Below, piece after piece: positions 1-64,000 of a stretch of DNA of 64,000 bases; positions within the stretch are counted from its first letter, which is position 1; each line of letters starts with the position of its first letter. Under the pieces are notes generated by a model. That model made no database searches, was not told where the DNA came from, and saw only the letters and a list, made by a program, of their open reading frames with translations. Origin of the DNA: Bacteroides sp. (GTDB taxonomy: Bacteria > Bacteroidota > Bacteroidia > Bacteroidales > Muribaculaceae). Made by a program: the position numbers and the translations under genes. Where the stretch lies: positions 1 through 64,000 of the forward strand of contig JAAVDA010000028.1 of the NCBI GenBank assembly GCA_014802045.1, read 5' to 3'.

Positions 1-174
1 ATTGCCGCTACATTTTACGAACACTCAGACGAGATAATAAACTTCTTTGACAACCGCTCCACCAATGCCGCGGCCGAATCCATGAACTCAAAGATTAAAG
101 CTTTCAGAGCCAAACTGCAGGGCGTAAACGACACTAAATTTTTCATTTTTAGACTTTGCAATCTTTACGCTTAA
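1..174 (+). pseudogene. ISL3/ISAon1-type transposase, C-terminal end (cut by window edge)
   Basis: The first 57 codons run open from the window edge to TAA at 172-174. The peptide contains FFDNRSTNAAAESMNSKIK followed by a Phe/Leu-rich end. I recognise this as the C-terminal part of the DDE domain of ISL3-like transposases (ISAon1 group) that are common in Bacteroidetes; the Glu in AAESMN is the likely last catalytic acid. The start lies outside the window, so I cannot say whether the gene is intact. It is typed as a fragment only because it is incomplete here. The family is recalled from the motif, not from a search. Confidence 0.75.
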
Positions 175-201
175 ACACAGGTATTTTACTATGCGCCGTG
201 G

Positions 202-250
202 ATTCCTCTCTCTTCATCTATGTATATATCCGTTAGATGGACAGAGGAAT
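202..250. repeat. Interrupted inverted repeat downstream of transposase
   Basis: ATTCCTCT (202-209) is complementary to AGAGGAAT (243-250), and inside it CATCTA (215-220) is complementary to TAGATG (234-239). This could fold into a hairpin about 49 nt long. It starts 27 bases after the transposase stop codon. It may be a structure at the end of the insertion element or a terminator for the transposase transcript; the sequence alone does not decide. Confidence 0.5.
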
Positions 251-260
251 ATTAACACAA

Positions 261-284
261 AAGGGCAGTCTCACGACTGCCCTT
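261..284. terminator. Perfect 10-bp hairpin, probable terminator
   Basis: AAGGGCAGTC (261-270), loop TCAC, then GACTGCCCTT (275-284) is a perfect stem. Read on the minus strand the stem is followed by TTGTGTT, and on the plus strand by AAGCTTC, so neither side has a long T run. It most likely ends transcription from the transposase region or from the opposite strand. Confidence 0.5.
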
Positions 285-694
285 AAGCTTCAAATACACA
301 ATTATCTATAAAACAACTATTTAATACTTAAACTCTCTCTTATCTCCAATAACACACAGAAAACTGTGTGCGTCAGTCAGACAAACTCTATCAGGGGAAA
401 CTCTATCAATCCGGCCATCGGTGATTCCAAAGACTTTTCTTCAGAAAGGGGGCTGTTTCCCGCTTGCCAGCCACAAGCCTCCCAAAACCGATGTGCAATC
501 CAGACTGAAATAACGGGGTTGTCATAGCTTTGTCTGAAAAACATTGCAAAATTATTATGTTTCGAGGTTTTCTGCAAGTCAGAAGCCTATTTTTATAGAT
601 ATTTTAACTTAATTTGCGCTATATGGCTGATTCGCCGAATTTTAGCTCTAACCGCTTAATTCTCAGCAACAATAGCCGCTTCGGCAATAAATGT

Positions 695-724
695 TTTGTT
701 GAAGAAATAAAATGCGTAATTTTG
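695..724 (+). promoter_or_regulatory. Bacteroidetes-type promoter for the FKBP gene
   Basis: TTTG (695-698), 18 bases, then TAATTTTG (717-724), matching the Bacteroidetes housekeeping consensus TTTG / TAnnTTTG. Transcription should begin near 730, leaving a leader of roughly 85 nt before the ATG at 818. Confidence 0.6.
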
Positions 725-817
725 CAGCGCTAAGTAGGTGTCACAAATTAATTAAGTCACTACCTGACATCTGACACATACTTAAAACAGATAAACAACG
801 ACTAATCACACCACTAT

Positions 818-1216
818 ATGGCTAAGGCTGAATACGTAATAAAAAATCGCGAATGGCTCGCCGAAAAATCGAAAGAGCCGGGAGTGATAACCATCGACAA
901 GGGAGTGTGCTACAAACCCATCAAATCGGGGCCTAAAAACGGGCCGCATCCCAATCGCGGGAGTGTGGTGACAGTACACTACACCGGTAAAACCATCAAT
1001 GGAAAGACGTTTGACAGCAGCCGCGGCGGCACCGCTCCGGCTTTCAGACTCCGCGAACTGATAGCCGGCTGGATCATAGCTCTGCAGCAGATGACCCCGG
1101 GCGACAGGTGGGAGGTGTATATCCCGGCCGAACAGGGCTACGGGCGGTTTGCACAGCCCGGCATTCCGGCCGGCTCTACCCTGATATTCGATATCGAACT
1201 CACAGGAATAGCATGA
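818..1216 (+). CDS. FKBP-type peptidyl-prolyl cis-trans isomerase
   Basis: A 132-residue protein consisting of an N-terminal extension of about 45 residues and a single FKBP domain. The domain is shown by VHYTGKTINGKTFDSS, the GWIIALQQM helix, and the end YGRFAQPGIPAGSTLIFDIEL. FKBP proteins catalyse cis-trans isomerisation of peptidyl-proline bonds and help protein folding. There is no signal peptide or lipobox, so it should act in the cytoplasm. The stop codon overlaps the next start (ATGA, 1213-1216), so it is translationally coupled to the EamA transporter. ATG 818 follows a good promoter and is the only plausible start. The specific substrate is unknown. Confidence 0.9.
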   Translation: MAKAEYVIKNREWLAEKSKEPGVITIDKGVCYKPIKSGPKNGPHPNRGSVVTVHYTGKTINGKTFDSSRGGTAPAFRLRELIAGWIIALQQMTPGDRWEVYIPAEQGYGRFAQPGIPAGSTLIFDIELTGIA

Positions 1217-2136
1217 ACCGCAGCTTGCTCAGAGGTCATGCCGCAATGCTTGGGGCAAATCTGTTCTGGGGACTGATGTCGCCTGTGGCCAAAAGCGTGA
1301 TGGCAGCCGGAATAATATCTCCGCTGCTTCTCACTGATTTCCGTATTGTCGGGGCGGCAATACTGTTCTGGTTGGCATCGCTCACCGCCCCACGCCAGCA
1401 TGTGCCTCCGAGAGACCTCGCGCTGCTTGCCGGGGCTGCCATGCTCGGCATAGTATTCAATCAGGGGTGTTTCATATTCGGAGTGGGATTTACCTCACCC
1501 GGGGAGGCTTCGATCATCACTACCACCATGCCGCTATGGGTCATGATCCTGGCCGCCCTGCTGCTCAAAGAGCCAATCACATGGAAGAAGGCCGGAGGAA
1601 TATTGCTCGGCGGAGGGGGAGCGCTGATTCTCGTGGCAGGAAGCGTGAAATCGACCGGAGCCACAAACCCGATGCTCGGAGACATTCTGGTGCTCACCGC
1701 GCAGCTGAGCTATGCGCTCTATCTCACACTCTACAGAAATTTCATCAAGCGCTATTCGCTGCTCACTCTGATGAAATGGATGTTTACTTTCGCCGCTATA
1801 ACAGTGCTGCCGTTCTCGATGCCTAAAATCCTCACTACGGCATGGAGCCACGTGAGCGGACTGCAAAGTGCCGGAATAGCCTATATAGTTGTGGGAGCTA
1901 CATTCGGCTCCTATCTGCTCGTGATGATCGGTCAGAAGACACTGCGCCCTACTCTGGTGGGGATGTATAACTACGTGCAGCCGATTGTGGCCACCGGGGT
2001 GGGAATCTGTCTGGGGCTCGACACTTTCACTCCGGTGAAGGGGGTTGCCGTGGTGTTGATATTCACCGGAGTGTGGTTGGTGAACATCAGCCGCGCGGCC
2101 TCGCCGCAGAAACCGGTGGAGAATAAGCCCGAATAG
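1213..2136 (+). CDS. EamA/DMT-family membrane transporter
   Basis: The reading frame is open from 1108, but the first part overlaps the FKBP gene in another frame. The natural start is ATG 1213, which shares four bases with the FKBP stop and gives 307 residues. The protein has about ten hydrophobic helices arranged as two EamA repeats: the first begins at GANLFWGLMSPVAKSVM, the second near LGDILVLTAQLSYALY. Members export amino acids, metabolites or drugs; the substrate cannot be read from sequence. Length is normal for the family (about 300). The C-terminus is a short charged tail. It converges on the mannan operon with only 34 bases between them. Confidence 0.88.
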   Translation: MNRSLLRGHAAMLGANLFWGLMSPVAKSVMAAGIISPLLLTDFRIVGAAILFWLASLTAPRQHVPPRDLALLAGAAMLGIVFNQGCFIFGVGFTSPGEASIITTTMPLWVMILAALLLKEPITWKKAGGILLGGGGALILVAGSVKSTGATNPMLGDILVLTAQLSYALYLTLYRNFIKRYSLLTLMKWMFTFAAITVLPFSMPKILTTAWSHVSGLQSAGIAYIVVGATFGSYLLVMIGQKTLRPTLVGMYNYVQPIVATGVGICLGLDTFTPVKGVAVVLIFTGVWLVNISRAASPQKPVENKPE

Positions 2137-2170
2137 ATTTATTCCGGAATAACTGTCAGCGAATGGAGTT

Positions 2171-3358
2171 TTAGAGGATAGACAGAGCTTCGAGACACAT
2201 GCGTGAATTGTGGTAGGGGCATTTCCAGAAGCCGGCCTTGTCATCACGACGGTTGACGGTGCCGTCCGGCAGGCGGCTCCAATACCACTCCCCTGCCTCT
2301 CGGTCTATCAGATTGGCCGAGATATAGTTCCATGTGAGTGCCGCGAGGTCGAGAGCTTCGGGGCGGCCATGGTATTTTGCAAGCCACAGCAGGCCCACAA
2401 GGGTTTCGGCCTGCACCCACCAGTGCTTCTCATTGTCGTAGGAGCCGGAAGCGTGGCGCTCATAGACCATCGAGCCGTCGAAGCAATATCCCTGAAGCGC
2501 AGCGTCGGCAATGCGGCGCGTGGCTTTGAGCACACGCTCATACATCTCAGCATCGCCCAACACTTCGGCGGCCTCAAGGAGGAGCCATGATGCCTCGATG
2601 TCGTGGCCATAAGAGATGGTCTTGTCGGTCATGTGCCAGTCGCGGTCGAAAAACAAGCCGAGATGTCCGGTGGAGGAATCCATTATCCGGGTAAGGAACA
2701 CATCGAGCAAACGCTTCTGAGCCTCAACCAGAGTCGGAAAAGGCCACACACGGAGCAGCGCCGTGTAGGCCTCCAGAATGTGGAGATGGGTGTTCATGGT
2801 CTTGCATGAATTGGCATCCTTGTCGCTCAGGCGCATATCGTCGATAGGATTCCACTCTCGGGTTGCCGCCTCAAGGTAGCCCCCCTTTTCGGGGTCATAG
2901 CTATGACGCTCTATGTCATCGAAGAGCACGATAGCCTCTTCGAGCGCCTCCTCTCTGCCTGTGGCACGGTAATATTCCGCGAGGCCGTAGATGGTGAAGG
3001 CTATGGCGTAGAACTGCTTCTTTGTGTCGGCGGGAGTGCCGTCGGGATTAAGCGACCAGTAGACACCGCCGAATTCACGGTCTATGAAATGCCTGACTAT
3101 ATAATCATAGGCGCGGTCTGCAGCTTCGCGATAGCGCTGATTGCCGGTGTGACGGAGTGCAGCCGAGAATGTCCAGAGCAAGCGGGCATTGAGAATAGCT
3201 CCTTTCGGAGCTTTGGCATCGAGAGTGTCGAAACCGTCGCGGCGGCCATAAAATCCGCCGGCCGGATCAATCATGCGGTCGAGCCAATAGGGGAGAATAT
3301 TGTGGGTGAGGCATTCGCCGAGTTGTGAGGCGAGGGCGGTTTTCTGCTCCTGTGTCAT
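2171..3358 (-). CDS. AGE-family epimerase, probable mannobiose/cellobiose 2-epimerase
   Basis: A 395-residue cytoplasmic protein of the N-acylglucosamine 2-epimerase (alpha/alpha barrel) family. Conserved His-containing motifs are HLHILEAY (about 191-198), YGHDIEASW (His252), KHWWVQAE (His312) and CPYHNSRM near the C-terminus. These match cellobiose 2-epimerases, where they handle ring opening and proton transfer. Gene order (mannanase, GH130, symporter, epimerase) is that of the B. fragilis locus in which this enzyme converts beta-1,4-mannobiose to mannosylglucose, the substrate of the GH130 enzyme. The start shares one base with the symporter stop (TGATG), indicating coupling. It is the last gene of the operon. 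The exact disaccharide is inferred from context. Confidence 0.88.
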   Translation of the reverse strand: MTQEQKTALASQLGECLTHNILPYWLDRMIDPAGGFYGRRDGFDTLDAKAPKGAILNARLLWTFSAALRHTGNQRYREAADRAYDYIVRHFIDREFGGVYWSLNPDGTPADTKKQFYAIAFTIYGLAEYYRATGREEALEEAIVLFDDIERHSYDPEKGGYLEAATREWNPIDDMRLSDKDANSCKTMNTHLHILEAYTALLRVWPFPTLVEAQKRLLDVFLTRIMDSSTGHLGLFFDRDWHMTDKTISYGHDIEASWLLLEAAEVLGDAEMYERVLKATRRIADAALQGYCFDGSMVYERHASGSYDNEKHWWVQAETLVGLLWLAKYHGRPEALDLAALTWNYISANLIDREAGEWYWSRLPDGTVNRRDDKAGFWKCPYHNSRMCLEALSIL

Positions 3359-4806
3359 CAGATATTGTTTGCGGGGTCTGTCATTTCATAATATTCCGGA
3401 GGGGTGGTCTGCGCTATGCGGCGCGTCTTAAGCTCAGCCACGATAGAGTTGACTCTCTTTGTGGTGAGGGGATAGAACCACACCACAATAATGGCGAGAA
3501 GAGCCACACCGGCCGGAATGAAAGTCATAAGCATCCAGAGACAGCTTATTGCTTCTGAGGTCTGGGTGAGAGCGGTCGAGGCTTGGTCGGCCGTGCGGGT
3601 CAGATATCCGCAGGCATCGAGCAACCAGAGCACAGCAGCGCCACCGAAGGCACCGCCGAATTTCTGGGCCATAGAGGAGGATGAAAATATCAGACCGGTC
3701 GAGGCGGTGTTGTAGCGGAGCTCGGAATAATCACTCACATCGGCATACATTGACCATATGAGCGGCGACATTATGCCGGTGAGCACGGAGATGAACACCT
3801 GAAGCAGGAGCATCCACCAATAGCCCGCAGGGGTGACAGGCACAAAGAAGAAAGCCACGCTCAGCACAATCAGCAGAAAATTGACAAAGATAAACGTGGT
3901 TTTCTTGCCGAGACGGCCGGCAATGGGAACGGTGAGAGCCACGCCCACCATATTGGCAACCTCGCCTATGCTCAGAAACAGGCCGCTATAGAAAAGGAGC
4001 GCGATGCTGAAGAGCATGATATGGGCATCGAAACCGATAACGTCGGCAAAGAAATAGGCCACGGTGGCTCCACGCACAGTGCTGAACAGATTGAAGCAAA
4101 GCGCCGCTCCGATAAGCAGCCACCACGGACGGTTGGAGAGCAGAGCGCGGAAGTCGGAACCGATGCTCACCTTAGACACCGAACGGATCCGCTCTCTGGT
4201 GAGCTTAAAGCAGCAGAGGAAGAGAATGAAGCATGCCGCTGCAATCACTATCATGGCACACTGCCAGCTGTTTTGGATGGACAATCCCCAACGGTTCTCG
4301 AAGAGAGAACACAACGGCTCCCATGCCGCAAGAGCTATAAACGAGCCCCCGTAGGCAAAAAACATGCGGAACGAGGAGAACACGGTCTTTTCGTGGGAAT
4401 TATCGCTCATCACCCCGAGCATGGCTCCATAGGGCACATTGATACCTGTATATACGGTCATCATCAGTATATAAGTGACATATGCCCAGAGGAGTTTGCC
4501 GGCGTAGGCCCAATCGGGGGTGGTGAACAGAAGGATTCCACAGATTGAGAATGGCGCAGCGACCCAGAGAAGATAAGGCCGGTATTTACCCCAGCGTGTG
4601 TTGGTGCGGTCTGCCACAATGCCCATCATCGGGTCGGAGACCGCATCCCAGATGCGGGTCACGAGCACAAGAATGCCGGCATCAGTGAGCGAGAGTCCGA
4701 ACACGTTGGAGTAGAAGAACGGAAGATAATAGCTGAACACCTTCCAGAACATCGACGAAGCCATATCGCCGAAGCCGTAGCCTATTTTCTCTGATAGTCT
4801 TGCCAT
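3358..4806 (-). CDS. GPH-family sugar:cation symporter (MFS)
   Basis: A 482-residue inner-membrane protein with about twelve hydrophobic segments. The N-terminus, KIGYGFGDMASSMFWKVFSYY, followed by DAVSDPMMGIVADRTNTRWGKYRPYLLW, is the hallmark of the glycoside-pentoside-hexuronide symporter group (MelB-like). It should import the disaccharide or short manno-oligosaccharide released by the upstream mannanases using Na+ or H+. It lies eight bases after the GH130 gene and overlaps the epimerase start. In B. fragilis the same position is held by a sugar/cation symporter gene. Substrate assignment is by context only. Confidence 0.88.
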   Translation of the reverse strand: MARLSEKIGYGFGDMASSMFWKVFSYYLPFFYSNVFGLSLTDAGILVLVTRIWDAVSDPMMGIVADRTNTRWGKYRPYLLWVAAPFSICGILLFTTPDWAYAGKLLWAYVTYILMMTVYTGINVPYGAMLGVMSDNSHEKTVFSSFRMFFAYGGSFIALAAWEPLCSLFENRWGLSIQNSWQCAMIVIAAACFILFLCCFKLTRERIRSVSKVSIGSDFRALLSNRPWWLLIGAALCFNLFSTVRGATVAYFFADVIGFDAHIMLFSIALLFYSGLFLSIGEVANMVGVALTVPIAGRLGKKTTFIFVNFLLIVLSVAFFFVPVTPAGYWWMLLLQVFISVLTGIMSPLIWSMYADVSDYSELRYNTASTGLIFSSSSMAQKFGGAFGGAAVLWLLDACGYLTRTADQASTALTQTSEAISCLWMLMTFIPAGVALLAIIVVWFYPLTTKRVNSIVAELKTRRIAQTTPPEYYEMTDPANNI

Positions 4807-4814
4807 GGTTTTGT

Positions 4815-6002
4815 TTATCGGTGGGAAGTGGTGTGGAAATAAGCCTCGTTTGAATCAATGAGGCGGTTGATGGCCTTGACGCTCTCTCCGGTAAAGAGAC
4901 CGTCGGCCGGAGTGTTGAAGCAGTAGTCTACCAGCCTGTCGACGGTAGAGGTGGCCACATGCATGCGGGTGTCGGAAGAGGCGTAGTAGATGTAGACTGT
5001 TCCGTCTTCGTCGGCAATCCAGCCATTGGAGAAGAGCACATTCATCACATCGCCCACATATTCCTCGCCCACGGGAGCCATGAAGTAGCCGCCGGGGGTG
5101 GCGATAGCACGCCAAGGTTCGTCGAGAGCGGTCATATAGAGATAGAGCACATAGCGGAGTCCGGAGGCACATCCGCGCACACCGTGGGCAAGATGGAGCC
5201 AACCGCGGGGAGTCTTGATGGGATGAGGCCCCTCGCCGTTTTTCACCTCTTTGATTGTATGATAGAAGCGGGCATCGATGATGCGTTCATCGGTGACTAC
5301 AGCATTGGTCATATCGTCTACGAGCGCCCAGCCTATACCGCCGCCGCTACCGGTGTCGATGAAGCCGTCCTGCGGACGGGTGTAGAGAGCATATTTACCA
5401 TTATAGAACTCCGGATGGAGCACAACATTGCGCTGCTGGCTGCGGCTCTTGAGGTCGGGAAGTCGCTCCCAGTTGACAAGGTCGCGGGTGCGGGCTATGC
5501 CGCAGGCCGCAGTGGCGGCGGAGAGGTCGCCAGGGCAAGAATCATCATGGCGCTCCACACAGAAGAGACCATAGATCCAGCCGTCTTCGTGGCGGGTGAG
5601 GCGCATATCGTAGACGTTTGTGCCGGGCACATCGGTCTCAGGCATTGTGATAGGGCGGCCTACGAAACGGAAATTGTCTATTCCGTTGGGGCTTTCGGCG
5701 AGCGCGAAGTAAGATTTGCGGTCCATGCCCTCCACACGCACCATGAGCATATATTTACCGTTCCATTTTATAGCGCCTGAATTGAGGGTGGCATTTACAC
5801 CTATACGCTCCATAAAAAACGGATTGGTAGAGGGGTTGAAGTCGTAGCGCCATGTCGGAGGAACACTTTCGGCGGTTATCACCGGGTTGGCATAGCGGCG
5901 ATAGATACCGTTGCCTTCAATTGGGTGATTGAGACGGGTCACATGAGCTTCGTAGCGGCCTTCAATAAAGCGCACACGCTGTTCGAAATCAGGGGTAGTC
6001 AT
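4815..6002 (-). CDS. GH130 4-O-beta-D-mannosyl-D-glucose phosphorylase
   Basis: A 395-residue cytoplasmic five-bladed propeller enzyme. GH130 motifs are clear: [18 protein letters not shown] (about 60-77), YMLMVRVEG, and [18 protein letters not shown], in which Asp132 aligns with the catalytic Asp of the B. fragilis enzyme, and a His-rich end. The family phosphorolyses beta-mannosyl-glucose to mannose 1-phosphate and glucose. Together with the epimerase encoded two genes downstream it completes mannobiose catabolism. Length and N-terminus fit the GH130_1 group, which acts on the disaccharide. It is separated from the GH26 gene by 94 bases that contain GC-rich inverted repeats. No signal peptide is present, as expected. 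Confidence 0.92.
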
Positions 6003-6096
6003 CGGGGATATACTTTAGAGTATCTGTTCGGGGTGAATGATATGAGTTGTAGGCCGGGCGGCGCCATGGCTATGCCGGGCGCCTTCCGGAAATTAG
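6003..6096 (-). other. Intercistronic spacer with GC-rich inverted repeats
   Basis: This is the only sizeable gap in the mannan operon; the other joints are overlaps or 8 bases. It holds two GGCGCC palindromes about 18 bases apart (around 6058-6092) that can pair with each other, and a GCCGGGCG direct repeat. It may be an RNA-processing or stabilising structure that gives different expression of the secreted mannanases and the cytoplasmic enzymes. Confidence 0.35.
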
Positions 6097-7215
6097 TCAG
6101 CGGATTGTATTCATCTCGCGTGCAAACACAGTGCGGGGGTCGTCGTGGAATTTCTTGAACGAGGCCTCCGATTCCTGTCCGGGCCACGGAGCATAGAAAT
6201 GTCCGGGCTTATCGTGGGCATTGCGCCACACAACCACATAGGCGGCGGGATATTTGCTCACGGCCGGGAGAAGCACTTCGGTCCACCAGTCGGCCATCGG
6301 TATGCCTTCGAGACCTGTTTCAGTGAAAGCCACGAGCTTGCCTTTTTCAGAAGCGGCCTGTGTGGCGGCTCCGAGAGTGGCATCGACAGCCGCGAGATAG
6401 GAGTCTACACCCTTTTCGGCACCATAATGGTAGACGTCGGCTCCCATGATATCCACATACTCGTCGCCGGGATAGCGTTCGAGATATTCATCGATATCCT
6501 TCACGCGGTCGGGCGAGTATGCCCAGAGGATATTGTCGGCGCCCTCCTCATCCATGATGCGGCGGGTTTCGGTCCAGAGATGGCGATATTGGTCAGGCGT
6601 ACACTGCTTGCTGCCCCACCAGAACCATGCTCCGGTGTGTTCATGCCAGGGGCGGAGAATCACACCGATCTTTTTGCCGGAAGCATCCGTGAGGCCGGCA
6701 ATGAAGCGGGCGGCCAGGCGAATCTGATTGCGGAAACGCTCCGCCACTTCAGGGTTGTCGATAATCTGTGCCACGATTGTGGTGTCGGCACACTGCCAGC
6801 TATCCTGCCCGTCGACCGGATTGACGGCGTGCCAGCTGAAAGCGTTGACACCGCCACGTGCGTCCTGAGCAATCACCTCTGCACGCATACGCTCGAAGTT
6901 CACGCTATCAAGGTTTGAGGCGTCGCCTTTCTCTATTCCTCCGAGGTCCCAGTTCATCACTGCCGGATAGTCGCCGGCGGTCTCAAGCACATCAGAGCGG
7001 CCGGAGTCGCCCACCCATGTGTGGCCATACACCGGGTCATCATCATGACCAAACATCACAAGGCCTGCACGGCTCACACTGTCGAGGCGCAGGCTGAGCT
7101 GTCGGGCGGGAGAAACGGTGTCGGTCTGAGCCGAAGAATCGGATGCTACTCCCCTGCCGCCACATGAAGCTGCGGAGAGAGCCAGAAGAGTCATTGCTAT
7201 AATCGGATATTTCAT
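6097..7215 (-). CDS. GH26 beta-mannanase, lipoprotein
   Basis: A 372-residue enzyme with a lipoprotein signal (hydrophobic stretch ending SAASC, Cys18). The GH26 TIM barrel follows from about residue 40. The catalytic residues are visible: the acid/base Glu192 in RPWHEHTGAWFWWG and the nucleophile Glu299 in AFTETGLEG. GH26 mannanases cut beta-1,4-mannan, and many Bacteroides members release mannobiose, which matches the downstream epimerase/phosphorylase route. The residues after Cys18 (GGRG) lack the acidic surface-export signature, so a periplasm-facing location is possible. The start overlaps the GH5 stop by four bases (ATGA on the minus strand). Confidence 0.92.
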   Translation of the reverse strand: MKYPIIAMTLLALSAASCGGRGVASDSSAQTDTVSPARQLSLRLDSVSRAGLVMFGHDDDPVYGHTWVGDSGRSDVLETAGDYPAVMNWDLGGIEKGDASNLDSVNFERMRAEVIAQDARGGVNAFSWHAVNPVDGQDSWQCADTTIVAQIIDNPEVAERFRNQIRLAARFIAGLTDASGKKIGVILRPWHEHTGAWFWWGSKQCTPDQYRHLWTETRRIMDEEGADNILWAYSPDRVKDIDEYLERYPGDEYVDIMGADVYHYGAEKGVDSYLAAVDATLGAATQAASEKGKLVAFTETGLEGIPMADWWTEVLLPAVSKYPAAYVVVWRNAHDKPGHFYAPWPGQESEASFKKFHDDPRTVFAREMNTIR

Positions 7216-8507
7216 TTCTTTATATCTTTAAGAGAGTCGGTCATGCGGCGGATCACCTCGATAGTGGTGGAATCGGTCACAAAAACTGAATTGAGCCCTT
7301 GGTCTTCCTGAGCCGGGTCGCCGGAATAGTCATCTCCGCGCTGCCAGGTGCGGTGGGCCGGATTGGCATATCCGCCCCAGCCCCAGAAGTTGGAACCGTT
7401 GATTTTACCGGAATCGCGGATGATGGAAAACACATATTCATAATAGCGGTCGCGCCCGGTGGTGGGGCTTCCGGGAGCTATGCCCATAGTGTCGCGCGGA
7501 TAGCCGAACTCTTCGAGCACGATAGGCTTCACACCGCCCATCTTGTCGAAATGCTCGTCGATATAGGCCTGAGTGTATTTGCAGGCGGAGTCCACATCTT
7601 CAACCACACCGTCTTTTGTGTCTTTTCTAATCCAGTTCCAGTTGTAGGGCCAGATATGGATATTGGCATAGTCGATTTCAGGATAGTTGTGGATTTCGGC
7701 CCAGAGGTCAAGGTCAACCTCACATCCGTATTTGCCTTCGCTGCCGGTAGAGACCAGGTGGTTTGAGTCTATCTCTTTGATTGTCCTCGCGGTCTGGCGG
7801 AGCCAGTCGGCGAGCGCACGCTTGCCCTCGCGTGAGAACGCACGGGGCTCGTTGGCTATCTGCCACGACATGATGGCCGGCGACTCGCTGTAGGGTTTCC
7901 CGGTAACGGAGCTTGTGCGGCCCACTATGTTGCGCACATGATTCATGGCGAGCTGCTTTGCAGAGTCGGAGAGCACAAACTGGCTCACATAGTCCACATA
8001 CTCACGATAGCCATCTTTGGGCAGCGGAGCAGGGCCGTGGCCGGTCCATTCGAGATATGTGCCATATCCGCCGCTCCATTCCCACGCATTGTTGAGATAG
8101 AGCACAGCTTTCATATCGCGCTTTTCGAGCTCGGCCAGAAAATAGTCGAGACCCTCAAGAAGAGTGTCGTTATAGACCCCGGGGGCTGTCTGGAGCACCG
8201 GCTCGATATGCGACTCGATTCCTTCGGCGCCATCACCGCCCACAAGCACACGGAGATTGGTGATGCCGATCTCTTTCATCTTGTCGAGCTCACGGGCCAG
8301 ACGCTCACGGTCGCCATACTTCTCGGCGCCGAGCAAGCCACCATACCAGAAATTGGCTCCGACATAGCGATACACGGAGTCGCCGATGTAAAACTCACCG
8401 TCGCGCACAGTGACAAACTCCGGCTGCTCGACTGCGGGCGACGAACAGCCCACCGCCGCAGAGACGGCAACCACGGCCGCCGCCGCAACTGTAAGGATAT
8501 TTTTCAT
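7212..8507 (-). CDS. GH5 (subfamily 7-like) endo-beta-1,4-mannanase, lipoprotein
   Basis: A 431-residue protein with a lipoprotein signal peptide ending at Cys21 (AAVGCSS). The TIM-barrel domain begins near residue 45 (YVGANFWYGG). Catalytic residues are the acid/base Glu220 in WQIANEPR and the nucleophile, probably Glu333, in VLEEFGYPRD. The motif set and the HIWPYNW segment fit the GH5_7 mannanases. It is the first gene of the operon and starts 35 bases downstream of a TAAATTTG -7 box. Having both GH5 and GH26 mannanases in one operon suggests attack on different chain lengths or decorated mannans. The residues after the lipobox Cys (SSPAVEQ) are not acid-rich. Confidence 0.9.
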   Translation of the reverse strand: MKNILTVAAAAVVAVSAAVGCSSPAVEQPEFVTVRDGEFYIGDSVYRYVGANFWYGGLLGAEKYGDRERLARELDKMKEIGITNLRVLVGGDGAEGIESHIEPVLQTAPGVYNDTLLEGLDYFLAELEKRDMKAVLYLNNAWEWSGGYGTYLEWTGHGPAPLPKDGYREYVDYVSQFVLSDSAKQLAMNHVRNIVGRTSSVTGKPYSESPAIMSWQIANEPRAFSREGKRALADWLRQTARTIKEIDSNHLVSTGSEGKYGCEVDLDLWAEIHNYPEIDYANIHIWPYNWNWIRKDTKDGVVEDVDSACKYTQAYIDEHFDKMGGVKPIVLEEFGYPRDTMGIAPGSPTTGRDRYYEYVFSIIRDSGKINGSNFWGWGGYANPAHRTWQRGDDYSGDPAQEDQGLNSVFVTDSTTIEVIRRMTDSLKDIKK

Positions 8508-8833
8508 TATAATTCAGTAGTAAGGTAATAGTTATTGAGCGCAAATTTACAGATATTTTTTTGAATTACAGCGCCACGCGTCGATTGGAATTTCCGAATT
8601 CCGCAAAATTCACCCCGAACCATATTTTCCGGAGAGCCCCTCTCCGTCATAACCATCTAAGAGTATGAATGATGCGCAGCTCACTTCTATTTATATGCAG
8701 GTTTCTACGAAGGCTTACCCGATAAAATTAATCGATTTCAATTTTTTTGTGTAATTTTGCAGCCGAAGAGGTCTGCGCGTGCAGGCCGCTGCCATTATCC
8801 CTCACAGACTCATCACAAAAGCAAATCAATACG
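8508..8833. promoter_or_regulatory. Divergent control region between mannan operon and purB
   Basis: About 326 bases without a gene. The minus strand has TAAATTTG (plus coordinates 8542-8549), a -7 box for the mannan operon, although no clear -33 box is seen. The plus strand has TAATTTTG (8752-8759) for purB. A 7-bp hairpin, CGGAGAG/CTCTCCG (8630-8646), lies between them. No regulator gene (hybrid two-component, SusR or LacI type) adjoins the mannan operon, so its inducer-sensing protein is not in view. Confidence 0.5.
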
Positions 8834-10186
8834 ATGCAACTTTCTGCTCTGACTGCAATCTCTCCCGTTGACGGCCGCTATCGCGGTAAGTGTGAATCTC
8901 TCGCGGAATATTTTTCCGAGTTTGCCCTGATCCGCTACCGCGTTCGTGTGGAGGTGGAATATTTCATAGCCCTTTGCGAACTTCCCCTGCCGCAGCTTGC
9001 CGGCGTAGACCATTCGCTATTTGAATCGCTGCGCAACATATATCGCGATTTCACCATCGACGATGCCAAACGCATCAAGGAGATAGAAAGCGTGACCAAC
9101 CATGACGTAAAGGCCGTGGAATATTTCCTGAAAGAACGTTTCGATGCCCTCGGACTCGAAGAATACAAGGAGTTCATCCATTTCGGCCTTACCTCGCAGG
9201 ATATCAACAACACTTCGGTGCCTATGTCTGTGCGTGAGGCTATGGACAATGTCTACGTGCCGATGCTCGAACAGCTTCTGGCCAAGCTCGACGAACTGGC
9301 CGAGGAATGGAAAGATGTGGCCATGCTTGCCAAGACCCACGGCCAGCCCGCATCGCCCACCCTGCTCGGAAAAGAAATCGGAGTGTTTGCCTATCGTCTG
9401 CGAGTGCAGATAGAGCAGCTCAAGAGTGTGCCCGTCAGCGGAAAGTTTGGCGGCGCCACCGGCAATTTCAACGCTCATCTGGTGGCTTTCCCCTCCATTG
9501 ACTGGCGCGGATTTGCCGGACGGTTCCTCAACGAGCGTCTCGGCATTGAGCGCGAACTGCTCACCACCCAGATATCCAACTACGACAACCTCGCCGCACT
9601 CTTCGATGCAATGCGCAGGGTCAACACCGTGATTCTCGACCTTGACCGCGATGTGTGGCAGTATGTGTCGATGGAATATTTCAAGCAGCGCATCAAGGCC
9701 GGCGAGGTAGGCTCTTCGGCTATGCCCCACAAGGTGAATCCTATCGACTTCGAAAACTCTGAAGGCAATCTCGGCATTGCCGACGCACTCTACGGTCATC
9801 TTGCCTCGAAGCTCCCCGTGTCGCGTCTGCAGCGTGACCTCACAGACTCTACTGTGCTCAGAAACGTGGGAGTGCCCATGGCCCACACTCTCATATCCGT
9901 GGCAAGCACGCTCAAGGGACTCGGCAAGCTCATACTCAACGAAGAGGCTATCCGAGGCGACCTCGACGATATGTGGAGCGTAGTGGCCGAGGCTATCCAG
10001 ACCATACTCCGCCGCGAGGGCTATCCCCATCCTTATGAGACCCTCAAGCAGCTCACACGAGTCAACTCAAAGGTTACAGCCGAAAGTATCGCCGAATTTA
10101 TCGACACACTCGAAGTGAAACCGGAGGTGAAAGAAGAGCTGAAACGCATCACACCCCACGGCTACACCGGCTATGGACTGCTCTGA
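8834..10186 (+). CDS. purB: Adenylosuccinate lyase
   Basis: A 450-residue enzyme of the fumarase/aspartase superfamily. It cleaves SAICAR to AICAR and adenylosuccinate to AMP, both with fumarate release, in purine synthesis. The family signature is GSSAMPHKVNPIDFENSEGN, starting at residue 293, which forms the flexible catalytic loop. The N-terminus LSALTAISPVDGRY and the length match the long E. coli-type PurB (456 residues). The frame is open upstream to 8747, but that part overlaps the -7 box at 8752-8759, so ATG 8834 is chosen. It appears to be monocistronic, with a separate promoter before the next gene. Confidence 0.96.
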   Translation: MQLSALTAISPVDGRYRGKCESLAEYFSEFALIRYRVRVEVEYFIALCELPLPQLAGVDHSLFESLRNIYRDFTIDDAKRIKEIESVTNHDVKAVEYFLKERFDALGLEEYKEFIHFGLTSQDINNTSVPMSVREAMDNVYVPMLEQLLAKLDELAEEWKDVAMLAKTHGQPASPTLLGKEIGVFAYRLRVQIEQLKSVPVSGKFGGATGNFNAHLVAFPSIDWRGFAGRFLNERLGIERELLTTQISNYDNLAALFDAMRRVNTVILDLDRDVWQYVSMEYFKQRIKAGEVGSSAMPHKVNPIDFENSEGNLGIADALYGHLASKLPVSRLQRDLTDSTVLRNVGVPMAHTLISVASTLKGLGKLILNEEAIRGDLDDMWSVVAEAIQTILRREGYPHPYETLKQLTRVNSKVTAESIAEFIDTLEVKPEVKEELKRITPHGYTGYGLL

Positions 10187-10239
10187 AGCAAAAAAACAGA
10201 AAAAACAATAACTTCAATCAGATAAAAACCACCATTTGA

Positions 10240-10269
10240 TTGTTATACTCCGGGAAATGGTTAATTTTG
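10240..10269 (+). promoter_or_regulatory. Promoter for the pseudouridine synthase gene
   Basis: TTG (10240-10242), 19 bases, then TAATTTTG (10262-10269). Transcription from here would give a leader of about 190 nt before ATG 10464, long for this region. The leader contains a CGGAG/CTCCG hairpin but no family of RNA element that I recognise. Confidence 0.55.
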
Positions 10270-10463
10270 CACCCGAAAGAGACTGTCAGTGCTCCCGAGG
10301 GTGTGAAATTCATGCCGGATTCCCGCCTATAGAAAACCGATTTTCCACACAACAATTCACCCGCCGGAGCCTACACTCCGCCAACTCACAAAAAAAACCG
10401 ACTGAATCTTAAATAATAATCGCCGCGAGGCAGAAAATATCAAAACAAAGCTATCCGAACACT

Positions 10464-11933
10464 ATGGACAATAACGAGAAGAAAAGCAAGCGTCCGCGCA
10501 TAGGGGAAGTAAGAAACGTATCACCCGATAATCCCGAAGAGGGAGCACGTTACAGCGAGCACAGAACCGATTTCGGGGGCGACCGTCCCCAGGCCACCGG
10601 CTATCGCCCCCGTCAGCAGGGCTATAACCGTCAGGGAGGCTACGGCTACAACAATAATCAGGGCGGCTACAACCGCTATAATAATGAGCAGGGCGGCTAT
10701 CGCCCCCGCCAGCAGTATCAGGCTCCTGCAGAAGGCCAGACCTCTGCCGACGACAGCACCGAGAGCACTGAATCAACCGGCTATCAGCCCCGCTACCGTC
10801 AGCAGAGCGGTTACAACAACAACCGTCAGCAGGGTGGCTACGGCTACAACCGTCAGCAGGGTGGCTACAACAACAACCGTCAGCAAGGCGGCTACGGCTA
10901 CAACCGTCAGCAGGGCGGCTATAACAACAACCGTCAGCAGGGTGGCTACAACAACCGCCAGCAGGGTGGCTACAACAATAACCGCCAGCAGGGTGGCTAC
11001 AACAATAACCGCCAGCAGGGTGGCTACAACAACCGTCAGCAAGGCGGCTACAACAACCGTCAGCAAGGCGGCTACAACAACCGCCAGCAGGGTGGCTACA
11101 ACAACCGCCAGCAGGGCGGACTCCGCCACAACCAGTTCGGTATGCCCCACGGTGGAAAGAGCTTCACCCCGCGTCCGAAACGCATTGAGTATGAAATGCC
11201 CATACCCGATCCCGAAGAACAGATTCGTCTGAATAAGTTCATGGCCAACGCCGGAATCTGCTCACGCCGCGAAGCCGACGACTTTATCCAGAAAGGCCTC
11301 GTGAAGGTGAACGGCGAGGTTGTGACCGAACTCGGCACAAAAATCTCACACAACGACACCGTGGAATATGACGGCAAGGTTGTGACCCTTGAGCACAAAT
11401 GCTACATCCTGCTCAATAAACCCAAAGACTGCGTGACCACCAGCGACGACCCCAACGGCCGCCTCACTGTGATGGACATCGTGAAGGGTGCCTGCGAGGA
11501 GAGAATCTACCCTGTGGGACGTCTGGACCGCAACACAACCGGAGTGCTTCTGCTCACCAACGACGGAGACCTCGCCTCAAAACTCACCCACCCCAAATAT
11601 GTGAAGAAGAAAATCTATCACGTGTGGACCGACAAGGATATCTCCGAAGAAGATATGCAGCGCATTGCCGACGGCATTGAGCTTGAAGACGGCCCCATCC
11701 ACGCCGACGCCATCAGCTATGCCACCGACACAGACCGCAATCAGGCCGGCATTGAAATCCATTCGGGCCGCAACCGCATTGTGCGCCGCATCTTCGAGAG
11801 CCTCGGCTATCATGTGACAAAACTCGACAGAGTATATTTCGCCGGCCTCACCAAGAAGAATCTTCCCCGAGGCCGCTGGCGCTATCTCACTCAGGAAGAG
11901 GTAAACTTCCTCAAAATGGGCTCTTTCGAATAA
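10464..11933 (+). CDS. rRNA pseudouridine synthase (RluB/RsuA family) with long repeat domain
   Basis: 489 residues in three parts. Residues 1-116 are charged and low complexity. Residues 117-220 carry twelve copies of RQQGG separated by Asn/Tyr (NNRQQGGY type). From about 254 an S4 RNA-binding domain (RLNKFMANAGICSRREAD) is followed by an RsuA-type catalytic domain with Asp355 in GRLDRNTTGVLLLTNDGDL. The enzyme isomerises a uridine in rRNA, probably 23S. The catalytic part is normal in length; the N-terminal extension nearly doubles the protein. Its RNA-binding, RGG-like composition suggests weak multivalent RNA contacts or condensate formation, which is inference. asnS follows after 15 bases, so the two are probably cotranscribed. 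Confidence 0.9.
   Translation: MDNNEKKSKRPRIGEVRNVSPDNPEEGARYSEHRTDFGGDRPQATGYRPRQQGYNRQGGYGYNNNQGGYNRYNNEQGGYRPRQQYQAPAEGQTSADDSTESTESTGYQPRYRQQSGYNNNRQQGGYGYNRQQGGYNNNRQQGGYGYNRQQGGYNNNRQQGGYNNRQQGGYNNNRQQGGYNNNRQQGGYNNRQQGGYNNRQQGGYNNRQQGGYNNRQQGGLRHNQFGMPHGGKSFTPRPKRIEYEMPIPDPEEQIRLNKFMANAGICSRREADDFIQKGLVKVNGEVVTELGTKISHNDTVEYDGKVVTLEHKCYILLNKPKDCVTTSDDPNGRLTVMDIVKGACEERIYPVGRLDRNTTGVLLLTNDGDLASKLTHPKYVKKKIYHVWTDKDISEEDMQRIADGIELEDGPIHADAISYATDTDRNQAGIEIHSGRNRIVRRIFESLGYHVTKLDRVYFAGLTKKNLPRGRWRYLTQEEVNFLKMGSFE
10812..11123 (+). repeat. In-frame tandem repeat encoding RQQGGY-type units
   Basis: Units of 21-33 bases, all multiples of three, encode twelve RQQGG motifs. Several neighbouring units are identical or nearly identical at nucleotide level, so the array is likely to expand and contract by slippage without breaking the frame. 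It lies wholly within the pseudouridine synthase gene. Confidence 0.9.
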
Positions 11934-11948
11934 TCATATCCCCTACCA

Positions 11949-13337
11949 ATGAAAAGAACCAGAATTTCCGAGATATTCAATCCGGAGCTCATCGGCAAAG
12001 AAGTCGATGTGATGGGCTGGGTACGCACCCGCCGAGGCAACAAGCATGTGCAGTTTGTGGCTCTCAACGACGGCTCCACTATCAAAAACCTCCAGATAGT
12101 GTTCGACATGAGCCGTTTCAGCGACGAAGAGCTCAAAGCCGTGACCACCGGTTCGAGCATCCATGTGACCGGCAAGCTCGTAGAATCAATGGGCAAGGGA
12201 CAGACCTGCGAAGTGCAGGCAGAGAGCCTTGAGGTGTTTGGCACTGCCGACCCCGAGACCTACCCTCTGCAGAAAAAGGGCCACACTCTTGAGTTTCTCC
12301 GTGAGAAAGCCCACCTGCGTCCGCGCACCAACACCTTCGGAGCCGTGCTCCGTGTCAGAAGCGCTCTCGCATTTGCCATCCATAAGTTTTTCAACGAAAA
12401 GGGATTCTTCTATCTCCACACCCCTCTCATCACCGCAAGCGATGCTGAGGGAGCCGGAGCAATGTTTCAGGTGACAACCCTCGACGTGGAGAATCCTCCG
12501 CGCAATGAAGAGGGCAAGGTGGACTATTCCGCCGACTTCTTCGGCAAGCACACCTCGCTCACCGTGTCGGGGCAGCTCGAAGGCGAGCTGGGAGCCACCG
12601 CGCTCGGAGCCATCTACACTTTCGGCCCGACATTCCGTGCGGAAAACTCCAACACTCCCCGCCATCTGGCCGAGTTCTGGATGATTGAGCCCGAGATGGC
12701 ATTCTATGATATTGCCGACAATATGGACCTCGCCGAGGAATTTATAAAATATTGCATCAGCTATGCGCTTGAAAACTGCCGCGACGATATCGACTTCCTG
12801 GCCCAGATGTATGACCCCGAACTCGTGAAGCGTCTCGAAGATGTGGTGAAGAGCGAGTTTGTGCGGTTGCCTTACACCGAAGGTGTGAAGATACTCGAAG
12901 AGTCGGGTAAGAAATTCGAATTCCCGGTCTACTGGGGAGCCGACCTCCAGAGCGAGCATGAGCGCTATCTCGTTGAGGAGCATTTCAAGCGTCCGGTGAT
13001 TCTCACGGACTATCCGAAAGAAATCAAGGCATTCTACATGAAGCTCAACGACGACGGCAAGACCGTGCGCGCCATGGATGTGCTCTTCCCGAAAATCGGT
13101 GAGATTATCGGCGGTTCGGAGCGTGAGGCAAGCTACGACAAACTGCTCGGACGCATAGAAGAGCTGAATATCCCGATGAAAGACATGTGGTGGTATCTCG
13201 ACACCCGCCGCTTCGGCACAGTGCCCCATTCGGGCTTCGGTCTGGGATTCGAGCGCCTGGTGCTCTTCGTCACAGGCATGACCAACATCCGCGACGTGAT
13301 TCCTTTCCCCCGCACCCCCAACAACGCCGAGTTCTGA
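11949..13337 (+). CDS. asnS: Asparaginyl-tRNA synthetase
   Basis: A 462-residue class II aminoacyl-tRNA synthetase. The N-terminal OB-fold anticodon-binding domain (about 17-100, [25 protein letters not shown]) is followed by the catalytic core. Motif 2 is [22 protein letters not shown] and motif 3 is [16 protein letters not shown]. The wording of motif 2 separates AsnRS from AspRS. It charges tRNA-Asn in the cytoplasm. Length is typical (about 465). It follows the pseudouridine synthase by 15 bases with no terminator between them. Confidence 0.96.
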
Positions 13338-13448
13338 TAACCCGGCTCACCAACAGATAAGCGGCCATGACAGCGACTCAGAATTCACATCGAGCCAGAC
13401 TGCATGGCCGCCCACTTTTTGAGCTATCCGATAAAAATCTCTATAACC

Positions 13449-14096
13449 ATGCCCGATACACAGCTCCTGCCATTTGCATTCATCTGCTTCACCTCATTCT
13501 TCACACTGACCAATCCTCTCGGCACGATGCCGGTGTTTCTGACCATGACAAACGGCATGGACAATGCCCAGCGCGCAGCCATTGTGAAGCGAGCCACGAT
13601 AATCTCGTTTGTCACACTGATTGCATTCACCCTCCTCGGCCAGTTTCTCTTCAGCTTCTTCGGCATCTCAGCCAACGGTTTCCGCATAGCGGCCGGAATC
13701 ATAATCCTGAAGATCGGATATGATATGCTGCAGGCACGCTACAGCCACACCAAGCTAAAAGACGAAGAGATAAAAACCTACGCCGAAGATATTTCCATCA
13801 CTCCCCTCTCCATCCCCCTGCTGTGTGGCCCAGGAGCGATTGCCAATGGCATCATGCTCATGGACACCGCCGTGACATGGGAGCTAAAAGGGATTCTTAT
13901 CGGCACGATCGCACTCATCTATCTCCTCACATATTTCATTCTCCGGGCCTCTACCAGACTGGTGAAACTCATCGGCGAAACCGGCAACAATGTGATGATG
14001 CGGCTCATGGGGCTGCTGCTCATGGTCATAGCTGTGGAATGCTTCGTGGCCGGGGTGCGTCCTATCGTAATCAGTATATTGGAATCTGCCAATTGA
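13449..14096 (+). CDS. MarC/UPF0056-family membrane protein
   Basis: A 215-residue membrane protein with about six hydrophobic helices. The N-terminal segment FAFICFTSFFTLTNPLGTMPVFL and the central DISITPLSIPLLCGPGAI are characteristic of the MarC family, whose function is not established. The frame is open from ATG 13404, which would add 15 residues; ATG 13449 fits the family N-terminus better, but neither start has a clear ribosome site. The stop overlaps the proposed TTG start of gluQRS (14093-14096), which suggests coupling. Confidence 0.8.
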   Translation: MPDTQLLPFAFICFTSFFTLTNPLGTMPVFLTMTNGMDNAQRAAIVKRATIISFVTLIAFTLLGQFLFSFFGISANGFRIAAGIIILKIGYDMLQARYSHTKLKDEEIKTYAEDISITPLSIPLLCGPGAIANGIMLMDTAVTWELKGILIGTIALIYLLTYFILRASTRLVKLIGETGNNVMMRLMGLLLMVIAVECFVAGVRPIVISILESAN

Positions 14097-15049
14097 CACC
14101 CTCCGCACCTATAGGTCGGTTTGCCCCCTCCCCTTCCGGCAGGATGCATCTGGGCAATCTGTTCACGGCATTGATGTCGTGGCTATCGGTGCGTAGCCGC
14201 GGTGGAAAATGGATACTCCGCATAGAGGATCTCGACCCGCAGCGCTCGAAGCCTGAATACTCACATCTCATCGAGCAAGACCTCGAATGGCTCGGACTTG
14301 ACTGGGACGAGGGAGGAATGGCCGGACACGGCTCCAACGGTCCGTATATCCAGAGCAAGCGCAGCCACTTCTATGAGGAAGCATTCGCCCGCCTGAAGGA
14401 AACCGGTCTGACATATGCCTGCTCATGCACTCGCGCGGATATAATGGCCACGCGCGCACCTCATCAGTCAGACGGACGAATAATCTACGGAGGCCGATGT
14501 CGTCCGGCAAAACTCCCGTCGCCCTGGATTGAACCGGAAAGAGCAAGCGCCGTCAGACTCGCCGTGACACCCGAAAAAATAGAATTCACAGACCGCATAT
14601 GCGGCCCGCAGAGTGTAAGCCTCACAGAGGAGTGCGGCGACTTCGTGCTTAGACGCAGCGACGGAGCATGGTCCTATCAGCTCGCGGTGGTGGTAGACGA
14701 TGCTCTTATGGGAGTGACCGAGGTGGCGAGAGGCAACGACCTTCTGCTATCGGCAGCCCAGCAGATATATCTCTATCGTCTGCTCGGATTCAAAGAGCCT
14801 GAATTCATGCACCTTCCCCTCATATGCAATGCCCGCGGACTCCGACTGTCGAAGCGCGACTCTTCTCTCTCTATGGAGGCGCTTCGGTTGAGTCATACGC
14901 CGGAGGAGCTTATTGGCTACACCGCATGGCTTGCCGGACTTATCGACAATCCCACTCCATGCAAACCATCCTCCCTGCTCGATGTTTTCACTACAGCGAC
15001 TCTCTCCCGACAGCCCTCTATAATCCTTCCTGAGATAAACCTGAAATGA
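14093..15049 (+). CDS. gluQ: Glutamyl-Q tRNA(Asp) synthetase (GluQRS)
   Basis: A class I synthetase catalytic core without an anticodon-binding domain; 318 residues if started at TTG 14093. It carries HLGN (19-22, HIGH-type motif) and LSKR (252-255, KMSKS-type). A zinc site, Cys110-x-Cys112 with Tyr132 and Cys136, matches GluQRS. The enzyme adds glutamate to queuosine at position 34 of tRNA-Asp. No ATG occurs upstream of the conserved RFAPSPSGRMHLGN segment in this frame after the marC stop, so the TTG sharing three bases with that stop is the best start. It ends in an ATGA overlap with the next gene. A standard GltX is excluded by length. Confidence 0.85.
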   Translation: MTPSAPIGRFAPSPSGRMHLGNLFTALMSWLSVRSRGGKWILRIEDLDPQRSKPEYSHLIEQDLEWLGLDWDEGGMAGHGSNGPYIQSKRSHFYEEAFARLKETGLTYACSCTRADIMATRAPHQSDGRIIYGGRCRPAKLPSPWIEPERASAVRLAVTPEKIEFTDRICGPQSVSLTEECGDFVLRRSDGAWSYQLAVVVDDALMGVTEVARGNDLLLSAAQQIYLYRLLGFKEPEFMHLPLICNARGLRLSKRDSSLSMEALRLSHTPEELIGYTAWLAGLIDNPTPCKPSSLLDVFTTATLSRQPSIILPEINLK

Positions 15050-17697
15050 ACTCCACACCCCACACCCCACATACCGGCCTGACCGAAAGCGAAGTGGCCG
15101 AAAGCCGCCGACTTCATGGCTCAAACATACTCACTCCGGCCAATCGCGAACCGTGGTGGAAGAAACTTCTCGCCAAATTCGGCGACCCGCTCATCATAGT
15201 GCTTCTCATTGCCGGAGCGCTATCGGTGGGCATATCCTTTTATGAATACTACGGCCTCAGACTCGGCGGAGGCGTGTTTTTCGAACCGGCAGGCATATTC
15301 ATGGCCATAATCCTCGCCACCGGTCTGGCATTTCTGTTTGAGCAGAGAGCCGACAGAGCTTTTGACCTCCTCAACAAGGTGAACGACGACGAGCCGGTCA
15401 GAGTGATTCGCAGCGGTGGGGCAACCGAAGTGCCCAGAAAAGATATTGTGGTGGGCGACATCGTGATTCTCTCAACCGGCGACGAAATTCCGGCCGACGG
15501 AGTGCTCTTAGAGGCTGTGAGCATGAATGTGGACGAATCGACCCTCACCGGCGAACCAATGTGTGGAAAGACCACTGACCCCACCCATTTCGACCCCGAC
15601 GCCACATTTCCGTCAGACCATGCTATGAGGGGCACCAAGGTGATGGAAGGCCACGGAGTGATGCGTGTGGAAGCTGTGGGCGACGCCACCGAAAACGGCA
15701 AAGTCTACACCGCATCAAGAATCGACAACTCCGTAAAGACTCCCCTCAACGAACAGCTCGAAAAACTTGGCCATCTGATAGCCGGATGGTCTTATGTGAT
15801 AGCGGCCATAATTATCGTAGGGCGCATCATAATGTATTTTGCCCACACGGAGTTTGAGTGGGTGTCATTCCTGGCATATTTCCTGCAGACTGTGATGATT
15901 GCTGTGACCCTCGTGGTAGTGGCGGTGCCTGAAGGGCTCCCGATGGCCGTGACTCTCGCGCTGGCCTACTCGATGCGGAGGATGCTTACAACCAACAATC
16001 TCGTGCGCAAGATGCACGCCTGCGAAACTATGGGGGCGGCCACAGTGATTTGCACCGACAAGACCGGCACTCTCACCCGCAACCGAATGCAGGTGTTTGC
16101 CACCGACTTTTTCGGCAATCCGCCCGCAGAGGTGATTGAAGAGGGTATGGCCGTCAATTCTACCGCCATGCTCGACACCTCCGACCCCACCACACCAAAA
16201 GTGCTCGGCAATCCTACCGAAGGAGCCCTGCTGCTATGGCTCGCAGAGCGGGGGGTGAACTTCAACCAACTGAGAGGAGACGCCACCACTATCGAGGAAT
16301 TGCCATTCACCACCGAACGCAAATATATGGCCACAGCCGTGACCAACCGCTCCGGCCGCAGGATTCTCTATGTGAAGGGAGCGCCCGAGATTGTCTACTC
16401 CATGTGCAGCTCCTCTCCCGGAGTCACAAAAAATCAGCTCGACACCCTGCTCAGAGGATATCAGAATCAGGCCATGCGCACCCTTGGGTTTGCATGGAGC
16501 GAACTTCCGGCCAATGAAACAGGCATCACCGATGGAAAGGTCACTGCTCCGCTCACATTTCTCGGCATCACCGCTATATCAGACCCTGTGAGAGATGATG
16601 TGCCTGAGGCTGTGCATGAGGTGCTCGATGCGGGAATAAAGGTGAGAATAGTGACCGGCGACACCCCCGGCACCGCCAAAGAAATCGGAAGGCAGACCGG
16701 GCTATGGGACGACCGCACCGACACAGACCGCAATATCATAACCGGACCCGAATTTGCCGCGCTGACCCACGACGAACTCCTCGATAGAGTGGAGGAGATA
16801 AAGATTATAGCGCGTGCCCGCCCTATGGACAAGAAGCGTCTCGTGGAGGCTCTGCAGCAGTGTGGCGAAGTGGTGGCTGTGACCGGCGACGGCACCAACG
16901 ACGCCCCCGCGCTCAAGGCTGCCCACGTGGGGCTGTCTATGGGCGACGGTACTTCTGTGGCAAAAGAAGCCTCAGATATCACCATCGTAGACAATTCCTT
17001 CTCATCGATAGGACGCGCAGTGATGTGGGGACGCTCACTCTACCGCAACATCCAGCGCTTCATTCTGTTTCAGCTCACAGTCAATGTGGCGGCATGCCTT
17101 ATTGTGCTCTGCGGCTCATTTATGGGTATGCAGTCGCCGCTCACTGTCACTCAAATGCTGTGGGTCAATCTCATAATGGATACCTTTGCGGCAATGGCAC
17201 TGGCCTCGCTCCCCCCCTCCATGTCGGTGATGAACGAGAAGCCGCGTTCGCGCAACGCCTTTATTATAAACCGCGCCATGTGGCGTCTGATAGCCTGGAC
17301 GGGAGGATTATTCTTCCTGCTGCTTCTCGCACTGCTCTATTACCTCGAATGCACAGACATCACCTCGCTCAGCATGGTTGGAAGAGTGCCGCTTGGACCT
17401 CGGGGCGAACTTTCGCCCTATGAGCTGTCGGTCTTTTTCTCCGTATTCGTGTTTCTTCAGTTCTGGAACCTCTTCAATGCCCGGGCATTTGAGACCGGAA
17501 AGTCTGCCTTCCACTTCAAAGGCTGCGGCGAATTTGCCCTCATTGCAGCTATAATATTTGTGGGGCAGATTGCTATAGTGACCACCGGAGGAGAATTTTT
17601 CAACGTCGTTCCACTCTCTTTTTCCGACTGGATAATAATCATTTCAGCCACATCGCCGGTGCTATGGATTGGAGAACTCCTGCGCCTAAAAAAATGA
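15046..17697 (+). CDS. P-type cation ATPase, Ca2+-translocating (P2) type
   Basis: 883 residues with the full P2-ATPase layout: N-terminal cation ATPase domain, actuator domain with the LTGE motif, membrane helix with PEGLPMAVTLALAYSMRRM, phosphorylation site Asp338 in ICTDKTGTLTRN, the hinge VVAVTGDGTNDAPALKAAHV, and C-terminal membrane helices. PEGLP in helix M4 and the overall pattern point to Ca2+ export from the cytoplasm (PMCA/SERCA-like), though other divalent cations cannot be excluded. The start overlaps the gluQRS stop by four bases. No terminator is evident downstream before the promoter of the next gene. Confidence 0.9.
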   Translation: MNSTPHTPHTGLTESEVAESRRLHGSNILTPANREPWWKKLLAKFGDPLIIVLLIAGALSVGISFYEYYGLRLGGGVFFEPAGIFMAIILATGLAFLFEQRADRAFDLLNKVNDDEPVRVIRSGGATEVPRKDIVVGDIVILSTGDEIPADGVLLEAVSMNVDESTLTGEPMCGKTTDPTHFDPDATFPSDHAMRGTKVMEGHGVMRVEAVGDATENGKVYTASRIDNSVKTPLNEQLEKLGHLIAGWSYVIAAIIIVGRIIMYFAHTEFEWVSFLAYFLQTVMIAVTLVVVAVPEGLPMAVTLALAYSMRRMLTTNNLVRKMHACETMGAATVICTDKTGTLTRNRMQVFATDFFGNPPAEVIEEGMAVNSTAMLDTSDPTTPKVLGNPTEGALLLWLAERGVNFNQLRGDATTIEELPFTTERKYMATAVTNRSGRRILYVKGAPEIVYSMCSSSPGVTKNQLDTLLRGYQNQAMRTLGFAWSELPANETGITDGKVTAPLTFLGITAISDPVRDDVPEAVHEVLDAGIKVRIVTGDTPGTAKEIGRQTGLWDDRTDTDRNIITGPEFAALTHDELLDRVEEIKIIARARPMDKKRLVEALQQCGEVVAVTGDGTNDAPALKAAHVGLSMGDGTSVAKEASDITIVDNSFSSIGRAVMWGRSLYRNIQRFILFQLTVNVAACLIVLCGSFMGMQSPLTVTQMLWVNLIMDTFAAMALASLPPSMSVMNEKPRSRNAFIINRAMWRLIAWTGGLFFLLLLALLYYLECTDITSLSMVGRVPLGPRGELSPYELSVFFSVFVFLQFWNLFNARAFETGKSAFHFKGCGEFALIAAIIFVGQIAIVTTGGEFFNVVPLSFSDWIIIISATSPVLWIGELLRLKK

Positions 17698-17796
17698 CAC
17701 CATCGCATTTTAATCTCAACTGATTTTCACTACCTATCGGAAAATAGTCCATCCAAATACACCCTCTGCACTATTTCAGCAATATAATTCGGGAGC

Positions 17797-17804
17797 TAAT
17801 TTTG
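17797..17804 (+). promoter_or_regulatory. -7 box for the sugar porter operon
   Basis: TAATTTTG at 17797-17804, 28 bases before ATG 17833. The expected -33 position reads TTTC rather than TTTG, so the promoter is partly consensus. Confidence 0.5.
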
Positions 17805-17832
17805 CGGGTGAATCACTCACAGCTCACGAATC

Positions 17833-19227
17833 ATGCAAAAATTGCGAAAAAGTTTCATCAACTACATCTGCAGCGTCTCTGCCATGGGAGGGCTGCTTTT
17901 TGGCTACGATTGGGTAGTGATTGGCGGTGCGAAGCCGTTTTATGAAATCTACTTTCAGATAGCCGACAATCCCTGGCAGCAAGGCATAGCCATGAGCATA
18001 GCCTTAGCAGGGTGCCTGCTCGGTGCTATGACTGGAGGCACCCTTGCCGACCGCTACGGACGCAAACCGCTCCTCATCATTTCGGCAGTGATATTTCTGA
18101 TATCGGCCTACGGCACCGGAGCTGTAAATGCCTATCTGTGGTTTCTGGCAGCCCGCTTTATAGGAGGAATAGCAATCGGTATCGCTTCGGGATTATCGCC
18201 TATGTATATCGCTGAGGTGGCTCCGCCACATTCGCGTGGACGCCTCGTGTCAGTCAATCAGCTGACCATAGTAATCGGCATTCTCGCCGCCCAGATCATC
18301 AACATGGTGATAGCCGACTTCGGAGCTGCCGGCGGGAGCGCCACAGATATTGATTCGTGGAATTGCCAGTGGGGCTGGAGATGGATGTTCTGGGCCGAAA
18401 ATATCTTTGCGTTGCCGTTTCTGATTCTGGCCTTCTTCATACCGGAAAGTCCGCGCTGGCTCGTGACACACGGATATGACTCGCGGGCCGCCGGAATCCT
18501 GACCCGTATCGGTGGAGAGCAATATGCCGCCGAAGAGATTGCTGCGGTTGGGCGCACTGCTTCTTCCGGCAAAAAGAGCGGCGGATTGCGGCGGTTGTTC
18601 AGCCGTCCGTTCAGACACGTGCTTGCACTGGGAGTATTTATAGCCGTATTCCAGCAGTGGTGCGGCACAAACGTGATATTCAACTACGCTCAGGAGATTT
18701 TCACCGGAGCGGGGTTTGACGTGGGTGAAATGTTTTTCAACATAGTGCTTACGGGGATCACAAACATGGTGTTTACTATTGTGGCGATGAAACTGATAGA
18801 CCGGGTGGGGCGCAGAGCTCTCATGCTTGCGGGAGCCGCCGGCCTTGCTGTAATCTATGCTATTCTTAGTGTGTGCTACCTGAATTCTGCCACGGGCTTC
18901 CTGATGGTTACACTCGTGGTGGCTGCAATAGCTTGCTATGCTATGACCCTCGGCCCGGTCACATGGGTGCTACTGTCGGAACTCTTCCCCAACAGTGTGA
19001 GAGGAGTTGCGATGGCAGTGTGCACCTTTGCTCTATGGACAGGCAGTTTCACTCTCACACTCTCTTTTCCGCCCATCAACACTGCTCTCGGCAGCGCGGC
19101 AACTTTCGGTTTATATGCAGCGATATGCGTTGTCGGACTCCTGTTCCTGCGGCATCGTCTGCCTGATACCAAAGGGCGCTCTCTCGAAGAAATAGAGACT
19201 TCACTAATCAACGACAATATACTTTGA
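17833..19227 (+). CDS. Sugar porter family MFS transporter (XylE/GlcP-like)
   Basis: A 464-residue inner-membrane protein with twelve helices. Sugar-porter signatures are present: GGTLADRYGRKPLL after helix 2, the PESPRWLVTHG motif at the end of helix 6, the helix 7 segment QQWCGTNVIFNYAQEIF, and the C-terminal PDTKGRSLEEIE. Members carry hexoses or pentoses by H+ symport or facilitated diffusion. The gene is followed after 13 bases by a DUF5107/TPR protein, so the two are probably one operon concerned with a sugar. The actual substrate is unknown. Confidence 0.9.
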   Translation: MQKLRKSFINYICSVSAMGGLLFGYDWVVIGGAKPFYEIYFQIADNPWQQGIAMSIALAGCLLGAMTGGTLADRYGRKPLLIISAVIFLISAYGTGAVNAYLWFLAARFIGGIAIGIASGLSPMYIAEVAPPHSRGRLVSVNQLTIVIGILAAQIINMVIADFGAAGGSATDIDSWNCQWGWRWMFWAENIFALPFLILAFFIPESPRWLVTHGYDSRAAGILTRIGGEQYAAEEIAAVGRTASSGKKSGGLRRLFSRPFRHVLALGVFIAVFQQWCGTNVIFNYAQEIFTGAGFDVGEMFFNIVLTGITNMVFTIVAMKLIDRVGRRALMLAGAAGLAVIYAILSVCYLNSATGFLMVTLVVAAIACYAMTLGPVTWVLLSELFPNSVRGVAMAVCTFALWTGSFTLTLSFPPINTALGSAATFGLYAAICVVGLLFLRHRLPDTKGRSLEEIETSLINDNIL

Positions 19228-19240
19228 TACCTCTACATAT

Positions 19241-22200
19241 ATGGTAAAAGCATGGAGAGAACAAGTGGTGATACCCACCTACGTGCCCGGTAAGCCGGAA
19301 GAAGCCCCGATGTTTCTTGAAAAACGAGTCTATCAAGGCTCAAGCGGAGCGGTCTATCCATATCCGGTGATAGAATCAGTGGCCGACGAAAAGACCGATT
19401 GCGAATATTCGGCCGTCTATCTTGAGAACGAATATATCAAGGTGATGATTCTTCCGGAGCTCGGCGGTCGTGTGCAGATGGCATACGACAAAATCAAGAA
19501 GCGTCATTTCGTCTACTACAACAGTGTGGTCAAACCGGCTCTCGTAGGACTGGCCGGACCGTGGATTTCGGGAGGGATAGAGTTCAACTGGCCGCAACAC
19601 CACCGTCCGAGCACATATATGGAGGTGGATTGCGACATTGAGCAGGGAGCCGACGGGAGCGTCACAGTGTGGGTGAACGAACTTGAGCGCATGACTCATC
19701 AGAAAGGCAGAGCCGGATTTACGCTCCGCCCCGGATGCGCCTATCTGGAGATTCACGGCATAGTGGCCAATCCCACCGATCTTCCACAGACCTTCCTTTG
19801 GTGGGCTAATCCGGCTGTGGCTGTCAACGACTGCTATCGCTCGGTATTTCCGCCGGATATCAACGCCGTGTTCGACCACGGCAAACGTGCTGTAAGTTCC
19901 TTCCCTATAGCCACAGGCACATATTATAAAATGGACTACTCGGCCGGAGTGGACATTGCCAACTATCGCAACATCTACGTTCCCACTTCCTATATGGGCG
20001 TGAATTCCCGATATAATTTCGAGGGCGGATATGAATGCGACACCGAGGCAGGTATGCTCCATGTGGCCAATCATCATGTGTCGCCCGGCAAGAAACAATG
20101 GACATGGGGCAACGGAGATTTCGGCCGGGCCTGGGACAGAAACCTCACCGACACCGATGGTCCGTATATAGAGCTAATGGCCGGGGTCTACACAGAAAAC
20201 CAGCCTGATTTCACCTGGCTCCAACCATTTGAAGAGAAGGAATTCACACAATATTTCCTCCCCTACCGTGAGCTCGGAGAAGTGAAAAACGCCACCCGCG
20301 ATGTGCTGATGAATATCATTGACGAGGGCCACGGACGGTTTGAGCTCCTGCTTTTCGCCACCTCGGCTATAAACTGTGTGGCAAAAGTGACGCACCGCGG
20401 CCTGGGAGAGGTTGTTATGGAAGAGGCCGTATCGCTCTCGCCGGAGAATATCGGCCGAATGAAACTGACAGCCACGGGAGCCACTATTGCCGATCTTAAG
20501 GTTGAAATCTTCTCAGACGGAAAACTTTTGCTTGAATGGGAGGCCGAACCCGATGAAATCCGCCCGGTGCCCGACCCGGCCGAGGCCGCGCCGCTCCCCT
20601 CGGAGATAATGACCTGCGAACAGCTCTATCTCACCGCACTCCATCTTGAGCAATATCGCCACGCCACATATTCACCCGTAGACTACTACGAGGAGGCGCT
20701 GCGTCGCGATCCGCTTGATGTGAGATGCAACAACGCTCTCGGCCTATGGTATCTGCGCAGAGGCCTATTCGATATCGCAGAGAAGCATCTCAGAGTGGCT
20801 GTGACCCAACTGAAGCGACGCAATCCAAATCCCTACGACGGAGAACCCCTCTATAATCTCGGCCTCGCCTTGAAATGGCAGGGAAAGATTGACGAGGCAT
20901 ATGATATGTTCTATAAAGCAACCTGGAATGGCGCATGGCAAGACGCTGCCTACCTGCAGTGTGCACGCATATCTGCGATGCGCGGACGTCTTGACGACGC
21001 TCTTTATGAGTCTGAACGCTCCATGCTCCGCAACTGGCATGGCTATAATGTGCGCTCGCTCCGAACCGCGTTGCTTTACCTGCTCTCACACACCGACCAA
21101 GCGCTCACACTCGCCAATGACTCGCTTGCCATAGACCGATTCAACTACGGCTGTCTCTATGTGAAAAGCCTTATCACCGGCAGCCAGGCCGACACAGACA
21201 AAATGGTCACACTCATGCATGGCAATCCTCACAACTACGACGAGGTCGCTCTTGATTTCTGTGCAGCCGGACTATGGAATCTTGCCGCCGGAGTGTGGCA
21301 GCTGGCGATAACTCAGGGAGCCGTGACTCCTATGACATATTATTATCTCGGACAGTGTCTGCTTGACTCAGGCAGACAAGATGAAGCCACCGAAATGATA
21401 AAGAGAGCCTCTGAAGCAGATTCGCGCTATTGCTTCCCCAACAGGCTTGAAGCCATAGCTGCCTTGACCACGGCATGCCGCTTGAATCCGGCCGACGGAT
21501 TTGCGCCCTATGCCCTTGGAAATCTTTTCTACGACAAACGCCAATATAAGCAGGCAATAGAGGCTTGGGAAAAATCAGCCTCCATACAGCCCGGTTTTCC
21601 GGGAGTGTGGCGCAATCTGGCTCTCGCACAATTCAATAAATCAGGCAACCCCGGCGAAGCGCTCCGCCTCATGGAGAAAGCCTATAATCTCAATCCGTCA
21701 GACAGCCGCATGCTCATGGAGTTTGACCAGCTCAAACGCACATTGCATCTGGCTCCGCAGGCACGGCTCGCAACCCTCCTTGAAAGAGAGGAGATTGTGG
21801 CACAACGCGATGACCTCACAATAGAGCTCGCCACACTGTTCAATCTCACCGGGCAGCATATGAAGGCCATAGAGACTATCTCCTCACGCATATTCCATCC
21901 ATGGGAGGGCGGAGAAGGCAAAGTCACTGCCCAGTATCATCATGCGAGGGTAGAGCTTGCAAAGAAAGCTCTGGCCGAAGGGAGAAACGCCGATGCGCTG
22001 ACACTGCTCGAAGAGTGTCTGGTATATCCGGAAAATCTCGGCGAAGGGAAGCTCCATGGAGCGCAGGAAAATGACTTCTATTATCTTATGGGATGCGCAT
22101 ACGAAAATCTCGGACAATCCGATAAAGCTACGGAAGCCTTCGCCCGGGCTACGGAAGGTCCGCTTGACCCCGCTCCGGCACTCTATTACAACGACGCCAA

Positions 22201-22552
22201 GCCCGACAAGATTTTCTATGCCGGACTCGCATGGAGAGCCCTTGGAGAAGAAAACAAAGCACGCGGATATTTCAACCGTCTGGTCAACTACGGACGCCAG
22301 CATCTGCACGACACCGTGAGAATAGACTATTTCGCGGTTTCTCTCCCCGATATGCTGATATGGGAGGGAGATATTCAGACACGCAATAAACTGCACTGCC
22401 TGTATCTGCTTGCTCTCGGCTATCTCGGACTGGCCGACAGAGACCGGTCGAAGCGTTATCTCAGTGAAGCGCTCGCAATCGATCCCTACAATCAGGGGCT
22501 TGCCTCACTCATCACTTTTTCAGAATTATTGCCTGTTCGTAGAGCGCAATAA
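19241..22552 (+). CDS. DUF5107 domain protein with C-terminal TPR repeats
   Basis: A large 1103-residue protein without a signal peptide. Residues 1 to about 430 match the DUF5107 type, a beta-sandwich resembling galactose mutarotase (ILPELGGRVQMAYDKIKKRHFVYYN; GIEFNWPQHHRPSTY). From about 470 to the end there are repeated helical pairs of TPR type, for example AIEAWEKSASIQPGFPGVWRNLALAQF. Family members are found next to sugar transporters and glycan-degrading genes in Bacteroidetes; their enzymatic activity is not known to me. Linkage to the sugar porter suggests a cytoplasmic role in sugar recognition or conversion. It ends 54 bases before the sensor kinase gene. Confidence 0.8.
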   Translation: MVKAWREQVVIPTYVPGKPEEAPMFLEKRVYQGSSGAVYPYPVIESVADEKTDCEYSAVYLENEYIKVMILPELGGRVQMAYDKIKKRHFVYYNSVVKPALVGLAGPWISGGIEFNWPQHHRPSTYMEVDCDIEQGADGSVTVWVNELERMTHQKGRAGFTLRPGCAYLEIHGIVANPTDLPQTFLWWANPAVAVNDCYRSVFPPDINAVFDHGKRAVSSFPIATGTYYKMDYSAGVDIANYRNIYVPTSYMGVNSRYNFEGGYECDTEAGMLHVANHHVSPGKKQWTWGNGDFGRAWDRNLTDTDGPYIELMAGVYTENQPDFTWLQPFEEKEFTQYFLPYRELGEVKNATRDVLMNIIDEGHGRFELLLFATSAINCVAKVTHRGLGEVVMEEAVSLSPENIGRMKLTATGATIADLKVEIFSDGKLLLEWEAEPDEIRPVPDPAEAAPLPSEIMTCEQLYLTALHLEQYRHATYSPVDYYEEALRRDPLDVRCNNALGLWYLRRGLFDIAEKHLRVAVTQLKRRNPNPYDGEPLYNLGLALKWQGKIDEAYDMFYKATWNGAWQDAAYLQCARISAMRGRLDDALYESERSMLRNWHGYNVRSLRTALLYLLSHTDQALTLANDSLAIDRFNYGCLYVKSLITGSQADTDKMVTLMHGNPHNYDEVALDFCAAGLWNLAAGVWQLAITQGAVTPMTYYYLGQCLLDSGRQDEATEMIKRASEADSRYCFPNRLEAIAALTTACRLNPADGFAPYALGNLFYDKRQYKQAIEAWEKSASIQPGFPGVWRNLALAQFNKSGNPGEALRLMEKAYNLNPSDSRMLMEFDQLKRTLHLAPQARLATLLEREEIVAQRDDLTIELATLFNLTGQHMKAIETISSRIFHPWEGGEGKVTAQYHHARVELAKKALAEGRNADALTLLEECLVYPENLGEGKLHGAQENDFYYLMGCAYENLGQSDKATEAFARATEGPLDPAPALYYNDAKPDKIFYAGLAWRALGEENKARGYFNRLVNYGRQHLHDTVRIDYFAVSLPDMLIWEGDIQTRNKLHCLYLLALGYLGLADRDRSKRYLSEALAIDPYNQGLASLITFSELLPVRRAQ

Positions 22553-22595
22553 GTGATTCGCTGAACTTATTAGGCGGGTTTGTACGGAATTTATG

Positions 22596-22603
22596 TATCT
22601 TTG
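22596..22603 (+). promoter_or_regulatory. -7 box immediately before the sensor kinase start
   Basis: TATCTTTG (22596-22603) fits TAnnTTTG exactly and ends four bases before ATG 22607. A well-spaced -33 box is missing: TTTG at 22579-22582 is only 13 bases away. If used, the transcript would be leaderless or nearly so. Confidence 0.4.
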
Positions 22604-22606
22604 CGT

Positions 22607-23707
22607 ATGAACCCGCCTAAAACCATACATAGCCCCCGCAGGCTCGAAAATCTGATTTATCTCGCCCTATGGCTGCTTGTGGTAGCCCTGTGGATTATAG
22701 ACGTAATGCGTGTGCACAACTCTCTCGGCCTACCGCTCTTCTCTGCATCCACAGCATGGCAGATGTTTAGCCGTCTGCTCCCGTTTGTGGCACTGTTTGC
22801 CGTCAACAACTGGGTGCTTATTCCGAGAGTGCTGTTCCGCAACCGCTATCTCCGCTACTTCCTTATGGCTGCTTTGCTGGTGGTAGTGGTATGGTCCCTA
22901 CAGTGTCTCACCTTCATCGATTCGGAAGCACTCCACAAAGGCCCCCCCACGCGTCACAACCCTATGATGCGCCCACTGCTCCCGCTCCCGCTGTTTCTCG
23001 ACTTCATCTACAATCTGCTCATACTCGGAGCAAACCTTGCCATAGCCCTCCTGTTTCAGAATTTCGCGCAACGACTCGACAGAGAGAGCCTGATGAAAGA
23101 GAATGCCGAGAGCCAGCTCGCCTATCTGAAAGCGCAGATCAATCCTCATTTCTATATGAACATGCTCAATAATATCCATGGACTTATTGAGATAGACACC
23201 ACACGCGCTCAGGAAATGGTGCTCGATATGTCGCATCTCATGCGCTATATGCTCTATGAAAGCTCACGCCCCGTAATTGCACTTTCGGCCGAGATAGACT
23301 TTCTGCGCGACTATCTGAGACTCATGCGCCAGCGCTATCCCGACGAAAAAGTGAGAATAGACGTCAACCTCCCTGCGCCCGACAAGACCGCCGGAGTGAC
23401 TATCCCACCCCTGCTATGCCTCGTGTTTGTGGAAAATGCCTTCAAGCATGGAGTGAGCTACAGGGCTATGTCGGCCGTAGAGGTAACGATGACCGTAGGC
23501 AACGGTATGCTCGAATTCAGATGCGTCAATACCGTCCACCCTGCCGATAGCGCCGCCTCGCCGGGCATAGGTCTGCAGAATGTGGAGCGCCGTCTGAAAC
23601 TCATCTATGGCAACCGCTACATTCTCAACATCGATTCCACTCCATCACTCTATAGTGTAACCCTCAGAATCCCCACCGATGAAACTTCGAGCCCTGATAA
23701 TAGATGA
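22607..23707 (+). CDS. LytS/YehU-type sensor histidine kinase
   Basis: A 366-residue membrane kinase. Four hydrophobic segments lie within about 15-155. A short coiled coil leads to the His_kinase domain with KAQINPHFYMNMLNNIHGLI, in which His181 is the likely phosphorylation site. An ATPase domain follows with FVENAFKHGV (N box) and SPGIGLQNVERRL (G box). It senses an unknown signal and phosphorylates the LytTR regulator encoded next, with a 29-base overlap. The frame is open from 22580, but the -7 box at 22596-22603 lies inside that stretch, so ATG 22607 is preferred. There is no extracellular sensor domain of note. Confidence 0.9.
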   Translation: MNPPKTIHSPRRLENLIYLALWLLVVALWIIDVMRVHNSLGLPLFSASTAWQMFSRLLPFVALFAVNNWVLIPRVLFRNRYLRYFLMAALLVVVVWSLQCLTFIDSEALHKGPPTRHNPMMRPLLPLPLFLDFIYNLLILGANLAIALLFQNFAQRLDRESLMKENAESQLAYLKAQINPHFYMNMLNNIHGLIEIDTTRAQEMVLDMSHLMRYMLYESSRPVIALSAEIDFLRDYLRLMRQRYPDEKVRIDVNLPAPDKTAGVTIPPLLCLVFVENAFKHGVSYRAMSAVEVTMTVGNGMLEFRCVNTVHPADSAASPGIGLQNVERRLKLIYGNRYILNIDSTPSLYSVTLRIPTDETSSPDNR

Positions 23708-24440
23708 CGAGCCTCTCGCGCTTGAAAAGCTGAGCTCCTATGTGGAGAAAGTGCCGTTTCTACAGCTTGCAGCCAAATGCATGAGTGCTGTAGATGCCAC
23801 CGCCTATCTGTCGGCCCAGCCGGTCGACGTGATTTTCACCGACATCAACATGCCAGACCTCAACGGCATGGAGTTTGTCAATTCACTCTCCACCCCTCCT
23901 ATGGTGGTATTTATCACCGCTCATGCCTCATATGCAGCCGAAAGCTACCGTCTGTCGGCCGTAGACTATCTGCTCAAGCCCTACAGTTTCGCTGATTTTC
24001 AGAGGGCGGCAAACAAGGTGCTCGAACAATATGCCTTGCGCCACCGCAAGCCCGACCAGGCTCAGACCCCCGACACTCCCCGCTCCGACGGATCCCTGTT
24101 CGTGAAAATCGACTACCGCTATGTAAGGCTCTCGCTCACCGACATCACCTATATAAAAGGCTACGGAGAATATCTCCAGATATTCACCGCCGGAAATCCA
24201 TCGCCCTATGTCACCCTAAGCTCTTTTGCCGCTATCCGCGAGAAACTTTCGGCCAATTTCCTGCAGATCCACCGGTCTTATCTGGTGAATATGGATGCTG
24301 TGGAGAGAATCGAGAGAGGACGCATAGTGATGGAAGGAGACACCTGGCTGCCCGTAGGCGACAGTTATAAGGCCATTCTCCAAGACTATCTCGCCTCCCA
24401 CTCCATCGGCCAGAAGAAAGGCGGTTCGTTGAATGGATGA
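23679..24440 (+). CDS. LytTR-family response regulator
   Basis: 253 residues: a receiver domain (1-120) with the acidic pair Asp9-Asp10 and phospho-acceptor Asp55 in VIFTDINMPD, a linker, then a LytTR DNA-binding domain (about 145-245) with the typical KIDYRYVRLSLTDITYIKGYGEYLQI and IHRSYLVNMDAVERI segments. LytTR proteins bind paired direct repeats about one or two helical turns apart. Such a pair, AGGCGGTTCGTTGAA twice with 21-base period, begins inside the last codons of this gene (24419) and sits in front of the efflux promoter. The gene overlaps the kinase gene by 29 bases and is its cognate partner. Confidence 0.93.
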   Translation: MKLRALIIDDEPLALEKLSSYVEKVPFLQLAAKCMSAVDATAYLSAQPVDVIFTDINMPDLNGMEFVNSLSTPPMVVFITAHASYAAESYRLSAVDYLLKPYSFADFQRAANKVLEQYALRHRKPDQAQTPDTPRSDGSLFVKIDYRYVRLSLTDITYIKGYGEYLQIFTAGNPSPYVTLSSFAAIREKLSANFLQIHRSYLVNMDAVERIERGRIVMEGDTWLPVGDSYKAILQDYLASHSIGQKKGGSLNG

Positions 24441-24454
24441 GGCGGTTCGTTGAA
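24419..24454 (+). promoter_or_regulatory. Direct-repeat operator, probable LytTR binding site
   Basis: AGGCGGTTCGTTGAA occurs at 24419-24433 and again at 24440-24454, identical over 15 bases and offset by exactly 21. LytTR proteins such as YpdB, AgrA and AlgR bind two direct repeats with about 21-22 base periodicity. The pair ends 29 bases before the -7 box TAACTTTG at 24484, where an activator would sit. The first copy overlaps the end of the regulator gene. Confidence 0.65.
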
Positions 24455-24483
24455 CGCGCGCGAGAGTTGCAGAGATGTTATCT

Positions 24484-24491
24484 TAACTTTG
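24484..24491 (+). promoter_or_regulatory. -7 box of the efflux operon
   Basis: TAACTTTG (24484-24491) fits TAnnTTTG, 34 bases before ATG 24526. No TTTG stands at the right distance upstream, which agrees with a promoter that needs an activator bound at the repeats 24419-24454. Confidence 0.6.
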
Positions 24492-24525
24492 CACCGTAGA
24501 ATCAAAACGACCGTAAAACCACAAA

Positions 24526-25821
24526 ATGAAACATCTGCCTCTGACTGCATTGACCCTTCTGGCCACAGCCCTCACATGCGGGGCCCAGACTTGGTCATAC
24601 AGTGACTGCGTGGATTATGCACGCACCCATAATATCACCCTTCAGAAAGCGCTTCTATCCGAGCAGACGGCCAACATCAATCTCGATGAGGCGGAAGGCC
24701 AGTGGGAACCCACTCTCGATTTCGCCACCACACATGCCTTTACAAACTATCCCTGGGGCGAAGGCACGAAAAACGGCTACAACAGCTCTTACGGGCTCAA
24801 TGCCGGATGGACCGTGTGGAACGGTGGCCAGCGCGAAAACACTATTCGCCGCAACAAAATCCTCACCGAGGTGCAGAAGCTCAACACCGGCCACATCATG
24901 CGCACACTTGAGACAGACCTGCTGCAGGTGTATATCAATATTCTCTATGCCAAAGAGTCGATAGGCATCTACGAAGAGGCCGCCCGTCTGAGCGCGGCTC
25001 AGGCAGAGAGAGCAAAAGCACTCATGGAGGCCGGCCGTGCGTCGAGAGTCGACTACGCCCAGCTCCGTTCGCAGGCCGAACAGGATGCCTATGCCCTCGT
25101 CAATGCCAGAGGGCTCTACGACACCCGCCGGATGGAGCTCAAGAAACTGCTCGAACTGGGCATAGACAGCAGTCTCGAACTCCTCCCCGTGGAGTGGACA
25201 CCCGAACAGGTGCTCGCTTCACTGCCACCCATGGACGAGAGCTACAACCTGGCTCTTTCAACCGACCTCCGCCTCCGCCAGCTCGAATTGCAGAAAGAGA
25301 GCGCCGACGCAGACATTGCCATAGCCCGGGCCGGACGAATGCCCCGAATATCTCTCAGCGCGGGAGTAGGCACCGGCTATTCCGCACCGGGCCGAGCATT
25401 CGGCACCTCACTCAAGCAGTCGTGGAACGAATCAATCGGTATCACCTTTGCGCTCCCTATACTCGACGCCAAGAAAACTCGTTCGGACGTGGCGAGAGCA
25501 AGAGTGCAGAAACTGGATGCCGACCTCGATATCGACCTGCGCCACACAGAGCTTGCCCAGCTCGTGGAAAACTGGTATATCGACACCCGCTCGGCGCAGT
25601 CGCAGTATGAGGCCGCGCGCGAGCAGCTCAACGCCGCCATCCTCACCGCAGACCTCACCGAGGAGCAGTTTAAGCTCGGCCTCGTAAACCCGGTGGAACT
25701 CATGACCGCCCACAACACCCTCACCCAGGCCCGATGCACCGCGCTCCAGACCAAATATATGGCCATGCTCGGACAAAAAATGATCGAATTTTACCGCAAC
25801 GCCACAGTTGTCTTACCCTAA
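24526..25821 (+). CDS. TolC-family outer-membrane efflux protein
   Basis: 431 residues with a signal peptide (cleavage likely after LTCGAQ, near residue 21) and two outer-membrane efflux (OEP) repeats of long amphipathic helices. The start of the mature part, WSYSDCVDYARTHNITLQKA, and the repeat ending LGLVNPVELMTAHNTLTQAR are typical. It should form the trimeric outer-membrane duct of the tripartite pump encoded by the next three genes. It is first in the operon and is preceded by the proposed LytTR operator. The spacing to the next gene is 15 bases. Confidence 0.92.
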   Translation: MKHLPLTALTLLATALTCGAQTWSYSDCVDYARTHNITLQKALLSEQTANINLDEAEGQWEPTLDFATTHAFTNYPWGEGTKNGYNSSYGLNAGWTVWNGGQRENTIRRNKILTEVQKLNTGHIMRTLETDLLQVYINILYAKESIGIYEEAARLSAAQAERAKALMEAGRASRVDYAQLRSQAEQDAYALVNARGLYDTRRMELKKLLELGIDSSLELLPVEWTPEQVLASLPPMDESYNLALSTDLRLRQLELQKESADADIAIARAGRMPRISLSAGVGTGYSAPGRAFGTSLKQSWNESIGITFALPILDAKKTRSDVARARVQKLDADLDIDLRHTELAQLVENWYIDTRSAQSQYEAAREQLNAAILTADLTEEQFKLGLVNPVELMTAHNTLTQARCTALQTKYMAMLGQKMIEFYRNATVVLP

Positions 25822-25836
25822 TCCCACCCTGTTATT

Positions 25837-27009
25837 ATGAAACTGGTTAATAATCTTATTATCTGCGCCATGCTGGCGGGAGCGGCTGCCGGATGCGGCA
25901 AAAAGACCTCCGTGAGCCTCAACACCGTAGAGGTGCAGACCGGAGAACTCTCCGAGACTGTCACTGCCACAGGCACGGTTGAGTCTGTCACACAAGTGGA
26001 TGTCGGCACTCAAGTGACCGGCATAATCGACAAACTCTATGCCGACTACAATTCCATCGTTACCAAAGGCCAGCTCATAGCCGAGATAGAAAAAACAATG
26101 CTCGACGCCGACCTCAAAAGCGCCGAAGCCAATGTGGAGTCTGCAAAACTCACCTATGAGTATAATCTCACAAACTACAACCGCGACAAAGCCCTCCACG
26201 ATAAGCAACTCATCAGCGACTACGAGTTTCAGACCTCTCAGAAAGACTATGAAGTGTCGCGCACAGCCTACGAGAAAGCCAAAGCCGACCGTGTGCGTGC
26301 GGCCAAAAACCTCAACTATGCTGAAATCTACTCACCCATAGACGGCATCGTGATTTCGCGCGAGGTAGAAGTAGGTCAGACCGTAGTGTCGAGCATGAAC
26401 GTGGCAAACCTCTACACGATTGCCGACCTCGACAACATGCAGGTGATCGGCGATGTGGATGAAGCCGATATAGGCCGCGTGAAAGTGGGGCAGAGTGTCA
26501 CATTCTCTGTCGACGCATATCCCGACGATGTGTTCCACGGTCAGGTGACCCAGGTGCGACTCAACCCCACCACAGAAAGCAATGTCGTGACCTACGAAGT
26601 GGTTGTCTCGGCCTCTAATGCCGACCACAAGCTCATTCCCGGCCTCACTGCCAATCTCACCATCTATACTCTCAGCATTTCCAACGCTCTCCTTCTCCCC
26701 CAGCAGGCTTTCACCTTCCAGCCACGCGAATTTGAAAATGCAGAGAATCTGCCTAAGGCCGAAGAGGCCGGTCCGGCTCCCGACAAAGCCGACCAGCGCC
26801 GCGTGTGGGTGGTGCGCGACAACAGACTTGTGCCTGTCACCGTTACCATCGGCCAGAACAACGGTATCAAGGTTGAGATCGTATCCGGCCTGAAAGCGGG
26901 AGATGTCGTGGCAACCGGCTACGACGAATCATTTGCCGAAGCCCGGCCCGAAGGAGGCCAACAGAGCCCCTTCGCCCCACGTCCTCCGGGTGGAAACAGA
27001 AAAAAATAA
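25837..27009 (+). CDS. MacA-like periplasmic adaptor (HlyD/RND-MFP family), lipoprotein
   Basis: 390 residues with a lipoprotein signal (LAGAAAGCGKK, Cys about 21). The order is barrel/lipoyl half, a helical hairpin (about 90-150, NYNRDKALHDKQLISDYEFQTSQKDYEVS), second lipoyl half (YSPIDGIVISREVEVGQTV), beta-barrel and membrane-proximal domain. It links the inner-membrane MacB-type permease to the TolC-like duct. The C-terminal tail is Pro/Gly-rich (FAPRPPGG). Five bases separate it from the ATPase gene. Confidence 0.93.
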   Translation: MKLVNNLIICAMLAGAAAGCGKKTSVSLNTVEVQTGELSETVTATGTVESVTQVDVGTQVTGIIDKLYADYNSIVTKGQLIAEIEKTMLDADLKSAEANVESAKLTYEYNLTNYNRDKALHDKQLISDYEFQTSQKDYEVSRTAYEKAKADRVRAAKNLNYAEIYSPIDGIVISREVEVGQTVVSSMNVANLYTIADLDNMQVIGDVDEADIGRVKVGQSVTFSVDAYPDDVFHGQVTQVRLNPTTESNVVTYEVVVSASNADHKLIPGLTANLTIYTLSISNALLLPQQAFTFQPREFENAENLPKAEEAGPAPDKADQRRVWVVRDNRLVPVTVTIGQNNGIKVEIVSGLKAGDVVATGYDESFAEARPEGGQQSPFAPRPPGGNRKK

Positions 27010-27014
27010 CCGCC

Positions 27015-27764
27015 ATGTCCCAACCCAAAGAAATTATAAAGGTAGAGAAACTCCGCCGCGAATTTATTGTAGGCGGAGAGAAAGTGAAGGCGCTCAGAGG
27101 TGTATCGTTCACTATACGCGAAGGCGAATTCGTCACTATCATGGGCACATCAGGCTCCGGCAAATCCACACTCCTCAATCTGCTCGGATGCCTCGACACC
27201 CCCACCTCAGGCGAATATATTCTTGACGGCACACCCGTGCAGTCTATGAGCAAAAACCAGAGAGCGGTGACCCGCAACCGAAAGATCGGCTTCGTGTTTC
27301 AGAACTATAACCTTCTGCCCAAAACCACAGCCGTGGAAAACGTCGAGCTGCCCCTGCTCTACAACTCATCTGTGAGCGCCCGCGAGCGTCACGAACGTGC
27401 GGTGGCGGCTCTTGAGGCCGTGGGGCTCGGCAACCGGCTCAACCACAAGAGCAATCAGATGTCGGGCGGACAGCAGCAGCGAGTGGCCATAGCACGCGCA
27501 CTCGTCAATGACCCCGTGATAATTCTTGCCGACGAAGCCACCGGCAATCTCGACACCCGCACATCATTCAGCATCCTGATGCTCTTTCAGGAGCTCTATT
27601 CACGCGGACGCACCATAATCTTCGTGACCCACAATCCGGAACTGGCGGCATACTCCTCGCGCAATATCGTGCTCCGCGACGGCAAGATTGTGTCAGACAC
27701 CATTAATCCGTCACCCGCCTCCGCACGCGAGGCCTACGAAGCCCTACCAACCGACAACGACTGA
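27015..27764 (+). CDS. MacB/LolD-type ABC transporter ATP-binding protein
   Basis: A 249-residue nucleotide-binding subunit. Walker A is [15 protein letters not shown] (about 44-58), the signature is [15 protein letters not shown] and Walker B is [13 protein letters not shown], followed by the H-loop FVTHNPEL. These belong to the MacB/LolD/FtsE group. ATPase and permease are separate polypeptides here, unlike E. coli MacB where they are fused. The next gene starts two bases after the stop. Confidence 0.94.
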
Positions 27765-27766
27765 CA

Positions 27767-28984
27767 ATGAATTTCGGCAATCTACTCAAAATAGCCCTCA
27801 AGGCACTCAACAACAACAAGCTCCGGTGTTTCCTGACAATGCTCGGCATAATCATCGGCGTGGGAGCCGTCATAACCATGCTCGCCATCGGTCAGGGCTC
27901 AAAAGACAGCATCAAGGCTTCAATCTCCGAGATGGGGTCAAACATGATAATGATTCATCCCGGAAATATGCAGCGCGGAGGTGTGCGCCAGAGTGCCGAC
28001 GACATGCAGACTCTTCAGGTGGCTGATTTCGAAGCCATACGCAACCTTCCCGGAGTGTCGGCCGTCTCTCCGTCTGTCAATACCGGCGGACAGCTTGTGA
28101 ACGGCAACAACAACTACCCCTCCACTATCTACGGTATCAACGACGACTATCTCGACATCCGCAAGCTCAAGGTGAAGGAGGGCTCTATGTTCACCGACCA
28201 CGATATCCAGACAGCAGCAAAAGTATGCGTGCTGGGAAAGACCGTGGTCGACAACCTGTTTCCCAACGGCGAAGACCCCGTGGGTCGGGTGGTGCGCTTC
28301 GGTAAGATTCCTTTCACTGTGGTGGGAGTGCTCGAATCAAAAGGCACCAACTCCATGGGTATGGACCAAGACGATGTTGTGCTCGCACCCTACACCACCG
28401 TGATGAAGCGCATACTCGCCATAGACTATATTCAGGGGATTTTCGCAAGCGCGGTCGACGAAGACCTCACCGACGATGTGATTGAATCAATCACAGGAGT
28501 GCTCCGCACACAGCACAAACTGAAAGAGGGCGCCGACAACGATTTCCAGATTCGCTCACAGCAAGAACTCAGCGAGATGATGAATTCCACCTCCGATATG
28601 ATGACCATGCTCCTCGCATGCGTGGCCGGCATATCCCTCCTCGTGGGCGGTATTGGTATCATGAACATAATGTATGTGTCTGTGACCGAGCGCACCCGTG
28701 AGATTGGTCTGAGAATGTCGATAGGCGCACGTGGCATCGACATACTCTCGCAGTTTCTCATCGAGGCTGTGATAATCAGCGTCACCGGCGGCATAATTGG
28801 CGTGCTCCTCGGGCTCATAGCCTCATGGCTGGTCAACATCATTGCCGGCTGGCCTGTGAGCGTGCAGATTTATTCGGTTGTGCTTTCCTTCGTGGTCTGC
28901 ACCGTCACCGGGGTGTTCTTCGGATGGTATCCTGCAAAGAAAGCATCCAACCTCGATCCCATTGAAGCTATCAGATACGAATAA
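27767..28984 (+). CDS. MacB-type ABC transporter permease (FtsX family)
   Basis: 405 residues with four membrane helices: one at the N-terminus (CFLTMLGIIIGVGAVITMLAI), a large periplasmic MacB core domain, and three at the C-terminal FtsX domain (about 275-400). It uses ATP hydrolysis by the preceding subunit to drive mechanical transfer of substrate through the MacA/TolC-like complex, as in macrolide, peptide or lipoprotein-related pumps. The substrate is unknown. It ends the operon, followed by a strong terminator at 29060-29095. Confidence 0.93.
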   Translation: MNFGNLLKIALKALNNNKLRCFLTMLGIIIGVGAVITMLAIGQGSKDSIKASISEMGSNMIMIHPGNMQRGGVRQSADDMQTLQVADFEAIRNLPGVSAVSPSVNTGGQLVNGNNNYPSTIYGINDDYLDIRKLKVKEGSMFTDHDIQTAAKVCVLGKTVVDNLFPNGEDPVGRVVRFGKIPFTVVGVLESKGTNSMGMDQDDVVLAPYTTVMKRILAIDYIQGIFASAVDEDLTDDVIESITGVLRTQHKLKEGADNDFQIRSQQELSEMMNSTSDMMTMLLACVAGISLLVGGIGIMNIMYVSVTERTREIGLRMSIGARGIDILSQFLIEAVIISVTGGIIGVLLGLIASWLVNIIAGWPVSVQIYSVVLSFVVCTVTGVFFGWYPAKKASNLDPIEAIRYE

Positions 28985-29059
28985 GCATATTTTAAGGTTA
29001 AGCATACTGCAATTAAATTAGAATTTTTAGGACTTAGCAACTGACAAGTGTTTTTTTAT

Positions 29060-29095
29060 AAGCGGTTCGCCGTGATGGCGCGCCGCTTGTTTTTT
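29060..29095 (+). terminator. Rho-independent terminator of the efflux operon
   Basis: AAGCGG (29060-29065) pairs with CCGCTT (29083-29088), and inside it CGCC (29068-29071) pairs with GGCG (29077-29080). The stem is followed by GTTTTTT. It lies 75 bases after the permease stop. Confidence 0.85.
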
Positions 29096-29197
29096 CACTC
29101 CGTAAGAGCCACAGCCCTCACCGCCCTGATTGAAGAAACGGAATATTGTCCATGAAAAGGGCAGTCAGAGACCAACAGCCGGTTCGTGGATTTTTCG

Positions 29198-29205
29198 TAA
29201 CTTTG
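29198..29205 (+). promoter_or_regulatory. -7 box for metH
   Basis: TAACTTTG at 29198-29205, 37 bases before ATG 29243. The leader is too short to hold a cobalamin or SAM riboswitch, and none of their conserved boxes is visible upstream. Confidence 0.5.
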
Positions 29206-29242
29206 CATCAATTCTTCCCACATTTACACATCCCCCTACATA

Positions 29243-32200
29243 ATGACTGAAGCGGTGACACAAAATAATTCTTTTCCGGATCTGAAAACAGCCCTTGCCC
29301 AACGGGTGCTCATACTTGATGGTGCCATGGGCACCATGATTCAGCGGCAAGGCCTTGACGAAAAGGATTTTCATCCCTCCGGCATAACCACTCCGGAAGG
29401 AAAGGAGCTGAAAGGATGCAACGACATCCTTTGTCTCTCTCGCCCCGAACTTATAGAGCGGATACACACTGATTATATATCGGCCGGAGCAGACATTATT
29501 GAGACCAATAGCTTCAATGCCAACCGTTTTTCTCTCGCAGACTATGGTTTGGCCCACGAGGTGCGCCGCATAAACCTCGCGGCCGCCGATGTGGCCCGCC
29601 GTGCAGCCCGCCGTGCCGGCAGACAAATCTGGGTGGCCGGAAGTGTCGGACCCACCGGAAAATCCCTGTCGATGACCCGTCAGCTCGACGGCGACAACGC
29701 CGTGACATGGGACGAGATGGAGCAAGCCTACTTCGACCAGATCTACGCTCTTGCCGAGGGAGGAGTTGACCTTCTGCTGATAGAGACCGTGTTCGACACG
29801 CTCAATGCCAAAGCCGCAATCCATGCTGCAGAGAGAGTGATGGCCGAGAGGAAAATCACCCTCCCGCTGATAATCTCGGCCACTCTCACCGAAAGCGGGC
29901 GCACCCTGGCCGGGCAGACCGTAGATGCCTTTGTGGCATCTGTGGCTCATGCCAATCCTATAGCCGTGGGACTCAACTGCGGCTTCGGCCCTGACCGGAT
30001 GGCAAAGTGGGTGGACCAATTGTCTAAATGGCCATTCGCTGTCAGCATCCATCCCAACGCCGGACTCCCCGACGAACTTGGCCACTACACCGCCACCCCG
30101 TCTGCCATGGCCGCCGAGGTGGCGCAGATGATAGATAAAGGGCTTATAAATATAGCCGGAGGCTGCTGCGGCACCACTCCCCTCCATATCGCCGCCATAG
30201 CTGAAGCGGCCGCCGGAAAATCTCCGCGCAAGGTGCCTGCATCCGACGGATTGCTGCATCTGGCCGGCCTTGAAATGCTCCTGTGCGACCATTTCGTCAC
30301 CATCGGCGAAAGATGCAATGTGGCCGGCAGCCGAAAGTTTCTCAAACTCATTGCGGCCGGCAACACTGCCGAAGCGCTCGCCATTGCCGCCCGCCAGATA
30401 GAGAAAGGAGCGGAAGTTATCGACATTAATATGGACGACGCCATGCTCGATGCGGCCCACTGCATGTGCCGGTTCATCGACCTGACGGGTGCCGAACCCT
30501 CCATTGCGAGAGTTCCGGTGATGATTGATTCGTCAGACTGGAGTGTTGTGACCGAAGCGCTGAAGCGTGTGCAGGGTAAACCTGTGGTCAATTCCATCAG
30601 TCTCAAGGAAGGAGAGGAGGAGTTTATCAGACGCGCACGTCACATCCGCTCGATGGGAGCCGCTATGGTCGTTATGGCATTTGACGAGCAGGGACAGGCC
30701 GACACATTCGAGAGAAAAACAGCTGTGTGTGCCCGCGCATACCGCATTCTCACTGAGGCCGGTATCCCACCTGCCGATATTATATTCGACCCCAATGTGC
30801 TCGCGGTGGCGACAGGTATATCCGACCACGACAGATACGGACTCGACTTCATCCGTGCCACCGGATGGATCAGAGAAAATCTCACAGGCGCATCGGTGAG
30901 CGGCGGTGTCAGCAATCTCTCTTTCTCATTCCGTGGCAACAACTATGTGCGCGAGGCACTCCACTCCATTTTCCTCGCTCTTTGTGAGAGAGAGGGCATG
31001 AATATGGCTATTGTCAATCCGGCCACCCGCCTCCACCCCGATCAAATACCCGCGCCACTGCGTGAGGCTATTCTCGATGTGCTGCTATGCCGCACTCCCC
31101 ATGCCACCGACCGCCTTGTAGAGATAGCCGCGCAATATATGGCCGAGAAAAAATCAGCCACTGAAGCAACCCACTCCCCCGCCGCTTCGGCCCCATCAAC
31201 CCCCGAAGATGCCGCCGCTAAGATCGAACGGATGGTGGTCAGCGGCACCGAAACCGGACTGGAAGAAGCGCTTATGGAGCAGATGGCCGTAGCAGGAGCG
31301 TTTGCCGTGGTAGAAGGGCCGCTCATGGCCGGCATGAACCGAGTGGGCGAACTGTTCGGCGACGGACGCATGTTTCTGCCCCAGGTGGTGAAAAGCGCCC
31401 GCACCATGCAACGCGCCGTTGCAATCCTCACCCCCTACATCGAGGCCGAAAAAGCCTCACGCATGGCTGCTCCTGAGGGAGACATGGTGATTGCTACCGT
31501 GAAGGGCGACGTTCACGACATCGGTAAGAATATCGTGGATGTGGTGATGAACTGCAACGGCTTCGGAATGACCGATCTCGGTGTGATGGTTCCCGCCGAA
31601 CGGATTGTCGACACCGCGATAGAGCGCGGGGCAAGATTTATCGGATTGAGCGGACTTATCACTCCGTCGCTGGCCGAAATGTGTGCAGTGGCACGCCTCA
31701 TGGAGCAGAGAGGGCTCGACATACCCCTTTTCGTGGGCGGCGCCGCAGCTTCCGAACTCCACACTGCCGTAAAAATAGCCCCATGCTACAGCGGGCCGGT
31801 AATCTATACCCGCGACGCTGCCTCGCTCCCCGGAGAGGCACGGAAATTTGGCAATCTATCCACTCGCCCCACAGCAGAAATCAGTCTTCGCAACCGCCAG
31901 CAGGCCCTGCGCCACCGCCACACCGGCGAAAACCTGATGGACGAGGCTCGGGCTGTATCCCTGCGCCACCGGTTTGATAAAAGCCTCATGGCTCCCGCTC
32001 CTGCCACCGGTGGAGAAATCACCGCCGAAGTGGGAGTGGAAGAACTCACCCCCTACATCAACTGGCGTGGATTTTTCACCGCATGGGGGCTGGATGCATC
32101 TCTCGCATCGATTGCCTCGATAGAGGGGTGCGACCACTGCCGCGCCCAATGGTTCGCCGCAACTCCCGAAAAGCAGCGCCTGAAAGCCGCCGAGGCGATG

Positions 32201-32851
32201 CAGCTCTTCAAAGAAGCCAAAGCGGCCCTGGCGTCGCTCGGACGGGCCGGAGCCACAGTCAAGACCCGCGTGGCGCTCCTTCCTGCCCGCCAGATAGAGG
32301 GCCACAGCATAGAAGTGACCGCCACAGACGGAAGCCGTGTGCTCATCCCCACACCCCGCCAGCGCCATCTGCCCGACGATGGCACGGAGCGGCTTTCGCT
32401 CGCCGACTTCATTAGTCCGGACGGCGACGACCACATAGGTCTCTTTGCCGTGACCTGCGACGGTATTATCACACAACGCATTGCCACACTGCGCGAAGAG
32501 AATGATGAATATGGAGCCTTGCTGCTCCAGACTCTTGCCGACCGGCTGGCCGAAGCCGCCACCGAGTGGCTTCACCGCCGCGTCAGGCTCCACCACTGGC
32601 GATATTCCGATGAAGACCCCGACAGACCGCTCACCGCACTTCTCGGCGGAGACTATCCCGGCATACGCCCGGCAATAGGCTACCCTTCGCTGCCTGAACA
32701 GAGCCTGGTGTTTACGGCCGACAGGATTCTCAGATACCACGAACTCGGCATATCGCTCACCGAAAACGGAGCGCTATCTCCCCCGTCATCTACCACCGGC
32801 CTAATTATAGCCTACAGAGGAGCAAGATATTTCGTTATTAGCAAGTCGTAA
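29243..32851 (+). CDS. metH: Cobalamin-dependent methionine synthase
   Basis: 1202 residues, full MetH architecture. The homocysteine domain (about 15-325, [12 protein letters not shown]) has zinc ligands Cys246, Cys308 and Cys309 ([15 protein letters not shown]). The pterin-binding domain (about 350-610) follows, then the cap and cobalamin domains (about 650-880) with the axial His758 in [10 protein letters not shown], and the reactivation domain (about 920-1202). It transfers the methyl group from methyl-tetrahydrofolate via cobalamin to homocysteine in the cytoplasm. Start ATG 29243 lies just downstream of a -7 box. The GH2-like gene begins 16 bases after the stop with no terminator, so readthrough is likely. 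Confidence 0.96.
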
Positions 32852-32867
32852 ACATATTTCAACCCGA

Positions 32868-35591
32868 ATGATACGTCATTTAGCCACAGCTGCCACACTA
32901 CTGGCGGCCTCACTCACCGTTGCCGCTTCGCCCGACACACTGTCGCTCGCCGGCACATGGAGATTTCAGTTTGACCCCATGAATTTCGGCACCACCGCCG
33001 GGTCCGAACTCTATCTCCGCACCCTCTCCGACTCTATCACACTGCCCGGATCTACCGACCTTGCCGGAAAAGGTATTATCAACACCGCCTCACATATCGA
33101 CAGGCTGAGCCGCAAGGTGGAATACTGCGGACCTGCATGGTATCAGCGCGAAATCATCATTCCCGAATCATGGGATGGACGCCACATAGAGCTTGAGCTC
33201 GAAAGAGCCCACTGGAGTGTCGATATTTTTATCGACGGTCAACCCGCCGGAGCCGACGAAAGACTCTCCACCCCCGACAGATTTGATGTGACCCACCTGC
33301 TCACACCCGGACGCCACACACTTACCATAAGGATAGACAATACAATCAGATATCCGATGGACAGCTGGGCACACGGCACCACCGAATACACCCAGACAAA
33401 CTGGAACGGAGTCACCGGTGCATTGAGGCTTATCAGCCGGCCTAAACTCCACATCAAATCGCTCAAAACCTACCCTCAGCCTGATGCAAAGAGCGTCAAG
33501 GTGGTGACCGTGGTTTCAGAAGACTCTATTTCAAACGGACGGCTCGCACTGACTGTCACCACTCCCGACCGGCGCACCATAAAGTCTGTGCAGTCTGTCA
33601 TAACCCCAGACTCCCCGCGTGAGATTGTGACTGAGATACCGCTCGGCAAAAACATTGCCCTCTGGGATGAGTTCAACCCCGCGCTCTACTCTCTGAGCGC
33701 CGAAATTCTCACAGACTCACCTGAAGAAACCGACAGAAAGACCACACGCTTCGGCATGCGCACCGTAGCCCAAGGCCCACACCACATCCGCCTCAACGGC
33801 CACGATATCCATCTCCGCGGAGTGCTCGACTGTGCGGTGTTTCCGCTCACCGGATTCCCTTCCACAGACAAGGCCGACTGGCTCCGCATCATGCACACCA
33901 TACGCTCCTATGGCATGAACCACATCCGCTTCCACTCCTGGTGTCCGCCTCAGGCAGCATTTGAGGCTGCCGACGAACTCGGCATGTATCTGCAGGTGGA
34001 GCTGCCCATGTGGATAAAAGATGTGGGGCAATACCCGGCCAGGCGCGAATTTTTCGAAAAAGAGATGTATGCTATTCTCGACGAATACGGCAATCATCCC
34101 TCTTTCCTGCTCTACTGCAACGGCAATGAGAATGAAGGCGACTTCGCTGTGCTCGAAGACCTCATCAAAAAAGGGCAGGCTCATGACCCCCGTCATCTCT
34201 ATTCAGCCTCTACAGCCCGCACCCATGTGGCTTCCGACCAATACTACGCCTCACACGTCACCGACAAAGGATGGATCACAGTCTATGAAGGCCGGCCGTC
34301 AACCGACTGGGACCGTTCTTCTACCTCTGGAATCGATGTGCCCGTCATAGCTCATGAAACCGGGCAACGGTGCATGTATCCCAACTTCCGCGAAATGGCC
34401 AAATATACCGGGGTGCTCGAACCGAGAAACTTCGCCGTGTTTCGTTCGTCGCTCGAAGAAAACGGCATGCTCCACCAGGCCGAAGATTTCCTCCGTGCCA
34501 CAGGCGCCCACACGGTGCTTCAATATAAGGAAGTTAACGAGTCCCTGCTGCGCACACCCAATTCCGGCGGCTTTCAGCTGCTCGGACTCGCCGACTTCCC
34601 CGGTCAGGGCAGTGCATATGTGGGTATTCTCGACGCATTCTGGGAAAGCAAAGGCCTTGTAACTCCCGAAAAATTCCGCGAGTCATGCGGACCGGTGGTG
34701 CTTCTGGCCCGGATACCCGGCCGAATCTTCACTCCCGCCGACACCCTTACAGCCAAAATAGGGGTCTACAATTTCGGCCCCGACGCCATCAAAGCCGGAA
34801 ATATCCGCTGGAGCCTTAGCGACGAAGACGGCAAAGAGATTCTTGCCGCACAGAGCCCACACAGGAAAGTGGGCGAATACACGGTCGACTCACTGTTTTC
34901 CATCTCCCTGCCGCTCGCTTCCGTAGATAAAGCCGGAAAATACACCCTCCGCACAGAGGGAGCCGGCACATCCAACGAATGGCAAATCTGGATCTACCCC
35001 ACCGACAACTCCACACCTCTCTACACCACATCGTGGGAAGATGCGAAATCACGTCTTGAAAAGGGCGAGAATGTGTTGCTCATCCCTGAGAAACCTGAGG
35101 GACGTCACACCAAATTTGCATCTCACTTCTGGAACCCCATAATGTTCAACTGGAATCCCATGATTGTCGGCACCCTCATTGATGCTTCCAACCATGCCTT
35201 CAGCTCGTTTCCTACCGACAACTATGCCGACTGGCAATGGACCGACATCCTCAATAACTCCACCGCCATAGACCTCACCGAAGCACGAGAACTCACCCCT
35301 GTGATACAAAGCATCGACACCTACGAACACAACCGCAAGCTCGGAATCGCATTCGAAGCCAATGTGGCCAACGGACGCCTGTTCGTGCTCTGCACCGACC
35401 CGGTGAAAGATATCGACAATCGCCCCGCCACACGGCGGCTCATCAGCTCTGTGGCCAGCTACGTAGCCTCCTCGGGCTTCCGTCCGTCAGCAACCCTTAC
35501 TCCCTACATGGTTGAGAAGCTCCTCTTTCCGGCAAAAACAGAGAAGAAAGAAGCCTCGTCAAAGGCAGCCGAGCATCTGCTCAATAAATAG
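32868..35591 (+). CDS. GH2-like glycoside hydrolase, secreted
   Basis: 907 residues with a signal peptide (cleavage near AAS, about 20). It has the GH2 order: jelly-roll sugar-binding domain (about 25-190), immunoglobulin-like domain (about 195-300) and TIM barrel (about 305-600), then C-terminal beta domains. Proposed catalytic residues are the acid/base Glu421 in CNGNENEG and the nucleophile Glu497 in VIAHETGQ. Specificity (galactosidase, glucuronidase, mannosidase or other) cannot be assigned, and the family call is moderately firm. It is an odd neighbour for metH, 16 bases upstream. No SusC/SusD pair accompanies it. A possible terminator hairpin follows (35656-35687). Confidence 0.78.
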   Translation: MIRHLATAATLLAASLTVAASPDTLSLAGTWRFQFDPMNFGTTAGSELYLRTLSDSITLPGSTDLAGKGIINTASHIDRLSRKVEYCGPAWYQREIIIPESWDGRHIELELERAHWSVDIFIDGQPAGADERLSTPDRFDVTHLLTPGRHTLTIRIDNTIRYPMDSWAHGTTEYTQTNWNGVTGALRLISRPKLHIKSLKTYPQPDAKSVKVVTVVSEDSISNGRLALTVTTPDRRTIKSVQSVITPDSPREIVTEIPLGKNIALWDEFNPALYSLSAEILTDSPEETDRKTTRFGMRTVAQGPHHIRLNGHDIHLRGVLDCAVFPLTGFPSTDKADWLRIMHTIRSYGMNHIRFHSWCPPQAAFEAADELGMYLQVELPMWIKDVGQYPARREFFEKEMYAILDEYGNHPSFLLYCNGNENEGDFAVLEDLIKKGQAHDPRHLYSASTARTHVASDQYYASHVTDKGWITVYEGRPSTDWDRSSTSGIDVPVIAHETGQRCMYPNFREMAKYTGVLEPRNFAVFRSSLEENGMLHQAEDFLRATGAHTVLQYKEVNESLLRTPNSGGFQLLGLADFPGQGSAYVGILDAFWESKGLVTPEKFRESCGPVVLLARIPGRIFTPADTLTAKIGVYNFGPDAIKAGNIRWSLSDEDGKEILAAQSPHRKVGEYTVDSLFSISLPLASVDKAGKYTLRTEGAGTSNEWQIWIYPTDNSTPLYTTSWEDAKSRLEKGENVLLIPEKPEGRHTKFASHFWNPIMFNWNPMIVGTLIDASNHAFSSFPTDNYADWQWTDILNNSTAIDLTEARELTPVIQSIDTYEHNRKLGIAFEANVANGRLFVLCTDPVKDIDNRPATRRLISSVASYVASSGFRPSATLTPYMVEKLLFPAKTEKKEASSKAAEHLLNK

Positions 35592-35606
35592 CGCCCAACA
35601 CCGGAT

Positions 35607-35614
35607 TATATTTG
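35607..35614 (+). promoter_or_regulatory. Possible -7 box upstream of the beta-barrel gene
   Basis: TATATTTG (35607-35614) matches TAnnTTTG. It lies before, not after, the hairpin at 35656-35687, so a transcript from here would carry the hairpin in its leader. No good -33 box is visible. Confidence 0.35.
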
Positions 35615-35655
35615 CATACACTTTTTAACATAATATTCCGTTAAACCATTCCAGG

Positions 35656-35687
35656 CTTCCGTCGTCATAATCTATGTGCGGCGGAAG
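35656..35687 (+). terminator. Hairpin between GH2-like and beta-barrel genes
   Basis: CTTCCGTCG (35656-35664) pairs with CGGCGGAAG (35679-35687), nine pairs including one G-U, followed by TTTCTGTTTTG. It fits a terminator for the upstream gene, but may also be a leader structure of the downstream gene if the -7 box at 35607 is used. Confidence 0.55.
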
Positions 35688-35770
35688 TTTCTGTTTTGCT
35701 CACCCTTCTCTCCTTCCCTACACATTGTAAAACTTTTTTTTAACGTCAACCCAATCATTAACCACTCACA

Positions 35771-38596
35771 ATGGTCCACTCACTACGCCGCTGTATCATC
35801 ACAGCCGTGGCTTTAATCACTTTCTGTGCAGCCTATGCCCTCGACATCCGCGGCATTGTTGCCGACATCGACGGCGAACCGATGATTGCCGCTACGGTCA
35901 GACTCCTCAAAGCCGACTCCACATTCGTAAAAGGAACCAAAACCGATGTCAACGGTGGTTTCGTCTTTACCGGCCTGAAACGCGGCAAATACATAGTCGA
36001 AGGGTCATATCTCGGCTACCGCAACACATATCGCGATGTGAATCTCACTTCCTCCAACATAAAACTCGACCCTATCACACTCGAAGAAAGCTCTATTGCT
36101 CTCAAGGAGGTGACAGTCACGGGGGTCCGCACAGAGATAAAGGTGAAAGAAGACACAGTGGAATACAATGCCGGTTCATATAAAACCGGACCCAATGCCG
36201 TGGCCGAAGACCTGCTCAAACGTCTGCCCGGTGTGGAAGTGGATTCCGAAGGTGGCATCACCGCCAACGGCAAGACCGTGACAAAGATTCTGCTCGACGG
36301 CAAGGAATTCTTTGCCGACGACCCCAAGGTGGCATCTAAAAACCTTCCGGTGGAAATGATTGAGACAGTGCAGGTGGTTGACCGTAAGAGCGACCTCGCC
36401 CGTCTCACAGGAGTCGACGACGGCGAAGAGGAAACCGTGATAAACCTCACCGTGAAGAAAAACATGAAAAACGGTTGGTTCGGTACAATCGAAGCCGGCT
36501 ATGGCACAGACGACCATTATCTCGGCCAGTTTAATGTCAACCGTTTCTGGAATGACAATCAGTTTACCCTCCTCGGCAATTTCAACAACGTAAACCAGCT
36601 CGGATTCACCGACAGCAACGGCAACCGTTTCCGCCGCTTCGGAGGCACTCAGGGTGTCACCACATCTCAGGCTCTCGGTCTCAACTTCAATGTGGGCAAC
36701 AAGGAGATATTCCGTGTGGGTGGCAATCTGATGTACTCCCACAGCGACCGCGACGTACGCCGCCATCAGGAGCGCCGATACGAGATTGACGACTCCGTTT
36801 CATTTGCCAACACCTCACGCTATTCACGCGACAAAGGCGATAATTTCCGCGCCGACTTCCGAATTGAGTGGAAACCTGACTCGTTCAACACCCTCGAAAT
36901 CCGCCCGCAGTTCTCATACAATATCAACGACTCATGGATTGCCGACTCCACCCTCAACTCCTCAGGCATGAGAGGCGAGCGCCTCGTGAGCCGTGGATTC
37001 AATGAATCCGGCAGCAGGGGCCACTCCATTGAGTTCGGCACACGAATAATCTACAACCATAACTTCCGCAAACGCAGAGGCCGCTCATTCTCAGTGTCGG
37101 TAAACTACAACCACTCCAATGTCAACGAGACTGAAAACAGCTACTCCCGCAATATCTTCTATCTCTTCAACGACTCCATCGACCTCTACGACCAGGTGAA
37201 CCGCAACCACACATGGAGCGACAACGTGTCGGGCCGTGTCAGCTTCACCGAACCCTTGGGCAACGTGGCCAACGGACGCTTCCTCACCATCTCCTACAAC
37301 GCCTCCTATCGCTGGAACAATGCCGACAAGATGGTCTATGACCACCCCGTCACATATCCCCAACCCGGCATTACGGGCGACCCTGTGATTGATTTCGCCA
37401 ACGAAGTGTTCAATTCAGACCTCAGCAACCGCTTCCGCAACGACAATTTCACCCAAAATGCCCGCATCGGCATCCGGCAGGTCACCAAGGCGATGAATCT
37501 CGAAGTTGGTATGTCGTTCGTTCCCACTATGTCAAAGAGCATCGACCTCATCAATGAGGAACGCAACATACCCGAACGCTGGGTGATGAACTACGCCCCG
37601 TTTGTCAACTACCGGCACCGCTTCAACAAAACCCGTTCGCTCTACCTCCGATATAACGGACGCTCGTCGCAGCCCTCGCTCACTCAGTTGCAGCCAGTGC
37701 CCGATATGTCCGACCCTCTCAACATCGTGGTTGGTAATCCAGACCTGAAGCCCTCATTCTCCCACAATATGAATTTCCGCTTCCAGGACTTCAACACCGA
37801 GCATCAGCGCAGCATCATGCTCATGGCCATGTTCAACCTCACCCAGAATTCCATCATATCCAACCTCGTGCGCAACACCCAGACTGCCGGACAGACCACC
37901 TACTACGCCAATGTCAACGGGGTGTGGAACGCTATGGTGATGAATATGATTTCAATGCCGCTTCGCAATAAGTTCTGGCAGATTTCCAACCATATCTCGG
38001 CCAACTACAACCGCAACGTGGGTTTCAACAACGGCAACCGCAATGTCAACGGAACACTCCGCGCAAGCGAATCATTCGGCATAGCTTTCCGACCCGACAA
38101 TCTTGAGTTCGAACTCCGGCCGCGCTACAGCATCCAGTATAGCCGAAACTCATTCTCCAAATCAAACGACAACACCACCCACACATTCGGAGGCTCTTTC
38201 TCCGCCTACTACAACACCCCCATAGGCATTATCCTCCAGTCTGACATCAACTACTCGGCCAACCGTGGCTACGGCGAAGGGTTTGACCTCAATCAGTGGA
38301 TTTGGAACGCCTCGATTTCTTACCCCATGCTGCGCGACAAGTCGCTCACTCTCTCCGTGAAAGGCTACGACATGCTCAACCAGCGCTCCACAGTCAGCCA
38401 CACCAACGGAGCCAACTACATCGAAGATGCTAGCTTCAACGGTCTGTCACGCTACTTCATGGCCACTGTGAGCTGGAAGTTCAATACATTCGGAAAGAAT
38501 CGTCCCACCGGCCGTGGATTTGACGGCCCTGGCGGCCCCGGCGGATACAGAGGTCCCGGCGGTCCCGGCGGATTCGGCCCAGGCCCGCGCCGCTGA
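35771..38596 (+). CDS. TonB-dependent receptor-like outer-membrane beta-barrel protein
   Basis: 941 residues. A signal peptide (to about 24) is followed by a carboxypeptidase-regulatory-like beta-sandwich (about 25-110, ALDIRGIVADIDGEPMIAATVRLL), a plug-like domain (about 115-215, EDLLKRLPGVEVDSEGGITANGK) and a long beta-barrel (TIGR04057/OMP_b-brl_3 type, from recall). The last 27 residues are a Gly/Pro-rich tail with GPGGPGG repeats, unusual after a barrel end. No SusD-like lipoprotein lies next to it, so it is not a classic SusC. Its cargo is unknown; related proteins may be involved in adhesion, secretion or peptide/metal uptake. A strong terminator follows. Confidence 0.8.
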   Translation: MVHSLRRCIITAVALITFCAAYALDIRGIVADIDGEPMIAATVRLLKADSTFVKGTKTDVNGGFVFTGLKRGKYIVEGSYLGYRNTYRDVNLTSSNIKLDPITLEESSIALKEVTVTGVRTEIKVKEDTVEYNAGSYKTGPNAVAEDLLKRLPGVEVDSEGGITANGKTVTKILLDGKEFFADDPKVASKNLPVEMIETVQVVDRKSDLARLTGVDDGEEETVINLTVKKNMKNGWFGTIEAGYGTDDHYLGQFNVNRFWNDNQFTLLGNFNNVNQLGFTDSNGNRFRRFGGTQGVTTSQALGLNFNVGNKEIFRVGGNLMYSHSDRDVRRHQERRYEIDDSVSFANTSRYSRDKGDNFRADFRIEWKPDSFNTLEIRPQFSYNINDSWIADSTLNSSGMRGERLVSRGFNESGSRGHSIEFGTRIIYNHNFRKRRGRSFSVSVNYNHSNVNETENSYSRNIFYLFNDSIDLYDQVNRNHTWSDNVSGRVSFTEPLGNVANGRFLTISYNASYRWNNADKMVYDHPVTYPQPGITGDPVIDFANEVFNSDLSNRFRNDNFTQNARIGIRQVTKAMNLEVGMSFVPTMSKSIDLINEERNIPERWVMNYAPFVNYRHRFNKTRSLYLRYNGRSSQPSLTQLQPVPDMSDPLNIVVGNPDLKPSFSHNMNFRFQDFNTEHQRSIMLMAMFNLTQNSIISNLVRNTQTAGQTTYYANVNGVWNAMVMNMISMPLRNKFWQISNHISANYNRNVGFNNGNRNVNGTLRASESFGIAFRPDNLEFELRPRYSIQYSRNSFSKSNDNTTHTFGGSFSAYYNTPIGIILQSDINYSANRGYGEGFDLNQWIWNASISYPMLRDKSLTLSVKGYDMLNQRSTVSHTNGANYIEDASFNGLSRYFMATVSWKFNTFGKNRPTGRGFDGPGGPGGYRGPGGPGGFGPGPRR

Positions 38597-38629
38597 TTTC
38601 AACCGCTCCCCCCCATCCTGCAAAATCCA

Positions 38630-38666
38630 CTGCCCGTCGCCACTCGGCCCCGACGGGCAGTCTTAT
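38630..38666 (+). terminator. Rho-independent terminator
   Basis: CTGCCCGTCG (38630-38639) pairs perfectly with CGACGGGCAG (38651-38660), followed by TCTTATTTC. It lies 33 bases after the stop of the beta-barrel gene and isolates it from the fimbrial locus. Confidence 0.8.
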
Positions 38667-38795
38667 TTCATATCCCCCCGACTAAGACCCCGAAACTATT
38701 TTCATGGCAGTGTGTTAATAAGATACAACGAAAGCGACCTGACATTCTTCACTCCCTTCCGCTGAAGCCGTTTCAACTATCGAACACACACCGCA

Positions 38796-40031
38796 ATGAG
38801 ACACACTATTATTTCGCTCCTTATCGCCATTGCTGCAACCGGACCGGTCACAGCCGACGTACCCGCAGACTCTGTCCGGATATATTTCCGCCAGTCACAT
38901 TCCGAAGCCGACCTCAACTTCCACGGCAACCGGGCTGCTATTGTCCCTCTCATCCGCACAATCCGCAATGGAGCTGTGCCACGCACTGTCACCATCACAG
39001 GAGCCGCCTCACCGGAAGGCTCCACAGCAATCAACTCCACCCTTTCCCGCCAACGTGCCGACCGCATATTCTCAATTCTGGCCGACAGTGTGGCGATACC
39101 CGACTCAATCACCGGATTCACATTCATAGGCCGCGACTGGAAAGGTCTCTTGAGCCTGGTCGAGGCCGACACAACCGTGCCATCACGCAACCGGGTGCTT
39201 ACGCTGCTCAAAACCATAACAGCATCAATAGATGCCGGCATGCCCGATACAGAGGCCAACCTTGCCTCACTCCGCCAAATCGGGGGCGGACATCCCTATG
39301 CCTACATGTATCGCACAATGTTTCCGTCGCTACGCGCATCGCAATTAAACATCACGTATCTGCCGATGCTCGATCTGCTTGCCCCAACGCCGGCGAGATT
39401 CACCTCCGGCGCCCCTGCCCTGCCATCCCCGTCAATACCTCTTCTGCCTGCAAAGACCCGCAAACCGTTTTATATGGCTCTGAAGACCAATATGCTCCTC
39501 GACGCTCTCGCCATTCCGAGCATAAGCGCCGAGTTTTATCTCGGCAAGAACTGGTCGGCGGTGGCCAACTGGATGTATGGATGGTGGGACAATGACCATC
39601 GCCATCGCTACTGGCGCGCCTACGGAGGCGATATTGCCGTGCGCCGGTGGTTTGGAGCTAAAGCCAAAGAGAAACCCCTCACCGGTCATCACCTCGGACT
39701 CTATGCCGGAGTTGTGACCTACGACTTCGAATTCGGAGGCAAAGGCTGGATGGGAGGCATACCCGGCGGCACGCTCTGGGATCGCTGCAACACCGTGGCC
39801 GGAATTGAATATGGCTATTCCCTGCCTATCGGACGCAGACTCAACATAGACTTCACCATAGGTGTGGGCTACATGGGAGGAAAACTGGTGGATTACGTGC
39901 CGGGCAACGGTTTCTACATCTGGCAGAAAACCCGCCATTTCAACTGGTTTGGCCCTACAAAAGCTGAAATTTCACTCGTGTGGCTTATTGGCCGCGGTAA
40001 CTATAATGCTAAGAAAGGAGGCCTGAAATGA
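38796..40031 (+). CDS. DUF3575 protein of a fimbrial locus
   Basis: 411 residues with a signal peptide (to about 20). Residues about 25-150 resemble an OmpA-like domain (ITGAASPEGSTAINSTLSRQRADRI), and the C-terminal half (about 225-405) is DUF3575 (YMALKTNMLLDALAIPSISAEFYLGKN and later NWMYGWWDN). Proteins of this type are the first gene of many Bacteroidales fimbrillin operons, probably in the outer membrane; the precise role is not known. It overlaps the next gene by four bases (ATGA, 40028-40031). I see no consensus promoter in the 199 bases upstream. Confidence 0.82.
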   Translation: MRHTIISLLIAIAATGPVTADVPADSVRIYFRQSHSEADLNFHGNRAAIVPLIRTIRNGAVPRTVTITGAASPEGSTAINSTLSRQRADRIFSILADSVAIPDSITGFTFIGRDWKGLLSLVEADTTVPSRNRVLTLLKTITASIDAGMPDTEANLASLRQIGGGHPYAYMYRTMFPSLRASQLNITYLPMLDLLAPTPARFTSGAPALPSPSIPLLPAKTRKPFYMALKTNMLLDALAIPSISAEFYLGKNWSAVANWMYGWWDNDHRHRYWRAYGGDIAVRRWFGAKAKEKPLTGHHLGLYAGVVTYDFEFGGKGWMGGIPGGTLWDRCNTVAGIEYGYSLPIGRRLNIDFTIGVGYMGGKLVDYVPGNGFYIWQKTRHFNWFGPTKAEISLVWLIGRGNYNAKKGGLK

Positions 40032-40999
40032 AACTATCCACCACACTCTTCACGCTCTCGGCTATCATAAGCGCAACCTCTCTCACATCGTGCCATCATA
40101 AAGACCTGCTCTACGACGAACCCCTTACAAACGACATAGAAGTCGTGTTCGACTGGCGCAACGCACCCGATGCCCAACCGAATTCAATGGCGCTTTATAT
40201 GTTTGATGAAGAAAGCGGAGTGCCGTTGCGCTATATCTTCACCGGACGCGACGGAGGCACGATCAATCTCCCCTTCGGACGCTACAATTCCCTGTGTATG
40301 AACGCCGACAATACCGACTGGGCCGTGCAGCAATCCACCGGTGATATCGAACAGTTCAAGACAATCACCACAGATGTCCACGTTCTCCCCGCCCACCAGA
40401 TAGCCATTCAGTCTCTCCCCGCCGGCAGAGCCGACGAAACTGAGCGTGTAGCCGCCACACCCGGCATGATGTGGGGCCATCGTGTAGACGGCTTCGAGTT
40501 CCGCTACACCGACACCCATAAGGTCCTTACCATGTATCCCGTCGAAGCCGTCTGCCACTATACGGTAGACATTCTCGATGTGAAAAATATCGACGCGCTT
40601 GATGAAATTTCAGTAGACGCCACTATCTCAGGCATGGCCGAGGGCTACCTCCACGGAAAAGGGATTGCCTCGCCCGAAAAAGTGACCAACCCCTTCATTC
40701 TCATCGGCAACTCCAGAGAAGACAAACTCTCGGCCGAATTCCTCACATTCGGACGCCCCTCTCAGCCCGCCGACGACCTCACCCACACCCTCACCATATA
40801 TGCCATCCTTGCCGACGGTTCCAAATGGTGTTACACAGCCGATGTGACCGACCAAGTGCGCGATGCGCCGGATCCTCACCACGTTCACATAATTCTTCGG
40901 AACCTTACACTCCCCAGAAACGTTCAACATACAGAGGGTGGTGCCTTCAATGTCGACATAGACCAATGGCAGACCGAACACATCAACCTTTCGCTGTGA
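40028..40999 (+). CDS. DUF5119 lipoprotein of a fimbrial locus
   Basis: 323 residues with a lipoprotein signal ending in LTSC (Cys about 22). The mature part begins HHKDLLYDEP, with an IEVVFDWRNAPDA strand, the DUF5119 pattern of FimB/Mfa2-like accessory proteins that anchor or assemble Bacteroidales fimbriae. It is translationally coupled to the DUF3575 gene and followed 55 bases later by a fimbrillin. Function is inferred from this context. Confidence 0.78.
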   Translation: MKLSTTLFTLSAIISATSLTSCHHKDLLYDEPLTNDIEVVFDWRNAPDAQPNSMALYMFDEESGVPLRYIFTGRDGGTINLPFGRYNSLCMNADNTDWAVQQSTGDIEQFKTITTDVHVLPAHQIAIQSLPAGRADETERVAATPGMMWGHRVDGFEFRYTDTHKVLTMYPVEAVCHYTVDILDVKNIDALDEISVDATISGMAEGYLHGKGIASPEKVTNPFILIGNSREDKLSAEFLTFGRPSQPADDLTHTLTIYAILADGSKWCYTADVTDQVRDAPDPHHVHIILRNLTLPRNVQHTEGGAFNVDIDQWQTEHINLSL

Positions 41000-41054
41000 A
41001 TCCTCGGCACACACATTACTCACGATTTCAATAATACTAAAAAACATACACAAA

Positions 41055-42140
41055 ATGAGAAAAACACCGCTCCTATCCATTATACTCACCGGTATAATCG
41101 GAACAAGCCTCGCTTCATGCTCACAAGATGAGCCCGAGGTCAATCTGCATCAAGGCATGGCTATAGACTTCAGGCCGGCAATGGCCTCAAGAGCCGCAGA
41201 AACAACAAATGCCAACCTCACCGACATTTATGTCACCGCTATTGAGACCGGAAGCACCGACAACTATTTCAGCAACCTGCAGTTTACGAAAGGCAACGAC
41301 GGCTTCTTCTCGTCGGAAACGAAATATTACTGGCCCGGCGACAACAACACCCTCACATTCTATGCCTACGCTCCCTCGCAGGATGACATGGGAGCAGATG
41401 TGATCATCGACAACACCACCAAACAAATCACCAACTTCATCACTCCCACAGAAATCTCCCAACAGATTGATATCATCACCGCTACCGCCACAGGCGACCG
41501 TAAGGACAATGAAGCGAGCGGTGTGCCTCTCACCTTCAAACACATCCTTTCGCAGATCGAAATAGATGCTAAGTCGGAAAGCAAGGCTTATAAGTATGTT
41601 GTTGCCGGAGCACGCATCGGACGTGCCGCGACCACAGGCACCTATGACTTCACCACCGGCCAATGGACCCTCGACATGTGGCATGAAACCGAAGTCTATG
41701 CCACCTCCTGCGATTCTGTGACCCTCTCCGCCACACCGGTGTCTATAATGGGAGCAAGCGGCAACGCGATGCTCATACCGCAGCAGCTCACCCCTTGGAT
41801 GCCTGTCGGTGACCCCGACAACGCCGCACGCGCAGCATATCTCAGCGTTTTGATTAGAGTCACCACCGTCGACGGCGCTCTTGTCTATCCCTCGCCAACC
41901 GAAACCAAATCCCGCGAATATGGTTGGGTAGCTCTGCCTATCGACACCAAATGGGAGGCGGGCAAGAAGTATGTCTACGTGCTCGACTTCACACACGGAG
42001 CCGGATATCATGATCCCGACGACCCGAATCCCGGACAGTCTGTGCTCGGCGACCCGATTAAAATCACTGTCGACGTTTCCGACTGGACATCATCGTCATC
42101 TGACATCGATATGCCTCACGGTGGCGGAAGAATCTATTGA
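41055..42140 (+). CDS. Fimbrillin-family (Mfa-like) lipoprotein
   Basis: 361 residues with a lipoprotein signal, LASCSQDEPEV. The acidic residues straight after the Cys resemble the lipoprotein export signal used for surface display in Bacteroidetes. The mature protein shows the Mfa-like layout: N-terminal strand with MASRAAETTNANLTDIYVTAIE, KYYWPGDNNTLTFYAYAP and a second domain with LTFKHILSQIEIDAK. It is probably a structural or tip subunit of a surface fimbria, matured by a protease after export. It is followed by an 11-bp stem terminator or attenuator before the second fimbrillin. Confidence 0.87.
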   Translation: MRKTPLLSIILTGIIGTSLASCSQDEPEVNLHQGMAIDFRPAMASRAAETTNANLTDIYVTAIETGSTDNYFSNLQFTKGNDGFFSSETKYYWPGDNNTLTFYAYAPSQDDMGADVIIDNTTKQITNFITPTEISQQIDIITATATGDRKDNEASGVPLTFKHILSQIEIDAKSESKAYKYVVAGARIGRAATTGTYDFTTGQWTLDMWHETEVYATSCDSVTLSATPVSIMGASGNAMLIPQQLTPWMPVGDPDNAARAAYLSVLIRVTTVDGALVYPSPTETKSREYGWVALPIDTKWEAGKKYVYVLDFTHGAGYHDPDDPNPGQSVLGDPIKITVDVSDWTSSSSDIDMPHGGGRIY

Positions 42141-42152
42141 TTAATCTTTCCC

Positions 42153-42192
42153 GGCCGCAAGAGACAATCCTGCCTCTTGCGGCCTTATTATA
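42153..42192 (+). terminator. Terminator/attenuator between the two fimbrillin genes
   Basis: GGCCGCAAGAG (42153-42163) pairs perfectly with CTCTTGCGGCC (42174-42184), followed by TTATTATATTATT. It lies 12 bases after the first fimbrillin stop and 40 bases before the next start, so it should reduce expression of the second fimbrillin relative to the first. Confidence 0.75.
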
Positions 42193-42224
42193 TTATTCAA
42201 CTCCCCTACTCATACCTACCCCCC

Positions 42225-43109
42225 ATGACCATTCACCACATATCCCTGTCCCTTCTCTCCACACTTCTTATCTCCCTCCTTACGGCATGTAGCAACGACG
42301 AGCCGGATGCAGCCAATCACGCCACACCGATAAAATTTGCCTCACCATCACTCACCGCTGCCTCAAGAGCCACCCCTGTCACCAACGCCACCATTACTGA
42401 TTTCGGAGTGTTCGCGGCGCTCAACCCCGACTCACTCGACTCATCATCGACCCTCACGGCAGACTATATGTATGACGTGCAGGCCACTTCCGCCACATCA
42501 TGGTCGCCGGTGGGCGAATACTACTGGCCGGGCTCCCGCACACCCCTGCGTTTCAATGCCTACTCACCCTATAGAGCCAAAGGCATAACCGCTATGCCCG
42601 ACCGCTCTCTTCCCGGCTCTCCCTCGATAGTCTTTACCGTCCCCGCCAATCCGCAGGAACAGCCCGATCTGCTCCGGGCCACTCCGGTCAATGCCTCGCA
42701 GTCGCCATGCGCCCTTACATTCAACCATGCCCTGGCAGCAGTGACCTTCACAGCCGGCGATGCACTGAGCCCATGCACTGTTTCCTCAATCACTCTCTCC
42801 CGGATTCCATCTACCGCCACTCTGAATCTTGAGACCGGACTTTGGAGCGACATCTCCGCTCCGGCCACATTTACCATAGACACCGATGTGACTCTCACTG
42901 CGGCCGAAGGCAGCCCATACGTGACACCCTCCACAGCCATATCACCCTCAGAAGCCACCCTGATGCTGATTCCGCAGACTCTTCCCGCCGACGCAACCCT
43001 CACCGTTGAGTTCACCCCCGCCGGAGGAGATGCCACAACCAAAAGCATATCAATAGCCGGACTCAGCCTCACAGCCGGCCTCACCACCGACATCCGCCTG
43101 TCATTCTGA
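42225..43109 (+). CDS. Fimbrillin-family (Mfa-like) lipoprotein, second copy
   Basis: 294 residues from ATG 42225; the frame extends upstream to 42177, but that stretch lies in the terminator stem. The lipoprotein signal ends LLTACSNDEPD, again with acidic residues after the Cys (surface export signature). It has the same fimbrillin pattern as its neighbour: SRATPVTNATITDFGVFAAL, EYYWPGSRTPLRFNAYSP and LTFNHALAAVTF. It is shorter and richer in Ser/Thr/Pro/Ala. It is probably a minor or tip subunit, given the intervening terminator. Both assignments are by motif recall. Confidence 0.82.
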   Translation: MTIHHISLSLLSTLLISLLTACSNDEPDAANHATPIKFASPSLTAASRATPVTNATITDFGVFAALNPDSLDSSSTLTADYMYDVQATSATSWSPVGEYYWPGSRTPLRFNAYSPYRAKGITAMPDRSLPGSPSIVFTVPANPQEQPDLLRATPVNASQSPCALTFNHALAAVTFTAGDALSPCTVSSITLSRIPSTATLNLETGLWSDISAPATFTIDTDVTLTAAEGSPYVTPSTAISPSEATLMLIPQTLPADATLTVEFTPAGGDATTKSISIAGLSLTAGLTTDIRLSF

Positions 43110-43114
43110 CCCAC

Positions 43115-43151
43115 ACTCAGAGCCGATAATAGCCGGACTCAGAGCCGATAA
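43115..43151. repeat. Two 15-bp direct repeats, 22-bp period
   Basis: ACTCAGAGCCGATAA occurs at 43115-43129 and 43137-43151. They lie between the fimbrillin stop and the shared terminator. They may be a slippage duplication or a protein-binding site; no promoter is nearby. Confidence 0.6.
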
Positions 43152-43184
43152 AAGGCCGCGGTTCCGTAATGGAATCGCGGCCTT
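43152..43184. terminator. Terminator between convergent genes
   Basis: AAGGCCGCGGTTCC (43152-43165) pairs with GGAATCGCGGCCTT (43171-43184), 14 pairs with one wobble and a 5-base loop. On the minus strand the stem runs into TTTTATC, so it best serves the acyl-CoA ligase, but it can also stop the fimbrillin transcript. Confidence 0.75.
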
Positions 43185-43211
43185 CAAGGTTCTCACACCG
43201 TATCTAAATCG

Positions 43212-44879
43212 TCAGGCATTATAGAGATACCGCTTTATGGAGCGTTTCGGCGTCTTTTCAAATTCGTTGGCTATTAACTGGATATGGTCAATCCGCTCGT
43301 AGGGAGCCACCAGCTTGTTCAGTTCCTGAGTCACCTTGCCCATAATCTCCGGAAGCATGGCGGTGGTCACACGGTTGCGGTCCATAGCTTCATAATCGGG
43401 ATATACGAGAGCCACCAGCTTTTTGCCGCGCTCCACAACCAGACTCTCTGCCACATAAGGCATATTGTTGAGCTTGGCCTCTATCTCTTCAGGATAGATA
43501 TTCTGTCCGTTGGCCGACAGAATCATGGTCTTCGAGCGCCCTTTTATGAAGATAGTGCCGTCGTCGGTCACAGTCCCCATATCGCCCGTATGCAGCCAGC
43601 CATCCTTGTCGAGCACAGCTTCGGTGGCCTGAGGATTCTTATAATATCCCTTCATCACATTCTGGCCACGCACGCATATTTCACCTGCTATCTTAGAGGG
43701 ATCGGGACTCTCCACCTTAACCTCCATATTCGGAAGAATACGCCCTGCCGATCCTGGCACAAACTTACGCCAGGGTGTATAGCTAATCAGAGGGCCGCAC
43801 TCTGTCATGCCGTAGCCCACAGTGAATGGAAACCGGATGCGGTGAAGAAACTGCTCCACCTCTGGGTTGAGCGGCGCTCCGCCCACAATCACCTCCTCAA
43901 ATTCTCCTCCGAATGCATCTATCAGACTGCGGCGTATCTTGCCATGAATAACACTCCGCACACCCGGCACAGCCAGCATACGCCGGATAGCGGGCTTCGA
44001 TATTTCGGGTATAATTTTATTGCGGTATATTTTTTCAAGAATCAGAGGCACAAGCAAAATCAGATTAGGCCGCACTTCAGACATAGCCTTAAGAAGCGCC
44101 TTGGGCGATGGGAGCTTACCGAACAGAGTCACATGAGTGCCCACCGCCAGCGGCACCAGCATATCAAACGCGCATCCGTAGGCATGAGCCAGCGGCAGGA
44201 ACGAAAGACAGCGAGAACCCTGATAGTGGAGATGCGACCGCATGCCGAACACCACATTGCCCGTGAGATTACTCTGAGTGAGAATCACACCCTTTGAGAA
44301 GCCCGTTGTGCCGGAAGTGTAATTGATCTCTGCAGGCGAATCAGACGGCATCATCGGATATTCCACATCCGAAGCCTTGTAGCCCTCGGGATAGCGTGCC
44401 TTGAAAAGTTTTGGCAACTGCTGTATGGCCTTTCTTGCACGCCCGGAATTGTCAGGATGCTCGGCAAGCACTTTCGCACTGTCGAGCGACATGGCCACCT
44501 TGACCCGGCGCAGTTTGTCAAACTCCATATTTTCCCAGATGGCATCAGCCACAAACAGCAGCTCAGACCCACTGTGGTTTATTATATGCTGCGCATCCTG
44601 CACATTGAAGTCCTGAAGAATCGGCACAATCACCGCACCATAGGTGAGCGTGGCCATATAAGTCACCACCCACGACACTGTGTTCTTGCCCATCAGAGCC
44701 ACCTTATCACCCTGCTTCAGTCCGAGTTCACGGAAAAAGAAGTGTGTGCGGGCTATGCGCAAGGCAAAATCCGCATAAGTGAGATTTTCACCGCTCACAT
44801 AGTCTGTGAGAGCCGGCAGTTGCCAATTGGAGCGGAAACTGGCGGCATATATCTGTAGAAGATTTTCTGTGTAAGTCAT
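43212..44879 (-). CDS. AMP-dependent synthetase, long-chain acyl-CoA ligase type
   Basis: A 555-residue adenylate-forming enzyme. Motifs in order: the P-loop-like INYTSGTTGFSKGVI, FTVGYGMTECGPLISYTP, GEICVRGQNVMKGYYKNP, DGWLHTGDMGTVTDDGTIFIKGR and, near the end, EKTPKRSIKRYLY with the catalytic Lys region. It activates a fatty acid as acyl-AMP and transfers it to CoA (FadD-like). The frame is open from 44999, but ATG 44879 (MTYTENLLQIY) gives the normal family start and avoids overlap with the divergent mtaB promoter. It is monocistronic, ending at a good terminator. Confidence 0.88.
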   Translation of the reverse strand: MTYTENLLQIYAASFRSNWQLPALTDYVSGENLTYADFALRIARTHFFFRELGLKQGDKVALMGKNTVSWVVTYMATLTYGAVIVPILQDFNVQDAQHIINHSGSELLFVADAIWENMEFDKLRRVKVAMSLDSAKVLAEHPDNSGRARKAIQQLPKLFKARYPEGYKASDVEYPMMPSDSPAEINYTSGTTGFSKGVILTQSNLTGNVVFGMRSHLHYQGSRCLSFLPLAHAYGCAFDMLVPLAVGTHVTLFGKLPSPKALLKAMSEVRPNLILLVPLILEKIYRNKIIPEISKPAIRRMLAVPGVRSVIHGKIRRSLIDAFGGEFEEVIVGGAPLNPEVEQFLHRIRFPFTVGYGMTECGPLISYTPWRKFVPGSAGRILPNMEVKVESPDPSKIAGEICVRGQNVMKGYYKNPQATEAVLDKDGWLHTGDMGTVTDDGTIFIKGRSKTMILSANGQNIYPEEIEAKLNNMPYVAESLVVERGKKLVALVYPDYEAMDRNRVTTAMLPEIMGKVTQELNKLVAPYERIDHIQLIANEFEKTPKRSIKRYLYNA

Positions 44880-44924
44880 ACACTTGTAAAACAATGAAGA
44901 GAACCGAAATGTTGCACATCGGTT

Positions 44925-44954
44925 TTTGCATTCGCGGTTTATGTGGTAACTTTG
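44925..44954 (+). promoter_or_regulatory. Promoter for the MtaB gene
   Basis: TTTG (44925-44928), 18 bases, then TAACTTTG (44947-44954). ATG 44963 lies nine bases downstream, so the 5' leader is at most a few bases. Confidence 0.6.
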
Positions 44955-44962
44955 CAGACAGT

Positions 44963-46291
44963 ATGATAGACAACACCACTTTCGGCACCCGCAAGGCACT
45001 CTTCCACACCTTCGGATGCAAACTCAATTTCGCAGAGACATCCACTGTGGCACGAATCCTCGCCGACCGCGGAATCATCCGCGCACAGCGCGGAGAAACA
45101 CCCGACATCGTGGTGGTCAACACCTGCAGCGTGACCGAACTCGCCGACAAGAAATGCCGGCAGACCATCCGCGCCTTCGCACGCCGCTTTCCGCAGGCCG
45201 CAATAGTGGTGACCGGATGCTACGCACAGCTCAAGCCCGACGAGGTGCAGACACTCCCCGGAGTAGCGGTTGTGGCCGGAGCCGACCGCAAACTCCGCCT
45301 GGCGGAATACATAGACTCCTGGCTCGCAACCGGCACACCGGTCACAGATGTGATTCCCGGCAAGGATATCAGGGAGTTTTCACCCTCATGCTCCAAAGGC
45401 GACCGCACCAGATGGTTTCTCAAGGTGCAGGATGGGTGCGACTACTTCTGCTCCTACTGCACAATTCCATTTGCCCGAGGCAGAAGCCGTTCGGCCACAA
45501 TAGCCCAGATTGAGTCACAAGCACGTGACGCCGCCGCCGGCGGAGCCAAAGAGATAGTGCTCACCGGAGTGAATGTCGGCGATTTCGGCAAAGGCACATC
45601 CGAGACATTCTTTGACCTCATCCGCCGGCTCGACACCATAGAAGGGGTGAGCCGCTACCGCATATCGTCAATCGAGCCCAATCTCCTCACAGAAGAGATT
45701 ATCGACTGGGTTGCACAATCGCGCAGCTTCATGCCCCATTTCCACATCCCCCTGCAGGCGGGGAGCGACGAAGTGCTCCGTCTCATGCGCAGGCATTACG
45801 ACACCGCTCTCTTCCGCAGCCGGGTGGAGCATATCAGAAAAGTGATGCCACACGCCTTCATCGGAGTAGACCTTATTGTCGGCGCACGCGGAGAGACACC
45901 TGAACTCTTCAGTGACTCCGCAGCTTTTGTGGAGTCATTGCCTGTAAGCCGCCTCCACGTGTTTCCCTACTCCGAGCGTCCCGGCACCCGCGCCCTTTCC
46001 ATTGACGGCATAGTCCCCCAGGAAGAGCGCCATCTCCGCTCACGCCACATGATTGATATCTCCGAGCGCAAACTCGCCGAATTCACCTCGCGCTTTGTCG
46101 ACACAGTCCGACCGGTCCTTGTTGAACACTCCGTCAGCGCCGACGGAATGATGCATGGATTTACAGACAATTATCTCAAAGTAGCTCTCCCTGCCGACCC
46201 GTCACTGGCCAACACCATAGTCAATGTAAGGCTGGCGGAGGCGCCGGCGTCTGACCCTCATGCAGACCTGTCCGCAACCGTTGCACTCTGA
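44963..46291 (+). CDS. mtaB: tRNA t6A37 methylthiotransferase (MtaB)
   Basis: 442 residues, radical-SAM methylthiotransferase. The N-terminal UPF0004 domain has Cys19 (HTFGCKLN), Cys55 and Cys86, which hold one 4Fe-4S cluster. The radical-SAM Cys159-x3-Cys163-x2-Cys166 is in DGCDYFCSYCTIPFARGRSRS, and a C-terminal TRAM-like segment ends the protein. The CKLN wording and overall pattern match MtaB, which converts t6A37 to ms2t6A in tRNA. The frame is open from 44894, but the promoter at 44925-44954 lies inside it, so ATG 44963 is chosen. The gene is followed after six bases by the acyltransferase gene. Confidence 0.9.
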   Translation: MIDNTTFGTRKALFHTFGCKLNFAETSTVARILADRGIIRAQRGETPDIVVVNTCSVTELADKKCRQTIRAFARRFPQAAIVVTGCYAQLKPDEVQTLPGVAVVAGADRKLRLAEYIDSWLATGTPVTDVIPGKDIREFSPSCSKGDRTRWFLKVQDGCDYFCSYCTIPFARGRSRSATIAQIESQARDAAAGGAKEIVLTGVNVGDFGKGTSETFFDLIRRLDTIEGVSRYRISSIEPNLLTEEIIDWVAQSRSFMPHFHIPLQAGSDEVLRLMRRHYDTALFRSRVEHIRKVMPHAFIGVDLIVGARGETPELFSDSAAFVESLPVSRLHVFPYSERPGTRALSIDGIVPQEERHLRSRHMIDISERKLAEFTSRFVDTVRPVLVEHSVSADGMMHGFTDNYLKVALPADPSLANTIVNVRLAEAPASDPHADLSATVAL

Positions 46292-46297
46292 CACACC

Positions 46298-47197
46298 ATG
46301 ACCCCGACCGCCACCAACCTACTTCTCGCTCCCGCTTCATGGCTCCTGACCGCCATCTCACGGCTGCCCCTGCAGATGCTCTATCCCCTGGCCACCATCC
46401 TTGCATGGCTCGCCCGTTGTGTGGTGCGTTATCGTCTCGACATCGTCCGCTCTAATCTCGAAGCCTGTTTCCCGCAGCTATCATCCTGCCAGCGCCGCGA
46501 AATCGAGCGCCGCTTCTACCGGAATTTCGCCGACTATATAGTCGAGACACTGCGCATGCTCACCATGTCGCCAAAGGAAATGAAACGCCGCATTGAGTTT
46601 ACGGGGCTGGAACACATCTCCCAATACGTGGCCGAGGGTAAAAGCGTTGCCGCCTATTTCTCACACACTTTCAACTGGGAATGGGTCACCGCCATGCCTC
46701 TTGCCGCTCCATCACTGGCGGCTACAGTGCAGTTTGGCCAGGTCTATCGGCCGCTGCGCAACCGATGGTTCGACACCCTGATGCTCCGGCTCCGTTCCCG
46801 TTTCGGGGCCGTATGCATCCCGAAAGCCACAGTGCTCCGCACCCTTCTTCGCGCCCGGGCCGGAGGATTGATTACCATAACAGGCTTCATGAGCGACCAG
46901 AAGCCGAGTCACGGCGACCCCACCTGTCACCTCCTGTTTCTCAACCGCCCCACGGCAATGATCACAGGCACAGAGACCCTCATCGATAAGCTCGGACTCA
47001 CAGCTGTCTATTTCGACCTGCAGCGCACATCGCGCGGCCACTATCGCATCAGCATCCTCCCCATGAATCCTCCTCACGACTCCGCCCCATGGCCTCTCAC
47101 ACGGCTATATGCCTCTATGCTTGAAAACTCCATTCGCCGTGACCCGGCCGAATGGCTCTGGACACACAACAGATGGAAACACCCCGTAACCCTATGA
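46298..47197 (+). CDS. LpxL/HtrB-type lipid A acyltransferase
   Basis: 299 residues. A membrane-anchoring hydrophobic segment is near 10-45, then a conserved lysophospholipid acyltransferase domain with His123-x4-Glu128 (SHTFNWEW), the HX4(D/E) catalytic motif of LpxL/LpxM. ITITGFMSDQKPS and FLNRPTAMITGTETL match the family. It transfers a secondary acyl chain to lipid A at the inner-membrane face. The stop overlaps the glycosyltransferase start by four bases. Confidence 0.88.
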   Translation: MTPTATNLLLAPASWLLTAISRLPLQMLYPLATILAWLARCVVRYRLDIVRSNLEACFPQLSSCQRREIERRFYRNFADYIVETLRMLTMSPKEMKRRIEFTGLEHISQYVAEGKSVAAYFSHTFNWEWVTAMPLAAPSLAATVQFGQVYRPLRNRWFDTLMLRLRSRFGAVCIPKATVLRTLLRARAGGLITITGFMSDQKPSHGDPTCHLLFLNRPTAMITGTETLIDKLGLTAVYFDLQRTSRGHYRISILPMNPPHDSAPWPLTRLYASMLENSIRRDPAEWLWTHNRWKHPVTL

Positions 47198-48225
47198 ACC
47201 GCCCCCAGAATCCCTCAGTAGCCGTAATCATACTCAACTGGAACGGCGAAGACCTGCTGCGCCGCTATCTTCCTGCCGCCATTGCCAACACCCCACCCGA
47301 TCTTGCCACAATAATCGTGGCCGACAACGGCAGCACCGACGGCTCGCTCTCAATGCTCCGCAAGCGCTTCCCCTCGGTAAGAATCATCTCCTTCCCTGAA
47401 AACCTTGGCTTCGCCGAAGGCTATAACCGAGCTATCGCCGAAGCCGGCTACGAATATACCGTGCTGCTCAATTCCGATGCCGCCCCCACACCCGGATGGC
47501 TACCGCCTATGCTTGAATGCCTGCGTCAGTCGCCCGACATAGCCGCCTGCCAGCCCAAAATCCTGTCTATGCGCGAGGAAGGGATGTTTGAATATGCCGG
47601 AGCTGCCGGCGGATTTCTTGATCGCCACGGCTATCCCTACTGCCGCGGACGCATCTTCTCAACTGTAGAACCCGACAATGGCCAATACGACTCCACCCAA
47701 CCCACCGATATATTCTGGGCCTCAGGAGCAGCCCTGATGGTACGCACATCTGCCTATCAGGCAGTGGGCGGACTCGACTCCCGATTTTTCGCCCACATGG
47801 AAGAGATAGACCTCTGCTGGCGCATGCATCTCGCCGGCTATCGCGTGGTAGCAGTCACATCGGCCGCAGTGCGCCATCTCGGAGGAGCCTCTCTCTCGGC
47901 CAACGACCCACGCAAAACCTACCTCAACTTCCGCAACAACCTTCTGATGATGCACAAAAACCTCCCCGCGAGCGTGCGCACCCGCCGCCTCTTTGTGCGC
48001 CGGCTGCTCGACACCATTGCCTGGAGCAAAGCCGTGGCCACCCTCCGATGGAGCGAAGCCGCCGCCATCTGGCGTGCTCATCGCCATTTTGCCCGTATGC
48101 GCTCCGACTTCCCGACGCTCGACAATCCCGACGCTCCCGACCTCCTCACCAGCCACCCCAACCGCCCCCTCAGCATCCTGGCAGCCTACTTCCTCCGCCG
48201 CCACACCACCTTCCCCCGCCTCTAA
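47194..48225 (+). CDS. Family 2 glycosyltransferase
   Basis: 343 residues, GT2 (rhamnosyltransferase-like) fold. VIILNWNGEDLLRRYLP starts the nucleotide-binding half, ADNGSTDGS follows, and LLNSDAAPTPGW contains the expected DxD-like site. WASGAALMVRTSAYQAVGGLDSRFFAHMEEIDLCWR is the acceptor-side pattern of this group. It adds a sugar to a cell-surface glycan, consistent with its coupling to a lipid A acyltransferase. The sugar is unknown. The frame is open from 47152, but ATG 47194, overlapping the previous stop, is the natural start. Confidence 0.87.
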   Translation: MNRPQNPSVAVIILNWNGEDLLRRYLPAAIANTPPDLATIIVADNGSTDGSLSMLRKRFPSVRIISFPENLGFAEGYNRAIAEAGYEYTVLLNSDAAPTPGWLPPMLECLRQSPDIAACQPKILSMREEGMFEYAGAAGGFLDRHGYPYCRGRIFSTVEPDNGQYDSTQPTDIFWASGAALMVRTSAYQAVGGLDSRFFAHMEEIDLCWRMHLAGYRVVAVTSAAVRHLGGASLSANDPRKTYLNFRNNLLMMHKNLPASVRTRRLFVRRLLDTIAWSKAVATLRWSEAAAIWRAHRHFARMRSDFPTLDNPDAPDLLTSHPNRPLSILAAYFLRRHTTFPRL

Positions 48226-48406
48226 TCCCCACCCACCACATCCTCAGGCATCCGTTTTATCAGGCCATCAGAAATTCACGAAGTGAGAGCATCCGGATAC
48301 TGTTTTGAGATTGGAAACTCTCCTGCCTGTAGCGGTTACTCACCAGTATCACTCGGCGTGAGCACTGAATAAACCCGCCACATGAAGGGGCGTATAAAAA
48401 TAGAGA

Positions 48407-48441
48407 GAGGGACGAAGAGTCTGTTCGGCTCTCCGTCCCTC
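48407..48441 (-). terminator. Terminator of the GH31 gene
   Basis: GAGGGACGAAGAG (48407-48419) pairs with CTCTCCGTCCCTC (48429-48441), 13 positions with one mismatch. On the minus strand it is followed by TCTCTATTTTTATA. It lies 29 bases beyond the GH31 stop. Confidence 0.75.
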
Positions 48442-48469
48442 AGTTAAATTGATAATCTATCTAATCTTC

Positions 48470-51400
48470 CTAGAAAGCTATGGTGTTGAGCTTCTTGTCG
48501 ACAATCATGCCATCCTGGGGCTTGCCTGTAAACGCACCGCGCTGACGAGCCTTGAAGCGCACTCTGAACAGCGGCGTCACCTCATCGCCTGTTGTGATAT
48601 CGGGTTGCTGACCGATATTTACGAATGTGGGATAGAGAGCTTTTGTGCCGTCGGTGTGCAGACGGTCGTAGGTCATATCTTCTGCATTTCCGGTCTTCAC
48701 AGCCTCCACACCGGCAAATTCCCAGCGTTTCTGGTCATAAGGAAGAGCAAAACTGATGGCGTTTACGCTCTTGAGTCCGGCACCGCTTACGGTAATTGTC
48801 ACAGTATCACCGGCAGCAACGATAGCCTTCGGTATCTCTACAGTCACTGTACCGGCAAGAGGGTCGGCGTAGTCATCATCCTCCACACCATCATCCAGAC
48901 GGGTAGCCACAACAGAGATATCGTAGGCGTCTATGAGATTGTTGCGGTTGATATCGCCCACACTGATGTAGCCGAAATCGGAGTCACCGCGACGCAGACC
49001 GTTGTAGTTGCCATAAGAAGTGAGGTCATTCTGATCTATACGGCCATCGGAGTTGATATCACCGGGGAGATAGCTCTCTGTGCCGGGCACCTTGAACACA
49101 TACAGTTCGCGGCCGGCTCCATAGTTGCCAACACCTTCGGTCACGTGAATACGGATATAGCGGGCCTGCGGACGTTCGGCGAATACAAACTCTTTCACAT
49201 CGCCGTTGCGCTCCCACACGAAGGAATCCACCGGAGTCCAGTGTTGCTTGTCATAGCTGTAGGCCACATCGCCGCGGAGTATAGTGCCATTGCCTCCGTC
49301 AGTGCGTGGCAGATACTTCATCTTGTCGAGAGTGTTCACGCTCTGGAGATCGATAGTGAGGTCAAACGGTATCGCATCCTTGCGGTAGCGGGTGTGGAAC
49401 ATATCACCGCTCTCGGCAAAGTCAAACAGACGGCTCACCTCAAATCCGGGCTGAATCTCCGCACTGCTCTCACCACGGATGCCATGTATGGCAAATTCAA
49501 GCGGATTGCTCTTGGTTGTGGCGGTAAGGGTGGTCCAGTCGCTTGCACCGTCGGCATTCACCGCACGGATCTTGAGTTCATAGGGGGTCTCTGCCTTAAG
49601 CCCGTCAAACGGAAGCGAGAGAGAGCGGATATTGGTATAAAGCATTCCGTCGAACTCGATTTCATAGAAATCGGCATTGGTCACAGCCTTCCATGAGGGG
49701 GTGAGCTGATATGCCTCTACAGCATCTTCGGCAAAACCGGCCTCGGGTGCCGTGAGAGTGCCGTGAGATGCCAGACGTGTGTTTGGCATGTTGAATACAA
49801 AGCCTTTCACATCCACACTCACGCCATTGGCATTTACATCCGTTTTCGCAAGTTTCACCATCACCTGCGGATTCTTCTTCACGCTCACGGCAGCCGCGTC
49901 GGTTCCGAGCGTGGAGAAACGGTTGAGTTCGGGAGCGGCATCGTAGAAATACACGTTTGTCCCCTTCTCAAACTCTGCGCGGGTAGCCACCCTTGTGATT
50001 TTTACTTTGGAAGCACCGATACGGGCGGTCACCTCTTTCGGCTCCGCACTCACATTAATTATAAGTTCGGTGGCTTTCTTAGACTCATAGCCATCATAGC
50101 TACCCTTCGACGGATCTATTGTGATGGTGAGGTCACCCTTGGCATTGACCTCTGATGTGATGCGTGTGGTCACGCAAGCCTCACCGGCCTTATACTGCTC
50201 GGTCAGGCCGTCGTCATCATATTCTGTGAGCTCCGAACGTCCTTCGGGATAGAACTCATAGATTCGCAGACCACGGTCGATCTCTTTCGGATTATTGTTG
50301 GGATTGACCATCGGAATGATCGCACCGGCTTTCACAAACACCGGCAGCTTCCATATCGGAGCATCGATGCCGTTGACCACAACTCCTCCGTCGTAGGTTT
50401 CACCTGAAAAATAGTCTATCCACTTTCCCTCGGGCAGATACACACCGTCGCGACGGTCATTACCCTCCGCATCGGCTGCGGTTGACTGGTAAATGGGAGC
50501 CACAAGGAAATACGGACCGTAAAGATACTGGTAGCGGGTAGCCGGTCCGTAGGTATAGGCGTTGGGATAGTCTATGAACATGGCTCTGATGAGAGGCTTA
50601 CCGTCCACTGCCTCGCGTGCGAAAGTGTAGGCATATGGCAACAGTGCCGATTTGAGCTTAAGATAGTTGCGGTTTATCGAAGCCGCGGGCTCTCCGAGAG
50701 CATGGGGATATTTCTCGTTGCTTCCCCAGCCGTCCATGTTGAGCTGCATAGGTGAGAATGTCTTCCACTGGAAGTCGCGGATATTAACAGCCGCATTCTT
50801 GCCACCGAATATTCCGTCCATATCAGATGTGATATTGGGCTGACCGGACAGACCCGAACCGATATAGGTCGGGATATGGAAGCGGATATACTCCCACTCA
50901 CCGCCGGTCTGGTCGCCGCTCCACACACCTGCATAGCGCTGTGTGCCGGCCCAGCCGTCGAGAGAGATGATAAACGGACGTGCGTCGTTGCCATAATAGG
51001 GCATAATCTCACCCACATCGGCCACACCGTTGAGTCCGAACGAGTAGCCGTCGCCCACCCAGGCTACATCGGTCTTCAGCACACGCACTCCCGCATCGCG
51101 CACCTCTTTCACTATGTCGCGCTGCAACAGAGCGCTCACATCAGCCTTCGGATGGAGGTCGCTCTGCGTCCACAGACCGATTTCCACACCCTTGTCGCGG
51201 GCATAGTCACCAAGCGACTTCAGGTTGGCTATATTGCCATCAAGGGTCTCGGTCTGCCCGTAACCCGCACCGTAACCGTCGTTGGGGAGTAGCCATCCCA
51301 GAGGCATGTCGTGGGTGGCATAGCGGTCAATCACCGCACGGGCCGAGAACTGATAGTTATCCTTCTCGCCGTTTAGGCTCTCCTTTATGCCACCGTTGTC

Positions 51401-52303
51401 GCGCTGGCTTTCCTTGTAGCGTTTGCCGTCTTCAAAAAGGATTCCTTTCTCATCTTCTTTCCAGAAGTCACGGTTGTAGGCGTTGAGATGGCCCTCATAG
51501 AAACCGAACTTCGGCAGAAGCACCGGATTGCCGGTGAGCTGATAGAAATCGCCCAGCAGCTCGGCAGGAGTCTCGTCGACCATCACGAATGCGTCGAGAT
51601 AGTCAGTATCGTGAGTCAGCCCTACCGTGCCCGGAGTTTCGGCACCGAAGTCATATTTTCCCTTGCCAAAAGTATGAAACATCACTCCATAGCCGCCTGT
51701 CGACCAGTAGAAAGGAGTGGGTGATGCAACTCCCCCGTCCGTCCAGCTGTTCTGGTTCTCGATAGCTATAGACCTTCCTTTGTGGGAGAAACGTCCGTTC
51801 TGCACACCACCGCCGTAGAAATACTCTTCTGGATTCTCGGCAAGGGTCATAGTGGTGCGTCCTTTCTCGAATTTCACCGGAGCGGTCTCCTGCATCACTG
51901 TTTTCCCAGTTTTCAGGTCGGTGACGCTCATCAGACCGTCGGCCTTGTTCCATTTCAGTTCGACCCTGGGAGTTGTGACACTGATGGCGTCCCCCTTGTC
52001 GGCAGTTATGATTCCACCTATAGGACGGCGGGGATTCTTCACCAGGATATCGGCCGGCGGTTGAGCCGACGGATTGCGGATTATGCCACCATTGTCATCG
52101 CGAAACACCCTGAAGATGTTGTCGCCGTAGAAATCCACTGCCAGTCTTTTGCCATTTGCCAGACTGACCTCCACAGTAGTTGGATTAATCTGTGCCACAC
52201 CGGTCACACCGACAGCCGTCTCGCTTAAAGTCTGCGCCAATGCTCCGGAGCCCCTGCCTAAAGTCAGAGCGGCCCACAGAATGCTTTGATACAAAAATCT
52301 CAT
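48470..52303 (-). CDS. GH31 alpha-glycosidase with FN3, discoidin, dockerin and cohesin-like domains
   Basis: 1277 residues from ATG 52303; an upstream in-frame ATG at 52396 would lie before the -7 box. Signal peptide to about 24. The GH31 N-terminal sandwich and barrel span about 60-650, with the nucleophile Asp412 in LKTDVAWVGDG and an acid/base candidate in SDMDGIFGG (Asp494 or Asp496). Beta domains follow, then FN3 (about 864-932), F5/8 type C (about 944-1072), a dockerin-like pair (about 1079-1139, GDINSDGRIDQNDL and GDINRNNLIDAYDI) and a cohesin-like sandwich (about 1149-1274). It should cleave alpha-linked glucose, xylose or galactose outside the cytoplasm. Having both dockerin and cohesin-like modules in one chain is notable. 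Confidence 0.85.
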   Translation of the reverse strand: MRFLYQSILWAALTLGRGSGALAQTLSETAVGVTGVAQINPTTVEVSLANGKRLAVDFYGDNIFRVFRDDNGGIIRNPSAQPPADILVKNPRRPIGGIITADKGDAISVTTPRVELKWNKADGLMSVTDLKTGKTVMQETAPVKFEKGRTTMTLAENPEEYFYGGGVQNGRFSHKGRSIAIENQNSWTDGGVASPTPFYWSTGGYGVMFHTFGKGKYDFGAETPGTVGLTHDTDYLDAFVMVDETPAELLGDFYQLTGNPVLLPKFGFYEGHLNAYNRDFWKEDEKGILFEDGKRYKESQRDNGGIKESLNGEKDNYQFSARAVIDRYATHDMPLGWLLPNDGYGAGYGQTETLDGNIANLKSLGDYARDKGVEIGLWTQSDLHPKADVSALLQRDIVKEVRDAGVRVLKTDVAWVGDGYSFGLNGVADVGEIMPYYGNDARPFIISLDGWAGTQRYAGVWSGDQTGGEWEYIRFHIPTYIGSGLSGQPNITSDMDGIFGGKNAAVNIRDFQWKTFSPMQLNMDGWGSNEKYPHALGEPAASINRNYLKLKSALLPYAYTFAREAVDGKPLIRAMFIDYPNAYTYGPATRYQYLYGPYFLVAPIYQSTAADAEGNDRRDGVYLPEGKWIDYFSGETYDGGVVVNGIDAPIWKLPVFVKAGAIIPMVNPNNNPKEIDRGLRIYEFYPEGRSELTEYDDDGLTEQYKAGEACVTTRITSEVNAKGDLTITIDPSKGSYDGYESKKATELIINVSAEPKEVTARIGASKVKITRVATRAEFEKGTNVYFYDAAPELNRFSTLGTDAAAVSVKKNPQVMVKLAKTDVNANGVSVDVKGFVFNMPNTRLASHGTLTAPEAGFAEDAVEAYQLTPSWKAVTNADFYEIEFDGMLYTNIRSLSLPFDGLKAETPYELKIRAVNADGASDWTTLTATTKSNPLEFAIHGIRGESSAEIQPGFEVSRLFDFAESGDMFHTRYRKDAIPFDLTIDLQSVNTLDKMKYLPRTDGGNGTILRGDVAYSYDKQHWTPVDSFVWERNGDVKEFVFAERPQARYIRIHVTEGVGNYGAGRELYVFKVPGTESYLPGDINSDGRIDQNDLTSYGNYNGLRRGDSDFGYISVGDINRNNLIDAYDISVVATRLDDGVEDDDYADPLAGTVTVEIPKAIVAAGDTVTITVSGAGLKSVNAISFALPYDQKRWEFAGVEAVKTGNAEDMTYDRLHTDGTKALYPTFVNIGQQPDITTGDEVTPLFRVRFKARQRGAFTGKPQDGMIVDKKLNTIAF

Positions 52304-52332
52304 TAGATAAAGTTGGGTTAAAATGTTTTCCT

Positions 52333-52340
52333 CAAAGTTA
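52333..52340 (-). promoter_or_regulatory. -7 box for the GH31 gene
   Basis: Plus-strand CAAAGTTA, so TAACTTTG on the minus strand, 29 bases upstream of ATG 52303. No convincing -33 box. I see no consensus promoter for the divergent thioredoxin gene. Confidence 0.5.
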
Positions 52341-52475
52341 GGAAGAATTACCGAACTTTCCTCACACATTACGAATAAACCTTCGTGAGGGAACATTCTG
52401 CCCTCCGCAGACGTTTCTTATATGACAACTCAGAGATAGAAAACACAAACATACAACACTAAAACATATTACACT

Positions 52476-52790
52476 ATGAGCGAATTCAACGACATTATCA
52501 AAAGCTCGAAACCCACTCTCGTGGATTTCTTCGCCACCTGGTGTGGCCCCTGTAAAGTTCAGGCTCCTATTCTTGAAGAGGTGAAAGCCAAGATGGGGGA
52601 CGAGGTGCAGATTCTCAAGATTGATGTTGACCGCAACCCCGAACTGTCTGCGCAGTATCGCATTCAATCTGTCCCCACTCTGATTCTTTTCAAAGACGGA
52701 GAGGCAGTGTGGCGTGGCTACGGTGTGCATCAGGCACAGCAGCTTGAAACCAAACTTGCAGAACATATCCCCACCAAATCCGACGAATAA
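52476..52790 (+). CDS. trxA: Thioredoxin
   Basis: 104 residues, a single thioredoxin domain with the redox pair Cys23-Gly-Pro-Cys26 in FFATWCGPCKVQAP and the cis-proline region SVPTLILFKDG. No signal peptide, so a cytoplasmic protein-disulfide reductant. Length is exactly typical. It stands alone between the divergent GH31 gene and the convergent transporter gene, with a GC-rich terminator downstream. Confidence 0.94.
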   Translation: MSEFNDIIKSSKPTLVDFFATWCGPCKVQAPILEEVKAKMGDEVQILKIDVDRNPELSAQYRIQSVPTLILFKDGEAVWRGYGVHQAQQLETKLAEHIPTKSDE

Positions 52791-52814
52791 TATTCCGGAT
52801 TTCATAATACCACA

Positions 52815-52850
52815 GCGCCCCGGAGAAGTCTCAGTGACTGTCCGGGGCGC
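52815..52850. terminator. Terminator between trxA and the AspT-type gene
   Basis: GCGCCCCGGA (52815-52824) pairs perfectly with TCCGGGGCGC (52841-52850), loop 16 bases. It lies between convergent stops and can serve both strands, although the T runs are weak. Confidence 0.6.
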
Positions 52851-52878
52851 GGTCGTTGTATATAGTTATGTTTGCGGC

Positions 52879-54534
52879 TTACATGAAGCAGAGAATCAAT
52901 CCTTGTGCGGCCACCACTCGCAGGAACATGGTGAGCGGGTAGACCGTAGAATAGGCCACAGCCGGAGCATCGCTGCCGGTAGAGCCGGCGGCATAGGCCA
53001 GAGCCGGCGGATCGGTATAGCCGCCCGAGAAGAGACCCATGATAGTGAGGAAATTGATTTTATAAACTCCGCGGGCAATGCAGCCTACCACCACGAGGGG
53101 GATAAAGGTGATCATGAAGCCCCAGATTACCCACCACATACCGGTGGAGTTGAACACCGTCTCGGCAAATCCCGCTCCCGACGATATGCCCACAGAGGCA
53201 AGGAACAGGCATATACCCAATTCACGCATAAGCAATGATGCCGACGACGAGGTGTAGGTGACCAGTTTGAATTTATAGCCGAAACGGCTCAGGAGGATAG
53301 CCACAACCAGCGGACCTCCGGCAAGACCGAGCTTCATGCCGAAGCCCACGTTGATGGAGCCAACTATGATACCGAAGAGGATACCCACGAAGATGGTTAT
53401 CATATTTGGCTCATTGAGGCGTTTCATCGAGTTGCCGAGCTTCTCGCCCAGACGGGTAATGTCGTTGAGGTCGCCCACCACTGTAATACGGTCGCCCATC
53501 TGCAGGCGGAGATTGGGTGAGGCAAGAAGGTCTACACCGGCACGGTTCACACGGGTGGCGTTGACCTTGTAGGCAGTGTGGAGACGGAGAGCGCCGAGCG
53601 ACACCCCGTTATATTCACTCTTAGTGATGACAATGCGGCGCGACACCACATCATGCTGGGTAGCTTCCCAGTCCATCTCAATCTGCGGACCAATCACAGC
53701 CTCAAAGCGCTCCACATCCTGAGCTGAAATCACCACATAGAGCTTGTCGCCCACATGCACCTGAGTGGCCGACACAGGGATTATTATCTTACCCTCCTCA
53801 CCGATAAGACGTGAAATCACGAAGTCGGTCTGGATAATATCATGAATCTGACGCAGCGACTTACCGTCGATGAGCTTATTGGTCACTTCAACCGAGATAA
53901 TCTCAGGCTTGAGATGGGAATTGTCTGTGGCTTCCTCTATGGCACGAATCTCACGGTCTGTCTTAATCTTAAACAGCGCCTTGATGAGAAACATCGCTCC
54001 GATTATGCCACACACACCCAGAGGATATGCGGCCGCATAACCCATAGACATTATGTTGATGGCCTCGGGAGTGTCGATGGCCTGCTGTGCGGCTGCAAGA
54101 CCGGGGGTGTTGGTCACCGCACCCGACATCACGCCCACCAGAGCCTCAATGCTCGTTTCGCCGTCTATGAAATAGATGGCCAGTACTATCGCCACGTTGA
54201 GAGCTATGCCGAGCACAGCAAGTCCGTTGAGCCTCATTCCTCCTTTCTTGAACGAAGAGAAGAAACCGGGACCCACCTGAATACCGATAGAGAAAATAAA
54301 CAGTATCAAGCCAAACTCGCGGATAAATTTCAACACTTCCGCGTTGACCACATATCCGAAGTGGCCCATAATAATGCCCACGAAAAGCACAAAAGTCACT
54401 CCGAGCGACACACCGCCGAGCTTCAGCTTGCCCAGATACACACCCATCGCTATCACAAATGAGTAGAGCACCAGAGTGCTCGCCAGACTTGTGCTGCCGG
54501 GTCCAAGAAGGCTTATCAACCAGCTAAAATCCAT
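52879..54534 (-). CDS. AspT/YidE-family membrane transporter with TrkA-C domains
   Basis: 551 residues. Two blocks of hydrophobic helices (about 15-185 and 385-550) of the YidE/YbjL/AspT duplication type flank a cytoplasmic region with two TrkA-C domains (about 200-370; for example GKSLRQIHDIIQTDFVISRL and GVSLGALRLHTAYKVNATRV). Each block carries a GFVxG-like turn (SGAVTNTPGLAAAQ; FSGGYTDPPALAYA). The family includes the aspartate:alanine exchanger, but most members are of unknown substrate; the TrkA-C domains suggest control by a bound nucleotide or ion. It is monocistronic, with TAACTTTG upstream on the minus strand (54595-54602). Confidence 0.87.
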   Translation of the reverse strand: MDFSWLISLLGPGSTSLASTLVLYSFVIAMGVYLGKLKLGGVSLGVTFVLFVGIIMGHFGYVVNAEVLKFIREFGLILFIFSIGIQVGPGFFSSFKKGGMRLNGLAVLGIALNVAIVLAIYFIDGETSIEALVGVMSGAVTNTPGLAAAQQAIDTPEAINIMSMGYAAAYPLGVCGIIGAMFLIKALFKIKTDREIRAIEEATDNSHLKPEIISVEVTNKLIDGKSLRQIHDIIQTDFVISRLIGEEGKIIIPVSATQVHVGDKLYVVISAQDVERFEAVIGPQIEMDWEATQHDVVSRRIVITKSEYNGVSLGALRLHTAYKVNATRVNRAGVDLLASPNLRLQMGDRITVVGDLNDITRLGEKLGNSMKRLNEPNMITIFVGILFGIIVGSINVGFGMKLGLAGGPLVVAILLSRFGYKFKLVTYTSSSASLLMRELGICLFLASVGISSGAGFAETVFNSTGMWWVIWGFMITFIPLVVVGCIARGVYKINFLTIMGLFSGGYTDPPALAYAAGSTGSDAPAVAYSTVYPLTMFLRVVAAQGLILCFM

Positions 54535-54594
54535 AAAAATAAAAATAATGGTTTAATTATCAATCGAAACACCCCACCAAAGGGTTTTCGGCCG

Positions 54595-54602
54595 CAAAGT
54601 TA
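54595..54602 (-). promoter_or_regulatory. -7 box for the AspT-type transporter
   Basis: Plus-strand CAAAGTTA gives TAACTTTG on the minus strand, 60 bases before the start at 54534. No well-spaced -33 box is seen. Confidence 0.45.
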
Positions 54603-54670
54603 CGCTTTTTTAGCCAATCTCCATCGACTCTCACTGCATAAAATCAGCAAAACCCGCCGTGAGTGGATAA

Positions 54671-55456
54671 TTATTCGGGGGTAGGGAGCACTTTTGTGAG
54701 AAGAGTCTGTACGGCTGCAGCAGGGGTTGGTGTGTTCCGAAGGCATTTTATGAACATCGAGCCTATAATAGCTCCCGACGAATATCGCCATGCCTGACGC
54801 AGGGTCTCGGGATTGGATATGCCGAATCCTATGAGCCGCTTATTGCGCAGGTTGAGGCTGTCGATACGGCGGAAGTAGTCTGTCTGGGCGGTATCAAACC
54901 GGTCGCGTGTGCCGGTGGTGGATGCTGCCGATACCATGTAGATGAATCCGGAGCAGTTGTCATCTATCAGCCGGATGCGTTCGTCGGAGGTCTCGGGAGT
55001 GATGAGCATGATTACCGGGATGCCATACTTCTCACACAGCGGCTTGTAGTCGCGCATATATTCATCGAAAGGGAGGTCGGGAATGATAAGCGCGTCTATG
55101 CCAACTCGGCTGCAACGCTCAAAGAGCCTGTAGATGCCATACTGATACATGGGATTGAGATAGCCCATGAGCACCATAGGTATATCAGGACAACTCCGCC
55201 GTGCGTCTTCCACCTGCGCAAGCAGCCGTTCGAGAGTCATGCCGTTGGCCAGTGCGGCCGACGAACTTTCCTGAATCACCGTGCCGTCGGCCATAGGGTC
55301 GGAAAAAGGCACTCCCACCTCTATCATATCGACTCCTCCGGCATCAAGAGCACGGATAATCTCGCCGGTTGATTCAAGAGCGGGGAATCCGGCGGTGAAA
55401 TAGACCGATAGCAGCCGGTCCGGTTTTCTTTCAAAAAGCGATTGAATTCTATTCAT
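54671..55456 (-). CDS. trpA: Tryptophan synthase alpha chain
   Basis: 261 residues from ATG 55456 (MNRIQSLF); the longer frame adds nine residues not seen in the family. TIM-barrel enzyme that cleaves indole-3-glycerol phosphate to indole and glyceraldehyde 3-phosphate. The catalytic acids are Glu46 and Asp57 in IEVGVPFSDPMADG. It partners with TrpB, encoded at the other end of the same operon. It overlaps trpF by eight bases. It is last in the operon; no convincing terminator is visible downstream. Confidence 0.96.
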   Translation of the reverse strand: MNRIQSLFERKPDRLLSVYFTAGFPALESTGEIIRALDAGGVDMIEVGVPFSDPMADGTVIQESSSAALANGMTLERLLAQVEDARRSCPDIPMVLMGYLNPMYQYGIYRLFERCSRVGIDALIIPDLPFDEYMRDYKPLCEKYGIPVIMLITPETSDERIRLIDDNCSGFIYMVSAASTTGTRDRFDTAQTDYFRRIDSLNLRNKRLIGFGISNPETLRQAWRYSSGAIIGSMFIKCLRNTPTPAAAVQTLLTKVLPTPE

Positions 55457-56099
55457 TTTCTTCAGTTTTACCAAGTGATACAATAAATGACCGCAGGATA
55501 TCCGGATTCTTCAGACCCGGCGACTCCTCAAAACGGCTGTTGAGATCCACTCCGGCCATGCCGGGATATGCAGTGGCTGCTACCAGAGAGGCATCATCGG
55601 GTCCAATCCCTCCGCCGAGCAGATAGGGCACAGACAGAGGATAACCGCGCAACACAGACCAGTCAAACTTACACCCCGATCCGCCTCGATGTGGCGAACT
55701 CGAATCAAGCACGAACATGCTCACCACACCTTCATAACGCCGGTAGGCTTCCCAGTCTATATGGGGTGTCACGGCTATCGCCTTCATCACCTCATAGCCT
55801 CGCCGCGACAATTCGCGACAATCGCCGGGAGTCTCATCGCCGTGGAGCTGCACTATGCCGATACCATACTCACGGCACGTCTTGTCTATATAGTCGGCAG
55901 ACCGATTGACAAACACTCCCACAGGCCTCACTCCGTTTGCAAGGTTTCTCACCACCTCCGGGGCAACTCCCGCCGCACACCGTGGAGACCCATCGTGAAA
56001 AATGAATCCCATGAGCGACGGACCGAGAGACTCTACAGCCCGGATATTGGCCGGCTCTCTCATGCCACACACCTTTATCATCATCTTTTCTCTGCTCAT
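55449..56099 (-). CDS. trpF: Phosphoribosylanthranilate isomerase
   Basis: 216 residues, TIM barrel. The general base Cys is in IKVCGM near the N-terminus and the acid Asp in AGVDLNSRFE near the C-terminus. It converts phosphoribosylanthranilate to the carboxyphenylamino-deoxyribulose phosphate. It is a separate gene here, not fused to trpC as in E. coli. The start overlaps trpC by four bases; a start at the downstream MMIKV is also possible. Confidence 0.95.
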   Translation of the reverse strand: MSREKMMIKVCGMREPANIRAVESLGPSLMGFIFHDGSPRCAAGVAPEVVRNLANGVRPVGVFVNRSADYIDKTCREYGIGIVQLHGDETPGDCRELSRRGYEVMKAIAVTPHIDWEAYRRYEGVVSMFVLDSSSPHRGGSGCKFDWSVLRGYPLSVPYLLGGGIGPDDASLVAATAYPGMAGVDLNSRFEESPGLKNPDILRSFIVSLGKTEENE

Positions 56100-56875
56100 C
56101 GTGCCAGAAATTTCCTTAATGTCTCAGCGGGGTCGGGAGTTTTCATAAAGGTCTCGCCTATCAGGAAGCCGCGGTAGCCCCGGCTGCGGAGCGAGCGAAT
56201 CTCAGCTATCGATGAAAGGCCGCTTTCGGCCACTTTCACCGCCCTCTCCGGCAATAGAGCCGCAATATCGGCCGCCATGCCGATATCTGTGGTGAAGGTG
56301 TTGAGATCGCGGTTGTTCACTCCTATCATATCTGCTTCATCTATTATCTTCGGCAATTCGTCGGCTCCATGAATCTCAAGCAGCACCTCCATATCAAGCC
56401 TATGGGCAAGAGAGGCAAAGCGCTCAATCTCCTCACGGGTGAGCACTGAGGCTATCAGCAATACCGCGTTGGCTCCCAGAAATGCGGCCTCTCTTATCTG
56501 GCACTCGTCTACGATGAATTCCTTGCGCAGCAACGGCAGACGTGATTCTCTCCGCGCCACGGCAAAATCGGTGGCCGACCCACCGAAGAAGGGAGTATCG
56601 GTAAGCACAGAACATGCCGCGGCACCCGCAGCCTCATATCCCGGAACAATCTCAGCCACATCGGCCATCGGATGAATGTCGCCCTTTGACGGCGACCGAC
56701 GCTTGAATTCAGCTATTATACCTGTGGTGTCGGCCATCAGCACACGGCTCATGGAGAGCTTGCCGGGAGCGGTGGTAGATTCCACGCTATCGAATGGAGC
56801 ATAGTAGCCGGCTGCCTTCAGGGCACTGACCTCGGCACGCTTGCGCGACACTATTTCTGAAAGAATCGTAGCCAT
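56096..56875 (-). CDS. trpC: Indole-3-glycerol phosphate synthase
   Basis: 259 residues, TIM barrel. Family motifs are IAEFKRRSPSKGDI (about 54-67), PLLRKEFIVDECQI and IGVNNRDLNTF, with catalytic Lys and Glu residues in these segments. It closes the indole ring in the fourth step of the pathway. It lies three bases after trpD and overlaps trpF. Confidence 0.96.
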   Translation of the reverse strand: MATILSEIVSRKRAEVSALKAAGYYAPFDSVESTTAPGKLSMSRVLMADTTGIIAEFKRRSPSKGDIHPMADVAEIVPGYEAAGAAACSVLTDTPFFGGSATDFAVARRESRLPLLRKEFIVDECQIREAAFLGANAVLLIASVLTREEIERFASLAHRLDMEVLLEIHGADELPKIIDEADMIGVNNRDLNTFTTDIGMAADIAALLPERAVKVAESGLSSIAEIRSLRSRGYRGFLIGETFMKTPDPAETLRKFLAR

Positions 56876-56878
56876 AGC

Positions 56879-57874
56879 TCAACTGTTGATTTCTACGAAA
56901 CGACGGAAACATCTCTCGGCCGCTCCAGATGAAAGCGACTCTTCGGCAAGCGCCACCGCTTCACCGACAGAGAGCTCTGGCTCAAGAGTGCGGAGAGCAA
57001 AGGCAGAGTTGACCACCACACAGTCGCGCTGCGGAAGGGTGCTGCGGTTGGCTAGCACACTGTCGAATATAGCCGATGCCTCTTCTGGAGTGTCGCCACC
57101 ATATAGACTCTCCTGTGTGACGACCGGAAATCCGATGTCACCGGGATTAAGAAGATGCTCTCCGCAGGTGTCGGACACCATGAAGGGCGATGTGAGTGAA
57201 ATCTCGTCGTAGCCATCGAGCGAATGGACTATCGTGCAGTTGATATGCTCGCGCTGTGCGATGTATTTATACATCCTCAGCATTTTCAGGCTATAGACTC
57301 CGAGCATCTGATACTCGGGACGCACCGGATTGACCAGCGGACCGAGCATATTGAAAAATGTGCGCACTCCGAGAGCCTTGCGCACCGGACCCACACTCTT
57401 GAGAGCCGGACTGAAAAAGGGAGCGTGGAGATAGCACACCCCGCTCTCTTCAAGCGAACGGTGAAGGATGTCGGAGTCTGAGGTAAACTTCACGCCATGA
57501 GCTTCAAGCACATTGGAGGCCCCCGACACAGAAGTTGCGCCGTAGTTGCCATGTTTTATAACCTTGCGTCCGGCACCTGCCACCACGAAACATGAGGCGG
57601 TAGAGATATTGAAGGTGTTTTTCCCGTCGCCACCCGTGCCCACTATATCGATAGCCTTCACGCCACCGAAATCTACAGCCACCCGTCTCTCAAGAATAGC
57701 GTCTTGAAATCCAGTGAGCTCGTCGAGAGTGATGCTCCTCATGAGATAGATAGTCATGAAAGCGGCAAGCTGCGCGTCGTTGAAACGCCCGTCGGCTATG
57801 GCGAGCATAATTTGGCGCGCCTCGTCATGGGTGAGAGTCTTATGCTCGGAGAGTTTTACGAGTATGTTTTTCAT
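56879..57874 (-). CDS. trpD: Anthranilate phosphoribosyltransferase
   Basis: 331 residues. The nucleoside-phosphorylase-like N-terminal helices are followed by the PRPP-binding IDIVGTGGDGKNTFNIST (about 79-96) and KHGNYGATSVSGASNVLEAHG. It joins anthranilate to PRPP. It is not fused with trpG, which overlaps its start by four bases. Length is typical (about 330-340). Confidence 0.96.
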   Translation of the reverse strand: MKNILVKLSEHKTLTHDEARQIMLAIADGRFNDAQLAAFMTIYLMRSITLDELTGFQDAILERRVAVDFGGVKAIDIVGTGGDGKNTFNISTASCFVVAGAGRKVIKHGNYGATSVSGASNVLEAHGVKFTSDSDILHRSLEESGVCYLHAPFFSPALKSVGPVRKALGVRTFFNMLGPLVNPVRPEYQMLGVYSLKMLRMYKYIAQREHINCTIVHSLDGYDEISLTSPFMVSDTCGEHLLNPGDIGFPVVTQESLYGGDTPEEASAIFDSVLANRSTLPQRDCVVVNSAFALRTLEPELSVGEAVALAEESLSSGAAERCFRRFVEINS

Positions 57875-58449
57875 CTTTTAGAGCTTGTTGTGTTAATCCA
57901 GTTGCTGATTATTGTCATACCGTCGGGAGTGAGGATAGATTCGGGATGAAACTGCACACCTCTCACATCGTACTCCTTATGGCGGAGTGCCATGATATTG
58001 CCGTCGTCGCTCATGGCCGTAATCTCCAGACACTCCGGAAAATCTTCACGGCTCACCACCCACGAATGATAGCGGCCCACATCAATGCGGTCCGGAAGAC
58101 CTTCGAAAAGATAGTCGGGGGTGGTGATGGAGATGGTAGACCGGATGCCATGGTACACCCGGCTGAGGTTTTCAAGCTTAGCGCCGAAGCATTCACCTAT
58201 GGCCTGCTCGCCCAGACAGACTCCGAGAATCGGCTTGACCGGAGCATAGCGGCGCAAGAGGTCAGGAAGAATACCGGCTTCGGAGGGAATGCCGGGTCCC
58301 GGGGATATTATAATCTTGTCATAGGCATCCACCTCATCGAGAGTGATGCAGTCGTTGCGCCGCACATCGGGCTCTATGCCGAGTTGTCTCACCGCATGGA
58401 CAATGTTGTATGTGAACGAATCGTAGTTGTCGAAAATAAGAAGTTTCAT
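57871..58449 (-). CDS. trpG: Anthranilate synthase component II (glutamine amidotransferase)
   Basis: 192 residues from ATG 58449; the longer open frame runs into trpE and is not used. Class I amidotransferase with catalytic Cys78 in GVCLGEQAIG and His168/Glu170 in GVQFHPESILT. The usual His or Gln after GVCLG is Glu here, a modest variation. It supplies ammonia to TrpE. It lies 34 bases after trpE and overlaps trpD. Confidence 0.94.
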   Translation of the reverse strand: MKLLIFDNYDSFTYNIVHAVRQLGIEPDVRRNDCITLDEVDAYDKIIISPGPGIPSEAGILPDLLRRYAPVKPILGVCLGEQAIGECFGAKLENLSRVYHGIRSTISITTPDYLFEGLPDRIDVGRYHSWVVSREDFPECLEITAMSDDGNIMALRHKEYDVRGVQFHPESILTPDGMTIISNWINTTSSKR

Positions 58450-58483
58450 AATGCCATGTTTGAAAAAACAGTTGGGAAAACGG

Positions 58484-59887
58484 TCAGTGCCCGAAGTTTT
58501 CGGCCAGGCGCACAGCATTGACCAGCGCGCCGAGTTTGTTGTTGGTTTCCTGGAGCTCGGTGGCGGGGTCGCTTGCAGCCACAATGCCGGCACCGGCCTG
58601 AGAATAGAGGGTGTTGTCGCGGCTAAGGAAACTGCGGATTGTGATGGCCTGATTGAGATTGCCCGAGAAGCCGATAAATCCGATGCAGCCACCGTAGATC
58701 ATGCGGTTGTGGGGCTCTATCTCATCAATAAGCTGCATGGCCCTCACTTTGGGCGCACCGCTGAGGGTGCCCGCAGGGAATGTGCCTGCATAGAGCTTGA
58801 ACACATCGGCCCCCTCGGGCAAGTCTGCCCTGACACGCGACACCATGTGAATCACGTGGGAGTAGTACTGTATCTGGCGCAGAAACTCGATGCTGACGCG
58901 CCCACCGCGACTGAGGTCATTGCGGGCGAGGTCTACAAGCATGATATGCTCGGCATTCTCTTTCTCGTCGCGGAGCAACGCATCGGCAAGCTCACGGTCG
59001 CGCTCATCATTGCCGGTGCGACGGAAGGTGCCGGCTATAGGGTCAATATAGGCGTGGCGACCATCGACCTTGAGATGAGTTTCGGGAGAGGAGCCAAACA
59101 CCCTGAAATCGCCAAAGTCAAAATAAAACAGATAGGGAGAAGGGTTGACAGACCTCAGGGCACGATAGACATTGAATTCATCGCCCTCAAACGGCTGCGA
59201 GAAGCGTCGGGAGAGCACAATCTGAAACACATCGCCCCTCATGGCATGGCCGATGCCTCGTCTCACCATGTCCATATACTCATTGTCGGTGATTGAGGAT
59301 GATGCGGGAGCTGTGGCATGGAAGGGATATTGAGCTATGTTGTCGTTGCGGAGCACACTCACAATCTGACCGATCGAATCGGGACGACCCGGCTCGATGT
59401 GCTGATAGATGGTCATGATATTCCTATAGTGGTTTACCTTTATGATATATCTGAAGAGGATATATTTCATATCGGGAATACCGTTGAAGCAGCTGTCTGG
59501 GCGGCTCACGCTCACCTTGTCGAAATATCTCACCGCATCGTAAGCTGTATAACCGAAGAATCCGTTGGCATCGGGCGCCACATCTCCGGCGAGACTGAAC
59601 GAGTCGATGTAGCTCTTCAGTTCTCCCACCACACTCACCTCAGGAGTGATGGGTTTTTCATAGCCTGTGCCGTCGGGGTAGGTGCATTTAACTGTGTTGC
59701 CGGCCACCGTGAATTCAGCCAGAGGGTCGATGCCTATGTAGCTGAGCGAATTTTGCGAAGTGTGGTAGTCGGAGCTTTCGAGCAGAGCGCTCTCCGGAAA
59801 GAGGTCGCGAATCTTGAGATAGATGCCCACCGGAGTTTCAAGATCGGCGGGAAGCTCGAACGATTTTACTGTGATTTCGAATTTCAT
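58484..59887 (-). CDS. trpE: Anthranilate synthase component I
   Basis: 467 residues from ATG 59887 (MKFEITVKSF). An in-frame ATG at 59911 would overlap trpB and is less likely. The chorismate-binding domain includes FGSSPETHLK, PIAGTFRRTGNDERD, GTFPAGTLSGAPKVRAMQLI and the C-terminal AGAGIVAASDPATE. The N-terminal LLES (35-38) is the tryptophan feedback-binding motif known from enterobacterial TrpE, so the enzyme is likely inhibited by Trp in addition to the attenuation proposed upstream of trpB. Confidence 0.94.
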   Translation of the reverse strand: MKFEITVKSFELPADLETPVGIYLKIRDLFPESALLESSDYHTSQNSLSYIGIDPLAEFTVAGNTVKCTYPDGTGYEKPITPEVSVVGELKSYIDSFSLAGDVAPDANGFFGYTAYDAVRYFDKVSVSRPDSCFNGIPDMKYILFRYIIKVNHYRNIMTIYQHIEPGRPDSIGQIVSVLRNDNIAQYPFHATAPASSSITDNEYMDMVRRGIGHAMRGDVFQIVLSRRFSQPFEGDEFNVYRALRSVNPSPYLFYFDFGDFRVFGSSPETHLKVDGRHAYIDPIAGTFRRTGNDERDRELADALLRDEKENAEHIMLVDLARNDLSRGGRVSIEFLRQIQYYSHVIHMVSRVRADLPEGADVFKLYAGTFPAGTLSGAPKVRAMQLIDEIEPHNRMIYGGCIGFIGFSGNLNQAITIRSFLSRDNTLYSQAGAGIVAASDPATELQETNNKLGALVNAVRLAENFGH

Positions 59888-59900
59888 ATATGGTGAGTGG

Positions 59901-61091
59901 TTACTTTGCATATTTCATGTATGTGTGCATGTCCTTGTCTCCGCGTCCGGAGAGGTTGACCACCACGGTTGCGTCGGGAGCGAACTGAATCTTGTCGAGC
60001 ACCGCAAGCGCGTGGGCCGATTCGAGAGCCGGGATGATGCCTTCAGTGCGTGTGAGGCGGAAAGCAGCCTCCAGAGCCTCATCATCATTCACGGCCACTG
60101 TGCGTGTGCGTCCAGTTTTGGCCAGATGAGCGTGGAGAGGCCCGACACCGGGATAGTCGAGTCCGGCAGATATGGAATAGGGCTCTGTGATCTGTCCGTC
60201 GGGAGTCTGCATCACCAGTGTCCGCGCACCGTGGATTATGCCTTCCGTGCCGGCCATTATGCTTGCGGCAGTCATTCCGGAGTCTACTCCCAGGCCTCCG
60301 GCCTCGGCCGCAATGAGGCTTACCTTGTCATTGTCGATAAAATGATAGAATGCTCCGGCGGCATTGCTGCCACCGCCAATGCAGGCAATCACTGCATCGG
60401 GATAGTCGCGGCCGGTAAGCTCCGAGAGTTGTTTTTTGATTTCGCTGCTTATCACAGACTGGAAATAGGCCACCATCTCCGGATAAGGATGAGGGCCAAC
60501 CGTGCTGCCGATCACATAGAAACTTTCGGGGTGGCAACACCAGTGGCGGATGGCTTCGTTGGTGGCGTCTTTGAGAGTCTTGTTGCCGCTCTCCACCGGC
60601 ACAACCTTGGCTCCGAGCATCTTCATGCGCTGCACATTCGGCTGCTGGCGCTCCACGTCGAGCGCACCTTGATAGACCACACATTCCAGCCCCATGAGAG
60701 CGCACACTGTGGCCACGGCCACACCATGCTGACCGGCTCCGGTCTCGGCTATGATGCTCCTCTTGCCCATGCGGCAGGCCAGAAGCACGGAGCCGATGGC
60801 ATTGTTTATCTTATGTGCTCCGGTGTGGTTGAGGTCTTCACGCTTAAGATAGATATTGGTGTTGTAGTGGCTGCTGAGTCTGTCGGCTCTATAGAGCGGG
60901 GTGGGGCGACCCACGTAGTCACGGAGCAATCTATGGTATTCGGCCATAAACTCATCGTCGGACGCATAGCGATAGAAGGCTTCTTTGAGCTTCTCTACAT
61001 TTGAGTGAAGTATCTCCGGGATATATGCTCCGCCGTAGCGTCCGTAAAATCCGCTGCTGTCTACCGGGAGTATGTGGGTGAACTCTTTCAT
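59901..61091 (-). CDS. trpB: Tryptophan synthase beta chain
   Basis: 396 residues, PLP enzyme condensing indole with serine. PLP-binding Lys94 is in HTGAHKINNAIGS, and the phosphate loop is CIGGGSNAAGAFYHF. It is the ordinary TrpB1 type that works with TrpA. It is the first structural gene of trpBEGDCFA, the order usual in Bacteroidetes. It is preceded by a 39-base spacer after the U8 terminator, a leader peptide and a consensus promoter, so its expression should fall when charged tRNA-Trp is plentiful. Confidence 0.96.
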   Translation of the reverse strand: MKEFTHILPVDSSGFYGRYGGAYIPEILHSNVEKLKEAFYRYASDDEFMAEYHRLLRDYVGRPTPLYRADRLSSHYNTNIYLKREDLNHTGAHKINNAIGSVLLACRMGKRSIIAETGAGQHGVAVATVCALMGLECVVYQGALDVERQQPNVQRMKMLGAKVVPVESGNKTLKDATNEAIRHWCCHPESFYVIGSTVGPHPYPEMVAYFQSVISSEIKKQLSELTGRDYPDAVIACIGGGSNAAGAFYHFIDNDKVSLIAAEAGGLGVDSGMTAASIMAGTEGIIHGARTLVMQTPDGQITEPYSISAGLDYPGVGPLHAHLAKTGRTRTVAVNDDEALEAAFRLTRTEGIIPALESAHALAVLDKIQFAPDATVVVNLSGRGDKDMHTYMKYAK

Positions 61092-61129
61092 TGTCTCTTC
61101 GGGTTGATTAGAGTTGAAACTATAGTTAC

Positions 61130-61163
61130 AAAAAAAACGGCCACGATTATGAGTCGATGGCCG
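61130..61163 (-). terminator. trp attenuator terminator
   Basis: On the minus strand CGGCCA, one bulged T, CGA, a loop, then TCG and TGGCCG form a stem (plus coordinates 61138-61163) followed directly by eight T (61130-61137). It stands between the leader peptide and trpB. Its 5' arm (GCCATCGA, plus 61154-61161) can instead pair with TCGATGGC inside the leader frame (61208-61215). Confidence 0.85.
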
Positions 61164-61237
61164 GTTTCAGAAATAATATCCTTATATGATTAACTGCACG
61201 AAAATATGCCATCGATATGCCTACCGATGCGCCACCA
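61154..61237 (-). promoter_or_regulatory. Candidate trp antiterminator pairing and Trp stall site
   Basis: The tandem Trp codons are at 61232-61237. Just after them CATCG (61225-61229) can pair with CGATG (within 61209-61213), a weak 1:2 hairpin. The second segment, TCGATGGC (61208-61215), is fully complementary over eight bases to GCCATCGA (61154-61161), the 5' arm of the terminator. A ribosome stalled on the Trp codons would cover segment 1, free segment 2 and prevent the terminator. Confidence 0.7.
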
Positions 61238-61270
61238 ATATGAGTATGCGTTAAATCCGTGAGTCAGCAT
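61190..61270 (-). CDS. trpL: trp operon leader peptide
   Basis: A 26-codon frame, ATG at 61268-61270 and TAA at 61190-61192, too short for usual gene calling. It begins MLTHGFNAYSYWWRIG, with Trp12-Trp13 in tandem, and ends in SCS. AAAGGAAAGC ahead of the ATG is a reasonable ribosome site. It lies between a consensus promoter and a U8 terminator just ahead of trpB. This is the arrangement of ribosome-mediated attenuators. Two adjacent Trp codons in 26 by chance is unlikely, and the location makes the call strong, though it remains untested. Confidence 0.82.
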   Translation of the reverse strand: MLTHGFNAYSYWWRIGRHIDGIFSCS

Positions 61271-61325
61271 GTTGCTTTCCTTTTATCTTTTAAGTGTGTG
61301 TGGAACGATATATTCGTTAACGCTG

Positions 61326-61357
61326 CAAATTTATATAATGTTTCTATTTCCAACAAA
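61326..61357 (-). promoter_or_regulatory. trp operon promoter
   Basis: Minus-strand TTTG (plus 61354-61357), 20 bases, then TAAATTTG (plus 61326-61333), one of the best consensus matches in the window. Transcription should begin near 61320, about 50 bases before the leader ATG. No Trp-repressor-like palindrome overlaps it. Confidence 0.75.
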
Positions 61358-61384
61358 TTTTTTCCGCGCAAAAAATAAATGTGC

Positions 61385-61392
61385 TACCTTTG
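61385..61392 (+). promoter_or_regulatory. -7 box for the GH84 gene
   Basis: TACCTTTG (61385-61392) fits TAnnTTTG, with TTTC in the -33 position. It is divergent from the trp promoter about 30 bases away. ATG 61436 lies 43 bases downstream. Confidence 0.55.
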
Positions 61393-61435
61393 TGTAGCCT
61401 TATTATTTATGCAAACGAAATTTTATATCATAGCT

Positions 61436-63991
61436 ATGAATACCTTAAAGACAATTACCCTCAGCCTGCTGCTTGGCGCGGCGATGATGCCGGCCGCCGC
61501 TCAGGAGACGGTGGATCTCGCCTCCCAGCGCAAGGAGTCGCAGCGCTACGGTATGGTGCCGGGACAGAACCTGGATCATAAAGGCATCATCATCAACCCC
61601 ACTCCCCATGCTCTTGATATGGCTCCTTCGGGCAGCCTGTATGTGGGCGACGGCATCAGCTATCCTTCAGGCAAGAAAGGTGGCATCTACAGCGACGACC
61701 TGCGCCATCTGGGGATAACCGAGTCGGGCAACGGCGCTCGCCTACAGATTGCCGTTGGCGATAAAGAGGCAGCCAAACATGGAGTTGAAGCCAAGAGCGG
61801 CGCCTATAAACTCGTGGTGGACAAGAAAGGCATCCATATCACCGCTTTTGACGACGCCGGTGCATTTTATGGGCTTCAGACTCTCCGTCAGCTCATAGAC
61901 AGTTCGGAGGCCAGCGAGCGGAAGATTCCCTATCTCACCATCAACGACTATCCAGACCTGCCCTACCGCGGAGTGGTGGAGGGATTCTACGGCACTCCGT
62001 GGAGCCACGATGTACGCCTGTCGCTCATCGAGTTTTACGGACGCAACAAGATGAACAATTATATCTACGGTCCTAAAGATGACCCCTATCACAGCTCTCC
62101 CAACTGGCGGCAGCCTTATCCCGAACAGGAGGCGCGCCAGATAAGCGAACTCGTGGAAGCCTGCAAGCGCAACCGCGTGAATTTCGTCTGGGCCATCCAT
62201 CCGGGACAGGATATACGCTGGAACAAGGAGGACTACGACAGTCTGGTGCATAAGCTCGACATGATGTATGATCTGGGCATACGCTCGTTTGCCATATTCT
62301 TTGATGACATTTCGGGCATAGGCACCGATTCAAACAAGCAGTCTGAACTCATCAACGACCTGACCCGTGATTTCGTGAAGACCAAGGGGGATGTGACCAA
62401 TCTGATGATCTGCCCCACCGACTATACAGAGGCATGGGCCAATCCGGGAGAGAACGGGCAGCTCGCGGTCTATGGGCGGAAGCTGAATCCCGATGTGGAG
62501 GTGTTCTGGACCGGGTCGGCAGTGTGCAGCGACCTCACTCCCTCGACCCTTGAGTTTGTGAACTCCCGCATCAAACGTCCGGCCCTCTACTGGTGGAACT
62601 TCCCGGTGAGCGACTATTGCCGCAACTATATCCTGCAGGGTCCGTCATATGGTCTGGACACATCGCTGACATCGGCCGATGTGGCGGGCATAGAGAGCAA
62701 TCCTATGGAACATGGCGAGGCTTCGAAGCTGGCTCTCTATGGTGTGGCCGACTACACCTGGAATGTTGGAGCCTATAATCCGATAGACAACTGGGAACGC
62801 GGTCTGGCAGATATAGCTCCCGAAGACCCGGAGGCTTACCGCACATTTGCAATCCACTCCGCCGACACCGAGACAGGCTATCGCCGCGCAGAGTCGTGGG
62901 AAACAGAGACATTCCCCTACAATTCATATACTCCCGAGCAGTTTGAGGCTCTCGCACGCCAGTTTGCCGAAATCCAGACGGTGCCCGAGCGCATGGAAAA
63001 GATTTCAAACAAGCAGCTCCTCAACGAGCTCAACCCCTGGCTCATTGAATTTGGCAATCTCGGAAAGCGCGGCAGCGCCACTCTCGAACTCATCAAGACT
63101 TTCGAGAACGGTAACGACTCCGCTTTCTGGAACGGCTTTGTGGCCAATCTCATGACCCCGGAGCAGCGCGAGGCTTTCAATGCTCACAAATCGGGCACCA
63201 TGAAGCTGCAGCCTTTCTATGAAAACGCGATGGACAATATGCTGTCGGCGTTCTACACCCGTGTGGCCGGACATGCTCCCTCAACATACCGCCCTGTGGG
63301 AACTTACAGAAATCTGCCCACCACCCTGAGCAAACTGATGCTCGACAACAATCCTTCAACCTATTATACTTCTGCCTACGGTCAGCGTCACGGCGACTGG
63401 ATCGGTCTGGATCTGGGCGAAATACGTCCGGTGGAAGAGGTGGAAATCCTTCAGGGAAGGAACTCGGTGGACGATGTGGATTATTTCGACAACACTATTC
63501 TCGAAGCATCTGTGGACGGAAAGAACTGGACAGCACTGACCGACTCGCTGCTCAACACCTATGAAATCCGCTGGGCGGCCAATGAGCCTGTAGACGCACG
63601 CTATGTGCGCATCCGCAAGCTCCACTCTCCGAAACGCAACTGGGCTTCGGTGAGAGTGTTCAGTGTCAATCCTCCCACTCCCGAGCGTATCGGAATTGCT
63701 ATCGAAGCTGCCGACCCGCAGGCTGCACTGAGCGCATTTGACAATGACCCCACGACCTCTTATAAGTCGACCCAATCGCTCACTTTTGACCGTTCGGATA
63801 AGGTGAACAGCAGTGTGCTGCTTCTCTCGGATCTGGGCAATGATGTGACTCTTAAACAATTTGATGCCGGCGGGAAGCTGCTGGAATCGCGCCCCATCAC
63901 ATCAAACTTCACCCGCGTAACCTTCAATCCAGATGCTGCAAAGGTGGCTCTCAATGGCACATGCACGGTCTATGAGATTATAGCTCACTGA
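61436..63991 (+). CDS. GH84 beta-N-acetylglucosaminidase (O-GlcNAcase-like)
   Basis: 851 residues from ATG 61436; earlier in-frame ATGs lie before or just after the -7 box. The signal peptide ends near AAAQ (about 22). A small N-terminal alpha/beta domain (about 25-165) precedes the GH84 barrel starting at RGVVEGFYGTPWSHDVRL, with the catalytic pair Asp290-Asp291 in FAIFFDDISG, which aligns with the paired Asp of the B. thetaiotaomicron enzyme. An F5/8 type C domain (about 615-745) and a further beta domain follow. It removes terminal beta-GlcNAc, probably from host glycans or mucin in the periplasm or at the surface, by substrate-assisted catalysis. No PUL partners are in view. Confidence 0.92.
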   Translation: MNTLKTITLSLLLGAAMMPAAAQETVDLASQRKESQRYGMVPGQNLDHKGIIINPTPHALDMAPSGSLYVGDGISYPSGKKGGIYSDDLRHLGITESGNGARLQIAVGDKEAAKHGVEAKSGAYKLVVDKKGIHITAFDDAGAFYGLQTLRQLIDSSEASERKIPYLTINDYPDLPYRGVVEGFYGTPWSHDVRLSLIEFYGRNKMNNYIYGPKDDPYHSSPNWRQPYPEQEARQISELVEACKRNRVNFVWAIHPGQDIRWNKEDYDSLVHKLDMMYDLGIRSFAIFFDDISGIGTDSNKQSELINDLTRDFVKTKGDVTNLMICPTDYTEAWANPGENGQLAVYGRKLNPDVEVFWTGSAVCSDLTPSTLEFVNSRIKRPALYWWNFPVSDYCRNYILQGPSYGLDTSLTSADVAGIESNPMEHGEASKLALYGVADYTWNVGAYNPIDNWERGLADIAPEDPEAYRTFAIHSADTETGYRRAESWETETFPYNSYTPEQFEALARQFAEIQTVPERMEKISNKQLLNELNPWLIEFGNLGKRGSATLELIKTFENGNDSAFWNGFVANLMTPEQREAFNAHKSGTMKLQPFYENAMDNMLSAFYTRVAGHAPSTYRPVGTYRNLPTTLSKLMLDNNPSTYYTSAYGQRHGDWIGLDLGEIRPVEEVEILQGRNSVDDVDYFDNTILEASVDGKNWTALTDSLLNTYEIRWAANEPVDARYVRIRKLHSPKRNWASVRVFSVNPPTPERIGIAIEAADPQAALSAFDNDPTTSYKSTQSLTFDRSDKVNSSVLLLSDLGNDVTLKQFDAGGKLLESRPITSNFTRVTFNPDAAKVALNGTCTVYEIIAH

Positions 63992-64000
63992 TCATAACCC

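Follow-up and report, generated by a model that had tools for sequence, protein, structure and literature searches.

Is the short stretch upstream of trpB in a genome of the Muribaculaceae a complete ribosome-mediated transcription attenuator, and how does it relate to the tryptophan leaders already on record? The region lies at 61130..61363 on the minus strand of the DNA analysed here (64,000 nt, hereafter the window), and a preliminary description, made from the letters alone, had read into it the logic of the enterobacterial trp attenuator, in which a stalled ribosome covers segment 1, segment 2 pairs with segment 3 and the terminator fails. In textbook attenuation the antiterminator takes the 5′ arm of the terminator, which emerges first.

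The available part of a 2010 study (PMC2965389) describes amino-acid leader peptides as known only from Proteobacteria and Actinobacteria, to which it adds Firmicutes. Rfam names its family RF01692, Bacteroid-trp, a “Bacteroidete tryptophan peptide leader RNA”, and Weinberg et al. 2010 (PMC2864571) list it in their Table 1. In the same phylum, clues to leader-peptide attenuation before amino-acid operons come from Flavobacterium psychrophilum (PMC9723704); the accessible main text is without the words trp and tryptophan, and no antiterminator register is seen in that part. Likewise, the accessible main text of PMC7366714 describes frames of B. thetaiotaomicron as reminiscent of leader peptides, without mention of trp or tryptophan.

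Results

The leader of the trpBEGDCFA operon

The elements of the locus, all on the minus strand and ordered in the direction of reading, are the following.

61326..61357, minus strand: putative promoter of the Bacteroides type, with -33 box TTTG (61357-61354), 20 nt, and -7 box TAAATTTG (61333-61326), by direct reading
61276..61284, minus strand: A/G-rich AAAAGGAAA, possible ribosome site, by direct reading
61190..61270, minus strand: leader peptide frame of 26 codons plus stop, MLTHGFNAYSYWWRIGRHIDGIFSCS, by direct reading and from the tandem-Trp frame in relatives
61232..61237, minus strand: tandem Trp codons 12 and 13 (UGGUGG), the putative sensor, by reading and from 60 of 68 family loci
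61222..61229, minus strand: segment 1, CAUCGGUA, partner of 61217-61210, from folding and covariation in helix 1:2
61208..61217, minus strand: segment 2, UAUCGAUGGC, pairing through 61217-61210 with segment 1 and through 61215-61208 with segment 3 (antiterminator), from the permutation test and covariation
61138..61163, minus strand: terminator hairpin CGGCCAUCGACUCAUAAUCGUGGCCG (-11.8 kcal/mol; covariation), with segment 3 at 61161-61154 and segment 4 as its 3′ arm
61130..61137, minus strand: U8 tract, completing the intrinsic terminator, by direct reading
59901..61091, minus strand: trpB, first gene of the putatively controlled operon (TIGR00263, 574.5 bits against a cut-off of 392.45)
54671..59911, minus strand: trpE, trpG, trpD, trpC, trpF and trpA, in this order (NCBIfam)

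The observation at 61130..61363 is confirmed. The 26-codon frame with tandem Trp codons, as first described, is present at 61270-61190 with the codons at 61237-61232; the eight bases at 61208-61215 said to pair with the 5′ arm of the hairpin read back as a perfect 8-bp helix 2:3 between UCGAUGGC (61215-61208) and GCCAUCGA (61161-61154); and eight U (61137-61130) come directly after the hairpin (61163-61138), ahead of trpB at 61091. To these we add segment 1 (61229-61222), unnamed in the preliminary description, which forms with UAUCGAUG (61217-61210) the 8-bp helix 1:2, located 3′ of the Trp codons. The window displays the sequence marks of a trpL-type leader, namely regulatory Trp codons located at segment 1 or immediately ahead of it, an intrinsic terminator between leader and first gene (61163-61130) and the mutually exclusive helices 1:2, 2:3 and 3:4.

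Two elements needed qualification. The announced consensus promoter is there, yet its type is that of Bacteroides (TTTG/TAAATTTG, by the consensus of that type), and a sigma-70 scan returned no promoter. Within the 110 nt that precede the leader ATG, 54 of 57 leaders of the Muribaculaceae type carry the motif TAnnTTTG, as do 64 of the 69 others, where shuffling predicts 4.7 and 3.5. The -7 box stands 55 nt from the leader ATG in the window (61326-61270), against a median of 24 nt among Muribaculaceae-type leaders. As for the ribosome site, the A/G-rich AAAAGGAAA is present at 61284-61276, but its role is uncertain, since Bacteroidetes rely little on Shine-Dalgarno sequences.

Five short frames with tandem UGG occur in the 64 kb, and the trpB leader is the one with a terminator within 140 nt downstream. 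The same combination arose twice in total in 40 dinucleotide shuffles of the window (0.05 per shuffle), and the fold of the leader, at z -2.57, was equalled by 2 of 200 shuffles. The operon reads trpBEGDCFA, in which the trpG subfamily, trpD, trpC and trpA matches exceed their NCBIfam curated cut-offs, and trpE and trpF are the best-named families with scores under theirs. The divergent plus-strand gene upstream has a sole match, to a beta-N-acetylglucosaminidase, and its 622.9 bits stay under the cut-off of 1000.

Conservation of the leader before trpB

Relatives were gathered via TrpB, in sets of 110 and then 85 loci (195), and the weak RF01692 matches L111-L118 were excluded from this trpB set. 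A short frame with tandem Trp stands upstream at 147 of the 195 loci; it is missing at 43, and the remaining five, with less than 250 nt upstream of trpB and no frame seen there, were too short. Most of the negative loci (36 of 43) belong to other families than that of the window, and in 33 of these 36 an open frame of 120 codons or more ends within 400 nt of trpB, by eye with a trpF-like end in many, which makes it probable that another gene stands first at these loci; the long frame is absent at three (L017, L018 and L089). Within the Muribaculaceae the frame is present at 60 of 68 trpB loci, absent at seven and too short to judge at one. One locus counted as negative, L173, has a leader visible by eye in a sequence with undetermined bases; another, L125 (G063), where the leader-like frame contains one Trp codon instead of two and a U-tract terminator is not obvious, is perhaps a decayed attenuator; at L164, L165, L178, L179 and L183 no leader was found upstream of trpB. 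Relatives without Trp codons or terminator had been named at the outset as what would speak against an attenuator, and the tandem-Trp frame at 147 of 195 loci, and 60 of 68 in the family, leaves the reading standing. In the alignments A1 and A3 described below the Trp codons are invariant by construction, since rows were preselected for tandem Trp, and the informative figure is that of 60 of 68 family loci.

Some loci deviate in ways worth recording. L166 and L169 (G067, G140) combine strong complementarity, by eye, between segment 2 and the 5′ arm with a hairpin lacking a U tract, and termination there may need another factor. L182, L183 and L184 (G136, G221, G218) belong to the family of the window and have a trpB that clusters with other families in the tree, so that the operon may have been transferred along with its attenuator. 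L033, L039 and L090, titled Lachnospiraceae, Clostridiales and Verrucomicrobia, have a trpB falling among Bacteroidales and are probably misnamed or misbinned metagenome contigs.

Segment 2 and the terminator 5′ arm

For pairing tests, loci were grouped by family membership and position in the trpB tree, a quick build with 51 of 172 inner branches starred and 63 open. Labels assigned by score were at odds with the tree for two loci on the Muribaculaceae side that were labelled B (L019 and L181) and for two on the other side that were labelled A (L184 and L090); by score, 13 of the 195 loci were ambiguous. The test rows comprised 58 of 71 Muribaculaceae-type and 70 of 73 other loci with a terminator, after removal of near-copies (at most 4 differences) and of rows with less than 15 nt testable; L038 and L041 are duplicates of Muribaculaceae loci. 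The terminator was picked automatically at each locus, which for L057 gave a wrong, distant hairpin. Leaders of at most 135 nt without N formed the alignment pool (30 of 58 Muribaculaceae-type, 64 of 70 other). Of the former, A1 holds 23, with L002, L005, L019, L023, L134, L181 and L185 left out as divergent, and A3 all 30; of the latter, A2 holds 37 and A4 all 64.

Among the 58 Muribaculaceae-type leaders, window included, segment 2 scored on average 21.28 against its own 5′ arm, 15.02 against the arms of others and 10.79 against shuffles; the observed total was reached by 0 of 10,000 partner permutations (relatedness ignored, as in all our covariation and permutation tests), and 51 of 58 leaders beat 95% of their own shuffles. 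The bases of segment 3 are shared between helices 2:3 and 3:4, and their changes are accompanied by changes in segments 2 and 4: the triplets run A-U-A (21) and G-C-G (8) in one column, U-A-U (32) and C-G-C (6) in the next, and U-A-U (24) and C-G-C (11) in another.

For helix 2:3, 90.8% of cells are paired in 23 rows and 89.1% in 30, with 14 and 26 two-sided changes against 4.3 and 9.8 in shuffles. Helices 1:2 and 3:4 together are 84.9% paired in 23 rows and 78.6% in 30, with 39 and 53 two-sided cells against 14.5 and 21.5. Slid helices had fewer paired cells and a lower covariation score than the true register. Counts of pairs and pair types for 1:2 and 3:4 exceeded shuffles in the 23-row alignment (reached by 0 and 2 of 500) and did not in the 30-row one (95 and 142 of 500); for 2:3 they exceeded them on neither 23 rows (80 and 52 of 500) nor 30 (319 and 236), and the case for 2:3 therefore rests on cells, covariation score, permutations and slides. 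The compensatory changes in 2:3 and 3:4 that had been suggested as a check were accordingly found, with covariation across relatives in 1:2 as well.

Folding with a masked ribosome

We next masked, at each ribosome position, an assumed footprint extending from the first P-site base by 15 nt to its 5′ side and 16 nt to its 3′ side, with RNA ends set per register, at the end of the loop for the 5′-arm type and at the end of the paired 3′-arm part for the loop/3′-arm type, a choice by which masked folding favours the antiterminator. For the window, with the RNA ending at 61146, the predicted probability of 2:3 is 0.08 in the free RNA, 0.98 with a ribosome stalled at either Trp codon and 0.00 with one at the stop codon; the E. 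coli trpL control (NC_000913.3) gave 0.09, 0.99 and 0.00. Averaged over the 58 Muribaculaceae-type leaders, the antiterminator probability is 0.32 free, 0.88 stalled and 0.15 at the stop, and it is at least 0.5 in 54 leaders when stalled, in 9 at the stop codon and in 21 when free; in L019, L171, L174 and L181 (4 of 58) it stays below 0.5 even when stalled.

With the whole terminator present at equilibrium, 3:4 wins in every ribosome state of the window (P34 at least 0.95), mean P34 in the 58-leader group is 0.89 even when stalled, and the antiterminator exceeds the terminator in 4 of 58 stalled leaders. The same model lets the terminator dominate in all states of the full E. coli leader too, which makes the equilibrium fold of a complete leader uninformative as a test of the switch; the choice must be kinetic, made during transcription.

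Two apparent antiterminator registers within the order

Pairing of segment 2 with the 5′ arm as a property of all families was rejected: it is absent in the 70 leaders of other families (own 8.35, cross 9.72; 9965 of 10,000 permutations as high, relatedness ignored), and we therefore examined a register defined in the present analysis, not by Rfam, in which segment 2 pairs with the loop and 3′ arm. The other families carry a conserved GUCGUGAG or GUCGCG about 20 nt past the Trp codons, complementary to the terminator loop plus 3′ arm. Scored in this register, the 70 leaders reach 17.00 against their own partner, 13.92 across leaders and 10.83 against shuffles, with 0 of 10,000 permutations as high, and 37 of 70 beat 95% of their own shuffles. 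The 58 Muribaculaceae-type leaders do not match it (own 11.81, cross 11.83; 5256 of 10,000 as high), and the leader of the window itself scores 7.5 for loop plus 3′ arm against 21.0 for the 5′ arm, and so departs from the wider Bacteroidales register.

The loop/3′-arm helix is 89.3% paired on 37 rows and 84.4% on 64, with 20 and 39 two-sided cells against 7.3 and 12.9 in shuffles; its pair and pair-type counts are not above shuffles (113 and 133 of 500 on 37 rows, 61 and 139 of 500 on 64). At one position whose partner rarely lies in the terminator stem (both helices in 6 of 70), G-C is found in 55 leaders, G-U in 6 and A-U in 5, with 4 unpaired. At its last two positions the helix lacks a pair in 31 and 32 of the 70 leaders, because it is shorter in Prevotella. 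In this group 1:2 is 86.4% and 3:4 99.2% paired (jointly 93.9%), with all five measures above shuffles. Masked folding, with the RNA taken to the end of the paired 3′-arm part, gives the 70 leaders a mean antiterminator probability of 0.84 when the ribosome is stalled, compared with 0.03 for free RNA and 0.01 with the ribosome at the stop codon, and 61 of 70 are at 0.5 or above when stalled; once the whole 3′ arm is out, it is 0.00 in all states.

Rfam and wider searches

RF01692 assigns membership at a covariance-model score of at least 49 bits. It had no match up to E 10 in the window and none in the genome of the window; membership by score was therefore rejected, and we built two models of our own, R1 from trpB-first leaders of other families only and R2 from Muribaculaceae-type leaders. 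Across 149 family genomes RF01692 matched none over its cut-off and 24 weakly (up to E 10), the best being a sub-cut-off match of 40 bits in G136, directly before the trpB of L182, which groups with other families. Among 20 loci it exceeded its cut-off in three (L052, L057 and L099), 3 of 16 outside and 0 of 4 within the Muribaculaceae type. Of these, L099 scores 18.5 for the loop/3′ arm against 0 for the 5′ arm, L052 ties at 13.5, and for L057 the hairpin was wrongly chosen. Low-ranking Rfam matches to sroB, rox2, sn2343 and two lncRNA families were rejected at E 1.7 or worse, the sroB alignment leaning on the terminator.

In a sample of 149 genomes from the order, R1 had matches in 105 at E ≤0.1, weak ones among which may be chance, and it had none in the genome of the window. 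We inspected 20 match sites (19 of R1, 1 of R2); 18 lie before trpE, and all 18 of these have a Trp-Trp frame and a terminator-like hairpin. In the 18 trpE-first leaders, a sample that is not neutral because the models themselves selected the sites, the loop/3′-arm score exceeds the 5′-arm score in 15, ties in 1 and is lower in 2. R2 matched 44 of 198 family genomes at E ≤0.01, and 35 of its 37 matches at E ≤1e-5 precede an identified trpB by no more than about 250 nt, the exceptions being G145:C220 and G169:C10. In the order sample R2 matched 16 of 149 genomes, the best two, both from the family, with E of about 1e-12 and the third with 1.4e-5. The genome of the window holds one clear copy by R2, at trpB, its leader being itself among the R2 training rows, and the next matches have E 0.58 and 0.76.

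Three further sites stood out. L227 (G042:C131:1900-3700) carries two tandem Trp-Trp leaders before trpE, each with its own terminator-like hairpin, which suggests a double attenuator, and G293:C32 likewise has two neighbouring R1 matches. At G050:C308:1632-1736 an R1 match (E 4.7e-5) precedes a distant TrpB-like gene by about 280 nt, and such leaders may therefore also control trpB2-type genes.

Discussion

We propose that the region 61363-61130 on the minus strand is, with high probability, a ribosome-mediated transcription attenuator of the trpBEGDCFA operon, a reading drawn from sequence comparison and modelling and strongly supported by conservation, by covariation in 1:2, 2:3 and 3:4 and by masked folding that behaves like that of E. 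coli; the enterobacterial logic proposed at the outset gains support from the same three lines. When tryptophan is ample, the ribosome would pass both Trp codons toward the stop codon, segment 2 would be masked or kept by segment 1, and the 3:4 terminator would form, so that transcription would stop at the U tract. When Trp-tRNA is scarce, the ribosome would halt at codons 12-13 and mask segment 1, upon which segment 2 would take the terminator 5′ arm on its emergence, the hairpin would fail and the polymerase would enter trpB. Promoter use, translation of the leader, stalling, termination and the response to tryptophan are in this scheme what we infer from the arrangement of the elements.

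The readings that compete with attenuation differ in what they would make of the same elements. If the terminator were constitutive or unrelated, and the upstream frame a product of chance or merely translated, the operon would escape tryptophan control; the terminator fold that full-length RNA takes in all ribosome states agrees with this, but tandem Trp codons, segments 1 and 2 and terminator either occur together, as at 60 of 68 family loci, or covary, 54 of 57 leaders have a Bacteroides-type -7 box shortly before them, and chance would bring frame and terminator together only 0.05 times per window, so that we regard such an arrangement as very improbable. Trans-acting tryptophan sensors control trp genes in other phyla, and a TRAP-like protein, a repressor or T-box-like tRNA binding could in principle make the leader frame secondary. 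Against such a sensor stand the genome of the window (75.7% complete), in which neither TRAP (PF02081) nor TrpR (PF01371) had a match; Rfam, in which no family, T-box included, came out better than E 2.1 at 61080-61400, the matches there being to unrelated families; and the covariation, which falls on segments that a ribosome would mask or free. Among 14 control genomes, that of Bacillus subtilis matched both PF02081 and PF01371, and that of E. coli matched PF01371. We consider this the least probable of the competing explanations.

Finally, the leader RNA or the released peptide might also act in trans, attenuation being then one role among others, and precedent exists in the trans action reported for the Sinorhizobium trp leader peptide in the available part of PMC7298713. 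In our leaders, however, the peptide outside the Trp codons is governed by the RNA pairing, with IG...RW encoding segments 1 and 2, and it varies widely with no pointer to a target; we give an additional role of this kind little chance.

The preliminary description had found the leader residues unlike those of E. coli. That is partly right, but Trp-Trp-Arg (WWR) and the nine bases UGGUGGCGC are shared with trpL (L204, NC_000913.3), as are the 1:2/2:3/3:4 logic and the switch in masked folding. The last Trp is followed by the codon CGC in 40 of 58 Muribaculaceae-type and 27 of 70 other leaders, and by an Arg codon of any kind in 45 of 58 and 48 of 70; judged from sequence, the likeness may reflect either shared descent or shared constraint. 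Differences are that segment 2 lies within the frame in the window, with the stop codon 15 nt past it, whereas the E. coli leader frame has ended before segment 2 is reached, and that the leader precedes trpB instead of trpE. The enterobacterial leader model (Rfam Trp_leader, presumably RF00513) had no covariance-model match up to E 10 in the window.

Bacteroid-trp is the closer comparison. The window shares with it the phylum, the position upstream of trp genes, the short frame with tandem Trp and the terminator that follows; its leader probably descends with the Bacteroidales leaders known by that name. This kind of attenuator is already catalogued as RF01692, and the window holds a form that the public model misses. 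The consensus of that model ends inside the terminator 5′ arm and draws no antiterminator. The difference lies in the register, segment 2 fitting the loop plus 3′ arm outside the Muribaculaceae and the 5′ arm in the group of the window, which suggests a reason why the model misses the leaders of this family.

Within one order, then, the antiterminator appears, from comparison of the leaders, to take opposite arms of the terminator. On balance we favour the view that Bacteroidales possess two wirings, a widespread one with the late-emerging loop plus 3′ arm (2:4), used by trpB-first and trpE-first leaders alike, and one with the 5′ arm (2:3), the register of E. coli, to which the Muribaculaceae switched; most simply, 2:4 would be the older and widely distributed wiring, and 2:3 would have arisen in the Muribaculaceae. 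To our knowledge, the 2:4 register occurs in no described ribosome-mediated attenuator, and a full-text literature search, partial in coverage, thinly targeted and with supplements outside its scope, returned no description of this register or of the register difference.

Muribaculaceae are common gut bacteria, and translation initiation in Bacteroidota is unusual. If the two wirings hold true, the same sensor codons would have been kept in this order as the RNA switch below them was rewired, and the leaders would represent a natural experiment on how tight the coupling between ribosome and polymerase must be, making such coupling testable in Bacteroidota.
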